DNA of 64,000 bases from Geobacteraceae bacterium (GCA_024281055.1 JAMXLF010000006.1:1-64000); one strand, 5' to 3'. Counted from the stretch's first letter, positions 1 through 64,000 are shown. Translations and numbers: made by a program. The notes: generated by a model from the sequence alone, not told the origin.

Positions 1-230
1 GGCGGTGTGACGGGAGCGGTTGGGGCCGGCGCAGCTGCAGGGGTTCCCGCCTGCGGGCTGGCAACCGGCAGGTTCACCACGTCCACGTAATAGACCGGCG
101 CTTCGGGGTACTTGGGGCCGGGGAAAAAGTTGGCCCGGGTCAGGAGAACGAACATGGTTAAGTGAATCAGGAGGGAGAAGACCACCATCGTACCCAGTCT
201 CTCCCTGCTTCGTGAAGGCTTGTGCGTCAT
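1..230 (-). CDS. TonB/TolA-type periplasm-spanning protein, N-terminal part (cut by window edge)
   Basis: Only the first 76 or so codons are in the window. The frame opens with ATG at 230 and overlaps the tolR stop as ATGA, so the two are translationally coupled. The visible protein has a short basic N-terminus (MTHKPSRSRERLG), one hydrophobic membrane segment at about residues 14-31, then a proline/alanine-rich stretch. This is the N-terminal layout of TonB and TolA, which anchor in the inner membrane and reach across the periplasm. Its place directly after tolQ and tolR supports a role as the energy-transducing arm of that motor. TonB and TolA cannot be told apart without the C-terminal domain. 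Confidence 0.75.
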   Translation of the reverse strand, partial: MTHKPSRSRERLGTMVVFSLLIHLTMFVLLTRANFFPGPKYPEAPVYYVDVVNLPVASPQAGTPAAAPAPTAPVTP

Positions 231-646
231 TTCCTCTGGGTGGGCTCGGTGAGCATGCCGAGGCGTTCAATGCCGGCACCCTTGATCTCGGCCATGGTTC
301 TGACCACCTCGCCGTACGGGACATCCCGGTCGGCCTTGAGAAAAACCTCTTTCTTGCTCCGGTTGGCAAACATGGTCATGAGCTTGCCGCGCAACTCGCC
401 GGTGGTCACCTCCGAGTTGTTGATAAACATTCGGCCGGATTTTTCGATGGAAACGACTACCGTTTCCTCCTGCGACGGCAGGGCCTTGGTTTCGGCCTTC
501 GGGAGGTTGACCTGCACCCCCTGCTGCATCATGGGGGCGGTCACCATGAAGATCACGAGCAGCACGAGCATGACGTCAACCAGGGGGGTGACGTTGATCT
601 GCGACATGGTGCCGCGGTCGCTGTTGTCCCTGCTTCCTATTTCCAT
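227..646 (-). CDS. tolR: TolR/ExbD family proton-channel protein
   Basis: This 139-residue protein is full length for the TolR/ExbD family. It has a short cytoplasmic N-terminus, one membrane helix at about 22-41 in which Asp24 (within PLVDVMLV) matches the conserved proton-carrying aspartate, and a periplasmic domain of about 95 residues. Family members form a proton-driven motor with TolQ/ExbB that powers TolA or TonB. It starts at ATG 646 behind an AAGGA-type ribosome site, 11 nt after the tolQ stop, and overlaps the next gene by 4 nt, so the three genes read as one operon. TolR is preferred over ExbD from the wording of the neighbours and is not proven here. Confidence 0.88.
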   Translation of the reverse strand: MEIGSRDNSDRGTMSQINVTPLVDVMLVLLVIFMVTAPMMQQGVQVNLPKAETKALPSQEETVVVSIEKSGRMFINNSEVTTGELRGKLMTMFANRSKKEVFLKADRDVPYGEVVRTMAEIKGAGIERLGMLTEPTQRK

Positions 647-657
647 GGCATGGTTCC

Positions 658-1344
658 TTATTTCTTGGCGAACGTGCGCTGCACGATGTTCAGGAACTCA
701 GTGGAGAAGCTGTCCATCTCCGCGATGAGGACCTTGATCTTGTGCTGGAAATGGTTATACCCCATGACAGCCGGAATGGCGGCCACCAGGCCGATGGCAG
801 TGGCGATGAGCGCCTCGGCGATGCCGGGGGCCACCACGGCCAGGCTGGCGGAGCCGGTTTCGCCGATTCCCTTGAAAGAGGTCATGATCCCCCAGACGGT
901 GCCGAACAGCCCGATAAACGGGGCGGTGGAGCCGGTGGTGGCGAGGAAGGTGAGATACTTTTCGAGCCGGGTGATTTCGGAGGTTGTGGCCCTGCGGAGC
1001 GCACGGGCGATGTTGTCGATACCGCCGAGGTCGGTGCTGATCACGTTGTGCTCGACCTGCTCGTCCCCCTTCTCCATCAGTTTCTTCAACTCGCCGTAGG
1101 CCTCGCTGAAGAGGACGGTGAGTGGGGAGTTGGCAAAGCGGTCGAGCTGGCTGTTGATGGCGTCGAAGCGCTTGGTTTTCCAGAAAAAGTCGATAAACCG
1201 TTCGGACTCGTTATTGGCCCGGTGTACCTGGAGAAACTTGAAGAAGATGATGGCCCAGGATACAACCGAGAAAAAAAGCAGGATCAGCAGCACAATTTTT
1301 ACGATTATGCCGGTTGTGGCCAAAATTCCCAGATTAGTTGGCAA
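658..1344 (-). CDS. tolQ: TolQ/ExbB family proton-channel protein
   Basis: This is the MotA/TolQ/ExbB family partner of TolR. Three membrane helices are visible: one near the N-terminus and two after residue 120, in the conserved block TGSTAPFIGLFGTVWGIM and the following alanine-rich helix. The start is chosen at TTG 1344 because a GGAGG ribosome site sits 8 nt upstream. That GGAGG would be inside the coding region if the ATG at 1377 were used. The resulting length of 228 residues suits the family. A sigma-70-like promoter lies just upstream (1386-1414). The protein forms the proton channel that drives the TonB/TolA arm encoded downstream. Confidence 0.88.
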   Translation of the reverse strand: MPTNLGILATTGIIVKIVLLILLFFSVVSWAIIFFKFLQVHRANNESERFIDFFWKTKRFDAINSQLDRFANSPLTVLFSEAYGELKKLMEKGDEQVEHNVISTDLGGIDNIARALRRATTSEITRLEKYLTFLATTGSTAPFIGLFGTVWGIMTSFKGIGETGSASLAVVAPGIAEALIATAIGLVAAIPAVMGYNHFQHKIKVLIAEMDSFSTEFLNIVQRTFAKK

Positions 1345-1385
1345 AATAAGGTACCTCCGCATTGTGTAGGATGCCAATCTTCGAA

Positions 1386-1414
1386 AAAATATTCTTTAGT
1401 TCGGGGGAAGTCAA
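1386..1414 (-). promoter_or_regulatory. Predicted sigma-70 promoter for the tolQ-tolR operon
   Basis: Read on the minus strand there is TTGACT (1414-1409), a 17-nt spacer and TATTTT (1391-1386). It lies about 40 nt upstream of the preferred TTG start of tolQ. The hexamers match consensus at 5/6 and 4/6 with ideal spacing. Confidence 0.55.
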
Positions 1415-1453
1415 CACGATTCTTCCTTATTAAAAGTATACCAGATTTTTGAT

Positions 1454-2239
1454 TCAATAGAACTGCGGTTTGCGATCTGGGAAACAGGTGATCTGCTGGC
1501 GCCACTTCGTCATTTCCTCGAAGTCGAGAGCGGCGATGAGTTCCGCAGCATCGTACCCTCCTTCGGCGAGAAACTCTCCCTTGGGGCCGATGATGAGGCT
1601 TGAGCCGAAGAAGTCGAGCTTGCCGACGACGCCGCAGCAGTTGGCGGCAACTACGAAGAGCTGGTTTTCGATGGCCCGCGCCTTGAGAAGTGCCCGCCAG
1701 TGCTCCTCCCGCGGTTTCGGCCATTCCCCGGGGACGATGAGAATCTCGGCCCCTTCCACGGCGAGGCGACGCGCCAACTCCGGAAAGCGGAGGTCGTAGC
1801 AGATGAAGACGCCGATCCGTCCTGCGGAGGTGTCGGCCACCAGCCACGAGTCGCCGCCGCTGAAGGAGCGGTCCTCGTTCATGAGGGAGAAGAGGTGGAT
1901 CTTCCGGTACTTGCCCACCAGCCGTCCCCGGTCGAGCACATAAGCGGTATTGCAGACCCGGTCGCCGTCGGGCTCGGGCAAGCTCCCCACGAGCACGAGG
2001 CCGTGCTCCTCCGAGAGCCGCCCCATCTCCTCCACCGTCTCCGGCGTGCGCCGGGCGAGCTCGTTCAGCTCCTTATAAGCAAAGCCGGTGCTCCACATCT
2101 CGGGCAGCACTGCAAGCCGGCATCCCGCCGCGGCCACCCGTGCGACAGCCTCCCGGACATGGGCCACGTTGGCGTCGATATCCCCCAACTGGATGGTGAA
2201 CTGGATGGCGGCGGCCTTGATTTCCCGTTTCGTGGTCAT
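1454..2239 (-). CDS. Carbon-nitrogen hydrolase (nitrilase superfamily, omega-amidase-like)
   Basis: This 261-residue protein shows the nitrilase-superfamily catalytic triad: Glu47 in LPEMW, Lys113 in YRKIHLF and Cys147 in FICYDLRFPE. These motifs and the length resemble the omega-amidase/YafV branch, which hydrolyses alpha-keto acid omega-amides such as 2-oxoglutaramate in the cytoplasm. The substrate is inferred from resemblance. ATG 2239 is preferred over 2257 because an AGGAGGAGG ribosome site sits just before it and would otherwise be coding. It runs in the same direction as tolQ but is separated by 109 nt that hold a tolQ promoter, so it is probably a separate unit. Confidence 0.88.
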   Translation of the reverse strand: MTTKREIKAAAIQFTIQLGDIDANVAHVREAVARVAAAGCRLAVLPEMWSTGFAYKELNELARRTPETVEEMGRLSEEHGLVLVGSLPEPDGDRVCNTAYVLDRGRLVGKYRKIHLFSLMNEDRSFSGGDSWLVADTSAGRIGVFICYDLRFPELARRLAVEGAEILIVPGEWPKPREEHWRALLKARAIENQLFVVAANCCGVVGKLDFFGSSLIIGPKGEFLAEGGYDAAELIAALDFEEMTKWRQQITCFPDRKPQFY

Positions 2240-2556
2240 TTTCCTCCTCCTGAGCATGACAATTGATAGGGGAGTGTAAACCGATAACCGGTGGATTTCA
2301 AGGGGGATGTTTGCAGGGATGGGGAGAGGTTTTTCGTGGTAAATGGGGCGGGATTCTGTTCATTTTTGAAAAGTATCTCCACCTCTTTTAGCCGTTTTCG
2401 GAAAATATGAAATTTTACATTTTACTTTCCGGCCAAAAAGGAAAATATAAATTGGCATAGGTTACTTTATTGCGTAAAAGTAAAACATGATGGACAATTT
2501 CCGAAAAGGGGAAATGACACCGTCGCTTCTCTGCAGTTGCTGAAGCGAGGTATGCG
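2240..2556. other. AT-rich divergent intergenic region with repeated motifs
   Basis: This 317-nt gap lies between divergently transcribed genes and is far richer in A and T than its surroundings, especially from 2350 to 2510. It holds a direct repeat, GGAAAATATGAAATT at 2400 and GGAAAATATAAATT at 2440 (40-nt period). It also holds repeated TTTTAC words at 2413-2425 and a small stem, TTACTTT (2462-2468) with AAAGTAA (2477-2483). ATTTCC and GGGAAAT around 2490 form another short inverted pair. No coding frame is credible. It probably carries promoters and operators for both flanking genes, but no regulator can be named. Confidence 0.5.
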
Positions 2557-3051
2557 ATGGCGATTATGCAAACCCACTGGTGGCAGGGAAAACGGGGGGA
2601 GTGGTATCTCCCTCTTCAAGCTGGTCTGTTCATCCTGATCGTCGTCGGCCCGCGCACGTGCCCGGGGTTGACGGTGTGGAGCGCCGGCTGGTCCCAGACC
2701 GGCACCATTGGCGGAGGGCTGCTTTTCCTGGCCGGGGCGCTCCTGGCCGTTTCGGGGGCGGTGAGCCTGGGGCACAACCTCACGCCGCTTCCCAGCCCGA
2801 AAGACGATGCGACCCTGGTGACCACGGGTGCTTACCGGCTCGTGCGCCACCCCATCTACAGCGGCCTGATCGCCATGACCTTCGGCTGGGGGATGTGGGT
2901 GCACGGTTGGCTGACGTTGGGATACGCGCTCCTTCTCTTCGCCTTTTTCGATCTCAAGTCGCGCCGCGAGGAGCGGTGGCTCAGGGAAAAGTTCCCGGAC
3001 TATGCCGCCTACCAGCGGCGGGTCCGGAAACTGATCCCTTTTGTCTACTGA
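2557..3051 (+). CDS. Isoprenylcysteine carboxyl methyltransferase-like membrane protein
   Basis: This 164-residue integral membrane protein has hydrophobic segments at about 19-33, 48-70 and 103-128. The C-terminal half carries the pattern shared by the ICMT and phospholipid methyltransferase families: RLVRHPIYSG at about residue 96, then EERWLREKFPDYAAYQRRV near the end. Such proteins use S-adenosylmethionine to methylate lipids, prenylated compounds or quinone precursors at the membrane, but the bacterial substrates are mostly unknown. The start is ATG 2557 behind GCGAGG. It ends 10 nt before hemW, so they may be cotranscribed. No specific function is claimed. Confidence 0.75.
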   Translation: MAIMQTHWWQGKRGEWYLPLQAGLFILIVVGPRTCPGLTVWSAGWSQTGTIGGGLLFLAGALLAVSGAVSLGHNLTPLPSPKDDATLVTTGAYRLVRHPIYSGLIAMTFGWGMWVHGWLTLGYALLLFAFFDLKSRREERWLREKFPDYAAYQRRVRKLIPFVY

Positions 3052-3061
3052 AAGAAACACA

Positions 3062-4207
3062 ATGGCGACCGCGCTCTACATCCACTACCCCTTCTGCCTC
3101 CAGAAGTGCCTCTACTGCGACTTCAACTCCGTAGCCGATTCCCGGATCGCGCCGGAGGAGTATGTCACCGCCGTGGTGCGCGAGATGGAGCTCAGGGCGG
3201 AGCGACCACCGTTGCCGGTGACCGTCCCCACCCTCTACTTCGGCGGCGGTACCCCGTCGCTCCTGGCACCGGCGCTCGTGGGGAAAGTGATCGACGCGGC
3301 GGCCCGCCTCTACGGTCTTGCCGCCGACGCAGAGATTACCCTGGAGGCAAACCCCGGCACCCTCACGCGGGAAAAGCTCGCCGCCTACCGGAGCGCCGGC
3401 GTGAACCGCCTCTCCCTCGGTGTCCAGTCCTTCCACGATCCGCTGCTGGCACGGCTCGGCCGAATTCATTCCGCCGCCGAGGCCCGCGCGGCTTTTTCCG
3501 CGGCGCGGGAAGCGGGCTTCGCCAACATCGGCATCGACCTCATCCATTCCCTCCCCGGGGAAACACCGACTCTGTGGGAGGAGGACCTGCGGCAGGCCGT
3601 TAACCTCGCCCCCGAGCACATCTCCGCCTATGCCCTCACCGTCGAGGAGGGGACGCCTTTTTACCGCCTTGAGCAGGAAGGAACGCTGCCGCTCCCCGAA
3701 GAGGAAGAGGCGGTGAGCATGCTGGAAATGACCGTCTCAATTCTCCAGAAAGCGGGCTTTGAGCACTACGAGATCTCCAATTTTGCCCGGCCCGGCTTCC
3801 GTTCGCGCCATAACCAGGTGTACTGGCGGCGGGAGAACTATTGCGGTTTCGGCGCCGGCGCCCACTCATTCTTCGTGGAACCGGGCTGGGGTGTCCGCTG
3901 GCACAATACCGATGCGCCGGAGCGTTATCTGGGCGCCATCCGGGCGGGCGCTCCTGCCGAGGAGGAGCGCACCTGTCTCAGTCGCGGGGAGGCCATGGCG
4001 GAATCCCTCTTCCTCGGGCTGCGGCTGCTGGAAGGAGTGGAGGAGGAGGGCTTTGCCCGGGAATTCGGCTGCACCATCGATGAGGCCTATCCCGGCGTGG
4101 TGCGGAAGCTCTGTGCCGACGGTCTCCTGGAGCGCCGAACCGGCCGGCTCCGGCTTTCCCCCCGCGGGGTGTCGGTAGCCAACCGGGTGTTCGTCGGTTT
4201 CCTGTAG
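3062..4207 (+). CDS. hemW: HemW-like radical SAM heme chaperone
   Basis: This 381-residue radical SAM protein has the cluster motif CLQKCLYC near residues 12-19 and a GGGTPS glycine motif. A HemW/HemN C-terminal domain includes HYEISNFARPG and the stretch around NYCGFGAGAHSF. HemW binds heme and helps insert it into respiratory proteins. It is often misannotated as coproporphyrinogen III oxidase, and the CxxxCxxC without the extra upstream cysteine of HemN fits HemW. ATG 3062 is chosen over an upstream TTG at 3041 that lies inside the preceding gene. The following gap carries the hrcA promoter. Confidence 0.9.
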   Translation: MATALYIHYPFCLQKCLYCDFNSVADSRIAPEEYVTAVVREMELRAERPPLPVTVPTLYFGGGTPSLLAPALVGKVIDAAARLYGLAADAEITLEANPGTLTREKLAAYRSAGVNRLSLGVQSFHDPLLARLGRIHSAAEARAAFSAAREAGFANIGIDLIHSLPGETPTLWEEDLRQAVNLAPEHISAYALTVEEGTPFYRLEQEGTLPLPEEEEAVSMLEMTVSILQKAGFEHYEISNFARPGFRSRHNQVYWRRENYCGFGAGAHSFFVEPGWGVRWHNTDAPERYLGAIRAGAPAEEERTCLSRGEAMAESLFLGLRLLEGVEEEGFAREFGCTIDEAYPGVVRKLCADGLLERRTGRLRLSPRGVSVANRVFVGFL

Positions 4208-4245
4208 ATTTCCTGGAGGAGGAACGACGGTTTGCGGGAAACCCC

Positions 4246-4274
4246 TTGACAAACCGCGGGTGATGTTATTAAGT
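4246..4274 (+). promoter_or_regulatory. Predicted heat-shock operon promoter
   Basis: A perfect TTGACA (4246-4251) is followed by AT-rich candidates for the -10 box: TATTAA at 4267-4272, or TTAAGT at 4269-4274 with a 17-nt spacer. The CIRCE operator begins 6-8 nt downstream, so HrcA bound there would overlap the transcription start. The CCTTGAC core also resembles a heat-shock sigma -35. RpoH control of this operon is known in Geobacter but is not proven here. Confidence 0.6.
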
Positions 4275-4279
4275 TAGGC

Positions 4280-4306
4280 TTAGCACTCACAAAACATGAG
4301 TGCTAA
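4280..4306. promoter_or_regulatory. CIRCE operator (HrcA binding site)
   Basis: TTAGCACTC (4280-4288) and GAGTGCTAA (4298-4306) form a perfect 9-bp inverted repeat with a 9-nt spacer. This is the CIRCE consensus with every arm position matched. It lies 18 nt upstream of the hrcA ATG and immediately downstream of the promoter. HrcA binds CIRCE as a dimer and represses the operon until heat stress. It is the only copy seen in the window. Confidence 0.96.
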
Positions 4307-4324
4307 ACTTTTTTGGGGCTTGCT

Positions 4325-5356
4325 ATGCGGGACTATCTGAACGAGAGGAGCAGGCAAATCCTCGAGGCGATCATCGAGGACTACATCGCGACCGCGGAGC
4401 CGGTCGGGAGCAGGGCGATCACCCGACGCCACGCCATGTCCCTCTCTCCGGCCACGGTCCGCAACGTCATGGCGGACCTGGAGGAGATGGGTTTTCTCAT
4501 CTCGCCCCATACCTCCGCCGGTCGTGTCCCGACCGAGCAGGCTTACCGCTTCTACGTGGATTCGCTCCTCGACGTGCGCCGGATGGCCCGGGAGGAGCGG
4601 GAAGAGATTCGCAAGCGCTGCCAGCTCTCAGGGAAGGACATCGGCGAGGTCCTCAAGGAGACGAGCCGGCTCCTCTCCTCGGTTTCCCACTACATGGGAA
4701 TCGTGGCGGCGCCGCGGTTCGCCTCCAACGTCTTTCGCCACATGGAATTCGTGAAACTCGGGGGACGGAGGATCCTCGCCGTCCTCGTCTCCCGCAACGG
4801 CGCGGTGCAGAACAGGATCATCGAGGCGGACGAGGAGCTCCCGCCGGCGGACCTGGTAAGGATGGGCAATTATCTCAACGGCCTGCTCGAAGGGCTCACC
4901 ATTGCCCGGGTGCGGCAGCGAATCCTGGAGGAGATGGAGGACGAGAAGACCCGCTACGACCTTCTCCTCACCCGGGCGCTGCGGCTTTCCCAGCAGACCG
5001 TCGCGGAAAACGGCGACGAGGTGTTCATCGAGGGGCAGGCGAACATCCTTGAGCAGCCCGAATTTGCCGACGTGGTGAAGATGAAGGAGATATTCCGGGC
5101 GTTCGAGGAAAAGGGGCAACTGATCGGGTTGCTCGACCGCTGCATGGAGGCGGAGGGGGTGCATATCTTCATCGGCTCCGAGTCGTCCCTCGGCCAGATG
5201 GCCGGCATGAGCCTCATCACCTCGACGTACCGGACCGGGAAGAATTCCATGGGGGTGCTCGGGGTCGTCGGCCCGACCCGGATGGGATATGCCAAGGTCA
5301 TCCCTATCGTGGACTATACGGCCCGGCTCGTGAGCAAACTTCTGGAGCTGGAATAG
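4325..5356 (+). CDS. hrcA: Heat-inducible transcription repressor HrcA
   Basis: The 343-residue protein has an N-terminal winged-helix domain (about 1-75) ending in the typical HTSAGRVPTEQAYRFYVD block, a central GAF-like domain and a C-terminal segment containing IGSES. HrcA represses chaperone operons by binding CIRCE and needs GroEL to stay active, so it senses the unfolded-protein load. ATG 4325 is preferred; TTG 4313 is an alternative in the same frame. The site lies 18 nt downstream of CIRCE, so the gene controls itself and the following grpE-dnaK-dnaJ. Confidence 0.96.
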   Translation: MRDYLNERSRQILEAIIEDYIATAEPVGSRAITRRHAMSLSPATVRNVMADLEEMGFLISPHTSAGRVPTEQAYRFYVDSLLDVRRMAREEREEIRKRCQLSGKDIGEVLKETSRLLSSVSHYMGIVAAPRFASNVFRHMEFVKLGGRRILAVLVSRNGAVQNRIIEADEELPPADLVRMGNYLNGLLEGLTIARVRQRILEEMEDEKTRYDLLLTRALRLSQQTVAENGDEVFIEGQANILEQPEFADVVKMKEIFRAFEEKGQLIGLLDRCMEAEGVHIFIGSESSLGQMAGMSLITSTYRTGKNSMGVLGVVGPTRMGYAKVIPIVDYTARLVSKLLELE

Positions 5357-5420
5357 CACCATCAAGCCGAAAAGTGAGAGTCGGCTTCCCATGATCATTG
5401 CGTTTAAGGAGATATAAACG

Positions 5421-5987
5421 GTGACAGACAAGAAGAAACACGACGGCACCAAGGGTGCTGAGCATCATCAGGTGGAGGGACATCCGGCGCCGGCAGCGGA
5501 AGTGGAGAACGCGCGCATCGAGCAGCTGGAGGAGGCGCTCGCCGCGAAGGAGGAGGAGGCGAAAGCCAACTGGGACAAGTTCGTGCGCGAGCGGGCCGAC
5601 CTGGAGAATTACCGCAAGCGGGTCCAGAAGGAAAAGGAGGAGCTCCTCAAGTACGGCAACGAGTCCCTCATCCTCGAGATCCTGCCGGTCCTCGACAACA
5701 TGGAGCAGGCCCTCGCCCATGCCTCTGAGGAGACCCAGGGGGCGGTCGTCGAAGGGGTACGCCTCACCCGCGACATGCTTCTCGCCGCCCTGAAGAAGTT
5801 CGGGGTCACCCCTGTCGAGGCTTCCGTCGGCGGCGCCTTCGATCCTGCCTATCACCAGGCCATGTGCCAGGTGGAGAGTTGCGATCAGGGGCCCAACACT
5901 ATCGTGGCGGAACTGCGCAAGGGGTATCTCCTCAACGAGCGGCTGCTCCGGCCGACGATGGTTACCGTGGCCTGCCCGCCGAAATAA
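5421..5987 (+). CDS. grpE: Nucleotide exchange factor GrpE
   Basis: This 188-residue protein has the GrpE layout: a charged, disordered N-terminus, a long coiled coil (about 28-85) and a beta-domain ending in [20 protein letters not shown], the family signature. It releases ADP from DnaK. The start is GTG 5421 with AAGGAG placed 9 nt upstream, which makes it convincing. The gap from hrcA (64 nt) holds only a weak AGCCGA/TCGGCT stem. Downstream, a heptad-repeat hairpin followed by a T-run separates it from dnaK, which may lower read-through or stabilise the upstream message. Confidence 0.95.
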
Positions 5988-5991
5988 ATCC

Positions 5992-6061
5992 GTTCAACGT
6001 TCAAAGTTCGAAGTTCAAGGTTCTCGATCCATTCGTAAACTTTGAACATTGAACCTTGAAC
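5992..6061. repeat. Heptad-repeat hairpin, GTTCAAN family, copy 1 (grpE-dnaK)
   Basis: The left arm is four consecutive 7-bp units starting GTTC: GTTCAAC 5992, GTTCAAA 5999, GTTCGAA 6006 and GTTCAAG 6013. The right arm is three units: TTTGAAC 6041, ATTGAAC 6048 and CTTGAAC 6055. The arms are reverse complements in register, with a loop of about 20 nt. A run of six T follows at 6062, so transcripts could form a terminator-like stem. Related hairpins occur at 23751, 30525 and 63780. Confidence 0.85.
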
Positions 6062-6142
6062 TTTTTTCCGTTGCCCCCTTGTTTTTTGATGCAGGGGTGA
6101 CTAGCTTTAGATGGAAACAAAAAATAAAGGAGGACTGTGTAC

Positions 6143-8050
6143 ATGAGTAAAGTCATCGGGATCGACCTGGGGACCACCAACTCCTGCGTGGCGGTCATGG
6201 AAGGAGGGGAGCCCGTTGTTATAGCCAATGCGGAAGGAAGTCGCACCACACCGTCAATGGTGGCGATCACCGAGAGCGGCGAGCGGCTCGTGGGGCAACA
6301 GGCCAAGCGGCAGGCGGTGACCAACCCCGAGAACACCCTTTTTGCCATCAAGCGTCTCATCGGTCGCAAGTACGACACGGCAGAGGTGCAGAAAGACATC
6401 AAGATCTCTCCCTTCAAGATCGTCAAGGCGGACAACGGTGATGCCTGGGTAGAGGTCCGGGAAAAACGCTACTCTGCGCCGGAGATCTCGGCCATGGTGC
6501 TGCAGAAGATGAAGAAGACCGCCGAGGATTATCTCGGCGAGACGGTGACCGACGCGGTCATCACCGTCCCCGCCTACTTCAACGACTCCCAGCGCCAGGC
6601 GACCAAGGATGCGGGGAAGATCGCCGGCCTGAATGTGCTGCGGATCATCAACGAGCCGACCGCGGCGGCACTCGCTTACGGCCTCGACAAGAAGAAGGAC
6701 GAGAAGATCGCCGTCTTCGACCTGGGTGGCGGAACCTTCGACATCTCTATCCTCGAACTCGGCGAAGGGGTCTTCGAGGTGAAGTCGACCAACGGCGACA
6801 CCTTCCTCGGGGGCGAGGACTTCGACCAGCGGGTCATCGACTGGATCGCCGACGAGTTCAAGAAAGACCAGGGGATCGACCTGCGCAACGACAAGATGGC
6901 CCTCCAGCGCCTGAAGGAGGCGGCCGAGAAGGCCAAGTGCGAGCTTTCCACGTCCCTTGAGACCGATATCAACCTCCCCTTCATCACTGCCGACGCCACC
7001 GGTCCCAAGCACCTCAACCTGAAGCTCAGCCGGGCGAAGCTGGAGGCCATCTGTGCCGACCTCATCGCCAATCTGGAAGGACCATGCCGGACCGCCCTCA
7101 AGGACGCCGGGCTCTCCCCGGCCGACGTGGACGAAGTGATCCTCGTCGGCGGCATGACCCGCATGCCGGCCGTGCAGAAAAAGGTCCAGGATATCTTCGG
7201 CAAGACGCCGAACAAGGGGGTGAACCCTGACGAGGTGGTGGCCATTGGCGCCGCCATCCAGGGAGGGGTCTTGAGGGGTGATGTGAAGGATGTGCTCCTC
7301 CTCGACGTAACGCCCCTCTCCCTGGGGATCGAGACCCTGGGCGGGGTGATGACCAAGCTCATCGACAAGAACACCACCATCCCCTGCCGGAAATCCCAGG
7401 TCTTCTCCACCGCCTCCGACAATCAGCCGGCGGTCACCATCCATGTCCTCCAGGGGGAACGGGAAATGGCGGCCGACAACAAATCCCTCGGCCAGTTCGA
7501 GCGGACCGGCATTCCGCCGGCACCCCGTGGCATCCCCCAGATCGAGGTGACCTTCGACATCGACGCCAACGGCATCGTCCACGTTTCCGCCAAGGACCTG
7601 GGGACCGGCAAGGAGCAGTCGATCCGGATCACCGCCTCCTCCGGCCTTTCCAAGGAAGAGATCGACAAGATGGTCAAAGAGGCCGAGTCCCATGCCGGTG
7701 AGGACAAGAAGAAGCGGGAGCTCATCGAGGCACGCAATCAGGCCGACAGTCTTGCCTACCAGACCGAAAAGTCGCTGAAGGAGTTCGGCGACAAGATCGA
7801 CGCCACGGAGAAGCAGAAGATCGAGGATGCCCTCGCCGCCCTGAAGAAGGCCCTGGAGGGGAGCGATGCCGACGCCATCAAGAAGGCGTCCGACGAGCTG
7901 ATGCAGGCCTCCCACAAGCTGGCCGAGGCGGTCTACGCCAAGGCCCAGCCCGGGGCGGGCGCCGAGGCCGAGGCGCCGAAGGAAGAGGGCGCCAAGGGGG
8001 AAAAGGTCGTCGAGGCCGAGTTCGAAGAGGTTGACAAGGACAAGAAATAA
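6143..8050 (+). CDS. dnaK: Molecular chaperone DnaK (Hsp70)
   Basis: This 635-residue Hsp70 begins [17 protein letters not shown]. It has the ATPase phosphate loops (for example [10 protein letters not shown]), a substrate-binding domain and the acidic C-terminal tail of bacterial DnaK. It folds and refolds proteins using ATP with DnaJ and GrpE. ATG 6143 is chosen because AAAGGAGG ends 9 nt before it; an in-frame GTG at 6137 would be only 3 nt from that site. The gene is the third in the HrcA operon. It is preceded by a heptad hairpin and followed by a short perfect stem (8084-8112) before dnaJ. Confidence 0.98.
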
Positions 8051-8083
8051 CCGGATTGTCGACGACGATACGTCGGTGACATC

Positions 8084-8112
8084 GTAGGGGCGGGTTTCAA
8101 ACCCGCCCCTAC
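8084..8112. repeat. GTAGGGGC-bounded palindromic element, copy 1 (dnaK-dnaJ)
   Basis: A perfect 14-bp inverted repeat, GTAGGGGCGGGTTT with AAACCCGCCCCTAC and one loop base, lies between dnaK and dnaJ. The same outer word GTAGGGGC/GCCCCTAC bounds longer elements at 27332 and 32760. It is not followed directly by a T-run, so a simple terminator is less likely than an RNA-processing or dispersed palindromic element. Confidence 0.8.
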
Positions 8113-8139
8113 ACGTATTTTGATAAAAAGGATCATATT

Positions 8140-9264
8140 TTGGCAAACGGCGACAAGCGTGACTACTATGAGGTGCTCGGGGTAAACCGGAACGCCTCTG
8201 ACACCGAGATCAAGAAAGCCTACCGCAGGCTGGCCATCCAGCACCACCCCGACAAGAACCAGGGGGACAAGGAGGCCGAGGACAAATTCAAGGAAATCAA
8301 CGAGGCCTACGAGGTCCTCTCCGACCCCCAGAAAAGGGCCCAGTACGATCAGTTCGGCCATGCCGGGCTTGGTGCAGGCGGGTTCTCCGGCGGCGGCTTC
8401 GGCTTCGGCGCCGGCTCCCCCTTCGGCGACATCTTCGGCGACATCTTCGGCGATATCTTTGGAGGTGGCGGCCGGCAGCGCACCCGTGGCAAGCGGGGCG
8501 ACGACCTGCAGTACACCCTGGACATCTCCTTCGAGGAAGCGGCCTTCGGTGTGGAGAAGCAGATCGAGATCCCCTACAGCAAGCGCTGCGACACCTGCAG
8601 CGGAAGCGGTGCCAAGCCGGGGACCGAGCCGAAGACCTGCCCCACCTGCCGGGGGGCCGGCCAGGTGCGCTTCCAGCAGGGATTCTTCAGTGTCAGCAAG
8701 ACCTGCGGACAGTGCAACGGGGAAGGGCGGGTCGTGGACAACCCCTGCCCGTCCTGTCGGGGGACCGGCAGCGTACGTGACAGGAAAACCCTGTCGGTGA
8801 AGGTGCCGCCCGGGGTCGAGACCGGCAACCGCCTCAAGCTGGCCGGCGAGGGGGGGCAGGGGCTCAAAGGGGGACCCAACGGCGATCTCTACGTGCTCCT
8901 GTCGGTGCGTGAGCACCCGCTCTTCACCCGGGAAGGGAACGACGTCGTCTGCGAGATTCCCATAAGCTTCACCCAGGCGGCACTTGGTTGCGAGGTGGAA
9001 ATCCCGACCCTCGACGGTCGCGTCTCCATGAAAATCCCCGAGGGGACCCAGTCCGGCAGGGTCTTCCGGCTCCGGAGCAAGGGAATTCCGGTCCTCCAGG
9101 GGTACGGCCGCGGCGACCAGCTCGTGGTCGTCAAGGTGGAGACCCCGACCAACCTCAACAAACGGCAGCGCGAGATTCTCGAGGAGTTCGCCCGGATGAG
9201 CGGCGAAGAGGTCCAACCGATGCGGAAGAACTTCTTCGACAAGGTAAAGGATATCCTCAGTTGA
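8140..9264 (+). CDS. dnaJ: Chaperone protein DnaJ (Hsp40, type I)
   Basis: The 374-residue protein has a J domain (about 6-72, with HPD in HHPDKN) and a Gly/Phe linker with repeated FGDI units. Four zinc repeats follow ([32 protein letters not shown]), then the two C-terminal substrate-binding domains. It delivers clients to DnaK and stimulates its ATPase. The start is TTG 8140 behind AAAGGA at good spacing, and the length matches the family. It ends with TTGA overlapping the start of the next gene. Confidence 0.97.
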
Positions 9265-9833
9265 TCCGCCTCCCGGAACAACGGCGCCTGGCCGCGGGGA
9301 AAGGGCTTTTCTGCATCCTCTTCCTCATCCTGGCGCTCCTGGCCCCTCTTGCTGCTGCCGCGGATACCGCGGCTTCTGCCCCGGTGACACTCCTCAAGAA
9401 CCGCGACTATGCGACGGCATTTCTCAAGGGGATCAGGGAGGCCAGATCGAGCATCCTCCTCTCCACCTACCTTTTCAAAGTGGGCGACGGGGTGGACAAC
9501 ATCCCCCGCCGCGTTGCCGAGGAACTGGTCAGAGCCCGAAAACGCGGCGTGGCTGTAACGGTCATCCTGGAAAGGTCGGCGGACAGCACGGACAGCCTCA
9601 ACCGGGAAAACCACCATGCCGCCGACATCCTCGCCCGCGGCGGGGTGAAGGTCTATTTCGATTCTCCCAGCATCACGAGCCATGCCAAGGTGGCCGTCAT
9701 TGACGGCCGCTATGTCTATCTCGGCAGCCACAACCTGACCCAGGGTGCGCTGGCGCACAACAACGAGCTCTCCGTCCTTGTGGATTCCCCGGAAATGGCC
9801 GCCGAGATTCGCTCCTACCTGGACCGGCTCTGA
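9261..9833 (+). CDS. Secreted phospholipase D-fold nuclease-like protein (Nuc family)
   Basis: The 190-residue protein starts at TTG 9261, overlapping the dnaJ stop as TTGA, with AAAGG upstream. It has basic residues, a hydrophobic core and an alanine-rich cleavage region (about 8-34), a typical signal peptide. It then has a single HKD motif: His141, Lys143 and Asp148, followed by GSHNLT. One HKD per chain and this small size match the Nuc/mitochondrial PLD group, which dimerise and cleave DNA or phosphodiesters, rather than two-domain lipases. Export to the periplasm or outside is predicted. Why it sits at the end of the heat-shock operon is unknown. Confidence 0.78.
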
Positions 9834-9903
9834 GTCCGATCCGTTCCTCTCTGCATCCCTGCCAGCAGCTTCCCGCGGGGTGATCAACAATGATGTTTCC
9901 CTT

Positions 9904-9924
9904 TATAATCCCGCATGATATAAT
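9904..9924 (+). promoter_or_regulatory. Two TATAAT boxes upstream of larB
   Basis: Perfect TATAAT hexamers occur at 9904-9909 and 9919-9924, 47 and 32 nt before the larB ATG. The best -35 candidate for the first is TGATCA (9881-9886, 17-nt spacer), which is poor. The strand and position fit a larB promoter, but neither pair is complete. Confidence 0.4.
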
Positions 9925-9955
9925 CATTTCCCATTTAAAACGAGAAGGACACCTG

Positions 9956-10708
9956 ATGGACACCAAGGAACTGAAGATCCTGCTGGAGAATCTGAAGAGC
10001 GGCGACATCGACATTGACGACGCCCTGGAGCGGCTGAAGCACCTCCCCTTCGAGGACCTCGGCTGCGCCACGGTCGACCATCACCGGGGACTCCGACTGG
10101 GATTTCCCGAAGTGATCTTCGGTGCCGGCAAGAGCGTCGGCCAGATCGAGCGGATCATGACCGCCCTGCTGGAGAAGGGGAACAATATCCTCGTCACCCG
10201 GCTGGCCGAGGCCGATGCCCTGCAGATCCAGCGCGGTTTTCCAGCCGCCCGGTACCACGGGGACGCCCGCTGCCTCACGGTGGAGCAGAAGCCGGTGGAG
10301 CCCCGGGGGAAGGGATGCATCCTTGTCGTTTCGGCCGGCACCTCCGATATCCCGGTGGCGGCCGAGGCGGTGGTGACGGCCCGGTTGATGGGGAACGAGG
10401 TGGAACATCTCTTCGACGTGGGGGTGGCGGGGATCCATCGCCTGCTGGCTCGAAGGGAGCGGCTTCTCGCCGCCTCGGTCATCATCGTCGTGGCGGGAAT
10501 GGAGGGGGCACTCCCCTCCGTGGTGGCGGGCCTCGTCGACCGGCCGGTGATCGGCGTGCCGACCTCGGTGGGGTACGGCGCCTCCTTCGCCGGTATCGCG
10601 CCCCTGCTCGGGATGCTCAACTCCTGTGCCGCCGGGGTGACAGTGGTGAATATCGACAACGGCTTCGGCGCAGGGTATGCGGCGAGTCTCATGAACAGGG
10701 AAAGCTAA
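9956..10708 (+). CDS. larB: LarB, pyridinium-3,5-biscarboxylate mononucleotide synthase
   Basis: This 250-residue protein belongs to the LarB/PurE-like family. It has a helical N-terminal third and a PurE-like domain with LVVSAGTSDIPVAAEA, GVAGIHRLL and a C-terminal glycine-rich stretch. LarB carboxylates and hydrolyses nicotinate adenine dinucleotide, the first step in making the nickel-pincer nucleotide cofactor. ATG 9956 is preferred behind GAGAAGGA; an upstream frame from 9890 has no support. larC follows after an inverted repeat. LarE, the sulfur-inserting enzyme, and LarA, the lactate racemase user, are not in the window. Confidence 0.9.
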   Translation: MDTKELKILLENLKSGDIDIDDALERLKHLPFEDLGCATVDHHRGLRLGFPEVIFGAGKSVGQIERIMTALLEKGNNILVTRLAEADALQIQRGFPAARYHGDARCLTVEQKPVEPRGKGCILVVSAGTSDIPVAAEAVVTARLMGNEVEHLFDVGVAGIHRLLARRERLLAASVIIVVAGMEGALPSVVAGLVDRPVIGVPTSVGYGASFAGIAPLLGMLNSCAAGVTVVNIDNGFGAGYAASLMNRES

Positions 10709-10730
10709 GAGCATCCCAGAAAAAGCACTT

Positions 10731-10851
10731 GTCCACGAACGACACGAAAGAACACGAACGGAACCATAAAATACGTGTGTCTGCTTGATGGATAGACTGT
10801 TCGGCGAATTGTCGATTTCATGTTTCGTGACCTTTCGTGTCGTTCGTGGAC
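10731..10851. repeat. Long inverted repeat of CACGAA words (larB-larC gap)
   Basis: The left arm (10731-10759) reads GTCCACGAACGACACGAAAG and onward. The right arm (10823-10851) is its reverse complement for the outer 20 bases and nearly so for the rest. The loop is about 63 nt. Each arm contains two to three loosely tandem CACGAA words about 9-10 nt apart, so the structure recalls the heptad hairpins but with a different period. It fills the gap between larB and the larC start. Confidence 0.8.
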
Positions 10852-10875
10852 CCCAACAGCCATTACGGAGTTATC

Positions 10876-12044
<1,169 letters not shown>

Positions 12045-12048
<4 letters not shown>

Positions 12049-12494
12049 GGCGCTTCGTCATTGCCTTTGCAACCTGGGGGGGGACCGGGTTCAGCCCCTT
12101 TGCCTCGGGGACGGTCGGGACCCTGGCGGCGATCCCCTTCTATCTCCTCCTGGCCAGGCTGCCGATTTCCCTCTATCTCCTGGTGCTCGTGCCGTTCTTC
12201 CTTTTTGCCTGCTGGTGCTCGGGCCGGGCGGAGGAGATCTTCGGCGAGAAGGACTCGGGGAAGATCGTCATCGACGAGGTGGTGGGGTACCTGGTCACCA
12301 TGACCGCCGTGCCCCTTGCCTGGCAGTGGGTGGTGGCCGGATTTTTCCTGTTCCGCTTCTTCGATATTGTCAAGGTGCCGCCGGCCAGGTATTTCGACCA
12401 ACAGGTGAAAAACGGCTACGGCGTGGTGCTCGACGACGTGGTGGCCGGAATCTATTCCTGCCTGGCACTCCATCTGCTCGTGAGGTTCTGGTGA
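12045..12494 (+). CDS. pgpA: Phosphatidylglycerophosphatase A
   Basis: This 149-residue membrane protein has several hydrophobic segments and the PgpA signature GTGFSPFASGTVGTL near the N-terminus, then the acidic motif KDSGKIVIDEVVGY and FFLFRFFDIVKVPP. It removes phosphate from phosphatidylglycerophosphate to give phosphatidylglycerol in the inner membrane. ATG 12045 overlaps the larC stop and the pgpA stop overlaps the cinA GTG, so larC-pgpA-cinA are coupled. The pgpA-cinA pairing is common in bacteria. Confidence 0.93.
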
Positions 12495-13732
12495 ACGTCT
12501 CTACCCTCTCCATCGGCGACGAACTTATGTACGGCGAGGTGATCGACACCAACGCCGCAGCGATCGCCACGCGCCTTTACGCCTGTGGTCTGAAGGTCAG
12601 GCAGCACCTGGCCGTCGGCGACGCGGAGGCGGAGATCGTCGCCGCGATCCAGTCCCTCGCCGCAGCGAGCGATGCAGTCATCGTCAGCGGCGGGCTGGGG
12701 CCGACCATCGACGACATAACCGCCCGGGCGGCGGCAAAGGCTACGGATGACCGTCTCGTCATGAACGACGAGGCGCTGGCCCATCTCCGTGGCGTTGCCG
12801 GGAAGCTCGGCGGTCCGCTCCATCCCCATAACGAGCGCCAGGCGCTTCTTCCCGCCGCGGCGACCCTCATCCCCAACCCGGCGGGAACGGCGTGCGGCTT
12901 CATCCTCACTCGCGGCTGCTGTTCCCTCTTTTTCCTGCCGGGGGTTCCCGGCGAGATGACGCGAATGCTCGAGGAAACGATCCTTCCCGCCCTGCGGCAG
13001 CGGCCGGGTGGAGGACGGTGCCTCCGGACCGGGGTGCTCAAGGTGCTCGGCCCCTCCGAGGCCGAGGTGGATGCCCTCCTCTCGGACCTTGCCGATCCGG
13101 GCACCGGCGTTTCCCTTGCCTACGGCGTCACCTTCCCCGAGATCTTCGTGAAGATAAGGGTCGAGGGGGAGATCGCGGAGGATGTGGCCGCGACGCTGGC
13201 GCGCACCCGCGAGAGGGCGCGCCAGAGGCTCGGCGAATCTGTCTACGCCGAGGATGATGAAACCATGGATAGTGTGCTGGCTGGGCTTTTCCGGGGAAAA
13301 GCGGTCACCCTCTCCCTGGCGGAGTCGTGCACCGGTGGGCTGGTGGCCAAGCGGATCACCGATATCCCCGGCAGCTCCGCCTATTTCCTGGCCGGTGTCG
13401 TCTCTTACGCCAACGCTGCCAAGTCGTCAGTGCTGGGGGTCTCTCCGGAACTTCTCGCGGAGAAGGGGGCGGTGAGTGCCGAGGTGGCCACAGCAATGGC
13501 CCATGGAGTCCGCCGACTCTCCGGCAGCGATATCGCCCTGGCCGTCACCGGCATCGCCGGTCCCGAGGGAGGAACTCCGGACAAGCCGGTCGGCACGGTG
13601 TACATCGCCATGGCCACCCCTACCGATTGCCGGACGAAGTTATTCCACTTTCACGGTAGCCGCGAAGAGATCCGGACGATCACCGCCTTCATGGCCATGG
13701 ATTGGCTGAGAACATACCTCCACTCCCTCTGA
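12491..13732 (+). CDS. cinA: CinA family protein (nicotinamide-nucleotide amidase / damage-inducible)
   Basis: The 413-residue protein joins two domains. Residues 1-170 resemble the molybdopterin-binding fold, with GDELMYGEVIDTN and SGGLGPTIDD. Residues about 255-410 form the PncC amidase domain, with LAESCTGG and VTGIAGPEGGTPDKPVGTV. The enzyme deamidates NMN in pyridine-nucleotide recycling, and some members also have ADP-ribose pyrophosphatase activity. The start is GTG 12491, overlapping the pgpA stop. In many bacteria cinA precedes recA; here a sensor kinase gene lies between them. Confidence 0.92.
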   Translation: MNVSTLSIGDELMYGEVIDTNAAAIATRLYACGLKVRQHLAVGDAEAEIVAAIQSLAAASDAVIVSGGLGPTIDDITARAAAKATDDRLVMNDEALAHLRGVAGKLGGPLHPHNERQALLPAAATLIPNPAGTACGFILTRGCCSLFFLPGVPGEMTRMLEETILPALRQRPGGGRCLRTGVLKVLGPSEAEVDALLSDLADPGTGVSLAYGVTFPEIFVKIRVEGEIAEDVAATLARTRERARQRLGESVYAEDDETMDSVLAGLFRGKAVTLSLAESCTGGLVAKRITDIPGSSAYFLAGVVSYANAAKSSVLGVSPELLAEKGAVSAEVATAMAHGVRRLSGSDIALAVTGIAGPEGGTPDKPVGTVYIAMATPTDCRTKLFHFHGSREEIRTITAFMAMDWLRTYLHSL

Positions 13733-13785
13733 AACACTGAACCCTGCACCTTTGTCTGCCGCCGTCCGCGGCTGCGGAGGACAGT

Positions 13786-16023
13786 ATGAAGCTTCCCAAC
13801 GATCAGTCTGCGTACAAGGCCCTCTCCTGGACCATCGGGGTCATCATCCTCGGGCTGGTGGCCGATGGCTTTTTCGAGATGCATGCAGGGGACAATGTGC
13901 TTCTCGAGACCCTCCATCTGGTCATGGTGCTCCTCCTCATGCTGGCCTTCTTACTGTTGCAACTCATCAGGAAAAAGAACCGGATAGTCGAGGAGACTGC
14001 CCATTCCCGGGCGATCCTGGCCATGCAGCGCGAGGTGGACACGAGCGAGCAGCGCTACCAGAGCCTCCTGGAATGCGCCGGCGACGCCATCTTCGTGATC
14101 GGCTTCGACAACGGCCGACTGGAGGAGGTAAATCGGGCCGCTACCGATCTCCTCGGTTACAGCAAGGAAGAGCTGGGCCTTGTGAGCGGTGGGGAGCTGA
14201 TCCCGGCGGAAGAGCAGAAGGCGTTTGCCGCCCTTGTCCTCCAGGTCAAGCGCTCCGGCCGGGTCGGCCCGCAGAGTATCACCTTCCGGCGCAAGGACGG
14301 CGGCACCTTTCTCGGAGAAGTGACGGCCCGTCTGATCGATCTCGGTGACCGCAACGTGGTCCAGGCGATCATCCGGGACATCACCCTGAAGCAGCAGGCG
14401 GAACAGGAGATCAGGCAGCGCAATCGGAAACTCTCCATCCTCAACAATATCATCGTCAGGGCGAGTCAGAACCTTGACCTTCCGGCAGTCCTCGACGTGA
14501 TCCTGCTGGAAACACTGGCCGGCTTCGGTGCCGTGGCTGGGACCATTCACCTCGTGAACGACGGCGGCCGCATCGGCCCGCTTGCCGCCGCCAGCAACAT
14601 CAAGGAGTGCTTCCTCACCGGGGCGCGGCCGGCAGAGCTCCCCGATGGCCGTCCCTGCCCCATGACGGAGCATCAGAGCTGCCAGGCCCGTGCGAATCTG
14701 ACGCAAAAAGAGTGCGGCATGACCGCTGTGGTGCGGGCCCAGGGCTGGTGCAGCGTGGTGGGGGTGCCGCTGTTCGCCAAGAAGCGGCTGCTCGGGGTCA
14801 TGCACATCATGGCCGCGAAGGAGCGGCAGTATAACGCCGAGGATATCAAGCTGTTCACCACCATGGGGAACCAGATCGGGATCGTCATCGAGCATGCCCG
14901 GATGTTTGCGGAGCTGAACTTGAAAACCGACGAGTTGCTCCGTTCCCACGGACTTCTGGAAAAGAGCAGCCACCAGCTGGCCCAGTCCCAGCAGCGGCTC
15001 AGGAAGAACCTGGCCCTCGTCGAGCGGGCCAATTCAGAACTGGAGCGGCTCAACCGGATGAAGAACAATTTCCTCGGCATGATCTCCCACGAATTCAAGA
15101 CCCCACTGACCGGCATCCTCAGCAGCGCGGAATTTCTCCTGGCCGATCGTTCCCGGGACAGAAGCGAAGAGGAGCGGCAGTTGCTGGAAACGGCCTACCA
15201 GTGCGGGACGAGACTCAACGGCATCGTCAACGATCTCCTGAAAGTGGCGCGACTCGAGGCAAATACGCCCGCGGTGGTGAAAACGACCCTCCATCTGGGG
15301 GAGCTCCTGGAGTTTGTGCGGGAACAGAGTGCGCCGCTCCTGGCGGAGCGACGGCAGCGGATCGTCTTTTCCGACCTGGGCGGGCTTCCGTACTTCAGCG
15401 CCGACCGGGAATCCCTCCTTGAAGTTTTTACCCGGCTTCTGGAAAACGCCATCAAGTTTACCCCCGATGGTGGAGAAATAGGCATAGTGGCGCAGGTGGC
15501 AGACCGAAGGCTCCTGGAAGACAAAAAGGAAATCCTCTGCCGCTTCAACCGCCGGTTCTACGAGCAGATGGGAAGTTCGTCCTTTCTCCAGGTCGAGGTG
15601 CGCGACAGCGGGGTCGGTATCGCGGTCGGCGAGCAGCTCCAGGTTTTCGACAAATTCTACGAAGTCGGCGAAATCCGCTTCCATTCCAGCGGCAAGTCAA
15701 AGTTCCAGGGGAAGGGGACCGGCTTGGGACTGACCATCGTCAAGGGAATGGTCGAAGCCCATGGCGGCATGGTGTGGGTGGAAAGCCCGTGGGAAAGCGA
15801 TGGGAACGCAGCGGGAAGCTCGTTTTTTCTCCTCCTCCCGCTGGAGGAAGACTCCCGTCAGCCGGCCTTCCCCTTCATGCAGGCAGAGCAGACCGTGGCG
15901 TCGCGCACCTTCGGAAACTACCAGGAAACCGTTACCAAGGTAATGGCGGGCATGGAGCCGACTCTCCGCAACGGCGGGGATACTGCCGGCGGCGCGGAGT
16001 GGGACGGGGAGGAGGCAGGGTGA
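13786..16023 (+). CDS. Membrane sensor histidine kinase with PAS and GAF domains
   Basis: The order in this 745-residue protein is: two membrane helices (about 11-29 and 37-61), a PAS domain (about 88-205), a GAF-like domain (about 225-385) and a helical linker. A HisKA domain follows with His435 in SHEFKTPL, then an ATPase domain with its N box (ENAIKFTPDGG), DSGVGI and GKGTGLGL. About 60 low-complexity residues follow the catalytic domain. The GAF region has several cysteines (for example KECF, CPMTE, SCQA, ECGM) that might bind a cofactor or metal; this is speculative. It starts at ATG behind GCGGAGG. No response regulator is adjacent, so its partner is elsewhere. Confidence 0.88.
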   Translation: MKLPNDQSAYKALSWTIGVIILGLVADGFFEMHAGDNVLLETLHLVMVLLLMLAFLLLQLIRKKNRIVEETAHSRAILAMQREVDTSEQRYQSLLECAGDAIFVIGFDNGRLEEVNRAATDLLGYSKEELGLVSGGELIPAEEQKAFAALVLQVKRSGRVGPQSITFRRKDGGTFLGEVTARLIDLGDRNVVQAIIRDITLKQQAEQEIRQRNRKLSILNNIIVRASQNLDLPAVLDVILLETLAGFGAVAGTIHLVNDGGRIGPLAAASNIKECFLTGARPAELPDGRPCPMTEHQSCQARANLTQKECGMTAVVRAQGWCSVVGVPLFAKKRLLGVMHIMAAKERQYNAEDIKLFTTMGNQIGIVIEHARMFAELNLKTDELLRSHGLLEKSSHQLAQSQQRLRKNLALVERANSELERLNRMKNNFLGMISHEFKTPLTGILSSAEFLLADRSRDRSEEERQLLETAYQCGTRLNGIVNDLLKVARLEANTPAVVKTTLHLGELLEFVREQSAPLLAERRQRIVFSDLGGLPYFSADRESLLEVFTRLLENAIKFTPDGGEIGIVAQVADRRLLEDKKEILCRFNRRFYEQMGSSSFLQVEVRDSGVGIAVGEQLQVFDKFYEVGEIRFHSSGKSKFQGKGTGLGLTIVKGMVEAHGGMVWVESPWESDGNAAGSSFFLLLPLEEDSRQPAFPFMQAEQTVASRTFGNYQETVTKVMAGMEPTLRNGGDTAGGAEWDGEEAG

Positions 16024-16063
16024 CGGCATTGATTCCGGGAGACGGGATGAGCTAAAGATACCC

Positions 16064-16093
16064 TTGATAATGACCGGGAAACTATGGTATTTA
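16064..16093 (+). promoter_or_regulatory. Predicted recA promoter
   Basis: TTGATA (16064-16069), an 18-nt spacer and TATTTA (16088-16093) precede recA. No obvious SOS box is seen. In Geobacter sulfurreducens the LexA proteins are reported not to bind the recA promoter, which agrees with the lack of a box here. Confidence 0.5.
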
Positions 16094-16109
16094 TGAACAC
16101 ATTTACCAT

Positions 16110-16137
16110 CCGGCAGGGGCACATGCGCCCCTGCCGG
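16110..16137. repeat. Perfect stem in the recA leader
   Basis: CCGGCAGGGGC (16110-16120) and GCCCCTGCCGG (16127-16137) form an 11-bp stem with a 6-nt loop, directly before the AGGAGGGG ribosome site of recA. It would fold in the mRNA leader within 20 nt of the start codon. There is no T-run, so a 5' stability or translation-control stem is more likely than a terminator. Confidence 0.75.
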
Positions 16138-16157
16138 GAGACCCAGGAGGGGATCGG

Positions 16158-17174
16158 ATGCAGGAACGAGACAAGGCGATTGACCTGGCGTTGAGCCAGA
16201 TAGAGAAACAGTTCGGCAAGGGCGCGATCATGCGGCTCGGCAATGACGAGGCGTTGCCGGATGTCGCGGCGATTTCCACCGGTGCCCTCTCCCTCGACAT
16301 GGCCCTTGGTGTCGGAGGGGTGCCGCGCGGCAGAGTGATCGAGATCTTCGGCCCGGAATCGTCGGGAAAGACGACCCTCGCCCTCCACATCATTGCAGAG
16401 GCCCAGAAGTCGGGGGGGATCGCCGCCTTTGTCGATGCCGAACACGCCCTCGACATCGGCTACGCCCGCAAGCTCGGGGTGAAGACCGACGATCTGCTCG
16501 TTTCCCAGCCCGACACCGGGGAGCAGGCCCTGGAGATCGGGGAGATGCTCGTCAGGAGCGGGGCGATCGACGTGCTCGTGATCGACTCGGTGGCGGCCCT
16601 CGTTCCCAAGGCAGAGATCGAGGGGGACATGGGAGATTCCCACATGGGGCTCCAGGCGCGGCTCATGTCCCAGGCACTCCGAAAGCTGACCGGCATCATC
16701 TCCAAGTCCAACTGCTGCGTCATCTTCATCAACCAGATCCGGATGAAAATCGGGGTGATGTTCGGCAACCCGGAGACCACGACCGGCGGGAACGCCCTCA
16801 AGTTCTACGCTTCGGTGCGGCTGGACATCAGGAAGATCGCCTCCCTCAAGCAGGGCAACGACGTCATCGGTTCCCGGACGCGGGTCAAGGTGGTGAAGAA
16901 CAAGGTTGCGCCCCCCTTCAAGGAGGTCGAGTTCGACATCCTTTACGGCGAGGGGATCTCCAAGGAAGGCGATGTGCTCGATCTGGCGGTGGACAAGGGG
17001 ATCGTCGAGAAGAGCGGTTCCTGGTTCTCCTACGGCAAGGAACGGATCGGCCAGGGGCGGGAAAATGCCCGACTCTATCTGAAGGAGCACGGCGACGTGC
17101 TGGCCGAGGTCCAGGGCAAGCTCCTGGAGCAGATAGGTCTGGCGCCGGCACCGGCTGCCGGGATGAAGGTGTAG
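16158..17174 (+). CDS. recA: Recombinase RecA
   Basis: This 338-residue recombinase has Walker A GPESSGKT at 65-72, the conserved FVDAEHALD block and loop L2 in the region [16 protein letters not shown]. RecA polymerises on single-stranded DNA, drives strand exchange and triggers LexA cleavage. The start has a strong AGGAGGGG ribosome site at normal spacing. The leader carries a perfect 11-bp stem. pilT follows after 3 nt, and recX, the usual RecA modulator, comes next. Confidence 0.98.
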
Positions 17175-17177
17175 GCC

Positions 17178-18332
17178 ATGGAACTGAACGAGATACTGAC
17201 CATAGCCGTAAAGGCAAAAAGTTCCGACGTCCACATCAAGTCGGGACTGCCGCCAATCGTGCGCATCGACGGCAAGCTGCGCCCCATTCCCAATGCGCCG
17301 CGGCTAACCCCGGATAACGTACGGGACATGGCTCTGTCTATCATGAACGAGCGGCAGAAGGCGCAGTTCACGGAAACCTTCGAAGTGGACCTCTCCTACG
17401 GGGTGCCGGGACTGGGGCGGTTTCGCGTAAGTGCCTTTTCCCAGCGGGGGACCGTGGCCATGGTGCTGCGCACTATCTCCTTCGGAATCCCCACTCTGGA
17501 CAGCCTCAACCTGCCACCGGTCTTGAAAAAGATCTCCCAGGAAGAGCGCGGGCTAATCCTGGTCACCGGCACCACCGGCAGCGGCAAATCCACGACCCTG
17601 GCGGCGATGATCGACCATATCAACGAGAACCGCTCCTGCAACATCATCACGGTCGAGGATCCGGTGGAGTTTCTGCACCGGGACAAGAAGAGCATCATCA
17701 GCCAGCGCGAGGTCGGATTCGACACCCTTTCCTTCGCCAATGCCCTGAAAGGTGCGCTGCGCCAGGACCCCGACGTCATACTCGTCGGGGAGATGCGCGA
17801 CCTGGAAACCATCGAGACCGCCATGACGGCCGCGGAAACCGGCCACCTCGTCATGTCCACCCTCCACACCCTCGACGCAAGCGAGACCGTCAACCGGATC
17901 ATCTCGGTCTTCCCCCCCTACCACCAGCGGCAGGTGCGGATGCAGCTCTCCGGGGTGATCAAGGGGGTCATTTCCCAGCGTCTCGTTCCCCGGGCGGACG
18001 GCAAGGGGCGGGTTCCCGCCGTGGAAGTGATGCTCGGCACCGCCCGCATCCGCGAATGCATCGACGACAAGGAGAAGACCAAGCAGATCCCCGAGGCCAT
18101 TGCCCAAGGGTTCGTCTCCTACGGGATGCAGACCTTCGATCAGTCGCTCATGCAGCTCTATACCAAGAAGTTCATCACCTACGAAGAGGCAATGCGGCAG
18201 TCCTCCAACCCCGATGATTTTGCCCTCAAGGTGTCCGGTATTTCCTCCACCTCCGATTCTTCCTGGGACCAGTTCGTCGCGGCCGAAGGGGAGGATGTCG
18301 AGGGCGGGAAGCTCGAGGTCGAAAAATTCTGA
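17178..18332 (+). CDS. pilT: PilT-type secretion ATPase (pilus retraction family)
   Basis: The 384-residue hexameric ATPase has an N-terminal PAS-like domain (about 1-100), Walker A GTTGSGKST at 131-139, an aspartate box (TVEDPVEF), Walker B (DPDVILVGEMRD) and a His box (HLVMSTLHT). This is the PilT retraction motor family that removes pilin from type IV pili. Geobacter genomes carry several pilT paralogs, and a copy beside recA rather than beside pilB is one of the less-characterised ones. The usual C-terminal AIRNLIR motif is not seen; the protein ends in an acidic tail instead. A role in pilus retraction is therefore likely but not certain. Confidence 0.9.
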   Translation: MELNEILTIAVKAKSSDVHIKSGLPPIVRIDGKLRPIPNAPRLTPDNVRDMALSIMNERQKAQFTETFEVDLSYGVPGLGRFRVSAFSQRGTVAMVLRTISFGIPTLDSLNLPPVLKKISQEERGLILVTGTTGSGKSTTLAAMIDHINENRSCNIITVEDPVEFLHRDKKSIISQREVGFDTLSFANALKGALRQDPDVILVGEMRDLETIETAMTAAETGHLVMSTLHTLDASETVNRIISVFPPYHQRQVRMQLSGVIKGVISQRLVPRADGKGRVPAVEVMLGTARIRECIDDKEKTKQIPEAIAQGFVSYGMQTFDQSLMQLYTKKFITYEEAMRQSSNPDDFALKVSGISSTSDSSWDQFVAAEGEDVEGGKLEVEKF

Positions 18333-18333
18333 G

Positions 18334-18804
18334 ATGGACGAGCTGAAGCGGGCCTTCGCGGCCGCGCTCCGGGCCCTTGGCCGCCGCGACCACAGCGAGT
18401 CGGAGCTTGCCGGCAAGCTCGTCGCAAAAGGGTTTTCCCCGGCTGCCGTGACGGATGCCGTCATCAGGCTTAAGGCGGCGGGATATCTTGATGACCGGCG
18501 CTTTGCCAGGCAGTGGGCGGATTCGGCCCTGCGCAACCGCCGGGGGTTCGGTCCGCGCATCCGCCAGGAACTGTTACGGCGGGGCGTTGCCGAGGGCGTG
18601 GTGGCAGAGGCGTTGGCGGAGCTGGCCGACGAGTACGACGAGGCGGCACTTATCGGGGATGTGCTCGCCAGAAAATTTCCCACCTTCTCCCCGGGCGAGA
18701 CGCCGGACCGGGAAAAACGGCGGGTCATGCAGTACTTGCAGCGCCGTGGCTTTGCCTGCTCAGCCATCCTGGCGGTTTTTCGGGATAGGGACAGAGGTTG
18801 CTGA
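18334..18804 (+). CDS. recX: Regulatory protein RecX
   Basis: This 156-residue basic helical protein has RecX-type tandem three-helix repeats, with [17 protein letters not shown] near residue 18, [15 protein letters not shown] at about 50 and [17 protein letters not shown] at about 68. RecX binds in the groove of the RecA filament and limits its activity. It starts at ATG 18334, two bases after the pilT stop, in the same direction as recA two genes upstream. This supports the assignment. Confidence 0.88.
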
Positions 18805-18839
18805 GGCAGCCGGTGCACATTCCATTGACAGAGGTTTTC

Positions 18840-21470
<2,631 letters not shown>

Positions 21471-21523
21471 GGAAACGCGACACTCATTCGTAAAGCCATG
21501 GTGCATCGGGAGGGGAGATAGCG

Positions 21524-22705
21524 GTGCCGAGGGAGGGACTTCCTGCGGATGACCGTTGGCGAGCGAGACTCAGTATGCTGGACATGAACCAAAAACCGAA
21601 TATGGAGCTCGGCTGTGAGCAGCACAGCAAAACGGTCCTGATCGTTGACGATGAAGCGATCATCCGTGACCTTTGTGCCAAGGCCCTGAAGGGATACCGG
21701 GTGGTCGAGGCGTCCGACGGCGAAGAGGCGCTGCGGCTCTTCGAGCAGGGGGGGATCGACGTCATCCTCACCGACGTGATGATGCCCCGGATGGACGGCA
21801 TCGAGCTCCTCAAACGCCTGAAGGAGATCGAGCCGACCCTCGTGGTCATCGTCATGACCGGCTTTGCGGAAAAGGACATCATCCTCAACGCGCTCAAGGC
21901 AGATGCCGACGACTTCATCACCAAGCCGCTCAATCTTCTCCAGCTCAAGACAGCGGTCGACAATGCGCTGGACAAGCGGGCCCTCAAGGAGGAGCTCGCC
22001 AACCTGAAGAGCCTCGACCGCTTCAAGACCAATTTTCTCTCCCTCATCTCCCATAAGTTCCGTACTCCCATAACCACTATCTCGCTCTTCCTGCAGAACC
22101 TGGCCTCCGGGGTGTACGACCCCGAAGACGAGACCTTCAGGAAAAACCTGCGGCTGATCTACGAGGAGGCCGGTTATCTGGAGCGGCTCGTTGCCGAGCT
22201 CCTCGCCTTCAGCCAGGTCATGGACACCGGCCGTGGCCTCAAGCTCGAACCGTGCAAGCTGGACGAACTCCTCGTCCAACTCCTCCAGGAAGCGCGGGCG
22301 ATGTTCGGCAAGGAGGGGCTTGAAACGTCTCTTGCCCTGGAGCCACTCCCGCCGGTGCCGCTCGACCGGGAAAAGATCACCTTTGCCCTCCGGCAGGTCA
22401 TCGACAACGCCTGCAAGTTTTCCGGCGATAAAGGCTCGGTTGGCGTCTCTCTTGCCCGGGAGGGGAATGCCTGCCGGATCGTTGTCGCCGATGGCGGGAT
22501 CGGCATTGCCCGGGAGGATCTTCCCAAGATCTTCGAGAAATTTTATCAGGTGGATGCCGGCCGGACCGGTCAGATAAAGGGGTTCGGCCTCGGCCTCTTC
22601 TACGCCAAGGAATTCGTCCGTCTGCACGGCGGCACCATCGCCGTTGACAGCGAGCCGGGTAAAGGGACCAGGGTGACCATCACCCTGCCTCTGCCGGCGA
22701 GTTGA
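21524..22705 (+). CDS. Receiver-histidine kinase hybrid with altered H-box
   Basis: The 393-residue soluble protein has a receiver domain first (about 37-155, phospho-acceptor Asp84 in ILTDVMMPRMDG, Lys in FITKPL). A HisKA domain (His177) and an ATPase domain (DNACKFSGDKG, ADGGIGI, GFGLGLF) follow. The H-box reads SHKFRTPI: the residue after the histidine is Lys178 rather than the near-universal Glu or Asp, which normally assists phosphotransfer. Such REC-kinase proteins take phosphate from a membrane kinase and control their own kinase. GTG 21524 has a strong GGAGGGGAG site; ATG 21576 is an alternative. There is no DNA-binding domain. Confidence 0.85.
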   Translation: MPREGLPADDRWRARLSMLDMNQKPNMELGCEQHSKTVLIVDDEAIIRDLCAKALKGYRVVEASDGEEALRLFEQGGIDVILTDVMMPRMDGIELLKRLKEIEPTLVVIVMTGFAEKDIILNALKADADDFITKPLNLLQLKTAVDNALDKRALKEELANLKSLDRFKTNFLSLISHKFRTPITTISLFLQNLASGVYDPEDETFRKNLRLIYEEAGYLERLVAELLAFSQVMDTGRGLKLEPCKLDELLVQLLQEARAMFGKEGLETSLALEPLPPVPLDREKITFALRQVIDNACKFSGDKGSVGVSLAREGNACRIVVADGGIGIAREDLPKIFEKFYQVDAGRTGQIKGFGLGLFYAKEFVRLHGGTIAVDSEPGKGTRVTITLPLPAS

Positions 22706-22790
22706 ACGGGCTCTGCGGTTCCCTTTCGCGCCACCCCTTGTTTTCCCTGCGGAAAATCCCCCGATATGCGGTTCTAACCCCTCTTTAATG

Positions 22791-23739
<949 letters not shown>

Positions 23740-23750
23740 ACCTGGAACCT

Positions 23751-23810
23751 GTTCAAGGTTCGATGTTCAACGTTCAACGTTGAAAATCCAGAACCTTGAA
23801 CGTTGAACAG
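23751..23810. repeat. Heptad-repeat hairpin, GTTCAAN family, copy 2 (argB-argD)
   Basis: The left arm is GTTCAAG 23751, GTTCGAT 23758, GTTCAAC 23765 and GTTCAAC 23772, followed by GTTGAAA. The right arm is GAACCTT 23791, GAACGTT 23798 and GAACAG 23805. The loop is very short. The 7-bp units are exact in length though not in sequence, and the arms pair in register. It lies 12 nt after argB and ends 22 nt before argD. Confidence 0.85.
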
Positions 23811-23832
23811 CTTTGACACAAAGAGGCGGATC

Positions 23833-25029
23833 ATGAACTCGCAGCAATGGATCGAAAAAGCTGACCGGTACATCATGACGACCTACGGTCGCTATCCCAT
23901 CGTGCCGGTACGGGGCGAGGGGTGCCGGGTCTGGGATGCCGACGGCAAGGAGTATCTCGACTTCCTGGCTGGCGTGGCGGTCAACAACCTCGGCCACTGC
24001 CATCCCAGGGTGGTGGCTGCGCTGCAGCAGCAGGCAGCAAAGCTGATTCATTGCTCCAACTACTACCATATCCCGAGCCAGATCGAGCTGGCCGAGCTCC
24101 TCTGCAGCCACTCCTTCGCCGACAAGGCCTTTTTCTGCAATTCGGGGGCCGAGGCGAACGAGGCGGCCATAAAGCTCGCCCGCAAGTACAGCCGCGACAC
24201 CTACGGTCCCGAGCGCTATGAGATCATAACTGCCACCGAATCCTTCCACGGCCGGACCATGGCCACGGTTTCGGCCACGGGGCAGGAAAAGGTGCAGAAA
24301 TTCTTCGACCCCCTGCTCCACGGCTTCCGCCACGTCCCATTCGACGACGCGGCCGCCCTCGCGGCGGCGGTCGGCCCGCAGACCTGTGCGGTGATGCTCG
24401 AGCCGATCCAGGGGGAAGGAGGGGTGAACGTTCCCTCCCCTGACTACTTCCGTGAGGTGCGGCGGATCTGCGATGAGCACGACCTCCTCCTTATCTTCGA
24501 TGAGGTCCAGGTCGGGATGGGGCGGACCGGCAAGCTCTTCGCCTACGAGCACTTCGGGGTTACCCCGGACATCATGACCCTGGCCAAGGCCCTGGCCGGG
24601 GGAGCACCCATCGGCACCATGCTGGCCAGGGAGAAGTACGCCGCGGCCTTCACTCCCGGCACCCACGGCTCCACCTTCGGCGGCAACCCGCTGGTGACTG
24701 CGGCTGCCGTGACAACGGTGCGGGTCATGCTCGAGGAGGGGATCCTCAACCGGACTGAGGAGATCGGCGAGTACCTCCTCGGGGAACTGGAGCGGCTGAA
24801 GGAGAAGTATCCCTTTGTCATGGAGGTGCGCGGCATCGGCCTGATGATCGGAATGGTTCTCACGATCCCCGGCGCCGACATCGTCAAGCAGGGACACGCC
24901 CGGGGGGTACTCCTCAACGTGACCCATGACACGGTGCTCCGCTTCGTGCCGCCGCTTGTGGTCACCAAACATGAGATCGACCGGATGATTGCGATCCTTG
25001 ACGGCATTTTCGCCGAGATCAAGGGATAG
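23833..25029 (+). CDS. argD: Acetylornithine aminotransferase
   Basis: This 398-residue PLP aminotransferase has the class III core: FCNSGAEANEAAIKLAR, FHGRTMA, IFDEVQVGMGRTG and the lysine block TLAKALAGGAPIG. It makes N-acetylornithine from the semialdehyde and may also serve succinyl-diaminopimelate chemistry in some bacteria. That second role is unlikely here because lysine synthesis uses dapL. ATG 23833 is preferred (GAGGCGGATC upstream); the frame can extend to 23803 but that part comes from the repeat flank. argF follows after 9 nt. Confidence 0.95.
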   Translation: MNSQQWIEKADRYIMTTYGRYPIVPVRGEGCRVWDADGKEYLDFLAGVAVNNLGHCHPRVVAALQQQAAKLIHCSNYYHIPSQIELAELLCSHSFADKAFFCNSGAEANEAAIKLARKYSRDTYGPERYEIITATESFHGRTMATVSATGQEKVQKFFDPLLHGFRHVPFDDAAALAAAVGPQTCAVMLEPIQGEGGVNVPSPDYFREVRRICDEHDLLLIFDEVQVGMGRTGKLFAYEHFGVTPDIMTLAKALAGGAPIGTMLAREKYAAAFTPGTHGSTFGGNPLVTAAAVTTVRVMLEEGILNRTEEIGEYLLGELERLKEKYPFVMEVRGIGLMIGMVLTIPGADIVKQGHARGVLLNVTHDTVLRFVPPLVVTKHEIDRMIAILDGIFAEIKG

Positions 25030-25038
25030 GAGGGGAAG

Positions 25039-25947
25039 TTGGCGCGACATTTCCTGAAACTCAGCGATTATACCAGAGACGAACTGGACAGCCTCTTTCG
25101 CCTTACGCGGGAGCTGAAGGAGAAGCAGCGGAAGGGGGTTTCCCACCGCCTGCTCGACGGCAAGACCGTGGCCCTCATCTTCGAGAAGTCCTCCACCCGG
25201 ACCCGCGTCTCCTTCGAGGTGGGCGTTTTCCAGCTGGGCGGCCACGGCCTCTTCATCTCCTCGGGAACCTCCCAGATGGGACGCGGCGAGCCGATCAAGG
25301 ACACGGCCCGGGTGATGGCCCGTTACTGCGACGGGGTGATGATCCGCACCTTCGGCCAGGAGATTGTCGAGGAGTTTGCCGCCTATTCCACCGTCCCGGT
25401 CATCAACGGGCTCACCGACCTCTTTCACCCCTGCCAGATCATGGCCGACCTCTTTACGGTCATCGAGGCAAAGGGGGACTATGAGGGGCTCACCTTCGCC
25501 TGGGTGGGGGACGGCAACAACATGGCCAATACCTGGATCGAGGCGGCCGCCATTTTCGGCTTCGAGCTGCGACTTGCCTGTCCGCAGGGGTACGAGCCTG
25601 ATCGCCAGGTCCTCGCCTGGGCCCGGGAGCGGGGGGCACGGCTCCTGCTGACCACGAACCCGCGGGAGGCAGTACGGGATGCCGACGTCCTCAACACCGA
25701 CGTCTGGGCGAGCATGGGGCAGGAACAGGAACAGGCGGCACGGGCGAAGGCCTTTGCAGGCTATCAACTGGACGAGGCTCTCCTGGACGATGCGAAGGGG
25801 AACTGCATGGTGCTCCACTGTCTCCCCGCCCACCGCGGGGAAGAGATCAGCGACGCTGTGATCGAAGGGCCCCATTCGGCGGTCTGGGATGAGGCGGAGA
25901 ATCGGTTGCACATACAAAAAGCCATCATGGCCACCCTGATGGGTTAG
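25039..25947 (+). CDS. argF: Ornithine carbamoyltransferase
   Basis: The 302-residue transcarbamylase has SSTRTRVSFE (carbamoyl phosphate), HPCQIMAD and HCLPAHRGEE (ornithine side). It forms citrulline from ornithine and carbamoyl phosphate in the cytoplasm. It starts at TTG 25039 directly behind AGGAGGGG, one of the strongest ribosome sites in the window. The coupling to argD (9-nt gap) indicates an operon; a long imperfect hairpin then separates it from argG. Confidence 0.97.
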   Translation: MARHFLKLSDYTRDELDSLFRLTRELKEKQRKGVSHRLLDGKTVALIFEKSSTRTRVSFEVGVFQLGGHGLFISSGTSQMGRGEPIKDTARVMARYCDGVMIRTFGQEIVEEFAAYSTVPVINGLTDLFHPCQIMADLFTVIEAKGDYEGLTFAWVGDGNNMANTWIEAAAIFGFELRLACPQGYEPDRQVLAWARERGARLLLTTNPREAVRDADVLNTDVWASMGQEQEQAARAKAFAGYQLDEALLDDAKGNCMVLHCLPAHRGEEISDAVIEGPHSAVWDEAENRLHIQKAIMATLMG

Positions 25948-25953
25948 GAGCCA

Positions 25954-26072
25954 GGAGCGCCGCTTTTTCCCAATCTCTGCGTCAATCATCGGATTCCCTT
26001 GTGCGACGTGGCCGCTGCCACGCCTCCGCGCGAATCCTCGATTTCCTTGACCTTGGAAAAAATCGACGCTCC
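25954..26072. repeat. 119-nt imperfect hairpin element (argF-argG)
   Basis: The outer arms GGAGCGCCGCTTTTTCC (25954-25970) and GGAAAAAATCGACGCTCC (26055-26072) are reverse complements with a few mismatches. Inside, GGATTC on the left faces GAATCC on the right, and the core GTGGC-CGCT-GCCAC closes the structure. Pairing therefore continues through almost the whole element. It ends about 20 nt before the argG ribosome site. It looks like a dispersed structured repeat or a small RNA-like fold; no second copy is in the window. Confidence 0.65.
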
Positions 26073-26108
26073 TTATGAAAGTCAAATTCCTAAAAGGAGA
26101 GATAAGTA

Positions 26109-27326
26109 ATGGCTAAGAAAGACGTGAAAAAGATCGTCCTTGCCTATTCGGGCGGACTCGATACCTCGATCATCCTCAAGTGGCTGAAGAACGAGTACGG
26201 CTGCGAGGTGATCACCTTCTCCGCCGACCTCGGACAGGGGGACGAGCTGGCCCCGATCCGCGACAAGGCGTTCGCCACCGGCGCCGACAAGGTCTACATC
26301 GACGACCTGAAGGAAGAGTTCGTCCGCGACTTCGTCTACCCCATGTTCCGCGCCAACGCGCTCTATGAGGGACACTACCTGTTGGGCACCTCCATCGCCC
26401 GGCCGCTCATCGCCAAGCGGCAGATGGAGATCGCGAAGATCGAGGGTGCCGACGCGGTTTCCCACGGTGCCACCGGCAAGGGGAACGACCAGGTCCGCTT
26501 CGAGCTCGGCTACTATCACTTCGACCCGGCCATCACGGTCATCGCCCCGTGGCGGGAATGGAAGCTGAACAGCCGCCAGGCGCTTGTGAACTATGCGAAG
26601 AGAAACGGCATCCCGATCCCGGTCACCAAGAAGCGCCCCTGGTCCTCGGACCGCAACCTCCTTCACATCTCCTTCGAGGGGGGAATCCTCGAGGACACGT
26701 GGGCCGAGCCGCCGGAGAACATGTTCGTTCTCACCAAGGCGCCGGAAAAAGCCCCCAACAAGCCGCAGTACGTGGAAATCGAGTTCAGGAACGGCAACGC
26801 GGTCGCGGTGGACGGGGAGAAGATGAGCCCGGCGCAGCTCCTGGCGCACCTCAACTTCATCGGCGGCGAGCATGGCATTGGCCGCGTCGACCTTCTGGAG
26901 AACCGATCTGTGGGGATGAAGTCCCGCGGCGTCTATGAGACCCCCGGTGGCACCATCCTGCGGGAGGCCCACTCCGCTGTCGAGCAGATAACCATGGACC
27001 GCGAGGTGATGCGGATTCGCGATTCCCTCATCCCGCAGTACGCCTGGCAGGTTTATGCCGGTTACTGGTTCTCGCCCGAGCGCCTGATGCTCCAGACGCT
27101 CATCGACGATTCCCAGAAGACGGTCAACGGCGTGGCGCGCGTCAAGCTCTACAAGGGGCACTGCCGGACGGTGGGACGCAAGTCCGAGACCGACTCCCTG
27201 TTCAACCTCGATTTTGCTACCTTTGAAAAGGACCAGGTTTACAACCAGGCCGACGCGGAAGGTTTCATCAAGATCAACAGCTTGCGGATGCGGATTCAGG
27301 CGCTGATGAAGGCCAAAAAGAAATAA
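26109..27326 (+). CDS. argG: Argininosuccinate synthase
   Basis: This 405-residue enzyme has the ATP pyrophosphatase loop AYSGGLDTS at about residues 14-22, [11 protein letters not shown], and the C-terminal synthetase half. It joins citrulline and aspartate using ATP. The start has AAAGGAGAG 7 nt upstream. The gene follows the long hairpin and precedes a pair of palindromic elements, then a Nudix gene and a nitrilase-like gene that intervene before argH. Confidence 0.98.
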
Positions 27327-27331
27327 TAACC

Positions 27332-27426
27332 GTAGGGGCACTGCTTGCTGCGCCCTTTTCAGGGCAGGGCAAGCCCTGCCCCTACATAACCCGAAAACCC
27401 GCAGGGGCACGGCGCGCCGTGCCCCT
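27332..27426. repeat. Two palindromes: GTAGGGGC-bounded stem and a perfect 24-bp palindrome
   Basis: The first element is bounded by GTAGGGGC (27332-27339) and GCCCCTAC (27378-27385) and contains further GGGC/GCCC pairings. The second, at 27403-27426, is a perfect 24-bp palindrome centred on GGCGCGCC with outer arms AGGGGCAC/GTGCCCCT. It ends 10 nt before the ATG of the Nudix gene, where a ribosome site is expected, and could mask that start. Confidence 0.8.
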
Positions 27427-27436
27427 TTGACCTTTC

Positions 27437-27883
27437 ATGCCCCAGATCAAGTTCAAGAAAGAGCATATCGTCACCTCGGTAGTGGCGGTGATCATCGATG
27501 ACGAGGAGCGTGTCCTGCTCACCCGGCGCAATGTCGCCCCCTTCCAGGGACAGTGGGTGATGCCAGGCGGGAAGATCGACCTGGGAGAGCCGATCCTCAA
27601 GGCCCTGCACCGGGAGGTGCTGGAAGAGGTGGGGCTCGACGTGGAGGTGCAGGGGCTCGTCGACGTCTTCGAGCATCTTACTCCCGGGGAAGAGAACGCC
27701 CATTTCATCATCCTCTACTACCGCTGCCGGCCCCTCTCCTGCGTCATCAACCACAATCCGGGCGAGGTGGCCGAGGCGCTCTGGGTCCCCAGGGATGAAC
27801 TACCCGACTATCCGATGCCGGACGGCACCCGTTTCATCCTCGGGAAGATTTTTCCCTTCCGCCGTCGCCACGACGACAGGTAG
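27437..27883 (+). CDS. Nudix hydrolase
   Basis: The 148-residue protein has a complete Nudix box, from GGKIDLGEP through REVLEEVGL (GX5EX7REUXEEXGU pattern), preceded by a beta-rich strand LLTRRNVAPFQGQW. Nudix enzymes hydrolyse nucleoside diphosphate derivatives such as mutagenic NTPs, ADP-ribose or dinucleotides. The substrate cannot be read from the sequence. The start lacks a clear ribosome site; a perfect palindrome lies just upstream. It is followed 6 nt later by a nitrilase-like gene, so the two probably act or are expressed together. Confidence 0.85.
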   Translation: MPQIKFKKEHIVTSVVAVIIDDEERVLLTRRNVAPFQGQWVMPGGKIDLGEPILKALHREVLEEVGLDVEVQGLVDVFEHLTPGEENAHFIILYYRCRPLSCVINHNPGEVAEALWVPRDELPDYPMPDGTRFILGKIFPFRRRHDDR

Positions 27884-27889
27884 CCGCTC

Positions 27890-29062
27890 ATGGTCCAGAT
27901 CATCGACAAGAAGGTCAACCTGGAATTCCCGCTGGGGCATCACCTCCACTGCCTCATCGCCCAGCTTCCCAACCACCTGCGGCGCTCCGAGCAGGGGTTT
28001 GCCCTGGTCGAACCGGACAGGAAATGGCACCAGGTGCGGAAGATACTCGACCTGGTGACGGAAGGCTCAGGGAACCTGAAGAAACTCCACTTCCTCATGC
28101 TGCCGGAAACCTCTATCCCGTTCGCCCGTTTCGACGAGCTGCTTGCGGTCATCGACGGCAGCTTCCGCCCCAACACGGTTACCATGTTCGGTGTGGAGCA
28201 TGTCCGGCTCAAGGTCTACCGGGAACTCCTGGAACGGTTCCGCGACGACAACGGCGAGGCGATCGAGCTGGTCGACCGGGACATCGACTCGGGCGATGTG
28301 CTGGAAACGCCGGTCAACTGGTGCTGCATCGCCATCAAGGAGGCGACCGGCCGGCTCCGTGTGTTCCTCGAGGCGAAGTCCCACCCCTTCAGCGGCGAGG
28401 AGTTCCTCGACAAGTTCCACGACCTCTACCGGGGGCGCCACTTCTACCTCTTCCGGAGCAAGCCCGCCTGCTTCAACTTCATGACCCTGATCTGCCTCGA
28501 CTACCTCTACCGCGACCTCTACGCCTCCAACATCAGGCAGATCGTCGACCATGCCAACCAGCTCTACTTCAGCACGCGCCAGGGGCTCGACACCCTGTTC
28601 GTCATCCAGTGCAACCCCAAGCCGGAGCACCGGGCGTACCACGAGGTGATCAGCGGCTTCTACGGCGAGTACCTGGAGGACACCCCCGGGGTGCGGGAGA
28701 CCATTACCGTGTTCGGTAACGCCTCGGACGAGACGCGGCTGGAAGACCTTGCTGCGGAGGGGGGGTTCGGCCACTCCTTCGTGGTGATCAACCGACACCA
28801 CAAGCTGGCCAAGGTGGAGCTCTCCGAGTTCGCCACGGACGACTTCGACGGTGCGCCGGTCTGCCGGCTCCGCTTCGGCTCCGGCACGCGCCTCTACTAC
28901 TTCAACCTGCCGCTCCACCACGAGCTCGACCCGCGCACCAGCAGGGTCCCCCTCAAGGTGCACACCATCATGCGGTGGTCGCCGGACGGGGAGTGGGTAC
29001 GAGTGAGCGGGGATGAGATGGTGGCGGGGTTCGAGATCGGGCAAGAAACGGACCGCATGTAG
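27890..29062 (+). CDS. Divergent nitrilase-superfamily-like protein of unknown role
   Basis: This 390-residue protein was not recognised as a named family. Three motifs match the Glu-Lys-Cys triad of carbon-nitrogen hydrolases in order and spacing. Glu73 lies in FLMLPETSIP, Lys163 in FLEAKSHPFSGEE and Cys202 in LICLDYLYRD. Hydrophobic strands sit around each, as in the nitrilase fold. The C-terminal 180 residues include a second set of strands. The function is inferred to be an amidase-like hydrolase of unknown substrate. It follows a Nudix gene by 6 nt inside the arginine cluster and precedes a small GTAGG/CCCAC stem and argH. Confidence 0.6.
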   Translation: MVQIIDKKVNLEFPLGHHLHCLIAQLPNHLRRSEQGFALVEPDRKWHQVRKILDLVTEGSGNLKKLHFLMLPETSIPFARFDELLAVIDGSFRPNTVTMFGVEHVRLKVYRELLERFRDDNGEAIELVDRDIDSGDVLETPVNWCCIAIKEATGRLRVFLEAKSHPFSGEEFLDKFHDLYRGRHFYLFRSKPACFNFMTLICLDYLYRDLYASNIRQIVDHANQLYFSTRQGLDTLFVIQCNPKPEHRAYHEVISGFYGEYLEDTPGVRETITVFGNASDETRLEDLAAEGGFGHSFVVINRHHKLAKVELSEFATDDFDGAPVCRLRFGSGTRLYYFNLPLHHELDPRTSRVPLKVHTIMRWSPDGEWVRVSGDEMVAGFEIGQETDRM

Positions 29063-29065
29063 GTC

Positions 29066-29115
29066 GACGCTTGCGTCGTCCATGACAGACCATTCAGGGC
29101 GAGGTATGCTCGCCC
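29066..29115. repeat. Two short hairpins upstream of argH
   Basis: GACGC-TT-GCGTC (29066-29077) and GGGCGAG-GTATG-CTCGCCC (29097-29115) lie in the 84-nt gap before argH. Flanking TGTAGG at 29059 and CCCCACA at 29113 resemble a degraded GTAGGGGC-bounded element. No T-run follows. Confidence 0.6.
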
Positions 29116-29146
29116 CACATAAACGTTAAATCAAAGGGAGTCAGTC

Positions 29147-30523
29147 ATGACCCATGAAAAGCTCTGGGGCGGCCGCTTCACCCAGCCGACCGACAAGTTC
29201 GTGGAGGAGTTCACCGCCTCCATCGAGTTCGACAAACGGCTCTACCACCAGGATATCCGCGGCTCCATCGCTCACGCCCGGATGCTCGGCAAGCAGGGGA
29301 TCATCCCCATGGCGGACGTGGAGGCGATCGTCGAGGGGCTCCAGGATATCCTGCGTCAGATCGAGGCGGGGCAGTTCGACTTCTCGGTCTCCCTCGAAGA
29401 CATCCACATGAACATCGAGGCACGCCTCTCCCAGAAGATCGGCGAAGCGGGGAAACGGCTCCACACCGGGCGCTCGCGCAACGACCAGGTGGCCCTCGAC
29501 ATCCGCCTCTACCTGCGTGACGAGATCGTGGCGATCACCGCCTACCTCGACCTCCTCATCGATTCCCTCATCTTCCAGGCGGAGGAGAACCTGGGGGTGA
29601 TCATGCCGGGCTACACCCACCTGCAGACCGCTCAGCCGATCCTCTTTTCCCACCACATGCTCGCCTATGTGGAGATGTTCAAGCGGGACAAGGGGAGGAT
29701 GGAGGACTGCGCGGTGCGTGCCAACGTCCTTCCCCTCGGTGCCGGGGCCCTGGCCGGGACCACGTTTCCCATCGACCGGGAGCATGTGGCGGAGCTCCTC
29801 GATTTTCCCACCGTGACCCGGAACTCCCTCGATTCGGTCTCCGACCGGGACTTCGCCCTGGAGTTCCTCGCCGCTTCCTCCATCCTGATGATGCACCTCT
29901 CCCGCTTCTCCGAGGAGCTCATTCTCTGGTCGACGAGCGAGTTCAAGTTCATCGAGCTCTCCGATTCTTTCTGCACCGGCTCCTCCATCATGCCCCAGAA
30001 GAAGAACCCCGACGTCCCCGAGCTGGTACGGGGGAAGACCGGCCGGGTCTACGGCAACCTGATGGCGCTCCTCACGGTGATGAAATCGCTCCCCCTCGCC
30101 TACAACAAGGACATGCAGGAGGACAAGGAACCCCTCTTCGACACCATCGACACGGTGAAGGGGAGCCTCAAGATCTTCGCCGATATGGTCCGGGAGATGC
30201 GGGTGAACGCCGATACCATGCGGGGGGCCGCTGCCAAGGGGTTCTCCACCGCCACCGACGTGGCCGACTACCTGGTCCGCAAGGGAATGGCCTTCCGTGA
30301 CGCCCACGAGGTGGTGGGAAAGGCGGTCCGTTACTGCGTCGAACAGGGGAAGGAGCTCCAGGACCTTTCCTCGGCCGAGTGGCAGATATTCTCCTCCGAG
30401 ATCGGCGAGGACATCCGCGACGCCATCACCCTCGAAGCCTCGGTGAATGCCCGCCGGGCCATCGGCGGCACGGCGCTGGAGAGGGTAAAGGAAGAGATCG
30501 AACGGGTAAAGGCGGGAAAATAA
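29147..30523 (+). CDS. argH: Argininosuccinate lyase
   Basis: The 458-residue lyase of the fumarase/aspartase superfamily has [11 protein letters not shown] at the start, [10 protein letters not shown], and the signature [12 protein letters not shown]. It splits argininosuccinate into arginine and fumarate, completing the pathway begun by argB-argG. The start has AAAGGGAG 7 nt upstream. A heptad-repeat hairpin begins two bases after the stop. Confidence 0.97.
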
Positions 30524-30524
30524 G

Positions 30525-30590
30525 GTTCAATGTTCGAGGTTCGAAGTTCGACGTTAAACCGTGAACCTTGAACATCGAACGTTGAACAGA
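30525..30590. repeat. Heptad-repeat hairpin, GTTCAAN family, copy 3 (argH-lipoprotein)
   Basis: The left arm units are GTTCAAT 30525, GTTCGAG 30532, GTTCGAA 30539 and GTTCGAC 30546, then GTTAAAC. The right arm units are GAACCTT 30563, GAACATC 30570, GAACGTT 30577 and GAACAGA 30584. All units are exactly 7 bp, and the arms pair in register around a short loop. It occupies most of the gap between argH and the lipoprotein gene. Confidence 0.85.
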
Positions 30591-30614
30591 TTCTCGGGTG
30601 ACGGTGGGAAAACG

Positions 30615-31370
30615 ATGATACAGAGAGTCCTGTTGATAGCGATGACGGTGCTTGTTCTCGCCGGCTGCGGCCGGAAAGGACCGCTTGTTCCTCCCGAGGC
30701 GATGGTCCCTGCGCCGATCACCGACCTGCGCACCGTGCAGCAGGGTGAGCGCTTCATCGTCTCTTGGACGCAGCCGGGACGCGAGGAGGCGGGTGGTCCC
30801 CTCAAGGATCTGGCGGGCTTCCGGGTTTTTCAGCGTGAAGTGCTCCCACCCCAGGAGGACTGCGAGGAGTGTCCCACTGCCTACAAACTCATCCGGACGG
30901 TGGACCTTGAGTATCTCCAGGACGTGGTCCGGGCCGGCAATGCCTATTCCTTTGTCGAAACCGGCCTGGATACCGGGAAAACCTACCAGTACAAGGTCAT
31001 TGCCTTCAAGTCGGACGGAAGCGAGAGCAAGCCGTCGAACCTGGCCCGGCGCAAGAAAGTGACCCCGCCGCTGCCGCCGGTGGTCCAGGCGACTTCCTCT
31101 CCTACCAGCGTCGTTCTCCACTGGGAGGCGGCTGCACTCCCGAAGGACGGAACCCTCGTCGGCTACCAGGTCTACCGGAAAAAGGCTGGAACTGCCGCTC
31201 CGGAGCTTCTCACCGGGAAGCCCCTTCAGGAGGCGAGCTTCGAGGATCTGCACCTTGAGCGGGGAGTAAAATACGACTACACCGTCCGGACCGCGGCAAA
31301 GGTCGGCGGGGAAACGGTTGAGAGCGAGCCCTCCGCAGCGGTGACCGGCCAGTTGACCGAACCCGAGTAA
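30615..31370 (+). CDS. Lipoprotein with LptM-like head and fibronectin type III-like domains
   Basis: This 251-residue lipoprotein has a hydrophobic signal and lipobox LAGC with Cys18. The residues after the cysteine, GRKGPLVPP, closely resemble LptM (YifL), a tiny lipoprotein that helps assemble the LPS translocon LptD. LptM genes are often found beside lysA or dapF, and lysA follows here. Unlike LptM, the protein continues into two FN3-like repeats (about 35-140 and 150-245) with YxxxVxA strands such as YQYKVIAF and YDYTVRTA. An outer-membrane or periplasmic role is likely. ATG 30615 is chosen; an upstream in-frame start lies in the repeat. Confidence 0.75.
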   Translation: MIQRVLLIAMTVLVLAGCGRKGPLVPPEAMVPAPITDLRTVQQGERFIVSWTQPGREEAGGPLKDLAGFRVFQREVLPPQEDCEECPTAYKLIRTVDLEYLQDVVRAGNAYSFVETGLDTGKTYQYKVIAFKSDGSESKPSNLARRKKVTPPLPPVVQATSSPTSVVLHWEAAALPKDGTLVGYQVYRKKAGTAAPELLTGKPLQEASFEDLHLERGVKYDYTVRTAAKVGGETVESEPSAAVTGQLTEPE

Positions 31371-31399
31371 TCGGCAAAAGTCCTACCTTACGGAATATT

Positions 31400-31428
31400 T
31401 TGACTTTTTCCCGCCCGTATGGTACATA
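31400..31428 (+). promoter_or_regulatory. Possible lysA promoter
   Basis: TTGACT (31400-31405), a 17-nt spacer and TACATA (31423-31428) precede lysA by about 70 nt in an AT-rich stretch. The -35 is good and the -10 weak. No lysine riboswitch fold was recognised in the leader. Confidence 0.4.
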
Positions 31429-31497
31429 AAACCACTTTATTTGGATAAAATGGGGCTCATCCCCGTACTTTTCATTCGATAGCGGAGGCGACCGGAC

Positions 31498-32751
31498 ATG
31501 CACCATTTTCAGTACAAGGGAAACGAGCTTTACGCCGAGGACGTGGCGATCAGGGATATCGTGGCCAAGGTGGGAAGCCCCGTCTATGTCTATTCGCAGG
31601 CGACCCTCGAGCGGCACTTCCGTGCCTTTGACGAGGCCTTTGCCGGCACCCCTCACACCATCTGCTACTCGGTCAAGGCTAATTCCAATATGGCAGTGTT
31701 GAAGAACTTCATCAAGCTTGGCGGCGGGGTAGACATCGTCTCCGGCGGTGAGCTCTACCGAGCCCTCAAGGCCGGGGTCGACCCGCGGAAAGTGGTCTAT
31801 TCCGGGGTCGGCAAGCGGGACGACGAGATCGAGTATGCTCTCACCACCGGCATCCTCATGTTCAACGTGGAGTCGGAGCAGGAGCTGACCCGGATATCGG
31901 AGATCGCCAGCCGCATGGGGAAGAAGGCGGGGATCGCCATCCGCGTCAACCCTGACGTTGATCCCCAGACCCATCCCTACATCACCACGGGGCTCAAGAA
32001 CGCCAAGTTTGGCATTACCATCGAGCGGGCCATCGAGGAGTACCGGCGAGCCAAGGCGCTGCCCGGGATCGAGATCCTCGGGATCGACTGCCACATAGGA
32101 AGCCAGCTCACAAAGGTGACGCCGTTCGTCGATTCCATCAAGAAACTGAAGAAGGTGATCGCCACCCTGCGGGAGATGGGGATTGACCCGAAGTACCTTG
32201 ACCTGGGCGGTGGCCTCGGCATCACCTACAACCAGGAAGAACCGCCCCTTCCCGCCGATTACGGCAAAGAGATCGTCGCCGAGACCAAGGAGCTCGGCAT
32301 GCATTTGGTGTTCGAACCGGGACGCAACCTCGTCGGCAATGCCGGCATCCTGGTGGCCAAATGCCTCTACACTAAACAGCGGGATGAGAAGAACTTCATC
32401 ATGATCGACGCCGGGATGAACGACCTGGCCCGGCCGGCCCTCTACGGCTCCTTCCACGGCGTGCAGCCGGTGGTGAAGGACCAGGACGGCCTGATCGTCG
32501 CCGACATCGTCGGTCCCATCTGCGAGTCGGGGGACTTCCTCGTCAAGGACCGCGAAGTCCCCATGTTCAAGCAGGGTGACCTGATGGCCTTCATGTCCGC
32601 AGGCGCCTACGGCTTCGCCATGTCGTCCAGTTACAACAGCCGGCCGCGGGTGGCCGAGGTGATGGTGAAGGGGAGCGCCTTCGAGGTGGTCCGCGAACGG
32701 GAGACGGTGGAAGAGTTGATCAAAGGCGAGCGGGTTCCGTCATTTCTGTAA
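31498..32751 (+). CDS. lysA: Diaminopimelate decarboxylase
   Basis: The 417-residue PLP enzyme of the alanine racemase-fold decarboxylase family has Lys60 in YSVKANSN for the cofactor, the glycine-rich LGGGLGITY, and CESGD near residue 341. It converts meso-diaminopimelate to lysine, the last step of the pathway. The start has GGAGG 9 nt upstream. dapA, dapB and dapL follow in order, each boundary carrying a different hairpin element. Confidence 0.96.
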   Translation: MHHFQYKGNELYAEDVAIRDIVAKVGSPVYVYSQATLERHFRAFDEAFAGTPHTICYSVKANSNMAVLKNFIKLGGGVDIVSGGELYRALKAGVDPRKVVYSGVGKRDDEIEYALTTGILMFNVESEQELTRISEIASRMGKKAGIAIRVNPDVDPQTHPYITTGLKNAKFGITIERAIEEYRRAKALPGIEILGIDCHIGSQLTKVTPFVDSIKKLKKVIATLREMGIDPKYLDLGGGLGITYNQEEPPLPADYGKEIVAETKELGMHLVFEPGRNLVGNAGILVAKCLYTKQRDEKNFIMIDAGMNDLARPALYGSFHGVQPVVKDQDGLIVADIVGPICESGDFLVKDREVPMFKQGDLMAFMSAGAYGFAMSSSYNSRPRVAEVMVKGSAFEVVRERETVEELIKGERVPSFL

Positions 32752-32759
32752 CCAATTTC

Positions 32760-32810
32760 TGTAGGGGCGCATGGCATGCGCCCGAGGGCGAACGCCGTTC
32801 CGCCCCTACA
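32760..32810. repeat. GTAGGGGC-bounded palindromic element, copy 3 (lysA-dapA)
   Basis: Outer arms TGTAGGGGCG (32760-32769) and CGCCCCTACA (32801-32810) are perfect reverse complements. Between them lie two inner stems, GCGCAT-GG-CATGCGC and GGCG-AA-CGCC, so the whole can form a cruciform or three-way fold. The dapA ribosome site AAGGAGG begins at once downstream. Elements with the same outer word occur at 8084 and 27332. Confidence 0.8.
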
Positions 32811-32824
32811 AGGAGGATAAAAAT

Positions 32825-33697
32825 ATGTTCAAAGGAAGCATCGTTGCGATCGTCACGCCGTTCAGAAACGGCGCAGTGGACGAAGAAAAACTGCGGGAAC
32901 TGGTCGAGTTCCAGATCGCGGGGGGGACCGACGCCATCGTGCCGTGTGGCACTACCGGCGAGGCCTCGACCCTCGACTACGACGAGCATATCGGCGTCAT
33001 CAGGACCGTCGTGGAGCAGGTGAACAAGCGGGTCCCCGTCATCGCCGGGACCGGCTCCAACTCCACTGCGGAAGCGATCGAGCTGACGGAGAAGGCAAAG
33101 ACCGTCGGAGCGGACGGCTGTCTCCTGGTGACCCCCTACTACAACAAGCCGACCCAGGAAGGGCTCTACCGCCATTACAAGGCGGTGGCGGACGCGGTTG
33201 CGATCCCCCAGATTATGTACAACGTTCCGGGACGTACCGGCGTGAACCTGCTCCCCGACACGGTGGCGCGGCTCGCCGATCACCCGAACATCGTCGCTCT
33301 CAAGGAGGCGACCGGCTCGCTCCAGCAGGCGTCCGAGGTGATCGCACTCTGCTGCGGCAAGATCGACGTCCTCTCCGGCGACGACTTCATCACCTTCCCG
33401 ATGATGAGCTGCGGTGCCGCGGGCGTCATCTCGGTGACTGCCAACATCATGCCGAAGGAGGTCGCTGCCCTGGTCGACGCCTTTAACGCGGGCAACCTGG
33501 AAGAAGCGAAGAAGCTTCACCTGCAGCTTCTCAAGATCTCCAACGCGATGTTCATCGAGAGCAACCCGATCCCGGTCAAGACTGCCCTCGGTCTGATGGG
33601 GAAATGCTCCGACGAGGTGCGGTTGCCGCTCTGTCCCATGTCTGAGGGGAACAAGGCGAAGTTGGCCGGCATCATGAAGGAATACGGTCTTATCTAA
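32825..33697 (+). CDS. dapA: 4-hydroxy-tetrahydrodipicolinate synthase
   Basis: This 290-residue TIM-barrel aldolase has CGTTGEAST (Thr43/Thr44), Tyr132 in MYNVPGRTG and Schiff-base Lys160 in VALKEATGS, all at family positions. It condenses pyruvate with aspartate semialdehyde, the first committed lysine step. ATG 32825 is preferred behind AAGGAGG; upstream in-frame codons come from the palindromic element. Confidence 0.97.
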   Translation: MFKGSIVAIVTPFRNGAVDEEKLRELVEFQIAGGTDAIVPCGTTGEASTLDYDEHIGVIRTVVEQVNKRVPVIAGTGSNSTAEAIELTEKAKTVGADGCLLVTPYYNKPTQEGLYRHYKAVADAVAIPQIMYNVPGRTGVNLLPDTVARLADHPNIVALKEATGSLQQASEVIALCCGKIDVLSGDDFITFPMMSCGAAGVISVTANIMPKEVAALVDAFNAGNLEEAKKLHLQLLKISNAMFIESNPIPVKTALGLMGKCSDEVRLPLCPMSEGNKAKLAGIMKEYGLI

Positions 33698-33704
33698 CTA
33701 TGAG

Positions 33705-33769
33705 AATCCAGGAGCCAGGAGTCAGAATTCAGGAGGAAACCCTTCTGACGTCTGGCTCCTGACTTCTGA
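33705..33769. repeat. Heptad-repeat hairpin, CCAGGAG family (dapA-dapB)
   Basis: The left arm reads AATCCAG 33705, GAGCCAG 33712, GAGTCAG 33719 and AATTCAG 33726, then GAGGAAA. The right arm reads CTTCTGA 33742, CGTCTGG 33749, CTCCTGA 33756 and CTTCTGA 33763. All units are 7 bp and the arms pair in register. The word differs wholly from the GTTCAAN family, but the architecture is the same. The dapB start is 14 nt downstream. Confidence 0.82.
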
Positions 33770-33783
33770 TTACCGAGGTTTTT

Positions 33784-34587
33784 ATGATCAAGATAGCTGT
33801 CTGCGGTGCCGCGGGGCGCATGGGGGGGCGGATCATCGCCGCCATCAAGGAGGCGGAAGGGGTGGAGCTCTCCGGAGCACTGGAACGTCCCGGCCACCCG
33901 ATGCTCGACATGGACGCTGGCATGGTCGCCGGGGTCGGCTCGAACCACGTAAAGATATCCGACGACATCAATGCCGTGGTCCATGGGTGCGACGTCATGA
34001 TCGACTTCACCACCCCGAAGGTATCGCTGAAGAATCTGGAGGTCTGCGGCCTCCATAAAAAGGCGATCGTCATCGGCTCCACCGGCTTTACCCCAGAGGA
34101 GCGGGAGCTCGCCCGGGAGCTCGCCCGGGAGATTCCGGTGGTCCTCGCCCCGAACATGAGCGTCGGGGTGAACGTCTGCTTCAAGATCCTCGCCGACATC
34201 GCCAAGATCCTGGGGGAGGACTTCGACGTGGAGATCGTCGAGGCCCACCACAAGCTGAAGAAGGATGCCCCTTCCGGCACTGCGGTGCGCATGGGAGAAG
34301 TGGTGGCCGAAGCCCTCGGGCGCGACTACACCAAGGTGGCCAACTATCACCGCGAGGGGATCTGCGGCGAGCGAACGAAAGAAGAGATCGGCATGCAGAC
34401 CATCCGCGGCGGCGACATCGTCGGCGAGCACACCGTCTACTTCATCGGCATGGGGGAGCGGATCGAACTCACCCACCGCGCCCACACCCGCGACATGTTC
34501 TCCCGGGGCAGCGTCCGCGCGGCCAAGTGGGTGGTGGGGAAGGCGCCCGGCATCTATGACATGCAGGACGTATTGGGCTTGAAATAA
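33784..34587 (+). CDS. dapB: 4-hydroxy-tetrahydrodipicolinate reductase
   Basis: The 267-residue reductase has the N-terminal nucleotide-binding [10 protein letters not shown] and the catalytic block [15 protein letters not shown]. It uses NAD(P)H to make tetrahydrodipicolinate, which dapL then aminates. It has a GAGG ribosome site at normal spacing. A perfect in-frame duplication-like stretch, ELARELARE, occurs near residue 107. Confidence 0.97.
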
Positions 34588-34593
34588 GAACAT

Positions 34594-34611
34594 GGGCGGC
34601 CTTGGCCGCCC
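34594..34611. repeat. Short perfect hairpin (dapB-dapL)
   Basis: GGGCGGCC and GGCCGCCC form an 8-bp stem with a TT loop, 7 nt after the dapB stop. It is followed by TTACTTTAT, a poor T-tract, so weak termination or message stabilisation is possible. dapL starts 39 nt downstream. Confidence 0.6.
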
Positions 34612-34649
34612 TTACTTTATACACTCTACAAACCGGAGGTTTTTCCGCA

Positions 34650-35882
34650 ATGGCATTGGTTAACGAACACTACCTGAAACTGAAGGCCGGTTACCTCTTT
34701 CCCGAGATCGGCCGGCGCGTGCGGGCCTTCGCCGATGCGAACCCCACCGCCAGGGTGATCCGCCTCGGCATCGGCGACGTCACCCAGCCGCTTCCCCCCG
34801 TGATCCTCAAGGCGTTCCACGAAGCGGTGGACGATCTGGCGAAGGGGGAGACTTTCGCCGGCTATGGGCCGGAGCAGGGGTACGACTGGCTGATCGACAC
34901 CATCATCGACAAATCGTACCGCCCCCTCGGGGTCAACCTCAAGACCAGCGAGATGTTCATCTCCGACGGCTCCAAGTGCGACTGCGCCAATATTCTCGAC
35001 ATCTTTGCCCTGGAGAACGTGGTGGCGATCGGCGACCCGGTCTACCCGGTGTACAATGACACCAACGTCATGATCGGCCGCACCGGCGAGGCTGACGAGC
35101 GGGGATATTACAAGGGTCTGGTCTATATGCCGTGCACCGAGGCGAACGGGTTCAACCCGGCCTTTCCGGAGCAGAAGGTGGACATCATCTATCTCTGCTT
35201 CCCCAACAACCCCACCGGCGCGGTGGCAACCCGGGAACAGCTTAAAGGGTGGGTCGACTACGCCCTTAAGACCGACGCGGTCATATTCTTTGATGCAGCC
35301 TACGAGGCGTTCATCACCGACCCGACCATCCCCCACTCCATCTACGAGATCGAGGGGGCGAAGAAGTGCGCCATCGAGTTCCGCTCCTTCTCCAAGACCG
35401 CCGGCTTTACCGGGGTGCGCTGTGCCCTCACCGTCGTTCCCGAGGAGCTCATGGCCCACACCGCCGGCGGAGAAGCGATCCAGCTCAACAAGCTCTGGAA
35501 CCGGCGCCAGACAACCAAGTTCAACGGCGTCTCCTACCCCGTGCAAAAGGCAGCAGCGGCGGTCTACACCGACGAGGGGTGGCGGCAGACCAAGGAGATT
35601 ATCGACTACTACATGGCCAACGCGAAGATCATCCGCGGCGGCCTTGCGGAGGCGGGGCTTACCGTGTATGGCGGGGTGAACGCCCCTTACATCTGGCTCA
35701 AGACCCCCCACGGACTCTCGAGCTGGGACTTTTTCGACAAGCTCCTCACCGAGTGCAACGTGGTCGGCACCCCCGGCTCAGGCTTCGGTCCCAACGGTGA
35801 AGGGTTCTTCAGGCTCTCGGCCTTCGGCCACCGGGAAAACGTGGAAGAGGCGGTGGAGAGGATAAAGAAGAATCTGAAATAA
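34650..35882 (+). CDS. dapL: LL-diaminopimelate aminotransferase
   Basis: The 410-residue class I/II aminotransferase has [34 protein letters not shown] and the PLP lysine in [14 protein letters not shown]. DapL converts tetrahydrodipicolinate directly to LL-diaminopimelate, bypassing the acylated dapD-argD-dapE route, and is found in Geobacter, chlamydiae and plants. The length is typical. ATG 34650 has CCGGAGG upstream. The gene ends the lysine unit and is followed by a strong terminator. Confidence 0.97.
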
Positions 35883-35906
35883 GAAAAACTGAAACAAGAA
35901 GAGGAA

Positions 35907-35937
35907 AAGGGCGCCCAGCGAGGCGCCCTTCGTTTTT
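35907..35937. terminator. Rho-independent terminator after dapL
   Basis: AAGGGCGCC (35907-35915), a 6-nt loop and GGCGCCCTT (35922-35930) are followed by CGTTTTT. An A-rich stretch precedes the stem, so it may act in both directions between the convergent dapL and PAP2 genes. Confidence 0.88.
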
Positions 35938-35983
35938 CCGGGACTGAGTATTTGGCAGGTAAGGCGGTATATGACCGGTGAAC

Positions 35984-36598
35984 CTACTTCCCTCTCGGTG
36001 GTATGTTCACAAACCGGGCAACGCAGACACTGACCATCACCCCCAGCCAAGCCCCGGCGAGCACATCACCGAGAAAGTGATAGTTGGTGGCGATGAGCGC
36101 CACCCCCAGCACGACCATGAGAGCGAGATAGAGGGGGCGAAAGCGGGGGTAACAGAGCCAGGCGCTCACCATGAAGGCGGCGAAGACGGCCATGTGCCCC
36201 GAAGGAAACCCGCTGTATCCCTCATCCCCCTGAAACCAGTGGAAGTCGTGCTCCGGCCGGTGGATGAGCCAGACCCGCGTGTTCACCCTGCCGAAGAGCT
36301 GCTTCAGTACCGATTTAAGAACGAACGCCAGCGGGACAGTCCAGGCGGCCAGCCGGAAAAAGCCAGTCCGGGTGTCGTCGATCCCCCGGAGGTGGCGGTA
36401 GAGATAGCCTCCCCAGAGAAGAAGCGTAGCCACCAGGACGGACAGGAAAAGGAGGTCCGGGATATCGGCGGCCAGAGCCGTCTTTCGCAGGGCCAGTTTT
36501 GCAACGAAGCGAGCGATGGGGTGGTCCAGGTAGAGGCAGCTGACCACGGTGGCAGCAAGGGACACAGCCGAGAAGATTGCGACGGATTTCCGTTCCAT
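35984..36598 (-). CDS. PAP2-family membrane phosphatase, degenerate motifs
   Basis: This 204-residue membrane protein has about five hydrophobic segments and PAP2 landmarks: FGR near residue 104, FPSGHMAVFA at 131-140 and NYHFLGDVLAG with His174 and Asp178. PAP2 enzymes remove phosphate from lipid phosphates such as undecaprenyl pyrophosphate or phosphatidic acid at the outer face of the inner membrane. Two conserved arginines look altered: the usual RP after the first motif reads NT, and the SR before the last histidine reads AL. It may have a distinct substrate or be weakly active. It is convergent with dapL. Confidence 0.78.
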   Translation of the reverse strand: MERKSVAIFSAVSLAATVVSCLYLDHPIARFVAKLALRKTALAADIPDLLFLSVLVATLLLWGGYLYRHLRGIDDTRTGFFRLAAWTVPLAFVLKSVLKQLFGRVNTRVWLIHRPEHDFHWFQGDEGYSGFPSGHMAVFAAFMVSAWLCYPRFRPLYLALMVVLGVALIATNYHFLGDVLAGAWLGVMVSVCVARFVNIPPRGK

Positions 36599-36674
36599 GT
36601 GATTATGTTAACCGTTTTCCCGGTCCGTGTCCACAGCCTTAGCTTGCCGACGACGATTTCCGGCCTCGTTGCGT

Positions 36675-38309
36675 CTATCCCCCATGTGCCTCTCGGTCGC
36701 TCTTGTGGAGATAGTAGTCGTAGTCCCCCTCGTAGCGACGCATCTCGCCGTGGTCGATCTCGAAGACCCGGGTGACCAGGGCGCGGAGGAAATGGCGATC
36801 GTGGCTCACGAGGACCACAGTGCCGGGGAACTCCTTCAGGACGTCGAGGAGGATCTCCCGCGACTGTATGTCCAGGTGGTTGGTCGGCTCGTCGAGGATG
36901 AGGAAATTGAGGGGCCGCCCGAGGAGGGTCGCCAGCACGAGCCGGCTCCGTTCACCCCCCGAGAGACTCTCAACGCGCTTGTCCACCGCGTCCCCCTGGA
37001 AGAGGAAGGCGGCGCATAGGTTGCGCACCACACCGACGGTGGCCCGGGGCATGGCCTCCTGCACCGTCTCGAAGACGGTACGGCGCGGGCTGAGGATCTC
37101 CATGGCGTGCTGGCTGAAGTAACCGATGTTCACGCTGGCGCCGATGGCGACGCTTCCCGCGGTCGGCTCCGTCTCGCCGGCCAGGCACTTGAGGAAGGTC
37201 GACTTCCCCGCGCCGTTCACCCCGACTACCGCTACCTTCTCCCCGCGCCGGATGATGCCAGAGACCCCGCCGAAGACCGACTTCGCGCCCCCCTCCGGCA
37301 GCTCCCACACCTTTCCAAGCTCCGCCATCTTCACCACGTCGTCGCCGCTCCGGGGCGGCTCCGGGAACTCGAACCGGATCGTCCGCTGCTCGGGGGGAAT
37401 CTCGATCCGGTCGATCTTCTCAAGCTTTTTCACCCGCGACTGCACCTGCGCCGCGTGGGAGGCCCGGGCGGCGAATCGGGCGATAAACTCCTCCTCCTTG
37501 GCGAGCATCTCCTGCTGACGTCGGTGGCTCGCGAGGAGCTGCTCGCGGCGTACCTCCCGCTCGCGCAGGTAGAAGTCGTAGTCGCCGCTGTAGGTGGTGA
37601 TGGTGCGGTTGGCCACCTCCACAATCCGGGAAACGGTCCGGTTCACGAATTCCCTGTCGTGGCTCGTCATGAGGAGCATCCCTTTGAACTCCGAGGCGAG
37701 CCACTCCTCCAGCCAGATGATTGACTCTACGTCAAGATGGTTGGTCGGTTCGTCCAGCAGGAGCAGATCGGGGTTGATGGTGAGGATACGCGCCAGGGCG
37801 ATCCGCATCTTCCATCCGCCGCTGAACGACTCCACCGGGCGGCTGTATGCGTCAGGACCGATGCCGAGTCCGGTGAGGACTGCCTGGGCGCGGTTCTCCA
37901 GGTCGTAGCCACCCCTGTGCTCGAACTCCCCCTGTGCCTCGCCGTAGCGCTCCAGAAGCGCTGCCATGGCGTCGTCGTCCATCGGCTCGCACATCTGCGC
38001 CTCCATCGCCCTCAGCTCCTCGCCCAGGCGAACCGTTGCGGCACTTGCCGCCATTACCTCCTCAAGGGCGGAGCGGCCGGACATTTCCCCCACGTTCTGG
38101 GAGAAATAGCCGATCACCGTCTTCTTCGGGATGACGATCTCGCCGCTGTCGGGGTTCTCCTCGCCGGTGATGAGGCGGAAGATGGTGGTCTTCCCGGCGC
38201 CGTTAGGGCCGACGAGGCCGGTGCGGGTTTCGGGGAGAATCTGGAAGGAGGCGTTCTGGAAGAGAATCTGCGAGCCGTGCTGCCGGCTGATGTCAACGAG
38301 TTGTATCAT
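36675..38309 (-). CDS. ABC-F family ATPase (ribosome-associated)
   Basis: The 544-residue protein has two ATPase domains and no membrane segment. Walker A boxes GPNGAGKTT and GVNGAGKST, signatures FSGGWKMR and LSGGERSR, and Walker B sites LLLLDEPTNHLD and FLILDEPTNHLD are all intact. A charged helical linker of about 80 residues joins the domains. ABC-F proteins bind the ribosomal E site and tune translation or protect against antibiotics; the subgroup (EttA, Uup, YbiT or other) was not settled. ATG 38309 is preferred behind AAAGGGA; the frame could extend to 38420 without a ribosome site. Confidence 0.9.
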   Translation of the reverse strand: MIQLVDISRQHGSQILFQNASFQILPETRTGLVGPNGAGKTTIFRLITGEENPDSGEIVIPKKTVIGYFSQNVGEMSGRSALEEVMAASAATVRLGEELRAMEAQMCEPMDDDAMAALLERYGEAQGEFEHRGGYDLENRAQAVLTGLGIGPDAYSRPVESFSGGWKMRIALARILTINPDLLLLDEPTNHLDVESIIWLEEWLASEFKGMLLMTSHDREFVNRTVSRIVEVANRTITTYSGDYDFYLREREVRREQLLASHRRQQEMLAKEEEFIARFAARASHAAQVQSRVKKLEKIDRIEIPPEQRTIRFEFPEPPRSGDDVVKMAELGKVWELPEGGAKSVFGGVSGIIRRGEKVAVVGVNGAGKSTFLKCLAGETEPTAGSVAIGASVNIGYFSQHAMEILSPRRTVFETVQEAMPRATVGVVRNLCAAFLFQGDAVDKRVESLSGGERSRLVLATLLGRPLNFLILDEPTNHLDIQSREILLDVLKEFPGTVVLVSHDRHFLRALVTRVFEIDHGEMRRYEGDYDYYLHKSDREAHGG

Positions 38310-38683
38310 CGGTGAGTCCCTTTGCGTGGAGAGTAAACTTATGCATCTTACGCGATCGGGGTGATTCATTAAAGAAAAAAACGTTTGTCGGGAGAGGATT
38401 ATGCTATTGCCTTCCAGCAACCAACGATTTCATTTACCCGACTCGGCGTCGAAAAGTGTGCAGACAAGAAGAATAGTTCCGAATGGCTCTCTGACGCGGG
38501 TTTGCGGGGCAGACCTTCACATTCCGCCTCTCTAGCCCTTTTCGGATCAAAAACATATCTTCATCTGTCCAGGATGACAAAATCGCTCAGAACTAAAATT
38601 TGACAAGAGAATCCATATAAGGCAGGTTATCCACAAGATACCAACAGATTCCAGGTCGAGCAGGCCTCATAACATCTGCGGAT
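38310..38683. other. 374-nt intergenic region with an isolated DnaA box
   Basis: No credible gene is seen between rsmG and the ABC-F gene. The region is AT-richer than the flanks. It must contain the ABC-F promoter (minus strand), but only weak hexamers such as TTGGTT/TAATCC near 38400-38430 are visible. A perfect DnaA box lies at 38627-38635. In most bacteria rsmG is followed by parA and parB, and neither is found here. The stretch may mark a rearrangement point. Confidence 0.5.
38627..38635 (+). promoter_or_regulatory. Perfect DnaA box (TTATCCACA)
   Basis: The 9-mer matches the strong DnaA consensus exactly, about 6.9 kb left of dnaA and 57 nt downstream of the rsmG stop. It stands alone with no AT-rich unwinding tract. 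It could titrate DnaA or regulate the ABC-F gene, or be chance. Confidence 0.6.
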
Positions 38684-39373
38684 TCAACTGCCGAGGGTGT
38701 CAGTCGGTTGCGATGCGGGAGCCTCCCGCTCCATGACCACCAGCGACCGGGCATCGCCGGAGACGGGAAGACGGAACTCGATGACCTCCGCGACCTTCAC
38801 CCCCATCTCGGCGAGGGAGGAGGAAACCAGATGCGCCTCCTCGCGCCCTCCCCTCCCCTTCATGGCGACGATCTTCCCGTTCTCCCTGATCAGGGGGAGC
38901 GCGATCCGGACGAAGGCGGGGATGTCGGAGAAGGCGCGGGAGACGGCCCAGTGGAAGGTGCCGGCGTAATGAGGGGGGAGTTCCTCCCCCCGGGCATGAA
39001 GAGCCGTGAAGTCGTGGAGACCGAGGAGCCGCGCCGTGTGGCGCTGGAAGATGATCTTCTTCTCCACCGCGTCGACGGAGATGATGTGGAGGTCGTGGCA
39101 GACGATCTTCAGCGGAATGGCGGGAAACCCGCCGCCGGAGCCGATGTCGAGAAGTTTCCCCCTGCGACCGATGGCCTTGAGGAGGGTGAGGGAATCGAGG
39201 AAATGCTTGACGGCGATCTCTTCGTCGGTATGGATCGCGGTGAGGTTGATCTTTTTGCTCCACTTCTTCAGCTCGGCGGCAAGCCGGTAGAAGCGGCCGA
39301 GCTCAGCGGCGGTGAGCTCGACGCCGAGCTCCGCCGCCCCCCGGGCGAGGAGTTTTTTAGCCTGGTCGTTCAT
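38684..39373 (-). CDS. rsmG: 16S rRNA (guanine-527-N7) methyltransferase RsmG
   Basis: The 229-residue SAM methyltransferase has the nucleotide loop LLDIGSGGGFPAIPLKI and the family stretch NLTAIHTDEEIAVKHFLDS before it. It methylates G527 of 16S rRNA, and its loss can give low-level streptomycin resistance. Its ATG overlaps the mnmG stop by 4 nt, so the two are coupled. It is the last gene of the origin-left block; parA/parB, usually next, are missing. Confidence 0.96.
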   Translation of the reverse strand: MNDQAKKLLARGAAELGVELTAAELGRFYRLAAELKKWSKKINLTAIHTDEEIAVKHFLDSLTLLKAIGRRGKLLDIGSGGGFPAIPLKIVCHDLHIISVDAVEKKIIFQRHTARLLGLHDFTALHARGEELPPHYAGTFHWAVSRAFSDIPAFVRIALPLIRENGKIVAMKGRGGREEAHLVSSSLAEMGVKVAEVIEFRLPVSGDARSLVVMEREAPASQPTDTLGS

Positions 39374-41244
39374 CGCTCGCCCCGTGCTTTAAGGGCGATA
39401 GAGAGGACGGCGATGGCCGCCGGGGTCACGCCGGAGATGCGCGAGGCCTGGCCGAGGGTGTCGGGACGGAACTTGTGGAGCTTCTCCCGCACCTCGGCGG
39501 TAATTCCCGTGAGGTTCAGGTAGTCGAAGTCGACGGGAAGGCGCGTCCCCTCCAGCTTGCGCGTCCGTTCCACCTGGTCCAGCTGGCGATCGATGTACCC
39601 CTGATACTTGACCTGGATCTCCACCTGCTCCGCAACCGTGGCCGGCACTCTCCGGCTCACCTCGTCGAGGTGGGCAAGCTCGGCGTAGGTGACGTCGGGA
39701 CGGCGCAGCAGTTGCTCAAAGGTGACGGCGTTCTGAAGGCCGGAAAGGCCGAACTCCGCCAGAAACGCCGGGTCGGCCTCAGAGGGGAGGATCTTCGTCT
39801 GGCGCACCCGGTTGAGCTCGGCTGCGATCATCTCGCGTTTCTCCAGGAAGCGCTGGTGCTCCGCCTCGGGAACGAGACCGACGGCATACCCTTTTTCCCG
39901 AAGGCGCAGGTCGGCGTTATCCTCGCGCAGGAGCAGCCGGTACTCGGCCCGGGAGGTGAACATCCGGTATGGCTCCCGTGTGCCGAGGGTGACGAGATCG
40001 TCGATCATCACCCCCGTGTACGCCTCGTCGCGACCGAGAACCAGGGGCTCTTTCCCCTTCACCCGCAACGCCGCATTGATTCCGGCGACGATCCCCTGAG
40101 CTCCCGCCTCCTCGTATCCGGAGGTGCCGTTGATCTGACCGGCGTGGTAGAGGTTGCTGACAAGCTTCGTCTCCAGTGAGGCGTGGAGCTGGATCGGGTC
40201 GACGTAGTCATACTCGATGGCATAGGCGGGCCGCATGATCTCCACGTTCTCGAGCCCGGCGATCGAGCGGTAGAAGGCCCACTGGATATCGATGGGAAGC
40301 GAGGTGGATAGTCCCGACGGGTACACCTCGACCGTGTCCCGTCCTTCCGGTTCGAGAAAGGTCTGGTGCCGTTCCTTCTCCGGAAAGCGAACCACCTTGT
40401 CCTCGATGGAGGGGCAGTAGCGAGGGCCAATACCCTCAATGATCCCCGCATACAGGGGCGAACGGTCGAGGCCGCTTCGGATGATTTCGTGGCTCCGCGG
40501 GTTGGTGTAGGCGATGTGGCACGGCACTTGGGCACGGTCGATCCGCTCAGTGGCAAAGGAAAACGGGATCGGCGGGTCGTCGCCGTACTGGGGTTCGAGC
40601 CTGCCGAAGTCGATGGTACGACCGTCGAGTCTAGCCGGCGTTCCTGTCTTGAGCCGGCCGACGTTGAAGCCGAGGTCCCGCAACTGGTCGGAGAGGCCCA
40701 CCGATGGAAGGTCCCCTGCTCGCCCGCCGGGATAGTTGGTGAGGCCGATATGGATGAGCCCCCGCATGAAGGTACCGGTGGTGAGGACCACCGTCTTCCC
40801 CCGGTAGCGGACTCCAGCCCGGGTGTCCACCCCCCGCGCCCTTCCCTCTTCCACCACGAGTCCAGTCACCTCCCCCTGCTTGAGGTCGAGGTTGGCCGTA
40901 TTCTCCAGAACCCGCTTCATGCGGAGCCGGTAGAGCTGCTTGTCGGCCTGGGCGCGCGAGGCACGCACCGCCGGTCCCTTTCGAGTGTTGAGGATGCGAA
41001 ACTGGATGCCGGTGGCGTCGATATTCTTCCCCATCTCCCCGCCGAGGGCGTCGATTTCTTTGACGAGGTGCCCCTTGGCAAGGCCGCCGATGGCCGGGTT
41101 GCACGACATGAGGGCGATGGCATCGAGGTTGATGGTAAGGAGCAGGGTCCTGCACCCCATCCGCGCCGACGCCAGAGCCGCCTCGCATCCCGCGTGGCCT
41201 GCCCCCACCACAATCACGTCGTATGTCCTGTCGTAAACTATCAC
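39370..41244 (-). CDS. mnmG: tRNA uridine-5-carboxymethylaminomethyl enzyme MnmG (GidA)
   Basis: This 624-residue FAD protein has the dinucleotide loop VVGAGHAGCEAALA at the N-terminus, the second signature GGLAKGHLVKEIDALGG and the C-terminal helical domain that binds MnmE. With MnmE it adds carboxymethylaminomethyl to the wobble uridine of several tRNAs. GTG 41244 is chosen: GGAG lies 7 nt upstream, and the length matches the family, while the frame reading back to 41346 adds unrelated residues. A parS site lies in the 266-nt gap upstream. Confidence 0.96.
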   Translation of the reverse strand: MIVYDRTYDVIVVGAGHAGCEAALASARMGCRTLLLTINLDAIALMSCNPAIGGLAKGHLVKEIDALGGEMGKNIDATGIQFRILNTRKGPAVRASRAQADKQLYRLRMKRVLENTANLDLKQGEVTGLVVEEGRARGVDTRAGVRYRGKTVVLTTGTFMRGLIHIGLTNYPGGRAGDLPSVGLSDQLRDLGFNVGRLKTGTPARLDGRTIDFGRLEPQYGDDPPIPFSFATERIDRAQVPCHIAYTNPRSHEIIRSGLDRSPLYAGIIEGIGPRYCPSIEDKVVRFPEKERHQTFLEPEGRDTVEVYPSGLSTSLPIDIQWAFYRSIAGLENVEIMRPAYAIEYDYVDPIQLHASLETKLVSNLYHAGQINGTSGYEEAGAQGIVAGINAALRVKGKEPLVLGRDEAYTGVMIDDLVTLGTREPYRMFTSRAEYRLLLREDNADLRLREKGYAVGLVPEAEHQRFLEKREMIAAELNRVRQTKILPSEADPAFLAEFGLSGLQNAVTFEQLLRRPDVTYAELAHLDEVSRRVPATVAEQVEIQVKYQGYIDRQLDQVERTRKLEGTRLPVDFDYLNLTGITAEVREKLHKFRPDTLGQASRISGVTPAAIAVLSIALKARGER

Positions 41245-41510
41245 CTTTTCGCTCCAGCACCCAACAGTGCTAACGGCTTTATCTGCTACACACCAGTCAC
41301 TATTTGACTTGCCTGAAGAAACCCGCGACTTCGAGCAGATTTGCATCTCTATTATTTAGCCACAGGTTGAGAAAAATAACAACGAAGAGGTTGGTCGCCT
41401 AGTCCTGCATACCGGCACTGTTTCACAACACATTCATCCGGATACTGTATCCCAGCTATAATGCCAACAGCCAAGCGGATTTAGAGCAATTGTTTCACGT
41501 GAAACATCTA
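41245..41510. other. mnmE-mnmG intergenic region
   Basis: This 266-nt gap is AT-richer than its flanks. It holds the perfect parS (41491-41506), a parS half-site near 41419, and an inverted pair GGATACTGTATCC at about 41439-41451. It must also contain the mnmG promoter on the minus strand, but the hexamers are not convincing. No coding frame or RNA was recognised. Confidence 0.55.
41491..41506. promoter_or_regulatory. parS centromere site (ParB binding)
   Basis: TGTTTCACGTGAAACA is a perfect 16-bp palindrome identical to the consensus chromosomal parS. It lies 4 nt downstream of the mnmE stop, about 4 kb from dnaA, the usual distance for origin-proximal centromeres. ParB loads here and spreads to organise and segregate the origin. 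A half-like site, TGTTTCAC, occurs near 41419. parA and parB are not in the window. Confidence 0.93.
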
Positions 41511-42881
41511 CTATTTGCCGACACAAAACCTCTGGAAGATGATATCCAACACTTCCTCGGGTGTAGTCTCGCCAGTCACCTCGCCGATCGCCCGGAGTGC
41601 CTCGCGCAGCTGAATGGCAAGCAACTCAAGGGTCGCCCCGCTGGCGAGGTCGGTAACGAACGCCGCCAGGGCATCACGTCCACGGGAAAGCGCATCGCGG
41701 TGGCGTGCCTGGGAAACCGCGACGTAGTCGCGGCTGTCTACCGCCTCGCCACTGAGAAACATATCAAAGATGGCGGAGCGGAGTTGTTCGATTCCAGCAC
41801 CGGTCAGCGTCGAGACTTCTACAGTTGGAACGACTGCCAGATTATCGGGAAGAACGAGCATGGATGGAAGATCGCTCTTATTGATAACAATGACCGATTT
41901 TTGCCCTGCAAGTGCGGCGAGAATGGCGTCATCGTCACTATCGAAAGAGCGCGTGCCGTCGAGGACAAACAGAACGAGGTCGGCGGTGGAAATCCGCTCC
42001 ATGGCGAGTCGGACTCCCTCCTGCTCGACGAGGTCGTGGGTTTCCCGGATGCCGGCCGTATCGAGCATGCGCACCGGAAGCCCGCGAATGTTCACCACCT
42101 CTTCGATGATGTCGCGGGTCGTTCCGGGAACGGAGGTGACTATGGACCGCTTCTCACGGAGCAGAGTGTTGAGGAGACTTGACTTTCCCACGTTGGGCTT
42201 ACCGGCGATCAGAACCGACACCCCCTCGCGGAGGACCTTTCCTTCGCGGAAACCCACAAGGAGGGAGTCGATATCGCGACGAGTCGTCGCAACCAGTTCA
42301 GCGACCCGGCCAGCATCGACAGCGCCGATTTCGTCCTCGGGGAAATCGATATAGGCCTCCACAAGAGCGAGAGCCTCCACCAGGTGTTTTCTAATCTCGG
42401 CCAGTCGCTGCGACAGGAGTCCTTCGCGCTGGTGCTGGGCAAGTGAAAGGGAAGCCTCGGTTTTGCCGCGGATAACATCGATGACCGCCTCGGCCTGAAT
42501 AAGATCGATGCGTCCGTTAAGAAAAGCGCGACGGGTGAATTCCCCGGGATCGGCAAGCCGCACGCCCTGGTCGAGCACGAGATCGAGGACCTTCTGCACG
42601 ACCAGATAGCCACCGTGGCAGTGGATTTCGAGAACATCCTCGCGGGTATATGAACGGGGCGCTCGCATGAGGACGATGAGAACCTCATCTATCAACCGGC
42701 CATCAGTCGGGTCGATAAGGTCTCCATAGTAAAAACGGTGGCTTTGAAAGCCACCGTCTGATTTGCCCTTAAAGAGAGCCTGTGCTACCGGGAGAGCCCG
42801 GTCACCGCTTATTCTTACGATGCCGATTCCTCCCTCACCGAGGGGGGTGCTGATGGCAGCTATGGTATCCTGCACGTACAT
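41511..42881 (-). CDS. mnmE: tRNA modification GTPase MnmE (TrmE)
   Basis: This 456-residue protein has an N-terminal folate-binding domain (from MYVQDTIAAISTPLGEGG), a helical domain with an inserted G domain (GKPNVGKSSLLN, then DTAGIRET and NKSD) and the C-terminal catalytic cysteine motif CVGK. It works with MnmG on tRNA wobble uridines. ATG 42881 is preferred over 42941, which lies upstream within yidC-end sequence. It starts 19 nt after yidC; the jag/khpB gene often found between yidC and mnmE is absent. Confidence 0.96.
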   Translation of the reverse strand: MYVQDTIAAISTPLGEGGIGIVRISGDRALPVAQALFKGKSDGGFQSHRFYYGDLIDPTDGRLIDEVLIVLMRAPRSYTREDVLEIHCHGGYLVVQKVLDLVLDQGVRLADPGEFTRRAFLNGRIDLIQAEAVIDVIRGKTEASLSLAQHQREGLLSQRLAEIRKHLVEALALVEAYIDFPEDEIGAVDAGRVAELVATTRRDIDSLLVGFREGKVLREGVSVLIAGKPNVGKSSLLNTLLREKRSIVTSVPGTTRDIIEEVVNIRGLPVRMLDTAGIRETHDLVEQEGVRLAMERISTADLVLFVLDGTRSFDSDDDAILAALAGQKSVIVINKSDLPSMLVLPDNLAVVPTVEVSTLTGAGIEQLRSAIFDMFLSGEAVDSRDYVAVSQARHRDALSRGRDALAAFVTDLASGATLELLAIQLREALRAIGEVTGETTPEEVLDIIFQRFCVGK

Positions 42882-42900
42882 GACTGACCTGCGCCCTGCC

Positions 42901-44499
42901 CTATTCCTTGAGCAGCTTGTTGATATAGGCCTGCTGTGCAATGGTGAGGACGTTGTTGACGAGCCAGTAAAGCACGAGACCGGAAGGCAGATTGATGAAC
43001 ATGACGGTGAACACCACCGGCAGAGCCATCATCATCTTCGCCTGGGCCGGGTCCATCCCGGTCGGCGGGGTCATCTTCTGCTGGATGAACATCGTCGCCC
43101 CCATGACGAGCGGGGTAACGTAGTATGGGTCTTTTGCCGAGAGATCATGTATCCAGAGAATGAACGGGGCATGGCGAAGCTCGATCGACGACATCAGGGC
43201 ACGATAAAGGGCGATGAAAATCGGCATCTGAACCAGCATCGGGAGACAGCCGCCGAGGGGGTTCACCTTATGCTCCCTGTATAATTCCATGACCGCCCGG
43301 TTCAAACCATCCCGGTCGTCCTTGTACTTATCCTTCAACTTGGCCATCATCGGCTGGATCTTCTGCATCTCCTTCATCGACTTGTAACTCTTGAACGTCA
43401 GAGGGTAGAAAAGGATCTTTATGATGACGGTGATGATGATAATCGCCACACCGTAGTTGCCGGTGTACTTGTAGAAGAACTTCAGGGAATAAAGAAGAGG
43501 CTTTGCTATCGCCGAGAACCAGCCGAAATCGATGACTTCATCGAGCCGCGCCCCCTGGGCCTTGAGAATATCGAGGTCTTTGGGACCGAAATAGAGGCGA
43601 TACGCGATGGACCGCGCCTCACCCGGGTTGAGGCTTAACTGCGGGGAAGAGATAACATCCTCCACGAAGTTCTGGCTCTCCTGGAGGCGGACGTTTGCGA
43701 TGCTCCCGTCACTTGCAAGGACAGCAGAGAGAAAATACTTGTCCGCGTAGCCGCTCCAGAGGATTCCCTTGTCATACTGTTTGGCCCCTTTGGCAAGGTC
43801 GGTCACTTTGAGCAACTGAACAGAGTTATCGGTAAGAATAACCGGCCCATGGGCCTCAAAACGGGAGTCACCTTTTGTAGGCTCAACGTGGGTCTTCTCG
43901 ATGAGTTGGAGAACGCCCTCCTGCTTGACCGACGTGCCGTTGCCGACCTGCTCGTTGAGATCGATCTCGTAGCTGTCGGCATGAAGTGTGAAGGTTCTCC
44001 TGAAGGTGAGCCCCTGCGGAGTCGTCAAGATAAACTCCAGGGTCCCGGTTGCTCCTTTTTCGAGATGCATGCTGCCGGCGTTGGTGCTGTACACGGCATC
44101 GGCAGGCAGAGTAAACCCTTGCGCCACAGTCCGCAGCGTGTAGTTCGTCGGGACATCCTCATTGACGAGGGTCACCTGGGGTGCACCCGCAGTTGCGGTC
44201 ACCCGGTACTTCTTCAGCGTAAACTTCTTGAGAGCGGCACCGCGCGAGCTGAAAACGGCCGAATACAAATCGGTATCAACTGTCACATCCTTTTCGGGCA
44301 AAGCCGCCGTAATTGGCGCCGCAGGAATATTCGGTATGACAGAGCCGACGGCTGCGGAAGGCTGTCTGACGGCGGACGACATCGCCTGCTGGGCGCCTTT
44401 CCCAGGCTGAACCGCAGGTTTCGGCGCAGGGAACAGTACTGAATAACCGTACATGACGGCAATCGACAGGATGACAGCTATCAAGACACGTTTTTCCAT
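42901..44499 (-). CDS. yidC: Membrane protein insertase YidC
   Basis: The 532-residue protein has an N-terminal anchor (about 4-24), a large periplasmic P1 domain (about 55-310) and five C-terminal membrane segments including FPLTFKSYKSMKEMQKIQP and KVNPLGGCLPMLVQMPIFIAL. It inserts and folds membrane proteins alone or with SecYEG. It starts at ATG 44499, 13 nt after yidD, in the conserved rpmH-rnpA-yidD-yidC order. The long P1 domain is the Gram-negative form. Confidence 0.97.
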   Translation of the reverse strand: MEKRVLIAVILSIAVMYGYSVLFPAPKPAVQPGKGAQQAMSSAVRQPSAAVGSVIPNIPAAPITAALPEKDVTVDTDLYSAVFSSRGAALKKFTLKKYRVTATAGAPQVTLVNEDVPTNYTLRTVAQGFTLPADAVYSTNAGSMHLEKGATGTLEFILTTPQGLTFRRTFTLHADSYEIDLNEQVGNGTSVKQEGVLQLIEKTHVEPTKGDSRFEAHGPVILTDNSVQLLKVTDLAKGAKQYDKGILWSGYADKYFLSAVLASDGSIANVRLQESQNFVEDVISSPQLSLNPGEARSIAYRLYFGPKDLDILKAQGARLDEVIDFGWFSAIAKPLLYSLKFFYKYTGNYGVAIIIITVIIKILFYPLTFKSYKSMKEMQKIQPMMAKLKDKYKDDRDGLNRAVMELYREHKVNPLGGCLPMLVQMPIFIALYRALMSSIELRHAPFILWIHDLSAKDPYYVTPLVMGATMFIQQKMTPPTGMDPAQAKMMMALPVVFTVMFINLPSGLVLYWLVNNVLTIAQQAYINKLLKE

Positions 44500-44512
44500 G
44501 AGGTCTCCTCAA

Positions 44513-44725
44513 CTACTTGACAGGATCATAACCACCGGGATGCAGGGGATGGCACCGGACGACCCGCGTCAGCGAGAGCCAGACACCCTTTGCCAGACCA
44601 TATTTTTCCAAAGCTTGAACAGAGTAATGTGAACAGGAGGGGTAGAAACGACAGGAGGCCCCGGTGAAAGGCGACAGAAACTTCTGGTACAAGCCGATGA
44701 TGAAAATGAGAAGCTGGCGTATCAT
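44513..44725 (-). CDS. yidD: Membrane protein insertion efficiency factor YidD
   Basis: This 70-residue protein has the family core [20 protein letters not shown] and [13 protein letters not shown], then GGYDPVK at the end. It has a short amphipathic N-terminus and three conserved cysteines. It is thought to help YidC/Sec insert membrane proteins. ATG 44725 overlaps the rnpA stop by one base (TGATG); an in-frame GTG just before is an alternative. Confidence 0.95.
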
Positions 44726-45063
44726 CACACATTATGAAGGCGCCGTAGGGCACGGACCAGTTCCTGGGCTACTTGGCAGAAGTCGAGCTTATCGGCTCCC
44801 TTCCGGGCTATGACGTTGAAATCGCCAGCGGCGAAAAGGCCCTTGTTCTGCCGGTAGAATTCCCTGATCAGACGTTTCAGCCGGTTTCGCACCACCGCGT
44901 TCCCGACCTTGCGGCTGACAGTAATCCCGATGCGAGCCACCGGTCCCGTCGTGCTTCGGTACACTATAATAAAATGAGGGGCATGTAACGCATGCCCCTG
45001 CTCGGAAAGCTCAAGAAACTCGCTGCGAGACAGCAGACGCTCTTCCTTGGGAAATCCAGGCAA
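44725..45063 (-). CDS. rnpA: Ribonuclease P protein component
   Basis: The 112-residue basic protein has ISxRxFxxL-like [10 protein letters not shown] at the N-terminus and the RNR signature [17 protein letters not shown]. It partners the RNase P RNA in tRNA 5' maturation. The start appears to be TTG 45063, 10 nt after rpmH, with no strong ribosome site; coupling to rpmH may compensate. The rnpB RNA is not in the window. Confidence 0.94.
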
Positions 45064-45073
45064 AATGCGGACG

Positions 45074-45223
45074 CTACTTCGAAGCGATGGTTACGGCCAA
45101 TCTCTTCCGTCCCTTGGCACGCCGGCGCTTGATAACAAGACGGCCGTTCTTGGTAGACATGCGAACAAGAAAACCGTGGGTTCTTTTCCTGGAGGTATTG
45201 CTTGGCTGAAAGGTTCTTTTCAT
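45074..45223 (-). CDS. rpmH: 50S ribosomal protein L34
   Basis: This is a short gene of 49 codons on the minus strand: [18 protein letters not shown] through RLAVTIASK. It has the L34 landmarks KRTFQPS, HGFLVRM and the basic [10 protein letters not shown] tail. It is a late-assembling protein of the large ribosomal subunit. It starts the rpmH-rnpA-yidD-yidC-mnmE operon and has a near-ideal promoter upstream (45312-45284). Confidence 0.97.
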
Positions 45224-45283
45224 GATCTATGACTCCTGTATGTGCATGTACGATTGATGCTCATATAACGATGGAAACTGTAC

Positions 45284-45312
45284 TATTAAACATAGCCACC
45301 GGAAATTGTCAA
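45284..45312 (-). promoter_or_regulatory. rpmH operon promoter
   Basis: On the minus strand, TTGACA (45312-45307), a 17-nt spacer and TTAATA (45289-45284) form the best sigma-70 promoter in the window, 61 nt from the rpmH start. A DnaA box at 45329-45337 sits just upstream of its -35, so DnaA could affect this operon. Confidence 0.75.
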
Positions 45313-45328
45313 GGGATAATTTATGAGC

Positions 45329-45480
45329 TGTGGATAAATTAGCCTTGCAAATTCCGCCCTCCTCTGCTAATCTGCACTATCCGGCGTATGATACGTGAAC
45401 CCCCCCACATTTGCTTTATAACTTACTGATTCTGCAAGATAATAATTTTATCAACACCTGTTGATAACTCTGTGAATAAC
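45329..45480. promoter_or_regulatory. DnaA-box cluster in the rpmH-dnaA gap
   Basis: There are four DnaA-type 9-mers: TGTGGATAA at 45329 (perfect, minus sense), TTATCAACA at 45449, TGTTGATAA at 45460 and TGTGAATAA at 45472. The middle two form an inverted pair with a 2-nt gap. AT-rich sequence (45410-45450), including TATAAC and GATAAT, lies just upstream. The likely role is autoregulation of dnaA and/or a second half of a bipartite origin. Confidence 0.7.
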
Positions 45481-45517
45481 ACTGCAATGTCATCTTCCCG
45501 ATGCAAGGGTTTCTCCC

Positions 45518-46867
45518 ATGGAACATGTCTGGCTCGAAGCCCAATCGAATATCGCCAAAGTACTCACCCAGCAGACATTTAACACCTGGATAAAACCGGT
45601 CAAATTTCTCGGCGTTACCAGCAACGCTATTGAACTGGCAGTACCCAGCAAATTTGTCAAGGAATGGATTACGGAAAAATACCTGGCCATGATCCAGGAA
45701 GCCGTATCCTCCCTCACCGAGTCCCGGTACCAGGTTGAGTTCCGGGTCATCGACCCTCCCGAACCCCAGGATAGTGTCGCAGCCAACGACGGGGAAGAAC
45801 CGGCGGAGCCGAAGCCCACCAGGGATAAGGTGAAATCCTCCGAGTTTAGCACCAACCTCAACCCCAAATATACCTTTGATACGTTCGTGTGCGGAGGGAG
45901 CAACCAGTTCGCCCATGCCGCCTCGCAGGCCGTTGCCAACAAGCCCGCCACAAATTACAATCCTCTTTTCATCTACGGCGGTGTCGGCCTCGGCAAGACC
46001 CATCTTCTCTCCGCCATAGGGAACCACATCCTCGCCCACAGCAAAAAGGCGCGAATCAGCTACTACACCTCCGAAAAGTTCATGAACGAACTGATCAACT
46101 GCCTGCGCTACAACAAAATGGAGCAATTCCGGAACAAATTCCGGAGCATGGACGTCCTGCTGATCGACGACGTCCAGTTCATCGCCGGCAAGGAAAGGAC
46201 CCAGGAGGAGTTTTTCCACACCTTCAATGCCCTCTACGAATCCCATAAACAGATCGTCGTAACGTCCGACAAATTCCCCAAGGACATCCCGGGACTGGAG
46301 GAAAGGCTTCGTTCCCGATTTGAATGGGGGCTCATCGCCGATATCCAGCCACCGGATATCGAGACCAAGGTAGCGATCCTCAGAAAGAAGGCGGAACTCG
46401 ATGCTATAGTCCTCCCGGACGATGTGGCCCTGTTCCTCGCCTCAAGCTCCACGAGCAACGTGAGAGAACTTGAAGGAATGCTGATCCGTCTCGGAGCTTT
46501 CGCCAGTCTTACGGGAAGTGCCGTTTCCCTTACCATGGCGCGACAGGTTCTGAAGGATATCATCATCGACAAATCACGGGACATCACGGTGGAGATGATA
46601 CAGAAACACGTGGCGGAGCATTTTAAGATAAAACTTTCTGACCTCAAATCGGAAAAACGGCTGAAAACCCTCGTGGTCCCCCGTCAGATAGCCATTTATC
46701 TCTGCCGCGACCTCACCAAGTGCTCCTATCCGGAAATCGGCGAAAAGTTCGGTGGCAAGGACCATTCGACCATCATTCATTCGGTCAAGAAGGTGGAACG
46801 GTTGATGACACAGGACCTGGACTTCAAGGGAACCGTCGATCTCATAAAACGGGAGCTGTTGAATTGA
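45518..46867 (+). CDS. dnaA: Chromosomal replication initiator DnaA
   Basis: The 449-residue initiator has domain I (about 1-80, helical, WLEAQSN and FNTWI), a short linker, the AAA+ domain with Walker A GGVGLGKTH at about 153-161 and Walker B LLIDDVQF. The C-terminal DNA-binding domain has the signature CRDLTKCSYPEIGEKFGGKDHSTI. It unwinds oriC and loads the helicase. It is flanked on both sides by DnaA boxes, indicating autoregulation and an adjacent origin. Confidence 0.98.
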   Translation: MEHVWLEAQSNIAKVLTQQTFNTWIKPVKFLGVTSNAIELAVPSKFVKEWITEKYLAMIQEAVSSLTESRYQVEFRVIDPPEPQDSVAANDGEEPAEPKPTRDKVKSSEFSTNLNPKYTFDTFVCGGSNQFAHAASQAVANKPATNYNPLFIYGGVGLGKTHLLSAIGNHILAHSKKARISYYTSEKFMNELINCLRYNKMEQFRNKFRSMDVLLIDDVQFIAGKERTQEEFFHTFNALYESHKQIVVTSDKFPKDIPGLEERLRSRFEWGLIADIQPPDIETKVAILRKKAELDAIVLPDDVALFLASSSTSNVRELEGMLIRLGAFASLTGSAVSLTMARQVLKDIIIDKSRDITVEMIQKHVAEHFKIKLSDLKSEKRLKTLVVPRQIAIYLCRDLTKCSYPEIGEKFGGKDHSTIIHSVKKVERLMTQDLDFKGTVDLIKRELLN

Positions 46868-47088
46868 TGGTAACACCTGTGCATATGTCACCGCCGGCTG
46901 TGGATATTTAGTCTATGCCAAGACGCACCGTGGAAATTGTGGATATCTCACACACTCCCATCGACAGGGAAAACGTCGTAAATACGGGGTATACGGTCAG
47001 TTGTCCACAAATTAACAGGTATCTACTTTCTTTTACTAAAAAAGATTTTTTATAAAGATAGAACCAGTTTCATTTACCGGGAGGGACG
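46868..47088. other. Probable replication origin oriC (dnaA-dnaN)
   Basis: This 221-nt gap holds same-sense DnaA boxes TGTGCATAT 46878 (weak), TGTGGATAT 46899 and TGTGGATAT 46938, and an opposite box TTGTCCACA at 47001. An A/T-only-rich tract follows (47021-47060, including TTTTACTAAAAAAG and TTTTTTATAAAG) suited to unwinding. Gene direction diverges around dnaA: the rpmH side is minus and the dnaN side plus. Geobacter genome numbering conventionally starts at dnaN, which fits. The window boundary between leading strands is here or in the rpmH-dnaA gap. Confidence 0.82.
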
Positions 47089-48207
47089 ATGGAATTCAAA
47101 ATTGACAAGGAGACTTTTCTCAAGGCGTTGCAGAAAATCCAGGGAATCGTTGAAAAGCGCAATACCATGCCGATTCTCTCGAACGTCCTCATCGAAGCTG
47201 CGGGTGAGAGGATCTACTTGACCGCAACCGACCTGGAAGTCGGCATGAAAAGCTTCTACCCGACAACGGTTGTCAAGGACGGCAAAATCACCGTCTCTGC
47301 CAAGAAAGTCTACGAAATCATCAAAGAACTCCCCAACGAAGAGATCCGCTTCACCACGCGCGAGAACGACTGGGTAGAAATACGTTGCGGCAAAGCACAC
47401 TTCAACATAGTAGGTCTTTCGCCCGAGGAATTCCCCTACTTCCCCAAGGTGAACGAGGACAGCTTCATCGTACTCAACAACCGGATATGCCGGGAGATGA
47501 TAGAACAAACATCATACGCAATCTGCCATGACGAAACAAAGTACAACCTCAACGGTATCTTCATCAAGGCAACAACAGAGAACGAACGGAATGTCATCCG
47601 CATGGTGGCCACGGACGGCCACCGTCTCTCCATTGCCGAACGGGAATTCAGCGGCAAGATCAGCGGCGAGCTGGGCAAGGGGATCATCTTTCCCAAAAAA
47701 GGTATTTTCGAACTTAAAAAGATGACCGAAGAGGAAGAGGGGGACATTCTCCTCGGCTTCATGGACAACAGCGCCGTGATCAAAAAAGGTAACACCGTTG
47801 TGGTCATGCGCCTTGTGGACGGCGAGTTTCCCGATTATACCCGGGTCGTTCCCGTCGGCAACGATAAGGTCGTCACGATCGCCCGCGAGGTCTTCTTCCA
47901 TTCGTTGCGCAGAATGGCGATCCTTTCCAGCGAAAAATTCAAGGGGATCAAGTTCGACATCAACTCAGGGGGCATGGAAATATCGTCAAGCAACCCCGAG
48001 CTCGGTGAAGCACGGGAGGAGATCGAGGCTGTCTATAGCGGCGACCCCCTGACCGTGCGCTTCAATGCCCGGTACCTCATCGACGTGCTGTCGGTACTCG
48101 GTAACGAACAGGTCGAATTGGTCCTCCGAGACGAGCTTTCTCCGGCCATCGTCAAACCGTCAGGCTCCGAAGGATTCCTTGCGGTAATCATGCCGATGCG
48201 CCTGTGA
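47089..48207 (+). CDS. dnaN: DNA polymerase III beta sliding clamp
   Basis: This 372-residue protein has three similar clamp domains, the typical C-terminus ending VMPMRL and MPILSNVLIEA near the start. The dimer encircles DNA and tethers the polymerase. The start has GGGAGGG 4 nt upstream. It is followed by a hairpin with A and T flanks (48245-48277), which may limit read-through into recF. Confidence 0.98.
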   Translation: MEFKIDKETFLKALQKIQGIVEKRNTMPILSNVLIEAAGERIYLTATDLEVGMKSFYPTTVVKDGKITVSAKKVYEIIKELPNEEIRFTTRENDWVEIRCGKAHFNIVGLSPEEFPYFPKVNEDSFIVLNNRICREMIEQTSYAICHDETKYNLNGIFIKATTENERNVIRMVATDGHRLSIAEREFSGKISGELGKGIIFPKKGIFELKKMTEEEEGDILLGFMDNSAVIKKGNTVVVMRLVDGEFPDYTRVVPVGNDKVVTIAREVFFHSLRRMAILSSEKFKGIKFDINSGGMEISSSNPELGEAREEIEAVYSGDPLTVRFNARYLIDVLSVLGNEQVELVLRDELSPAIVKPSGSEGFLAVIMPMRL

Positions 48208-48244
48208 CATATGTCTCGGTGACGAAACACCAAAGGCAGGCGGC

Positions 48245-48277
48245 AAAAAGGCCTCTCTCGCCAGGAGCGGCCTTTTT
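48245..48277. terminator. Terminator-like hairpin between dnaN and recF
   Basis: AAAAAGGCC (48245-48253) and GGCCTTTTT (48269-48277) form a 9-bp stem including the A/T flanks, with a 15-nt loop. The T-run forms the outer stem, so it could act in either direction. It lies 21 nt upstream of recF and may uncouple recF-gyrB-gyrA from dnaN. Confidence 0.65.
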
Positions 48278-48297
48278 CACGGAATAAGTCACTAACC

Positions 48298-51791
<3,494 letters not shown>

Positions 51792-51796
51792 CTCCA

Positions 51797-51867
51797 GGCG
51801 CGAGGCGCTGGGCGCTGGGCACGAGGAAACGCTTTTCCCCAGTGCCTAGCGCCCAGAGCCTAGTGCC
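51797..51867. repeat. Heptad-repeat hairpin, GGCGCTG family, copy 1 (gyrB-gyrA)
   Basis: The left arm is GGCGCGA 51797, GGCGCTG 51804, GGCGCTG 51811 and GGCACGA 51818. The right arm is CAGTGCC 51840, TAGCGCC 51847, CAGAGCC 51854 and TAGTGCC 51861. All units are 7 bp, and the arms are complementary in register with a loop of about 15 nt. It starts 6 nt after gyrB and ends 21 nt before gyrA. Confidence 0.85.
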
Positions 51868-51888
51868 TCGATTTTATGAGGTTATGCA

Positions 51889-54468
<2,580 letters not shown>

Positions 54469-54470
54469 CA

Positions 54471-54532
54471 GGCACGAGGCATGAGGCGGGCTCCAGGAAA
54501 ACCGTCGAGCCTCGTGCCCAGTGCCTCGCGCC
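54471..54532. repeat. Heptad-repeat hairpin, GGCGCTG family, copy 2 (gyrA-HEAT)
   Basis: The left arm is GGCACGA 54471, GGCATGA 54478 and GGCGGGC 54485, then TCCAGG. The right arm is TCGTGCC 54512, CAGTGCC 54519 and TCGCGCC 54526, preceded by CGAGCC. It shares the words GGCACGA/TCGTGCC with the gyrB-gyrA element 2.7 kb upstream but is not a copy of it in detail. Confidence 0.8.
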
Positions 54533-54542
54533 TTGATCAATA

Positions 54543-56093
54543 ATGGAACCGCGCAAGAAAATCGATACCACCCTCCCGGAGAGATACGGGATTATCCGTC
54601 TCCTGGAGCGGCTGCGAAAGGACAGCATCACCATCGACGAGATGGACGAGATCGGCGCCAAGCTCCGGAAATCCGGGCGGCGCGCCCTCTCCCCCTTGGT
54701 GCGTACGCTGTGGCGGGAACGCAACGGCGACCTTATCTCGCGCTACGCCTACCTCCTCGATTTCTTCGAGGATGAGACCTGGCTCGACCAGCTCGTCCAG
54801 ATGACCCTGCGGCGGAGAGACCTGGGGGAGGAAGGGAAGGCGGCGCTCCTGGCGGCCTTGGAGGGGTATGGCGTCGACGTCAGCACGCCACTGTTCGCCA
54901 GGATCCTCTCCGAGATCGGCGGGCCGCTCACTCTTACCCTCCCCCGCCTTCTCGACCGGGGGGAGGAAGGGGTCATCGGCTTCATCGAGGACCTCCTCGC
55001 CTATCCCCCCGAAGCACGCCTGGCGGTTATCCGCGAGCTTCCCACCGTCACGGACCCGCGGGTGCTCCGTCTGATGGAGATTCTTCTCCGGGTCGACGAC
55101 GGGGGGGTGATGCGGGAGACCGTCACCGCATTGGGGAGAGTACGGAGTCCTGCGGCGGCAGCCCTCCTGTGCACACTCGAAGATGTGTCGGATTCCCCAC
55201 TCAGGGAACTGGCCCGGAGAAGCCTGCGTCGGCTCTCGTTCCTGGGGGTGACGACCGCACCGTCCCCAGCCCCGCAGGAGCTTCCCTTCCACGAGTGTTT
55301 CGCAAGCCCCCTTGATGGCGCCGGCTATCGGACGCTCTGGCTGGCCCGCAAGCAGGAAAACGGGCTGCTGACAGCTCTCTGCATGGAGATTCACGAGAAC
55401 AGGGGAATGACCTCCGCCTGGGGAAAGGGCGACCTGACCGATGAGGAATGCGCCCGTCACGTCACCGAGATCTGCTGCGAGGAAGAGCTCTTCACGGTGG
55501 CGACGGAGTATGCTCTCATGCTCCTTCGGGATGCCTGCCACCTGAGTCGGGAAAACGGCGCCTTCCTCCCCGCGGAATTCTACGTACAGGGCGGGATGTT
55601 CCGGTCCGCCGAGGTCAATCCCGTTCCCTACACCCCGGAATTCGCTCCCCCCGCCGGGCTCGTCGCGGACAGCGCCGAACTTCTGGATGATGACTGCTTT
55701 GCCGGCTGGTTTCTGGCCAGCATGCGGGTCTACGATTTTGCCGAAGAGTGGAGTGCCCTGGAAAAAGCGGACGGCGCGAAGGGTCGGACCCGGGGGATGG
55801 AATCGCTCCTGGAAAGGTTTTGCCGGGAGCTCATCGTTCCCGACGCCGAACTCATCCGGCGCAGGCTTCTCCTCACGGCCGATCTGATGCGGCGCATCGG
55901 GAGGGACCGAGAAATGGTTGACCAGGCAGTGGTGCTGGCTGCCGGCCTGGCGATACCTCAGATCAAGCCGTGGCGGCAATCTTTTTTTCGTCGCTTTGCC
56001 CTGGAGAGCATGCAGATGGCCCGGGAAGCATTGGCCGAAGGGTACGACCCGCGGCAGCACGGAGATGAGGAGGAATGGGACGATGAGCGCTGA
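54543..56093 (+). CDS. HEAT-repeat protein of unknown function
   Basis: This 516-residue soluble protein is not recognised by name. The first 220 residues are alpha-helical pairs like HEAT repeats (for example SPLVRTLWRERNGD, EGVIGFIEDLLAYPPEARLAVI and DPRVLRLMEILLRVDD). The rest forms a mixed domain with RTLWLARKQENGLL, ending in a charged tail DEEEWDDER. HEAT proteins usually mediate protein-protein contacts. A similar gene follows gyrA in Geobacter from memory, which suggests a lineage-specific conserved role near the gyrase operon, not established. It overlaps a small possible gene at its stop. Confidence 0.7.
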   Translation: MEPRKKIDTTLPERYGIIRLLERLRKDSITIDEMDEIGAKLRKSGRRALSPLVRTLWRERNGDLISRYAYLLDFFEDETWLDQLVQMTLRRRDLGEEGKAALLAALEGYGVDVSTPLFARILSEIGGPLTLTLPRLLDRGEEGVIGFIEDLLAYPPEARLAVIRELPTVTDPRVLRLMEILLRVDDGGVMRETVTALGRVRSPAAAALLCTLEDVSDSPLRELARRSLRRLSFLGVTTAPSPAPQELPFHECFASPLDGAGYRTLWLARKQENGLLTALCMEIHENRGMTSAWGKGDLTDEECARHVTEICCEEELFTVATEYALMLLRDACHLSRENGAFLPAEFYVQGGMFRSAEVNPVPYTPEFAPPAGLVADSAELLDDDCFAGWFLASMRVYDFAEEWSALEKADGAKGRTRGMESLLERFCRELIVPDAELIRRRLLLTADLMRRIGRDREMVDQAVVLAAGLAIPQIKPWRQSFFRRFALESMQMAREALAEGYDPRQHGDEEEWDDER

Positions 56094-56196
56094 TGAACTG
56101 AAGAGCGGAAGCGCTGAACGGAAGCCCCTTTTCGCCGGCCTTTCACATCATTGTTGCACGAGGCTGCCACAACGAATCGAGTCGAGGGACGCATGA
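56083..56196 (+). CDS. Possible 37-residue small protein bridging the HEAT gene and gpsA
   Basis: The frame begins at ATG 56083 with AGGAGG 9 nt upstream, overlapping the HEAT stop. It ends at TGA 56194, overlapping the gpsA ATG as ATGA. The peptide starts MSADELKSGSAERK and has an HHCC cluster. The double overlap and ribosome site argue for translation, but the size is at the limit and there is no family recognised. It may only be a coupling frame or chance. Confidence 0.3.
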   Translation: MSADELKSGSAERKPLFAGLSHHCCTRLPQRIESRDA

Positions 56197-57200
56197 TTGA
56201 GAATATCGGTGTTATCGGTGCCGGGAGCTGGGGAACGACCCTGGCCGATCTTTTGGCCAAGAAGGGGCACAGGGTGACCCTCTGGGCCTATGAGCCGGAA
56301 CTGGTGGCGGAGATGGCGAAAGAGCGGGTGAACAGCCTGTTTCTCCCCGGCATTCCCCTCTCGCCCCGCCTCGTATTCACCAATTCCCTCGCCGAGGCGG
56401 TGCGGGGCAAGGAGCTTATCCTGTTCGTCGCTCCTTCCCAGGTGACGCGCCGGGTGGTTGGTACGGTTCTCCCCGATCTTCCGGCGGATGCGGTCATTGT
56501 CAGCGCCTCCAAGGGGGTCGAGCTCGACACCCTCAAGACCATGTCCCAGGTCTTTGCCGAGCTGCTCCCGCCGGAGCTCTACGCCCGGTTCGCCGTGCTC
56601 TCCGGCCCCAGCTTCGCACGGGAAGTGGCCCTCGAGATGCCGACCGCGGTGGTGGCCGCGGCAGCGGACGCGGCCATCGCCGGGCGCGTGCAGCAGAGCT
56701 TCAATACCTCATTTTTCCGCCTTTACACCAACAATGACGTGATAGGTGTGGAGCTGGGGGGAGCCATCAAGAATGTCATCGCCATCGCAGCCGGCATTTC
56801 CGACGGACTCGGGTTCGGCCACAACACCCGCGCCGCCCTGATCACTCGTGGTCTCGCGGAGATGAGCCGGCTGGGAAGGGGCATGGGGGCGCGGTCCGAG
56901 ACCTTTGCCGGCCTGGCCGGGATGGGCGACCTGGTGCTTACCTGCACCGGAGACCTCTCCCGCAATCGCACGGTGGGGGTGAAGCTGGGCGAAGGCATGC
57001 GGCTGAAGGAGATCCTGGCGGAGATGCGGATGGTCGCCGAGGGGGTCAAGACCACCGAATCGGCCGTGAATCTCGCCCGCCGGCTGGCCATCGACATGCC
57101 CATCACGGAAAAGGTGTACGAGGTCCTCTATGAGGACAAGCCGGCCCGGGCGGCCGTTATCGAGCTCATGACCAGGGACCTGAAAGCGGAAGGCCGCTGA
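56193..57200 (+). CDS. gpsA: Glycerol-3-phosphate dehydrogenase [NAD(P)+]
   Basis: This 335-residue enzyme has the Rossmann loop GAGSWGTTLA, SGPSFAREVA, the catalytic-lysine region GGAIKNVIAIAAG and NTRAALITRG. It reduces dihydroxyacetone phosphate to sn-glycerol 3-phosphate for phospholipid synthesis. ATG 56193 has GAGGGA upstream; the frame extends back to 56151 without support. The next gene is separated by 96 nt. Confidence 0.97.
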   Translation: MIENIGVIGAGSWGTTLADLLAKKGHRVTLWAYEPELVAEMAKERVNSLFLPGIPLSPRLVFTNSLAEAVRGKELILFVAPSQVTRRVVGTVLPDLPADAVIVSASKGVELDTLKTMSQVFAELLPPELYARFAVLSGPSFAREVALEMPTAVVAAAADAAIAGRVQQSFNTSFFRLYTNNDVIGVELGGAIKNVIAIAAGISDGLGFGHNTRAALITRGLAEMSRLGRGMGARSETFAGLAGMGDLVLTCTGDLSRNRTVGVKLGEGMRLKEILAEMRMVAEGVKTTESAVNLARRLAIDMPITEKVYEVLYEDKPARAAVIELMTRDLKAEGR

Positions 57201-57296
57201 TGCCGGACGCTGGACTACAAATTTTGGGTTACGCCCCGGGTAAGCCTTCCGCCGGGGATTATCCCTGCTGACGGGAACCGGCCAAGGGGACGTTCC

Positions 57297-59561
57297 ATGC
57301 AACCAGGTCTGAGCATACGCACCAAGCTCCTTTTTTCCATCCTCCTCATCCTCGTCATTTCCTATTCCTTCCTCATCTACTTCAACGTCCGCAGTGTCTC
57401 CGCCTCCCTCGAGGAGAAGATCGGCAAAGAGCTGGAACAGGACCTCAATTACGTCAAGAGTCACTACCTGTTGCGGGCCAATCAGATAAATTACGTGATG
57501 CAGCAGACCGCCTCGGCGCCTTCCCTCCAGGATGTCGTGAGGCACCGGGATTCCGCCTGGCTCAAGAAGGCGCTCAAAAGATGGCAGCGGAACCTTCCCT
57601 CCGTCGAAGTCCTGACGGTGGTGGATGCGCGGCAACGGGTTCTCGCCAGGGTTAGCAGCTCCGCGACCGGCGATATCTTTGAAGTGGGCGGTGCCGTGGC
57701 CAAGGCGATGCACGAGAAACAGCCCGTCATCTCAACCGAGCTGATCCCCCTGGAACTCCTCTGCAGGGAGAACGCGGATTACTGCGTCCCCCTCGCCAGC
57801 GGCAAGGAGGCGATGATGGTGACGGTCGTCACGCCCGTTCTGGATGACAAGGGAGCGGTGCTGGGGGCGATCGTCTGCGGTGACGTGATCAACCGGGACC
57901 CGCAGATTCCCTTCAAGGTGCAGGAGATTTTCGGCAAAGAAGTGGCGGTGACTATCAACCAACGGCAAATCAGCATCGCCAGCACCTTTTCCGATCACGT
58001 CACGTTCCTGGCCACGGTCGCTCCGGAGATCCTGGCGAGGCTCAACAAGGGTCTCTCCTACCGGGGCGAGGCCCGTTTCGGCGACACGGCCTACAAGACC
58101 GCATTCGAGCCGATCGCCAACAGCAAAGGGGAGATCGTCGGCTCTCTGGCGGTAGCTCTCTCCATGGAGGACGTGAAAAAAATCCGTCACGACAGCCTGG
58201 AGAACATCCGCAATTCGGCGGTGGTTGCGATCATTCTGGCGTTTGCCATGGCCTGGTTCGTTGCCCGGAAGCTGACCGGACCGCTCCGTGAGCTGGCCCG
58301 CAGTGCGCAGCGAATCGAGACCGGCGACCTGAGCCAACGGGTTGCGGTGGCCACCTCGGACGAATTCGGCATGCTCGCCGATTCCTTCAACCGGATGGCC
58401 CGGGCCCTGGCGGAACGGGACCGGACCATCACGAAAAAGACCCAGGACCTGCAGGAATTGAATGAGCTCCTGGAGAAGAAGGTGGCGCTGCGGACCACTG
58501 AGCTGCGGCTGGAGATGGGGAGGCTGGAGGCCATTCTGACGAGCATGGCGGAAGGGGTCGTGGTTACCGACCGCGACAACCGCGTCATAGTCTGCAATCC
58601 GGCTGCCCTGAAGATCTTCGAGCTTGTCCCCCATCGGATCCTGCATCAGGCGGTCGACCAGGTGTGTGAGGTCGGCGGGTTCTGCCGGCTCGTGGACCTC
58701 GTCGGGGAAATCAAGGCAGGGGGCGATCTGACGACGGTGCGCGAGGAGGACCTGGCGGTAAAAGGGAAAAAGCTCAAGGTGAACCTTGCGCCGCTCCTCG
58801 ACGAAGGCGGGATGTTTGCCGGGGTGGTCATGTCGCTGCGTGACGTGACCGTCGAAGAGGAGGTGGACAGGATGAAGAACGAATTCATCTCCACCGTCTC
58901 CCATGAGTTGAAGACGCCGCTCACTTCCATCAAGGGGGCGCTGCAGTTCGTCCTCAACAAAGGGAAATGGCTGACCGCCACGGAGCGCGAACTCCTCTCG
59001 GTCTGCCTCCGCAACACCGATCGCCTCATCAGGTTGATCAGCGACATCCTCGATATCTCGAAAATCGAGGCCGGCCGGGTAGAGATGACCTTCGAGCCCC
59101 TGTCCGTCAATGAACTGGTGACCTATTCCATCGAGGAAATCAAGGGCTTTGCCCTGAGCCGCAACGTTTCCATCATCAACCGGGTCGACCCCGACCTCCC
59201 CCCTGTCTATGGCGACCACGACCGCCTCATGCAGGTCCTCACCAATCTCCTGTCCAATGCGGTCAAGTTCTCCCCCGAAGGGAAGATCATCACCGCTGCT
59301 GCCGAGTTGCAGGGTAACTATGTGGCCGTTTCGGTGGTAGACAATGGCCGGAGCATTCAGTTATCGGACCGCGACAAGCTGTTCAAGAAATTCCAGCGCC
59401 TTGAGAGTTCAGGGACCCCGGAAAATGGCGGCACCGGCCTCGGTCTGGCCATCTGCCGGGAGATCATCGAGCGGCACCACGGAAGAATCTATTACGAGCC
59501 GGGGCTGGCGGGAGGGAATATCTTTACCTTTACCGTCCCGGTTTTCGAGGAGACCAGATGA
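57297..59561 (+). CDS. Membrane sensor histidine kinase (Cache-HAMP-PAS)
   Basis: The 754-residue protein has a membrane helix (about 9-30) and a long extracytoplasmic sensor domain (about 31-300, Cache-like). A second helix follows at about 304-322, then HAMP (about 323-378), coiled coil, a PAS domain (about 400-515) and HisKA with His536 in SHELKTPLT. The ATPase domain has N box LLSNAVKFSPEG and GTGLGLAI. The G1 box reads DNGRSI at Asp682, so the second glycine of DxGxG is serine; nucleotide binding may be altered. It overlaps the next gene by ATGA, so they are coupled. Confidence 0.9.
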   Translation: MQPGLSIRTKLLFSILLILVISYSFLIYFNVRSVSASLEEKIGKELEQDLNYVKSHYLLRANQINYVMQQTASAPSLQDVVRHRDSAWLKKALKRWQRNLPSVEVLTVVDARQRVLARVSSSATGDIFEVGGAVAKAMHEKQPVISTELIPLELLCRENADYCVPLASGKEAMMVTVVTPVLDDKGAVLGAIVCGDVINRDPQIPFKVQEIFGKEVAVTINQRQISIASTFSDHVTFLATVAPEILARLNKGLSYRGEARFGDTAYKTAFEPIANSKGEIVGSLAVALSMEDVKKIRHDSLENIRNSAVVAIILAFAMAWFVARKLTGPLRELARSAQRIETGDLSQRVAVATSDEFGMLADSFNRMARALAERDRTITKKTQDLQELNELLEKKVALRTTELRLEMGRLEAILTSMAEGVVVTDRDNRVIVCNPAALKIFELVPHRILHQAVDQVCEVGGFCRLVDLVGEIKAGGDLTTVREEDLAVKGKKLKVNLAPLLDEGGMFAGVVMSLRDVTVEEEVDRMKNEFISTVSHELKTPLTSIKGALQFVLNKGKWLTATERELLSVCLRNTDRLIRLISDILDISKIEAGRVEMTFEPLSVNELVTYSIEEIKGFALSRNVSIINRVDPDLPPVYGDHDRLMQVLTNLLSNAVKFSPEGKIITAAAELQGNYVAVSVVDNGRSIQLSDRDKLFKKFQRLESSGTPENGGTGLGLAICREIIERHHGRIYYEPGLAGGNIFTFTVPVFEETR

Positions 59562-61099
59562 CCAGCAAGAAAATACTCATCGTTGACGACGAAGTCGATA
59601 TCGCATTGATTCTCAAGCTGCACCTGGAGGATGCCGGGTACAAGACCGTGCGGGCCAGGGATGGCCTGGAAGCACTGGAGCAGGTAGGCAGGGAGAGCTT
59701 CGACCTTGTCCTCCTCGACATCAAGATGCCGCGCATGAGCGGGATGGAGGTGCTGGGAAAGATCATGAGTGACCATCGTGACACGGCGGTGGTCATGATG
59801 ACCGCCCATGGCAGCGAGGATGTCGCGGTGGAAGCGATGAAAAGGGGGGCCATCGACTACATCGCCAAGCCGTTTTCCACCGACGATCTGCTCAAGCGGG
59901 TGGAGCGGGCCATCCAGTTCAACCGGACCCGCCAGGAAAACATCCGGCTCCAGCAGGAGGTGGCCGAAGAGCGGCAGAAGATGGCCACCATTCTCGAGGG
60001 GATGGCCGATCTCCTCATCGCCGTGGATGCAGAGGGGCGGATCATGACCTGTAACCGTATGGCGGCGGCTGTGCTCGGGGTTGACAGCAAGGAGGTCCTC
60101 GGGATGCCCGTGGAAGAGGTGCTGAAGGCCGACATCGCTCCGGAAGCCCTTCCCTGCCGGATTGCGCTGCGGACAGCTGCTCCGTGCCTCGATGTTGCCT
60201 ACACGATCCAGGCGCCCAAGGGAAACATTCCGGTCCTGTCAAGTGCCGCCCCCCTCGTGAACAGTGCCGGCGGCCTTCAGGGGAGCGTGGAGATCATTCG
60301 TGACATATCCACCCTGAAGGCCCTGGAGAAGGAACGGGAAGACTTTGTCAGCATGCTCTCCCACGACCTGAAGTCGCCGATCACCGCCATTGTCGGTTCC
60401 ATCGATCTGGTTCGCGACGGACGCCTGGGGCCGCTCAACGATGAGCAGCGGGAATACCTGGAATCGGCCCTCGAAAGCTGCACCGAGATGGTCGAGATGA
60501 TCGATACTCTCCTCGATGTCCACAAGTTCGAGGCGGGGAAGATGGTGCTCGCCTTCAAGGAGGAAGACCCGGAACTCCTCATCCAGCGCACCCTCAGCCG
60601 CTACCGCCCGGTGGCGCAGCGCGCCCGGATAAATCTCTATGCAACCGTCGTGGGCGAGCTCCCGGCGGTGCGGGTGGATCGGACGAAGTTTGGCCGGCTC
60701 CTCAGCAACCTTCTGTCCAACGCCTTCAAATTTACCCCGGAGGAAGGAGAGGTCGAGGTGCGGGGGGAAATAGTGGCGGCCGGAGTTGAGCTCGCCGGCC
60801 GGATCCCGGCACGAAATTATCCCGTCGTGGAGCTTCCCGACCGTGGCCGCTTCTTCCAGCTCATGGTCAGGGACAGCGGTGCGGGCATACCCGCGGATGC
60901 TCTGGCCGACATCTTCGATCGCTTTGTCCAGGCGAAGACGCGGCATACGGCAAAGGCCAGGGGCACCGGACTGGGGCTCGCCTTCTGTCGGAAAGTTATG
61001 GATGCCCATGGCGGCTACATCTGGGCGGAAAGTGTGGTGGGCCGGGGAAGCTCGTTCATTGCCCTGTTTCCCCTTGATGATGGCGCAACGTCTGACTGA
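59558..61099 (+). CDS. Receiver-PAS-histidine kinase hybrid
   Basis: The 513-residue soluble protein has a receiver domain (about 1-120, Asp54 in LVLLDIKMPRMSG, Lys in YIAKPFS) and a PAS domain (about 140-250). HisKA follows with His269 in SHDLKSPITA, then ATPase with SNAFKFTPEEGE, DSGAGI and GTGLGL. It is coupled to the preceding kinase by ATGA, so that kinase is the likely phosphate donor for Asp54. Like its neighbours it has no DNA-binding output. Its target is unknown. Confidence 0.9.
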   Translation: MTSKKILIVDDEVDIALILKLHLEDAGYKTVRARDGLEALEQVGRESFDLVLLDIKMPRMSGMEVLGKIMSDHRDTAVVMMTAHGSEDVAVEAMKRGAIDYIAKPFSTDDLLKRVERAIQFNRTRQENIRLQQEVAEERQKMATILEGMADLLIAVDAEGRIMTCNRMAAAVLGVDSKEVLGMPVEEVLKADIAPEALPCRIALRTAAPCLDVAYTIQAPKGNIPVLSSAAPLVNSAGGLQGSVEIIRDISTLKALEKEREDFVSMLSHDLKSPITAIVGSIDLVRDGRLGPLNDEQREYLESALESCTEMVEMIDTLLDVHKFEAGKMVLAFKEEDPELLIQRTLSRYRPVAQRARINLYATVVGELPAVRVDRTKFGRLLSNLLSNAFKFTPEEGEVEVRGEIVAAGVELAGRIPARNYPVVELPDRGRFFQLMVRDSGAGIPADALADIFDRFVQAKTRHTAKARGTGLGLAFCRKVMDAHGGYIWAESVVGRGSSFIALFPLDDGATSD

Positions 61100-61160
61100 A
61101 CCCCTGGGCAGATCGCATTCGACGCCACTGCGGTCAACCTGCGGGGAGGGAAATCCGAGG

Positions 61161-62804
61161 ATGCAAAAGCGGCTCCGGGTACTATTCATTGCTGATGCAG
61201 ACGCCGACACTGAGCAGCTTGTGCACGAGCTCGCCCATGACGGTTACGCGCTTTCCGCGGAACGGGTAGCCACGGCCGCTGATCTGGCTGCAGCCTGTGA
61301 CAGGCAGAGTTGGGACCTCATCCTTTCCGGCTGCGTGATGGAACAGCTTTCGGCCACGGCCGCCCTTGCGGTTGTGAAGGAGAAAAAACTCGATATCCCG
61401 TTCCTCGTCGTGTCGGAACGGCTGGAGGAAGAACTGGCGGTGTCCGCCATGAAGGCAGGAGCCCACGATTTCCTCCTGAAGGGGAACCTGTCCCGGCTGG
61501 CTCCCGCCGTCGAGCGGGAGTTGAGGGATGCTGGCGAGCGGAGCAACCGTCGCGGGATGCAGACCGCCATCCGGCGCGGCAAGATGGAGTGGGAGGCGGC
61601 TTTCGATGCGGTGTCGGATCTCATCATCCTGACGGACCTGACCGGCAGGATCATCCGCTGCAACAGGCGGGTGATCTCTTCCTTTAACTGCGACTACGGG
61701 GATGTACTGGGGAAACAGGTCGGAGCGTTGTTTTTCGGCGCACAGCCCGGCGACCCGCGGATATTTCAGCTCTCCCAGGACCCCACGGACGCCACGGCCG
61801 GGGAGGATATCCGCTTTCCCACCATTGAGGGGTGGTTCAACGTCACCAGCTACCCGATGCAGTTTGCGGGGAAGCCGTATGGTATGGTCCCGTATGGTAT
61901 GGTCCATATCATCAAGGACATCACCACGCGACGGCAAGCGGAGGAAGAGAAGAAGGCCAGCGAGCGGGAGCTCCAGGAAAACCTCCGGGAGGTGCAGCGG
62001 GCGAACATCGAGCTCGGCCGGCTCAATGACGCAAAAAACAGCTTTATCGGCATGGCCTCCCACGAACTGAAGACGCCGATCACCTCCATACTCGGCGGGG
62101 TGGATTTCCTGTTCAATTACAGCGGGCTCGTGATGAGCGAGGAGCAGCGGCGAATCTTTTCTTCCGTTTATGAGGGGGTACTCCAGCTCAAGGGGCTCAT
62201 TGCCGATCTCCTCTCCCTGTCCCGTCTTGAGACGGATGGTTCCCTCCAGAAAAGGCCGTGCAATCTCATGGCCCTGGCCGGCGAGGTCCGGGAAACCTTC
62301 GCCCTTCCCCTGTCGACACGCCAGATTCGGGTGAGCGTAGCGGGAGCGGAGATGCCGGTGCCGGTGGACGAAGGTTACTGCCGGCTGGTTGTCCGCAACC
62401 TCATCGAGAATGCCATCAAATTCACTCCTGACGGCGGCGTGGTCGCGGTGTCGGGGCGACTGGTAACCCGGAGAGAGGTGCGAGGCTGGGAGGCGGAACT
62501 TACTCCCTTCTATCCGGAACTTTCGCGGTGCCTGCATGACAGCGCCACCTTCTTCCGCCTCGACGTTTCCGATACCGGCATCGGCATCCCGCAGGACGAG
62601 CGGCAGCGGGTTTTTGAAAAATTCTACGGGGTAGGCGACCTGGACCACCACTCGTCGGGAAAGACCGAATTCATGGCGAGAGGCTCTGGCCTTGGCCTTG
62701 CCATCGTCAGGGGAATCATGGACGGCCATGGCGGGCTGGTCTGGAATGCGGCGAACCCGGCTGGCGCCGGGACAGTTTTCTCCCTCCTCTTTCCCATGGA
62801 GTAA
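61161..62804 (+). CDS. PAS histidine kinase with degenerate receiver domain
   Basis: The 547-residue protein begins with a receiver-like domain (about 1-125) that lacks the phospho-acceptor: the aspartate position is Gly57 in DLILSGCVM, and the acidic pocket reads IADAD. The KGNLSRL stretch keeps the late lysine. A PAS domain follows (about 145-260), then a HisKA domain with His301 in SHELKTPIT and an ATPase domain with DTGIGI and GSGLGLAI, both intact. A tandem PYGMV duplication lies at 239-248. ATG 61161 is preferred (GGGAGGG and GAGG upstream). It probably works with the two preceding kinases. Confidence 0.85.
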   Translation: MQKRLRVLFIADADADTEQLVHELAHDGYALSAERVATAADLAAACDRQSWDLILSGCVMEQLSATAALAVVKEKKLDIPFLVVSERLEEELAVSAMKAGAHDFLLKGNLSRLAPAVERELRDAGERSNRRGMQTAIRRGKMEWEAAFDAVSDLIILTDLTGRIIRCNRRVISSFNCDYGDVLGKQVGALFFGAQPGDPRIFQLSQDPTDATAGEDIRFPTIEGWFNVTSYPMQFAGKPYGMVPYGMVHIIKDITTRRQAEEEKKASERELQENLREVQRANIELGRLNDAKNSFIGMASHELKTPITSILGGVDFLFNYSGLVMSEEQRRIFSSVYEGVLQLKGLIADLLSLSRLETDGSLQKRPCNLMALAGEVRETFALPLSTRQIRVSVAGAEMPVPVDEGYCRLVVRNLIENAIKFTPDGGVVAVSGRLVTRREVRGWEAELTPFYPELSRCLHDSATFFRLDVSDTGIGIPQDERQRVFEKFYGVGDLDHHSSGKTEFMARGSGLGLAIVRGIMDGHGGLVWNAANPAGAGTVFSLLFPME

Positions 62805-62818
62805 CAAAGAAGAGAACG

Positions 62819-62839
62819 GTGAATAGTGAATGGTGAACG
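62819..62839 (+). repeat. Heptad-repeat run, GTGAATG family (single arm) at the ABC gene start
   Basis: GTGAATA 62819, GTGAATG 62826 and GTGAACG 62833 are three 7-bp tandem units with no paired second arm. The ATG of the ABC ATPase frame (62830) lies within the middle unit, so the repeat supplies the start codon and the first residues (MVNG). Confidence 0.6.
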
Positions 62840-63774
62840 GTACTAACAGCGCAGCGGCAATAGCCATGCATGGGATAACCAAGCTCTACGGCGAGCTGCG
62901 CGCGGTGGACGACTTTTCCCTCGACGTGGCGTCGGGTACCATTTTTGGGCTTCTCGGCCCCAACGGTGCCGGCAAGACCACCCTCATCCGGATTCTCACC
63001 ACGCTTCTGCGCCCTACCAGTGGCGCTGCCTTCGTAGAAGGCAGAAACGTGCTGACTGAGGGGAAGGAGGTGCGCAGGCTGATCGGCGTGGTTCCCCAGG
63101 AGAACAACCTCGACCGCTACCTCACCGCCCGGGAGAACCTGATCCTCCACGCAAGGATGCACGGCATGGCGCCGGTCGATTACAACCCCCGGATCGACGA
63201 ACTGTTCGAACTGATCGGGCTGGCCGGCCGACAGCACGACTTTCCCGACACCTTTTCCGGGGGGATGCAGCGGCGGCTCGTGGTGGCACGGGCACTCGTC
63301 CACAATCCGCGCGTTCTCTTCCTCGATGAGCCGACCACCGGCCTCGATCCCCAGTCCCGCCGCGCAGTCTGGGAGTACATCGCGTCGCTCAAGGCGAAGA
63401 TGACAATCTTCCTTACCACCCATTTCATGGACGAGGCGGATGTCCTCTGTGACCGGATCCTGATCATGGACCACGGGCGGGCGCTCGTCGACGGCACGGC
63501 GGCGGAGCTGAAAGAGCGGTTCGCCCATGCCCACATCTACGAGGTGGAGTTCCGGAGGAATGCCGACCGTTACGAGGCAATGCTGCGCAACCTTCCCTAT
63601 GTGGAGTCGGCGGAGCGCAGCGGCAACCTTTTCCGTCTGACGCTCGCCGGTGAGGAAGCGCTCAAGACGCTCATGGACGAGCTCGGCAGTGCGGACATCC
63701 GCAAGATCTGCCTCCGGGAGCCCTCCCTGGAGGATGTGTTTATCGCCCTGACGGGGCGAACGGTGCGGGACTGA
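62830..63774 (+). CDS. ABC-2 type exporter ATPase
   Basis: This 314-residue ATPase has Walker A GPNGAGKTT, signature FSGGMQRRL, Walker B VLFLDEPTTGLD and the H loop TTHFMDEA, followed by an extra C-terminal domain (about 225-314) typical of DrrA/NodI-like ABC-2 exporters. It pairs with the permease beginning at 63857. The substrate is not predictable. The start at 62830 lies in a heptad run; an internal ATG at 62866 (MHGITKLYG) is an alternative that begins exactly at the ABC domain. A heptad hairpin follows the stop. Confidence 0.9.
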   Translation: MVNGTNSAAAIAMHGITKLYGELRAVDDFSLDVASGTIFGLLGPNGAGKTTLIRILTTLLRPTSGAAFVEGRNVLTEGKEVRRLIGVVPQENNLDRYLTARENLILHARMHGMAPVDYNPRIDELFELIGLAGRQHDFPDTFSGGMQRRLVVARALVHNPRVLFLDEPTTGLDPQSRRAVWEYIASLKAKMTIFLTTHFMDEADVLCDRILIMDHGRALVDGTAAELKERFAHAHIYEVEFRRNADRYEAMLRNLPYVESAERSGNLFRLTLAGEEALKTLMDELGSADIRKICLREPSLEDVFIALTGRTVRD

Positions 63775-63779
63775 CATCG

Positions 63780-63840
63780 GTTCAATGTTCTATGTTCAAG
63801 GTTCAAGGTTTTCAACATAGAACGTTGAACCTTGAACACT
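63780..63840. repeat. Heptad-repeat hairpin, GTTCAAN family, copy 4 (ABC ATPase-permease)
   Basis: The left arm is GTTCAAT 63780, GTTCTAT 63787, GTTCAAG 63794 and GTTCAAG 63801. The right arm is GAACGTT 63820, GAACCTT 63827 and GAACACT 63834. The two arms pair in register around a loop that begins TTTTC. It lies between two genes that must be co-expressed, so it is unlikely to be a full terminator. Confidence 0.85.
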
Positions 63841-63856
63841 GAACCACGGGGTTTTC

Positions 63857-64000
63857 ATGTTTCGAGGTGCCTTATCCATCTGGTGGCGGGACATGCTGGT
63901 GCTGCGGCGAAGCCTCTTCTCCGAGTTCCTGGCGGTGGTCGCCTACCCTCTCACACTCTACCTCGCCTTCGGGGTAGGGCTCAAGGGGTACATCGCCGAT
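63857..64000 (+). CDS. ABC-2 type exporter permease, N-terminal part (cut by window edge)
   Basis: There are 48 codons from ATG 63857: MFRGALSIWWRDMLVLRR and onward, with a first hydrophobic segment around EFLAVVAYPLTLYLAFGVG. The amphipathic start followed by the first membrane helix matches ABC-2 permeases, and it follows its ATPase directly. A weak GGGG ribosome site precedes it. The rest is outside the window. Confidence 0.75.
   Translation, partial: MFRGALSIWWRDMLVLRRSLFSEFLAVVAYPLTLYLAFGVGLKGYIAD

Follow-up and report, generated by a model that had tools for sequence, protein, structure and literature searches.

Three histidine kinases encoded in a row, with no output-domain regulator adjacent to them, raise the question of whether such kinases signal to one another and where their signal goes. 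We analyzed this arrangement in a Geobacter relative, in a window of 64,000 nucleotides that holds a gyrA-gpsA block and comes from a 103-contig assembly (99.6% complete). Among matches bearing a name, the nearest were Geobacter or 'Deltaproteobacteria' metagenome bins. An initial annotation of the window had described the first kinase (HK1) as a membrane Cache-HAMP-PAS kinase overlapping a receiver-PAS kinase (HK2) by ATGA, followed by a third kinase (HK3) with a dead receiver. Intact open reading frames, Pfam domains and the neighbourhood bore out this description, including Gly57 at the phosphoacceptor position of HK3 and the lack of an adjacent output-domain regulator (Table 1). It was also right that none of the five HisKA kinases in the window (at 15058, 22025, 58872, 60335 and 62031) has an output domain, and each receiver encoded there forms part of a kinase. 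The HK3 start was taken as the ATG preceded by GGAGGG. Promoter and terminator scans gave no useful signal, and no literature on the locus was found under Geobacter locus tags.

Table 1. Features of the kinase locus, with positions counted in the 64,000-nt window; all three kinase ORFs are intact.
Feature	Position	Strand	Basis or remark
gpsA	56193..57200	+	Upstream neighbour; 96 bp before HK1; synteny kept in nearly all of the 39 loci
HK1, membrane histidine kinase sCache_3-HAMP-PAS-HisKA-HATPase_c, 754 aa, His536	57297..59561	+	Pfam
HK1 G1 box D682-N-G-R-S686, without the second Gly of DxGxG	59340..59354	+	Ortholog alignment
ATGA start/stop overlap HK1/HK2	59558..59561	+	Sequence
HK2, REC-PAS-HisKA-HATPase_c, 513 aa, Asp54, His269	59558..61099	+	Pfam, conserved residues
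HK2 Asp54 codon, phosphoacceptor	59717..59719	+	Asp in 38/38 orthologs
HK3, pseudo-REC-PAS-HisKA-HATPase_c, 547 aa, His301	61161..62804	+	Pfam; start at ATG 61161
HK3 Gly57 codon, replaces receiver Asp	61329..61331	+	Asp in 20/20 other orthologs
DrrA-type ABC transporter ATPase	62830..63774	+	25 bp after HK3; TIGR01188 313.9 bits, cut-off 312.45

Kinases without a nearby regulator are ordinary in this genome: 40 of its 82 HisKA kinases lack a separate receiver protein at a distance of up to 3 kb, a second regulator-less kinase trio lies on another contig (C12:4234-9078), and 14 receivers are placed in front of a kinase. According to figures quoted in PMC3509222, orphans make up more than half of the two-component genes in Caulobacter and Myxococcus.

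To assess whether the three kinases form a unit, the locus was read in 39 genomes with HK2 as bait, which is hence present throughout. The gene order in these relatives is gyrA-HEAT-gpsA-HK1-HK2-[extra kinase]-[HK3]-DrrA-type ABC ATPase, and this synteny reaches other families of the order, so the kinase block is non-random. HK1 is intact in 36 of the 39 genomes; it is absent from G002 and G098, and in G001 internal deletions have reduced it to 187 aa (L105:9915-10478, minus strand), with the DHp region gone. When the two genes were searched for independently, HK1 and HK2 were adjacent in all 44 family genomes holding HK1, with about 15 bp or less between match ends in nearly all of them, and HK1 was never found away from HK2. 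HK3, on the other hand, is present in 21 loci and missing from 18, and 21 of the 39 loci include an extra, fourth kinase from a family that numbers about 20 copies in the genome of the window. Because HK3 and the extra kinase come and go among loci, the conserved unit is HK1 plus HK2, with HK2 as its core, whereas the trio is the state of the host and is common to few others. Thus, the idea of a kinase-only locus with Asp54 of HK2 as its hub held (HK2 occurs in every locus and Asp54 in 38/38 orthologs), but the co-conservation of the trio that the initial annotation had proposed to check did not.

In none of the genomes examined does an output-domain regulator stand beside HK1 or HK2, and a free receiver, of a single domain, occurs in the row in only 1 of the 39 loci, that of G037. 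Gaps of 0.6-1.2 kb in some relatives were considered as hiding places for a regulator, and this was rejected: a free receiver is confined to G037, and the other gaps arose from estimates of where the extra kinase starts. The G037 receiver (L099:7926-8375) is flanked by HK2 and HK3, a place taken in relatives by the extra kinase, and is possibly the partner of that kinase. An apparent HK1-HK2 fusion in G033 was likewise discarded as Rosetta-stone evidence, since a 1-bp deletion relative to the near-identical G030 joins the two frames. Separately, HK2 of G029 (L209) is broken into two ORFs of 232 and 499 aa.

Like the invariant Asp54, His269 of HK2 is conserved in 39 of 39 orthologs. With its N-terminal, Asp-bearing receiver fused to DHp-CA domains, HK2 would by its sequence belong to the receiver-controlled histidine kinases. 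In an AlphaFold model (mean pLDDT 83, pTM 0.51, so that domain placement is uncertain), alpha5 of the receiver extends into a single helix (residues 108-149) ahead of the PAS domain, and a second long helix (251-286) runs into the DHp domain. HK2 is therefore predicted to have an alpha5-continuous signalling helix, although with an inserted PAS domain that LvrB does not have. LvrB was the only receiver-kinase among the 50 structural matches listed for the model and aligned over its whole length.

Previous studies of the co-operonic Leptospira kinases LvrA and LvrB demonstrated that LvrA phosphorylates Asp56 of LvrB (PMC5863495). Phosphorylation of the LvrB receiver, which an unbroken helix leaves, releases the catalytic domains; the output of the pair, LvrC, could not be told from the two genes themselves and was identified only later (PMC13269768). 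The likeness to HK1-HK2 lies in two kinases without DNA-binding domains, the second bearing an N-terminal receiver, whose Asp phosphorylation by LvrA switches LvrB autokinase on; for HK1-HK2, an operon is suggested by the ATGA overlap and adjacency. The two systems differ in that LvrA is a soluble hybrid kinase and HK1 a Cache kinase of the membrane, HK2 carries a PAS domain that LvrB lacks, and the present locus, unlike Lvr, has extra kinases in the row. HK1 scored 141.7 bits against the LvrA family NF047465 (cut-off 1200) and HK3 93.5 bits against the LvrB family NF047466 (cut-off 500), both below curated membership, and the LvrB model was not among the 25 NCBIfam matches listed for HK2. Hence HK1 and HK2 may work like the Lvr kinases, by analogy, but are not members of their families.

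We favor, with modest confidence, a model in which the locus is a kinase-to-kinase relay of the LvrA-LvrB kind, centered on HK2 and with an unlinked regulator as output. HK1, sensing through its Cache domain at the membrane, would phosphorylate or dephosphorylate Asp54 of HK2; the state of Asp54, together with the signal of the HK2 PAS domain, would set how active HK2 is as an autokinase, by way of the long helix from receiver alpha5 to the PAS and DHp domains; and His269 would pass phosphate to a response regulator whose gene lies elsewhere. HK3 and the relatives' fourth kinase would be optional side inputs. This reading is favored because HK1 and HK2 are adjacent and overlapping across the order, Asp54 and His269 of HK2 are invariant and no output regulator is local, and because the long helix and fold match tie HK2 to LvrB, for which transfer from LvrA is established. 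Against it stand the retention of Asp54 without HK1, the missing G1 glycine of HK1 described below, and the resemblance of the HK2 receiver to NtrC-type receivers, a class not usually paired with WalK/PhoR-like kinases, of which HK1 is one. Furthermore, the adjacency of HK1 and HK2 could in part reflect conserved synteny, or inertia, near gyrA.

The genomes that have lost HK1 bear on an alternative, which we regard as possible but doubtful, that HK2 is an independent receiver-kinase and that the kinases have no more in common than an operon, each with its own unlinked regulator and with no mutual transfer. Asp54 is intact in G001, G002 and G098, where HK1 is lost or decayed; therefore, HK1 is not the sole possible donor, and other donors exist at least there. 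The DHp helix-1 sequences also differ among HK1, HK2 and HK3, and 119 of the 142 receivers of the host genome occur outside HisKA kinases, which would offer plentiful partners. However, HK1 is never separated from HK2 in the family, the genes overlap, and the HK2 receiver needs a donor, for which the overlapping kinase HK1 is the parsimonious choice.

The relay model also has to accommodate a feature of HK1 that was not in the initial annotation and that we consider the part of the locus most worth testing at the bench. Alignment with solved kinases (VicK-like 4i5s and HK853) set the position of the G1 motif (DxGxG), and its second glycine proved to be missing from HK1 in 33 of 36 orthologs, three of which have lost both glycines; it is retained by the deep orthologs of G120, G132 and G145. 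The same glycine is kept in all 38 HK2 and all 21 HK3 sequences. HK1 may on this sequence evidence be a weak kinase, and the state of its G1 motif leaves room for a mainly phosphatase or allosteric role. We consider it unlikely that HK1 is a catalytically altered kinase, a phosphatase or an allosteric partner that acts on HK2 mainly by dephosphorylating Asp54 or by contact, and less as phosphodonor. Its G1 glycine was lost even though, of all partitions, its kinase core evolves most slowly (total tree length of 3.4, versus 6.0 and 6.3 for the HK2 and HK3 cores), and HK1 retains the His, both N-box Asn, the G1 Asp and its G2 region; yet these same remaining N-box, G1 Asp and G2 elements mean that ATP binding may be normal. 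The order-wide version of this idea, in which HK1 with its lasting G1 change would gate the HK2 receiver mainly by acting as a phosphatase or an allosteric partner and would not be the phosphodonor, appears quite unlikely.

Kinases acting on kinases are known elsewhere. In the Sphingomonas general stress response, the kinase KipF acts on the receiver of a second kinase, PakF, by phosphorylation, as named in PMC5863495, and the downstream regulator is given in PMC5898713 as PhyR. The proposed action of HK1 on HK2 would be of the same kind, the PhyR output being theirs. In the GacS multikinase network with RetS, kinases dephosphorylate receivers and inhibit the autophosphorylation of other kinases (PMC5992135). 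Such kinase-on-kinase action may hold for HK1 and HK3 as well. Unlike the HK1-HK2 locus, GacS and RetS are encoded by separate genes, with C-terminal receivers and GacA as output.

HK3, with its dead receiver, had been read as a non-phosphorylatable paralog and a possible scaffold or decoy. HK2 and HK3 are only 28% identical; they are not close paralogs, and the idea of a recent duplication was rejected. The HK3 receiver is a weak match to Response_reg (Pfam PF00072, 36 bits) in which the Asp is replaced by Gly57, the acidic pair ED is changed to AD, and MP to ME; the Asp is present in all 20 other HK3 orthologs that have a receiver. As a receiver-family domain without the phosphoacceptor Asp and one acidic residue, it falls by sequence under the definition of aspartate-less or pseudo-receivers (ALR/PsR; PMC12632262, PMC4395418). 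Unlike a conserved PsR family, however, it reflects a loss in one lineage accompanied by faster change: conservation as a pseudo-receiver, which lies outside the formal definition but would be a mark of selected function, was not found across the HK3 orthologs.

Rates of change were compared on a tree fixed from the remaining domains, with the window branch set against 16 other taxa. The HK3 receiver had a relative rate of 2.3 on the window branch with free branch lengths, and the best multiplier was 2.5 (2dlnL 22.1), whereas the largest 2dlnL was 8.7 for the other 16 taxa at this domain and 3.9 for the window's other domains; the HK3 kinase core and PAS domain evolve at a near-normal rate on that branch. 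Such a pattern is expected if the receiver has lost its function and the kinase is kept. The window's genus is sampled by one genome, and adaptive change of the receiver would also lengthen the branch. Since the Asp is kept in orthologs and only this domain is accelerated, the comparison points to relaxed constraint rather than to a conserved scaffold or decoy, and the sequences indicate that the dead receiver is a loss private to the host lineage. A selected scaffold or decoy that titrates the kinases of the trio is thus very improbable: the reading frame is intact and Pfam still recognizes the receiver, but the domain is accelerated on the window branch only, and 18 loci do without HK3 altogether. 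The tempting decoy reading is thereby corrected to a loss in one lineage. In the favored model, the receiver of host HK3 would be decaying and its receiver control lost while the kinase half is retained, and HK3 probably acts as a kinase under PAS control, with no receiver input. Host HK3 also has no GAF domain, which is found in most orthologs (mostly 716-768 aa, versus 547 aa). Loss of GAF as the cause of receiver decay was not supported, as HK3 of G005 is also without that region and yet keeps the Asp.

Finally, the output might lie next door. The ABC ATPase gene follows the last kinase in 32 of the 39 genomes, with a 4-bp overlap in several, and the kinases could serve the DrrA-type exporter, by regulating it or coming under the control of its flux, with the transporter operon as output. 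We judge this improbable: the ABC proteins contain no receiver or regulator domain, and the block may be ordinary synteny, given the heme synthesis genes downstream. In the host, the ATPase is followed by an ABC-2 permease, an AhbD-like radical SAM protein and HemE. The AhbD-like heme b synthase gene (L031:4792-5763, on contig C6 just past the window) scored 409 bits against a cut-off of 500; it and HemE belong to one gene row with the kinases and the ABC transporter.

Altogether, the HK1-HK2 pair is real, conserved and mechanistically precedented, with optional extra kinases. It represents a deeply conserved, uncharacterised kinase-to-kinase pair near the replication genes of Geobacter relatives and a second setting, outside Leptospira, in which to study receiver-controlled kinases, for which the genomes without HK1 offer natural controls and the G001 remnant a test case.

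Several other two-component genes were noted in the host genome. A kinase of 376 aa at 21575-22705 of the window, between alaS and an amino-acid-kinase gene, has the REC-DHp-CA domain plan of LvrB, without PAS; the LvrB model was not among its best 25 NCBIfam matches listed. Outside the window, contig C12 carries, from about 4 to 65 kb, about 15 HisKA kinases and at least 15 receivers in about 65 kb, and about a dozen of these kinases form one expanded family. The nearest receiver protein to HK3 with an output-like domain is a REC-PilZ protein (L031:8986-9699, minus strand; C6:68985-69698), which is encoded about 6 kb downstream on the opposite strand.
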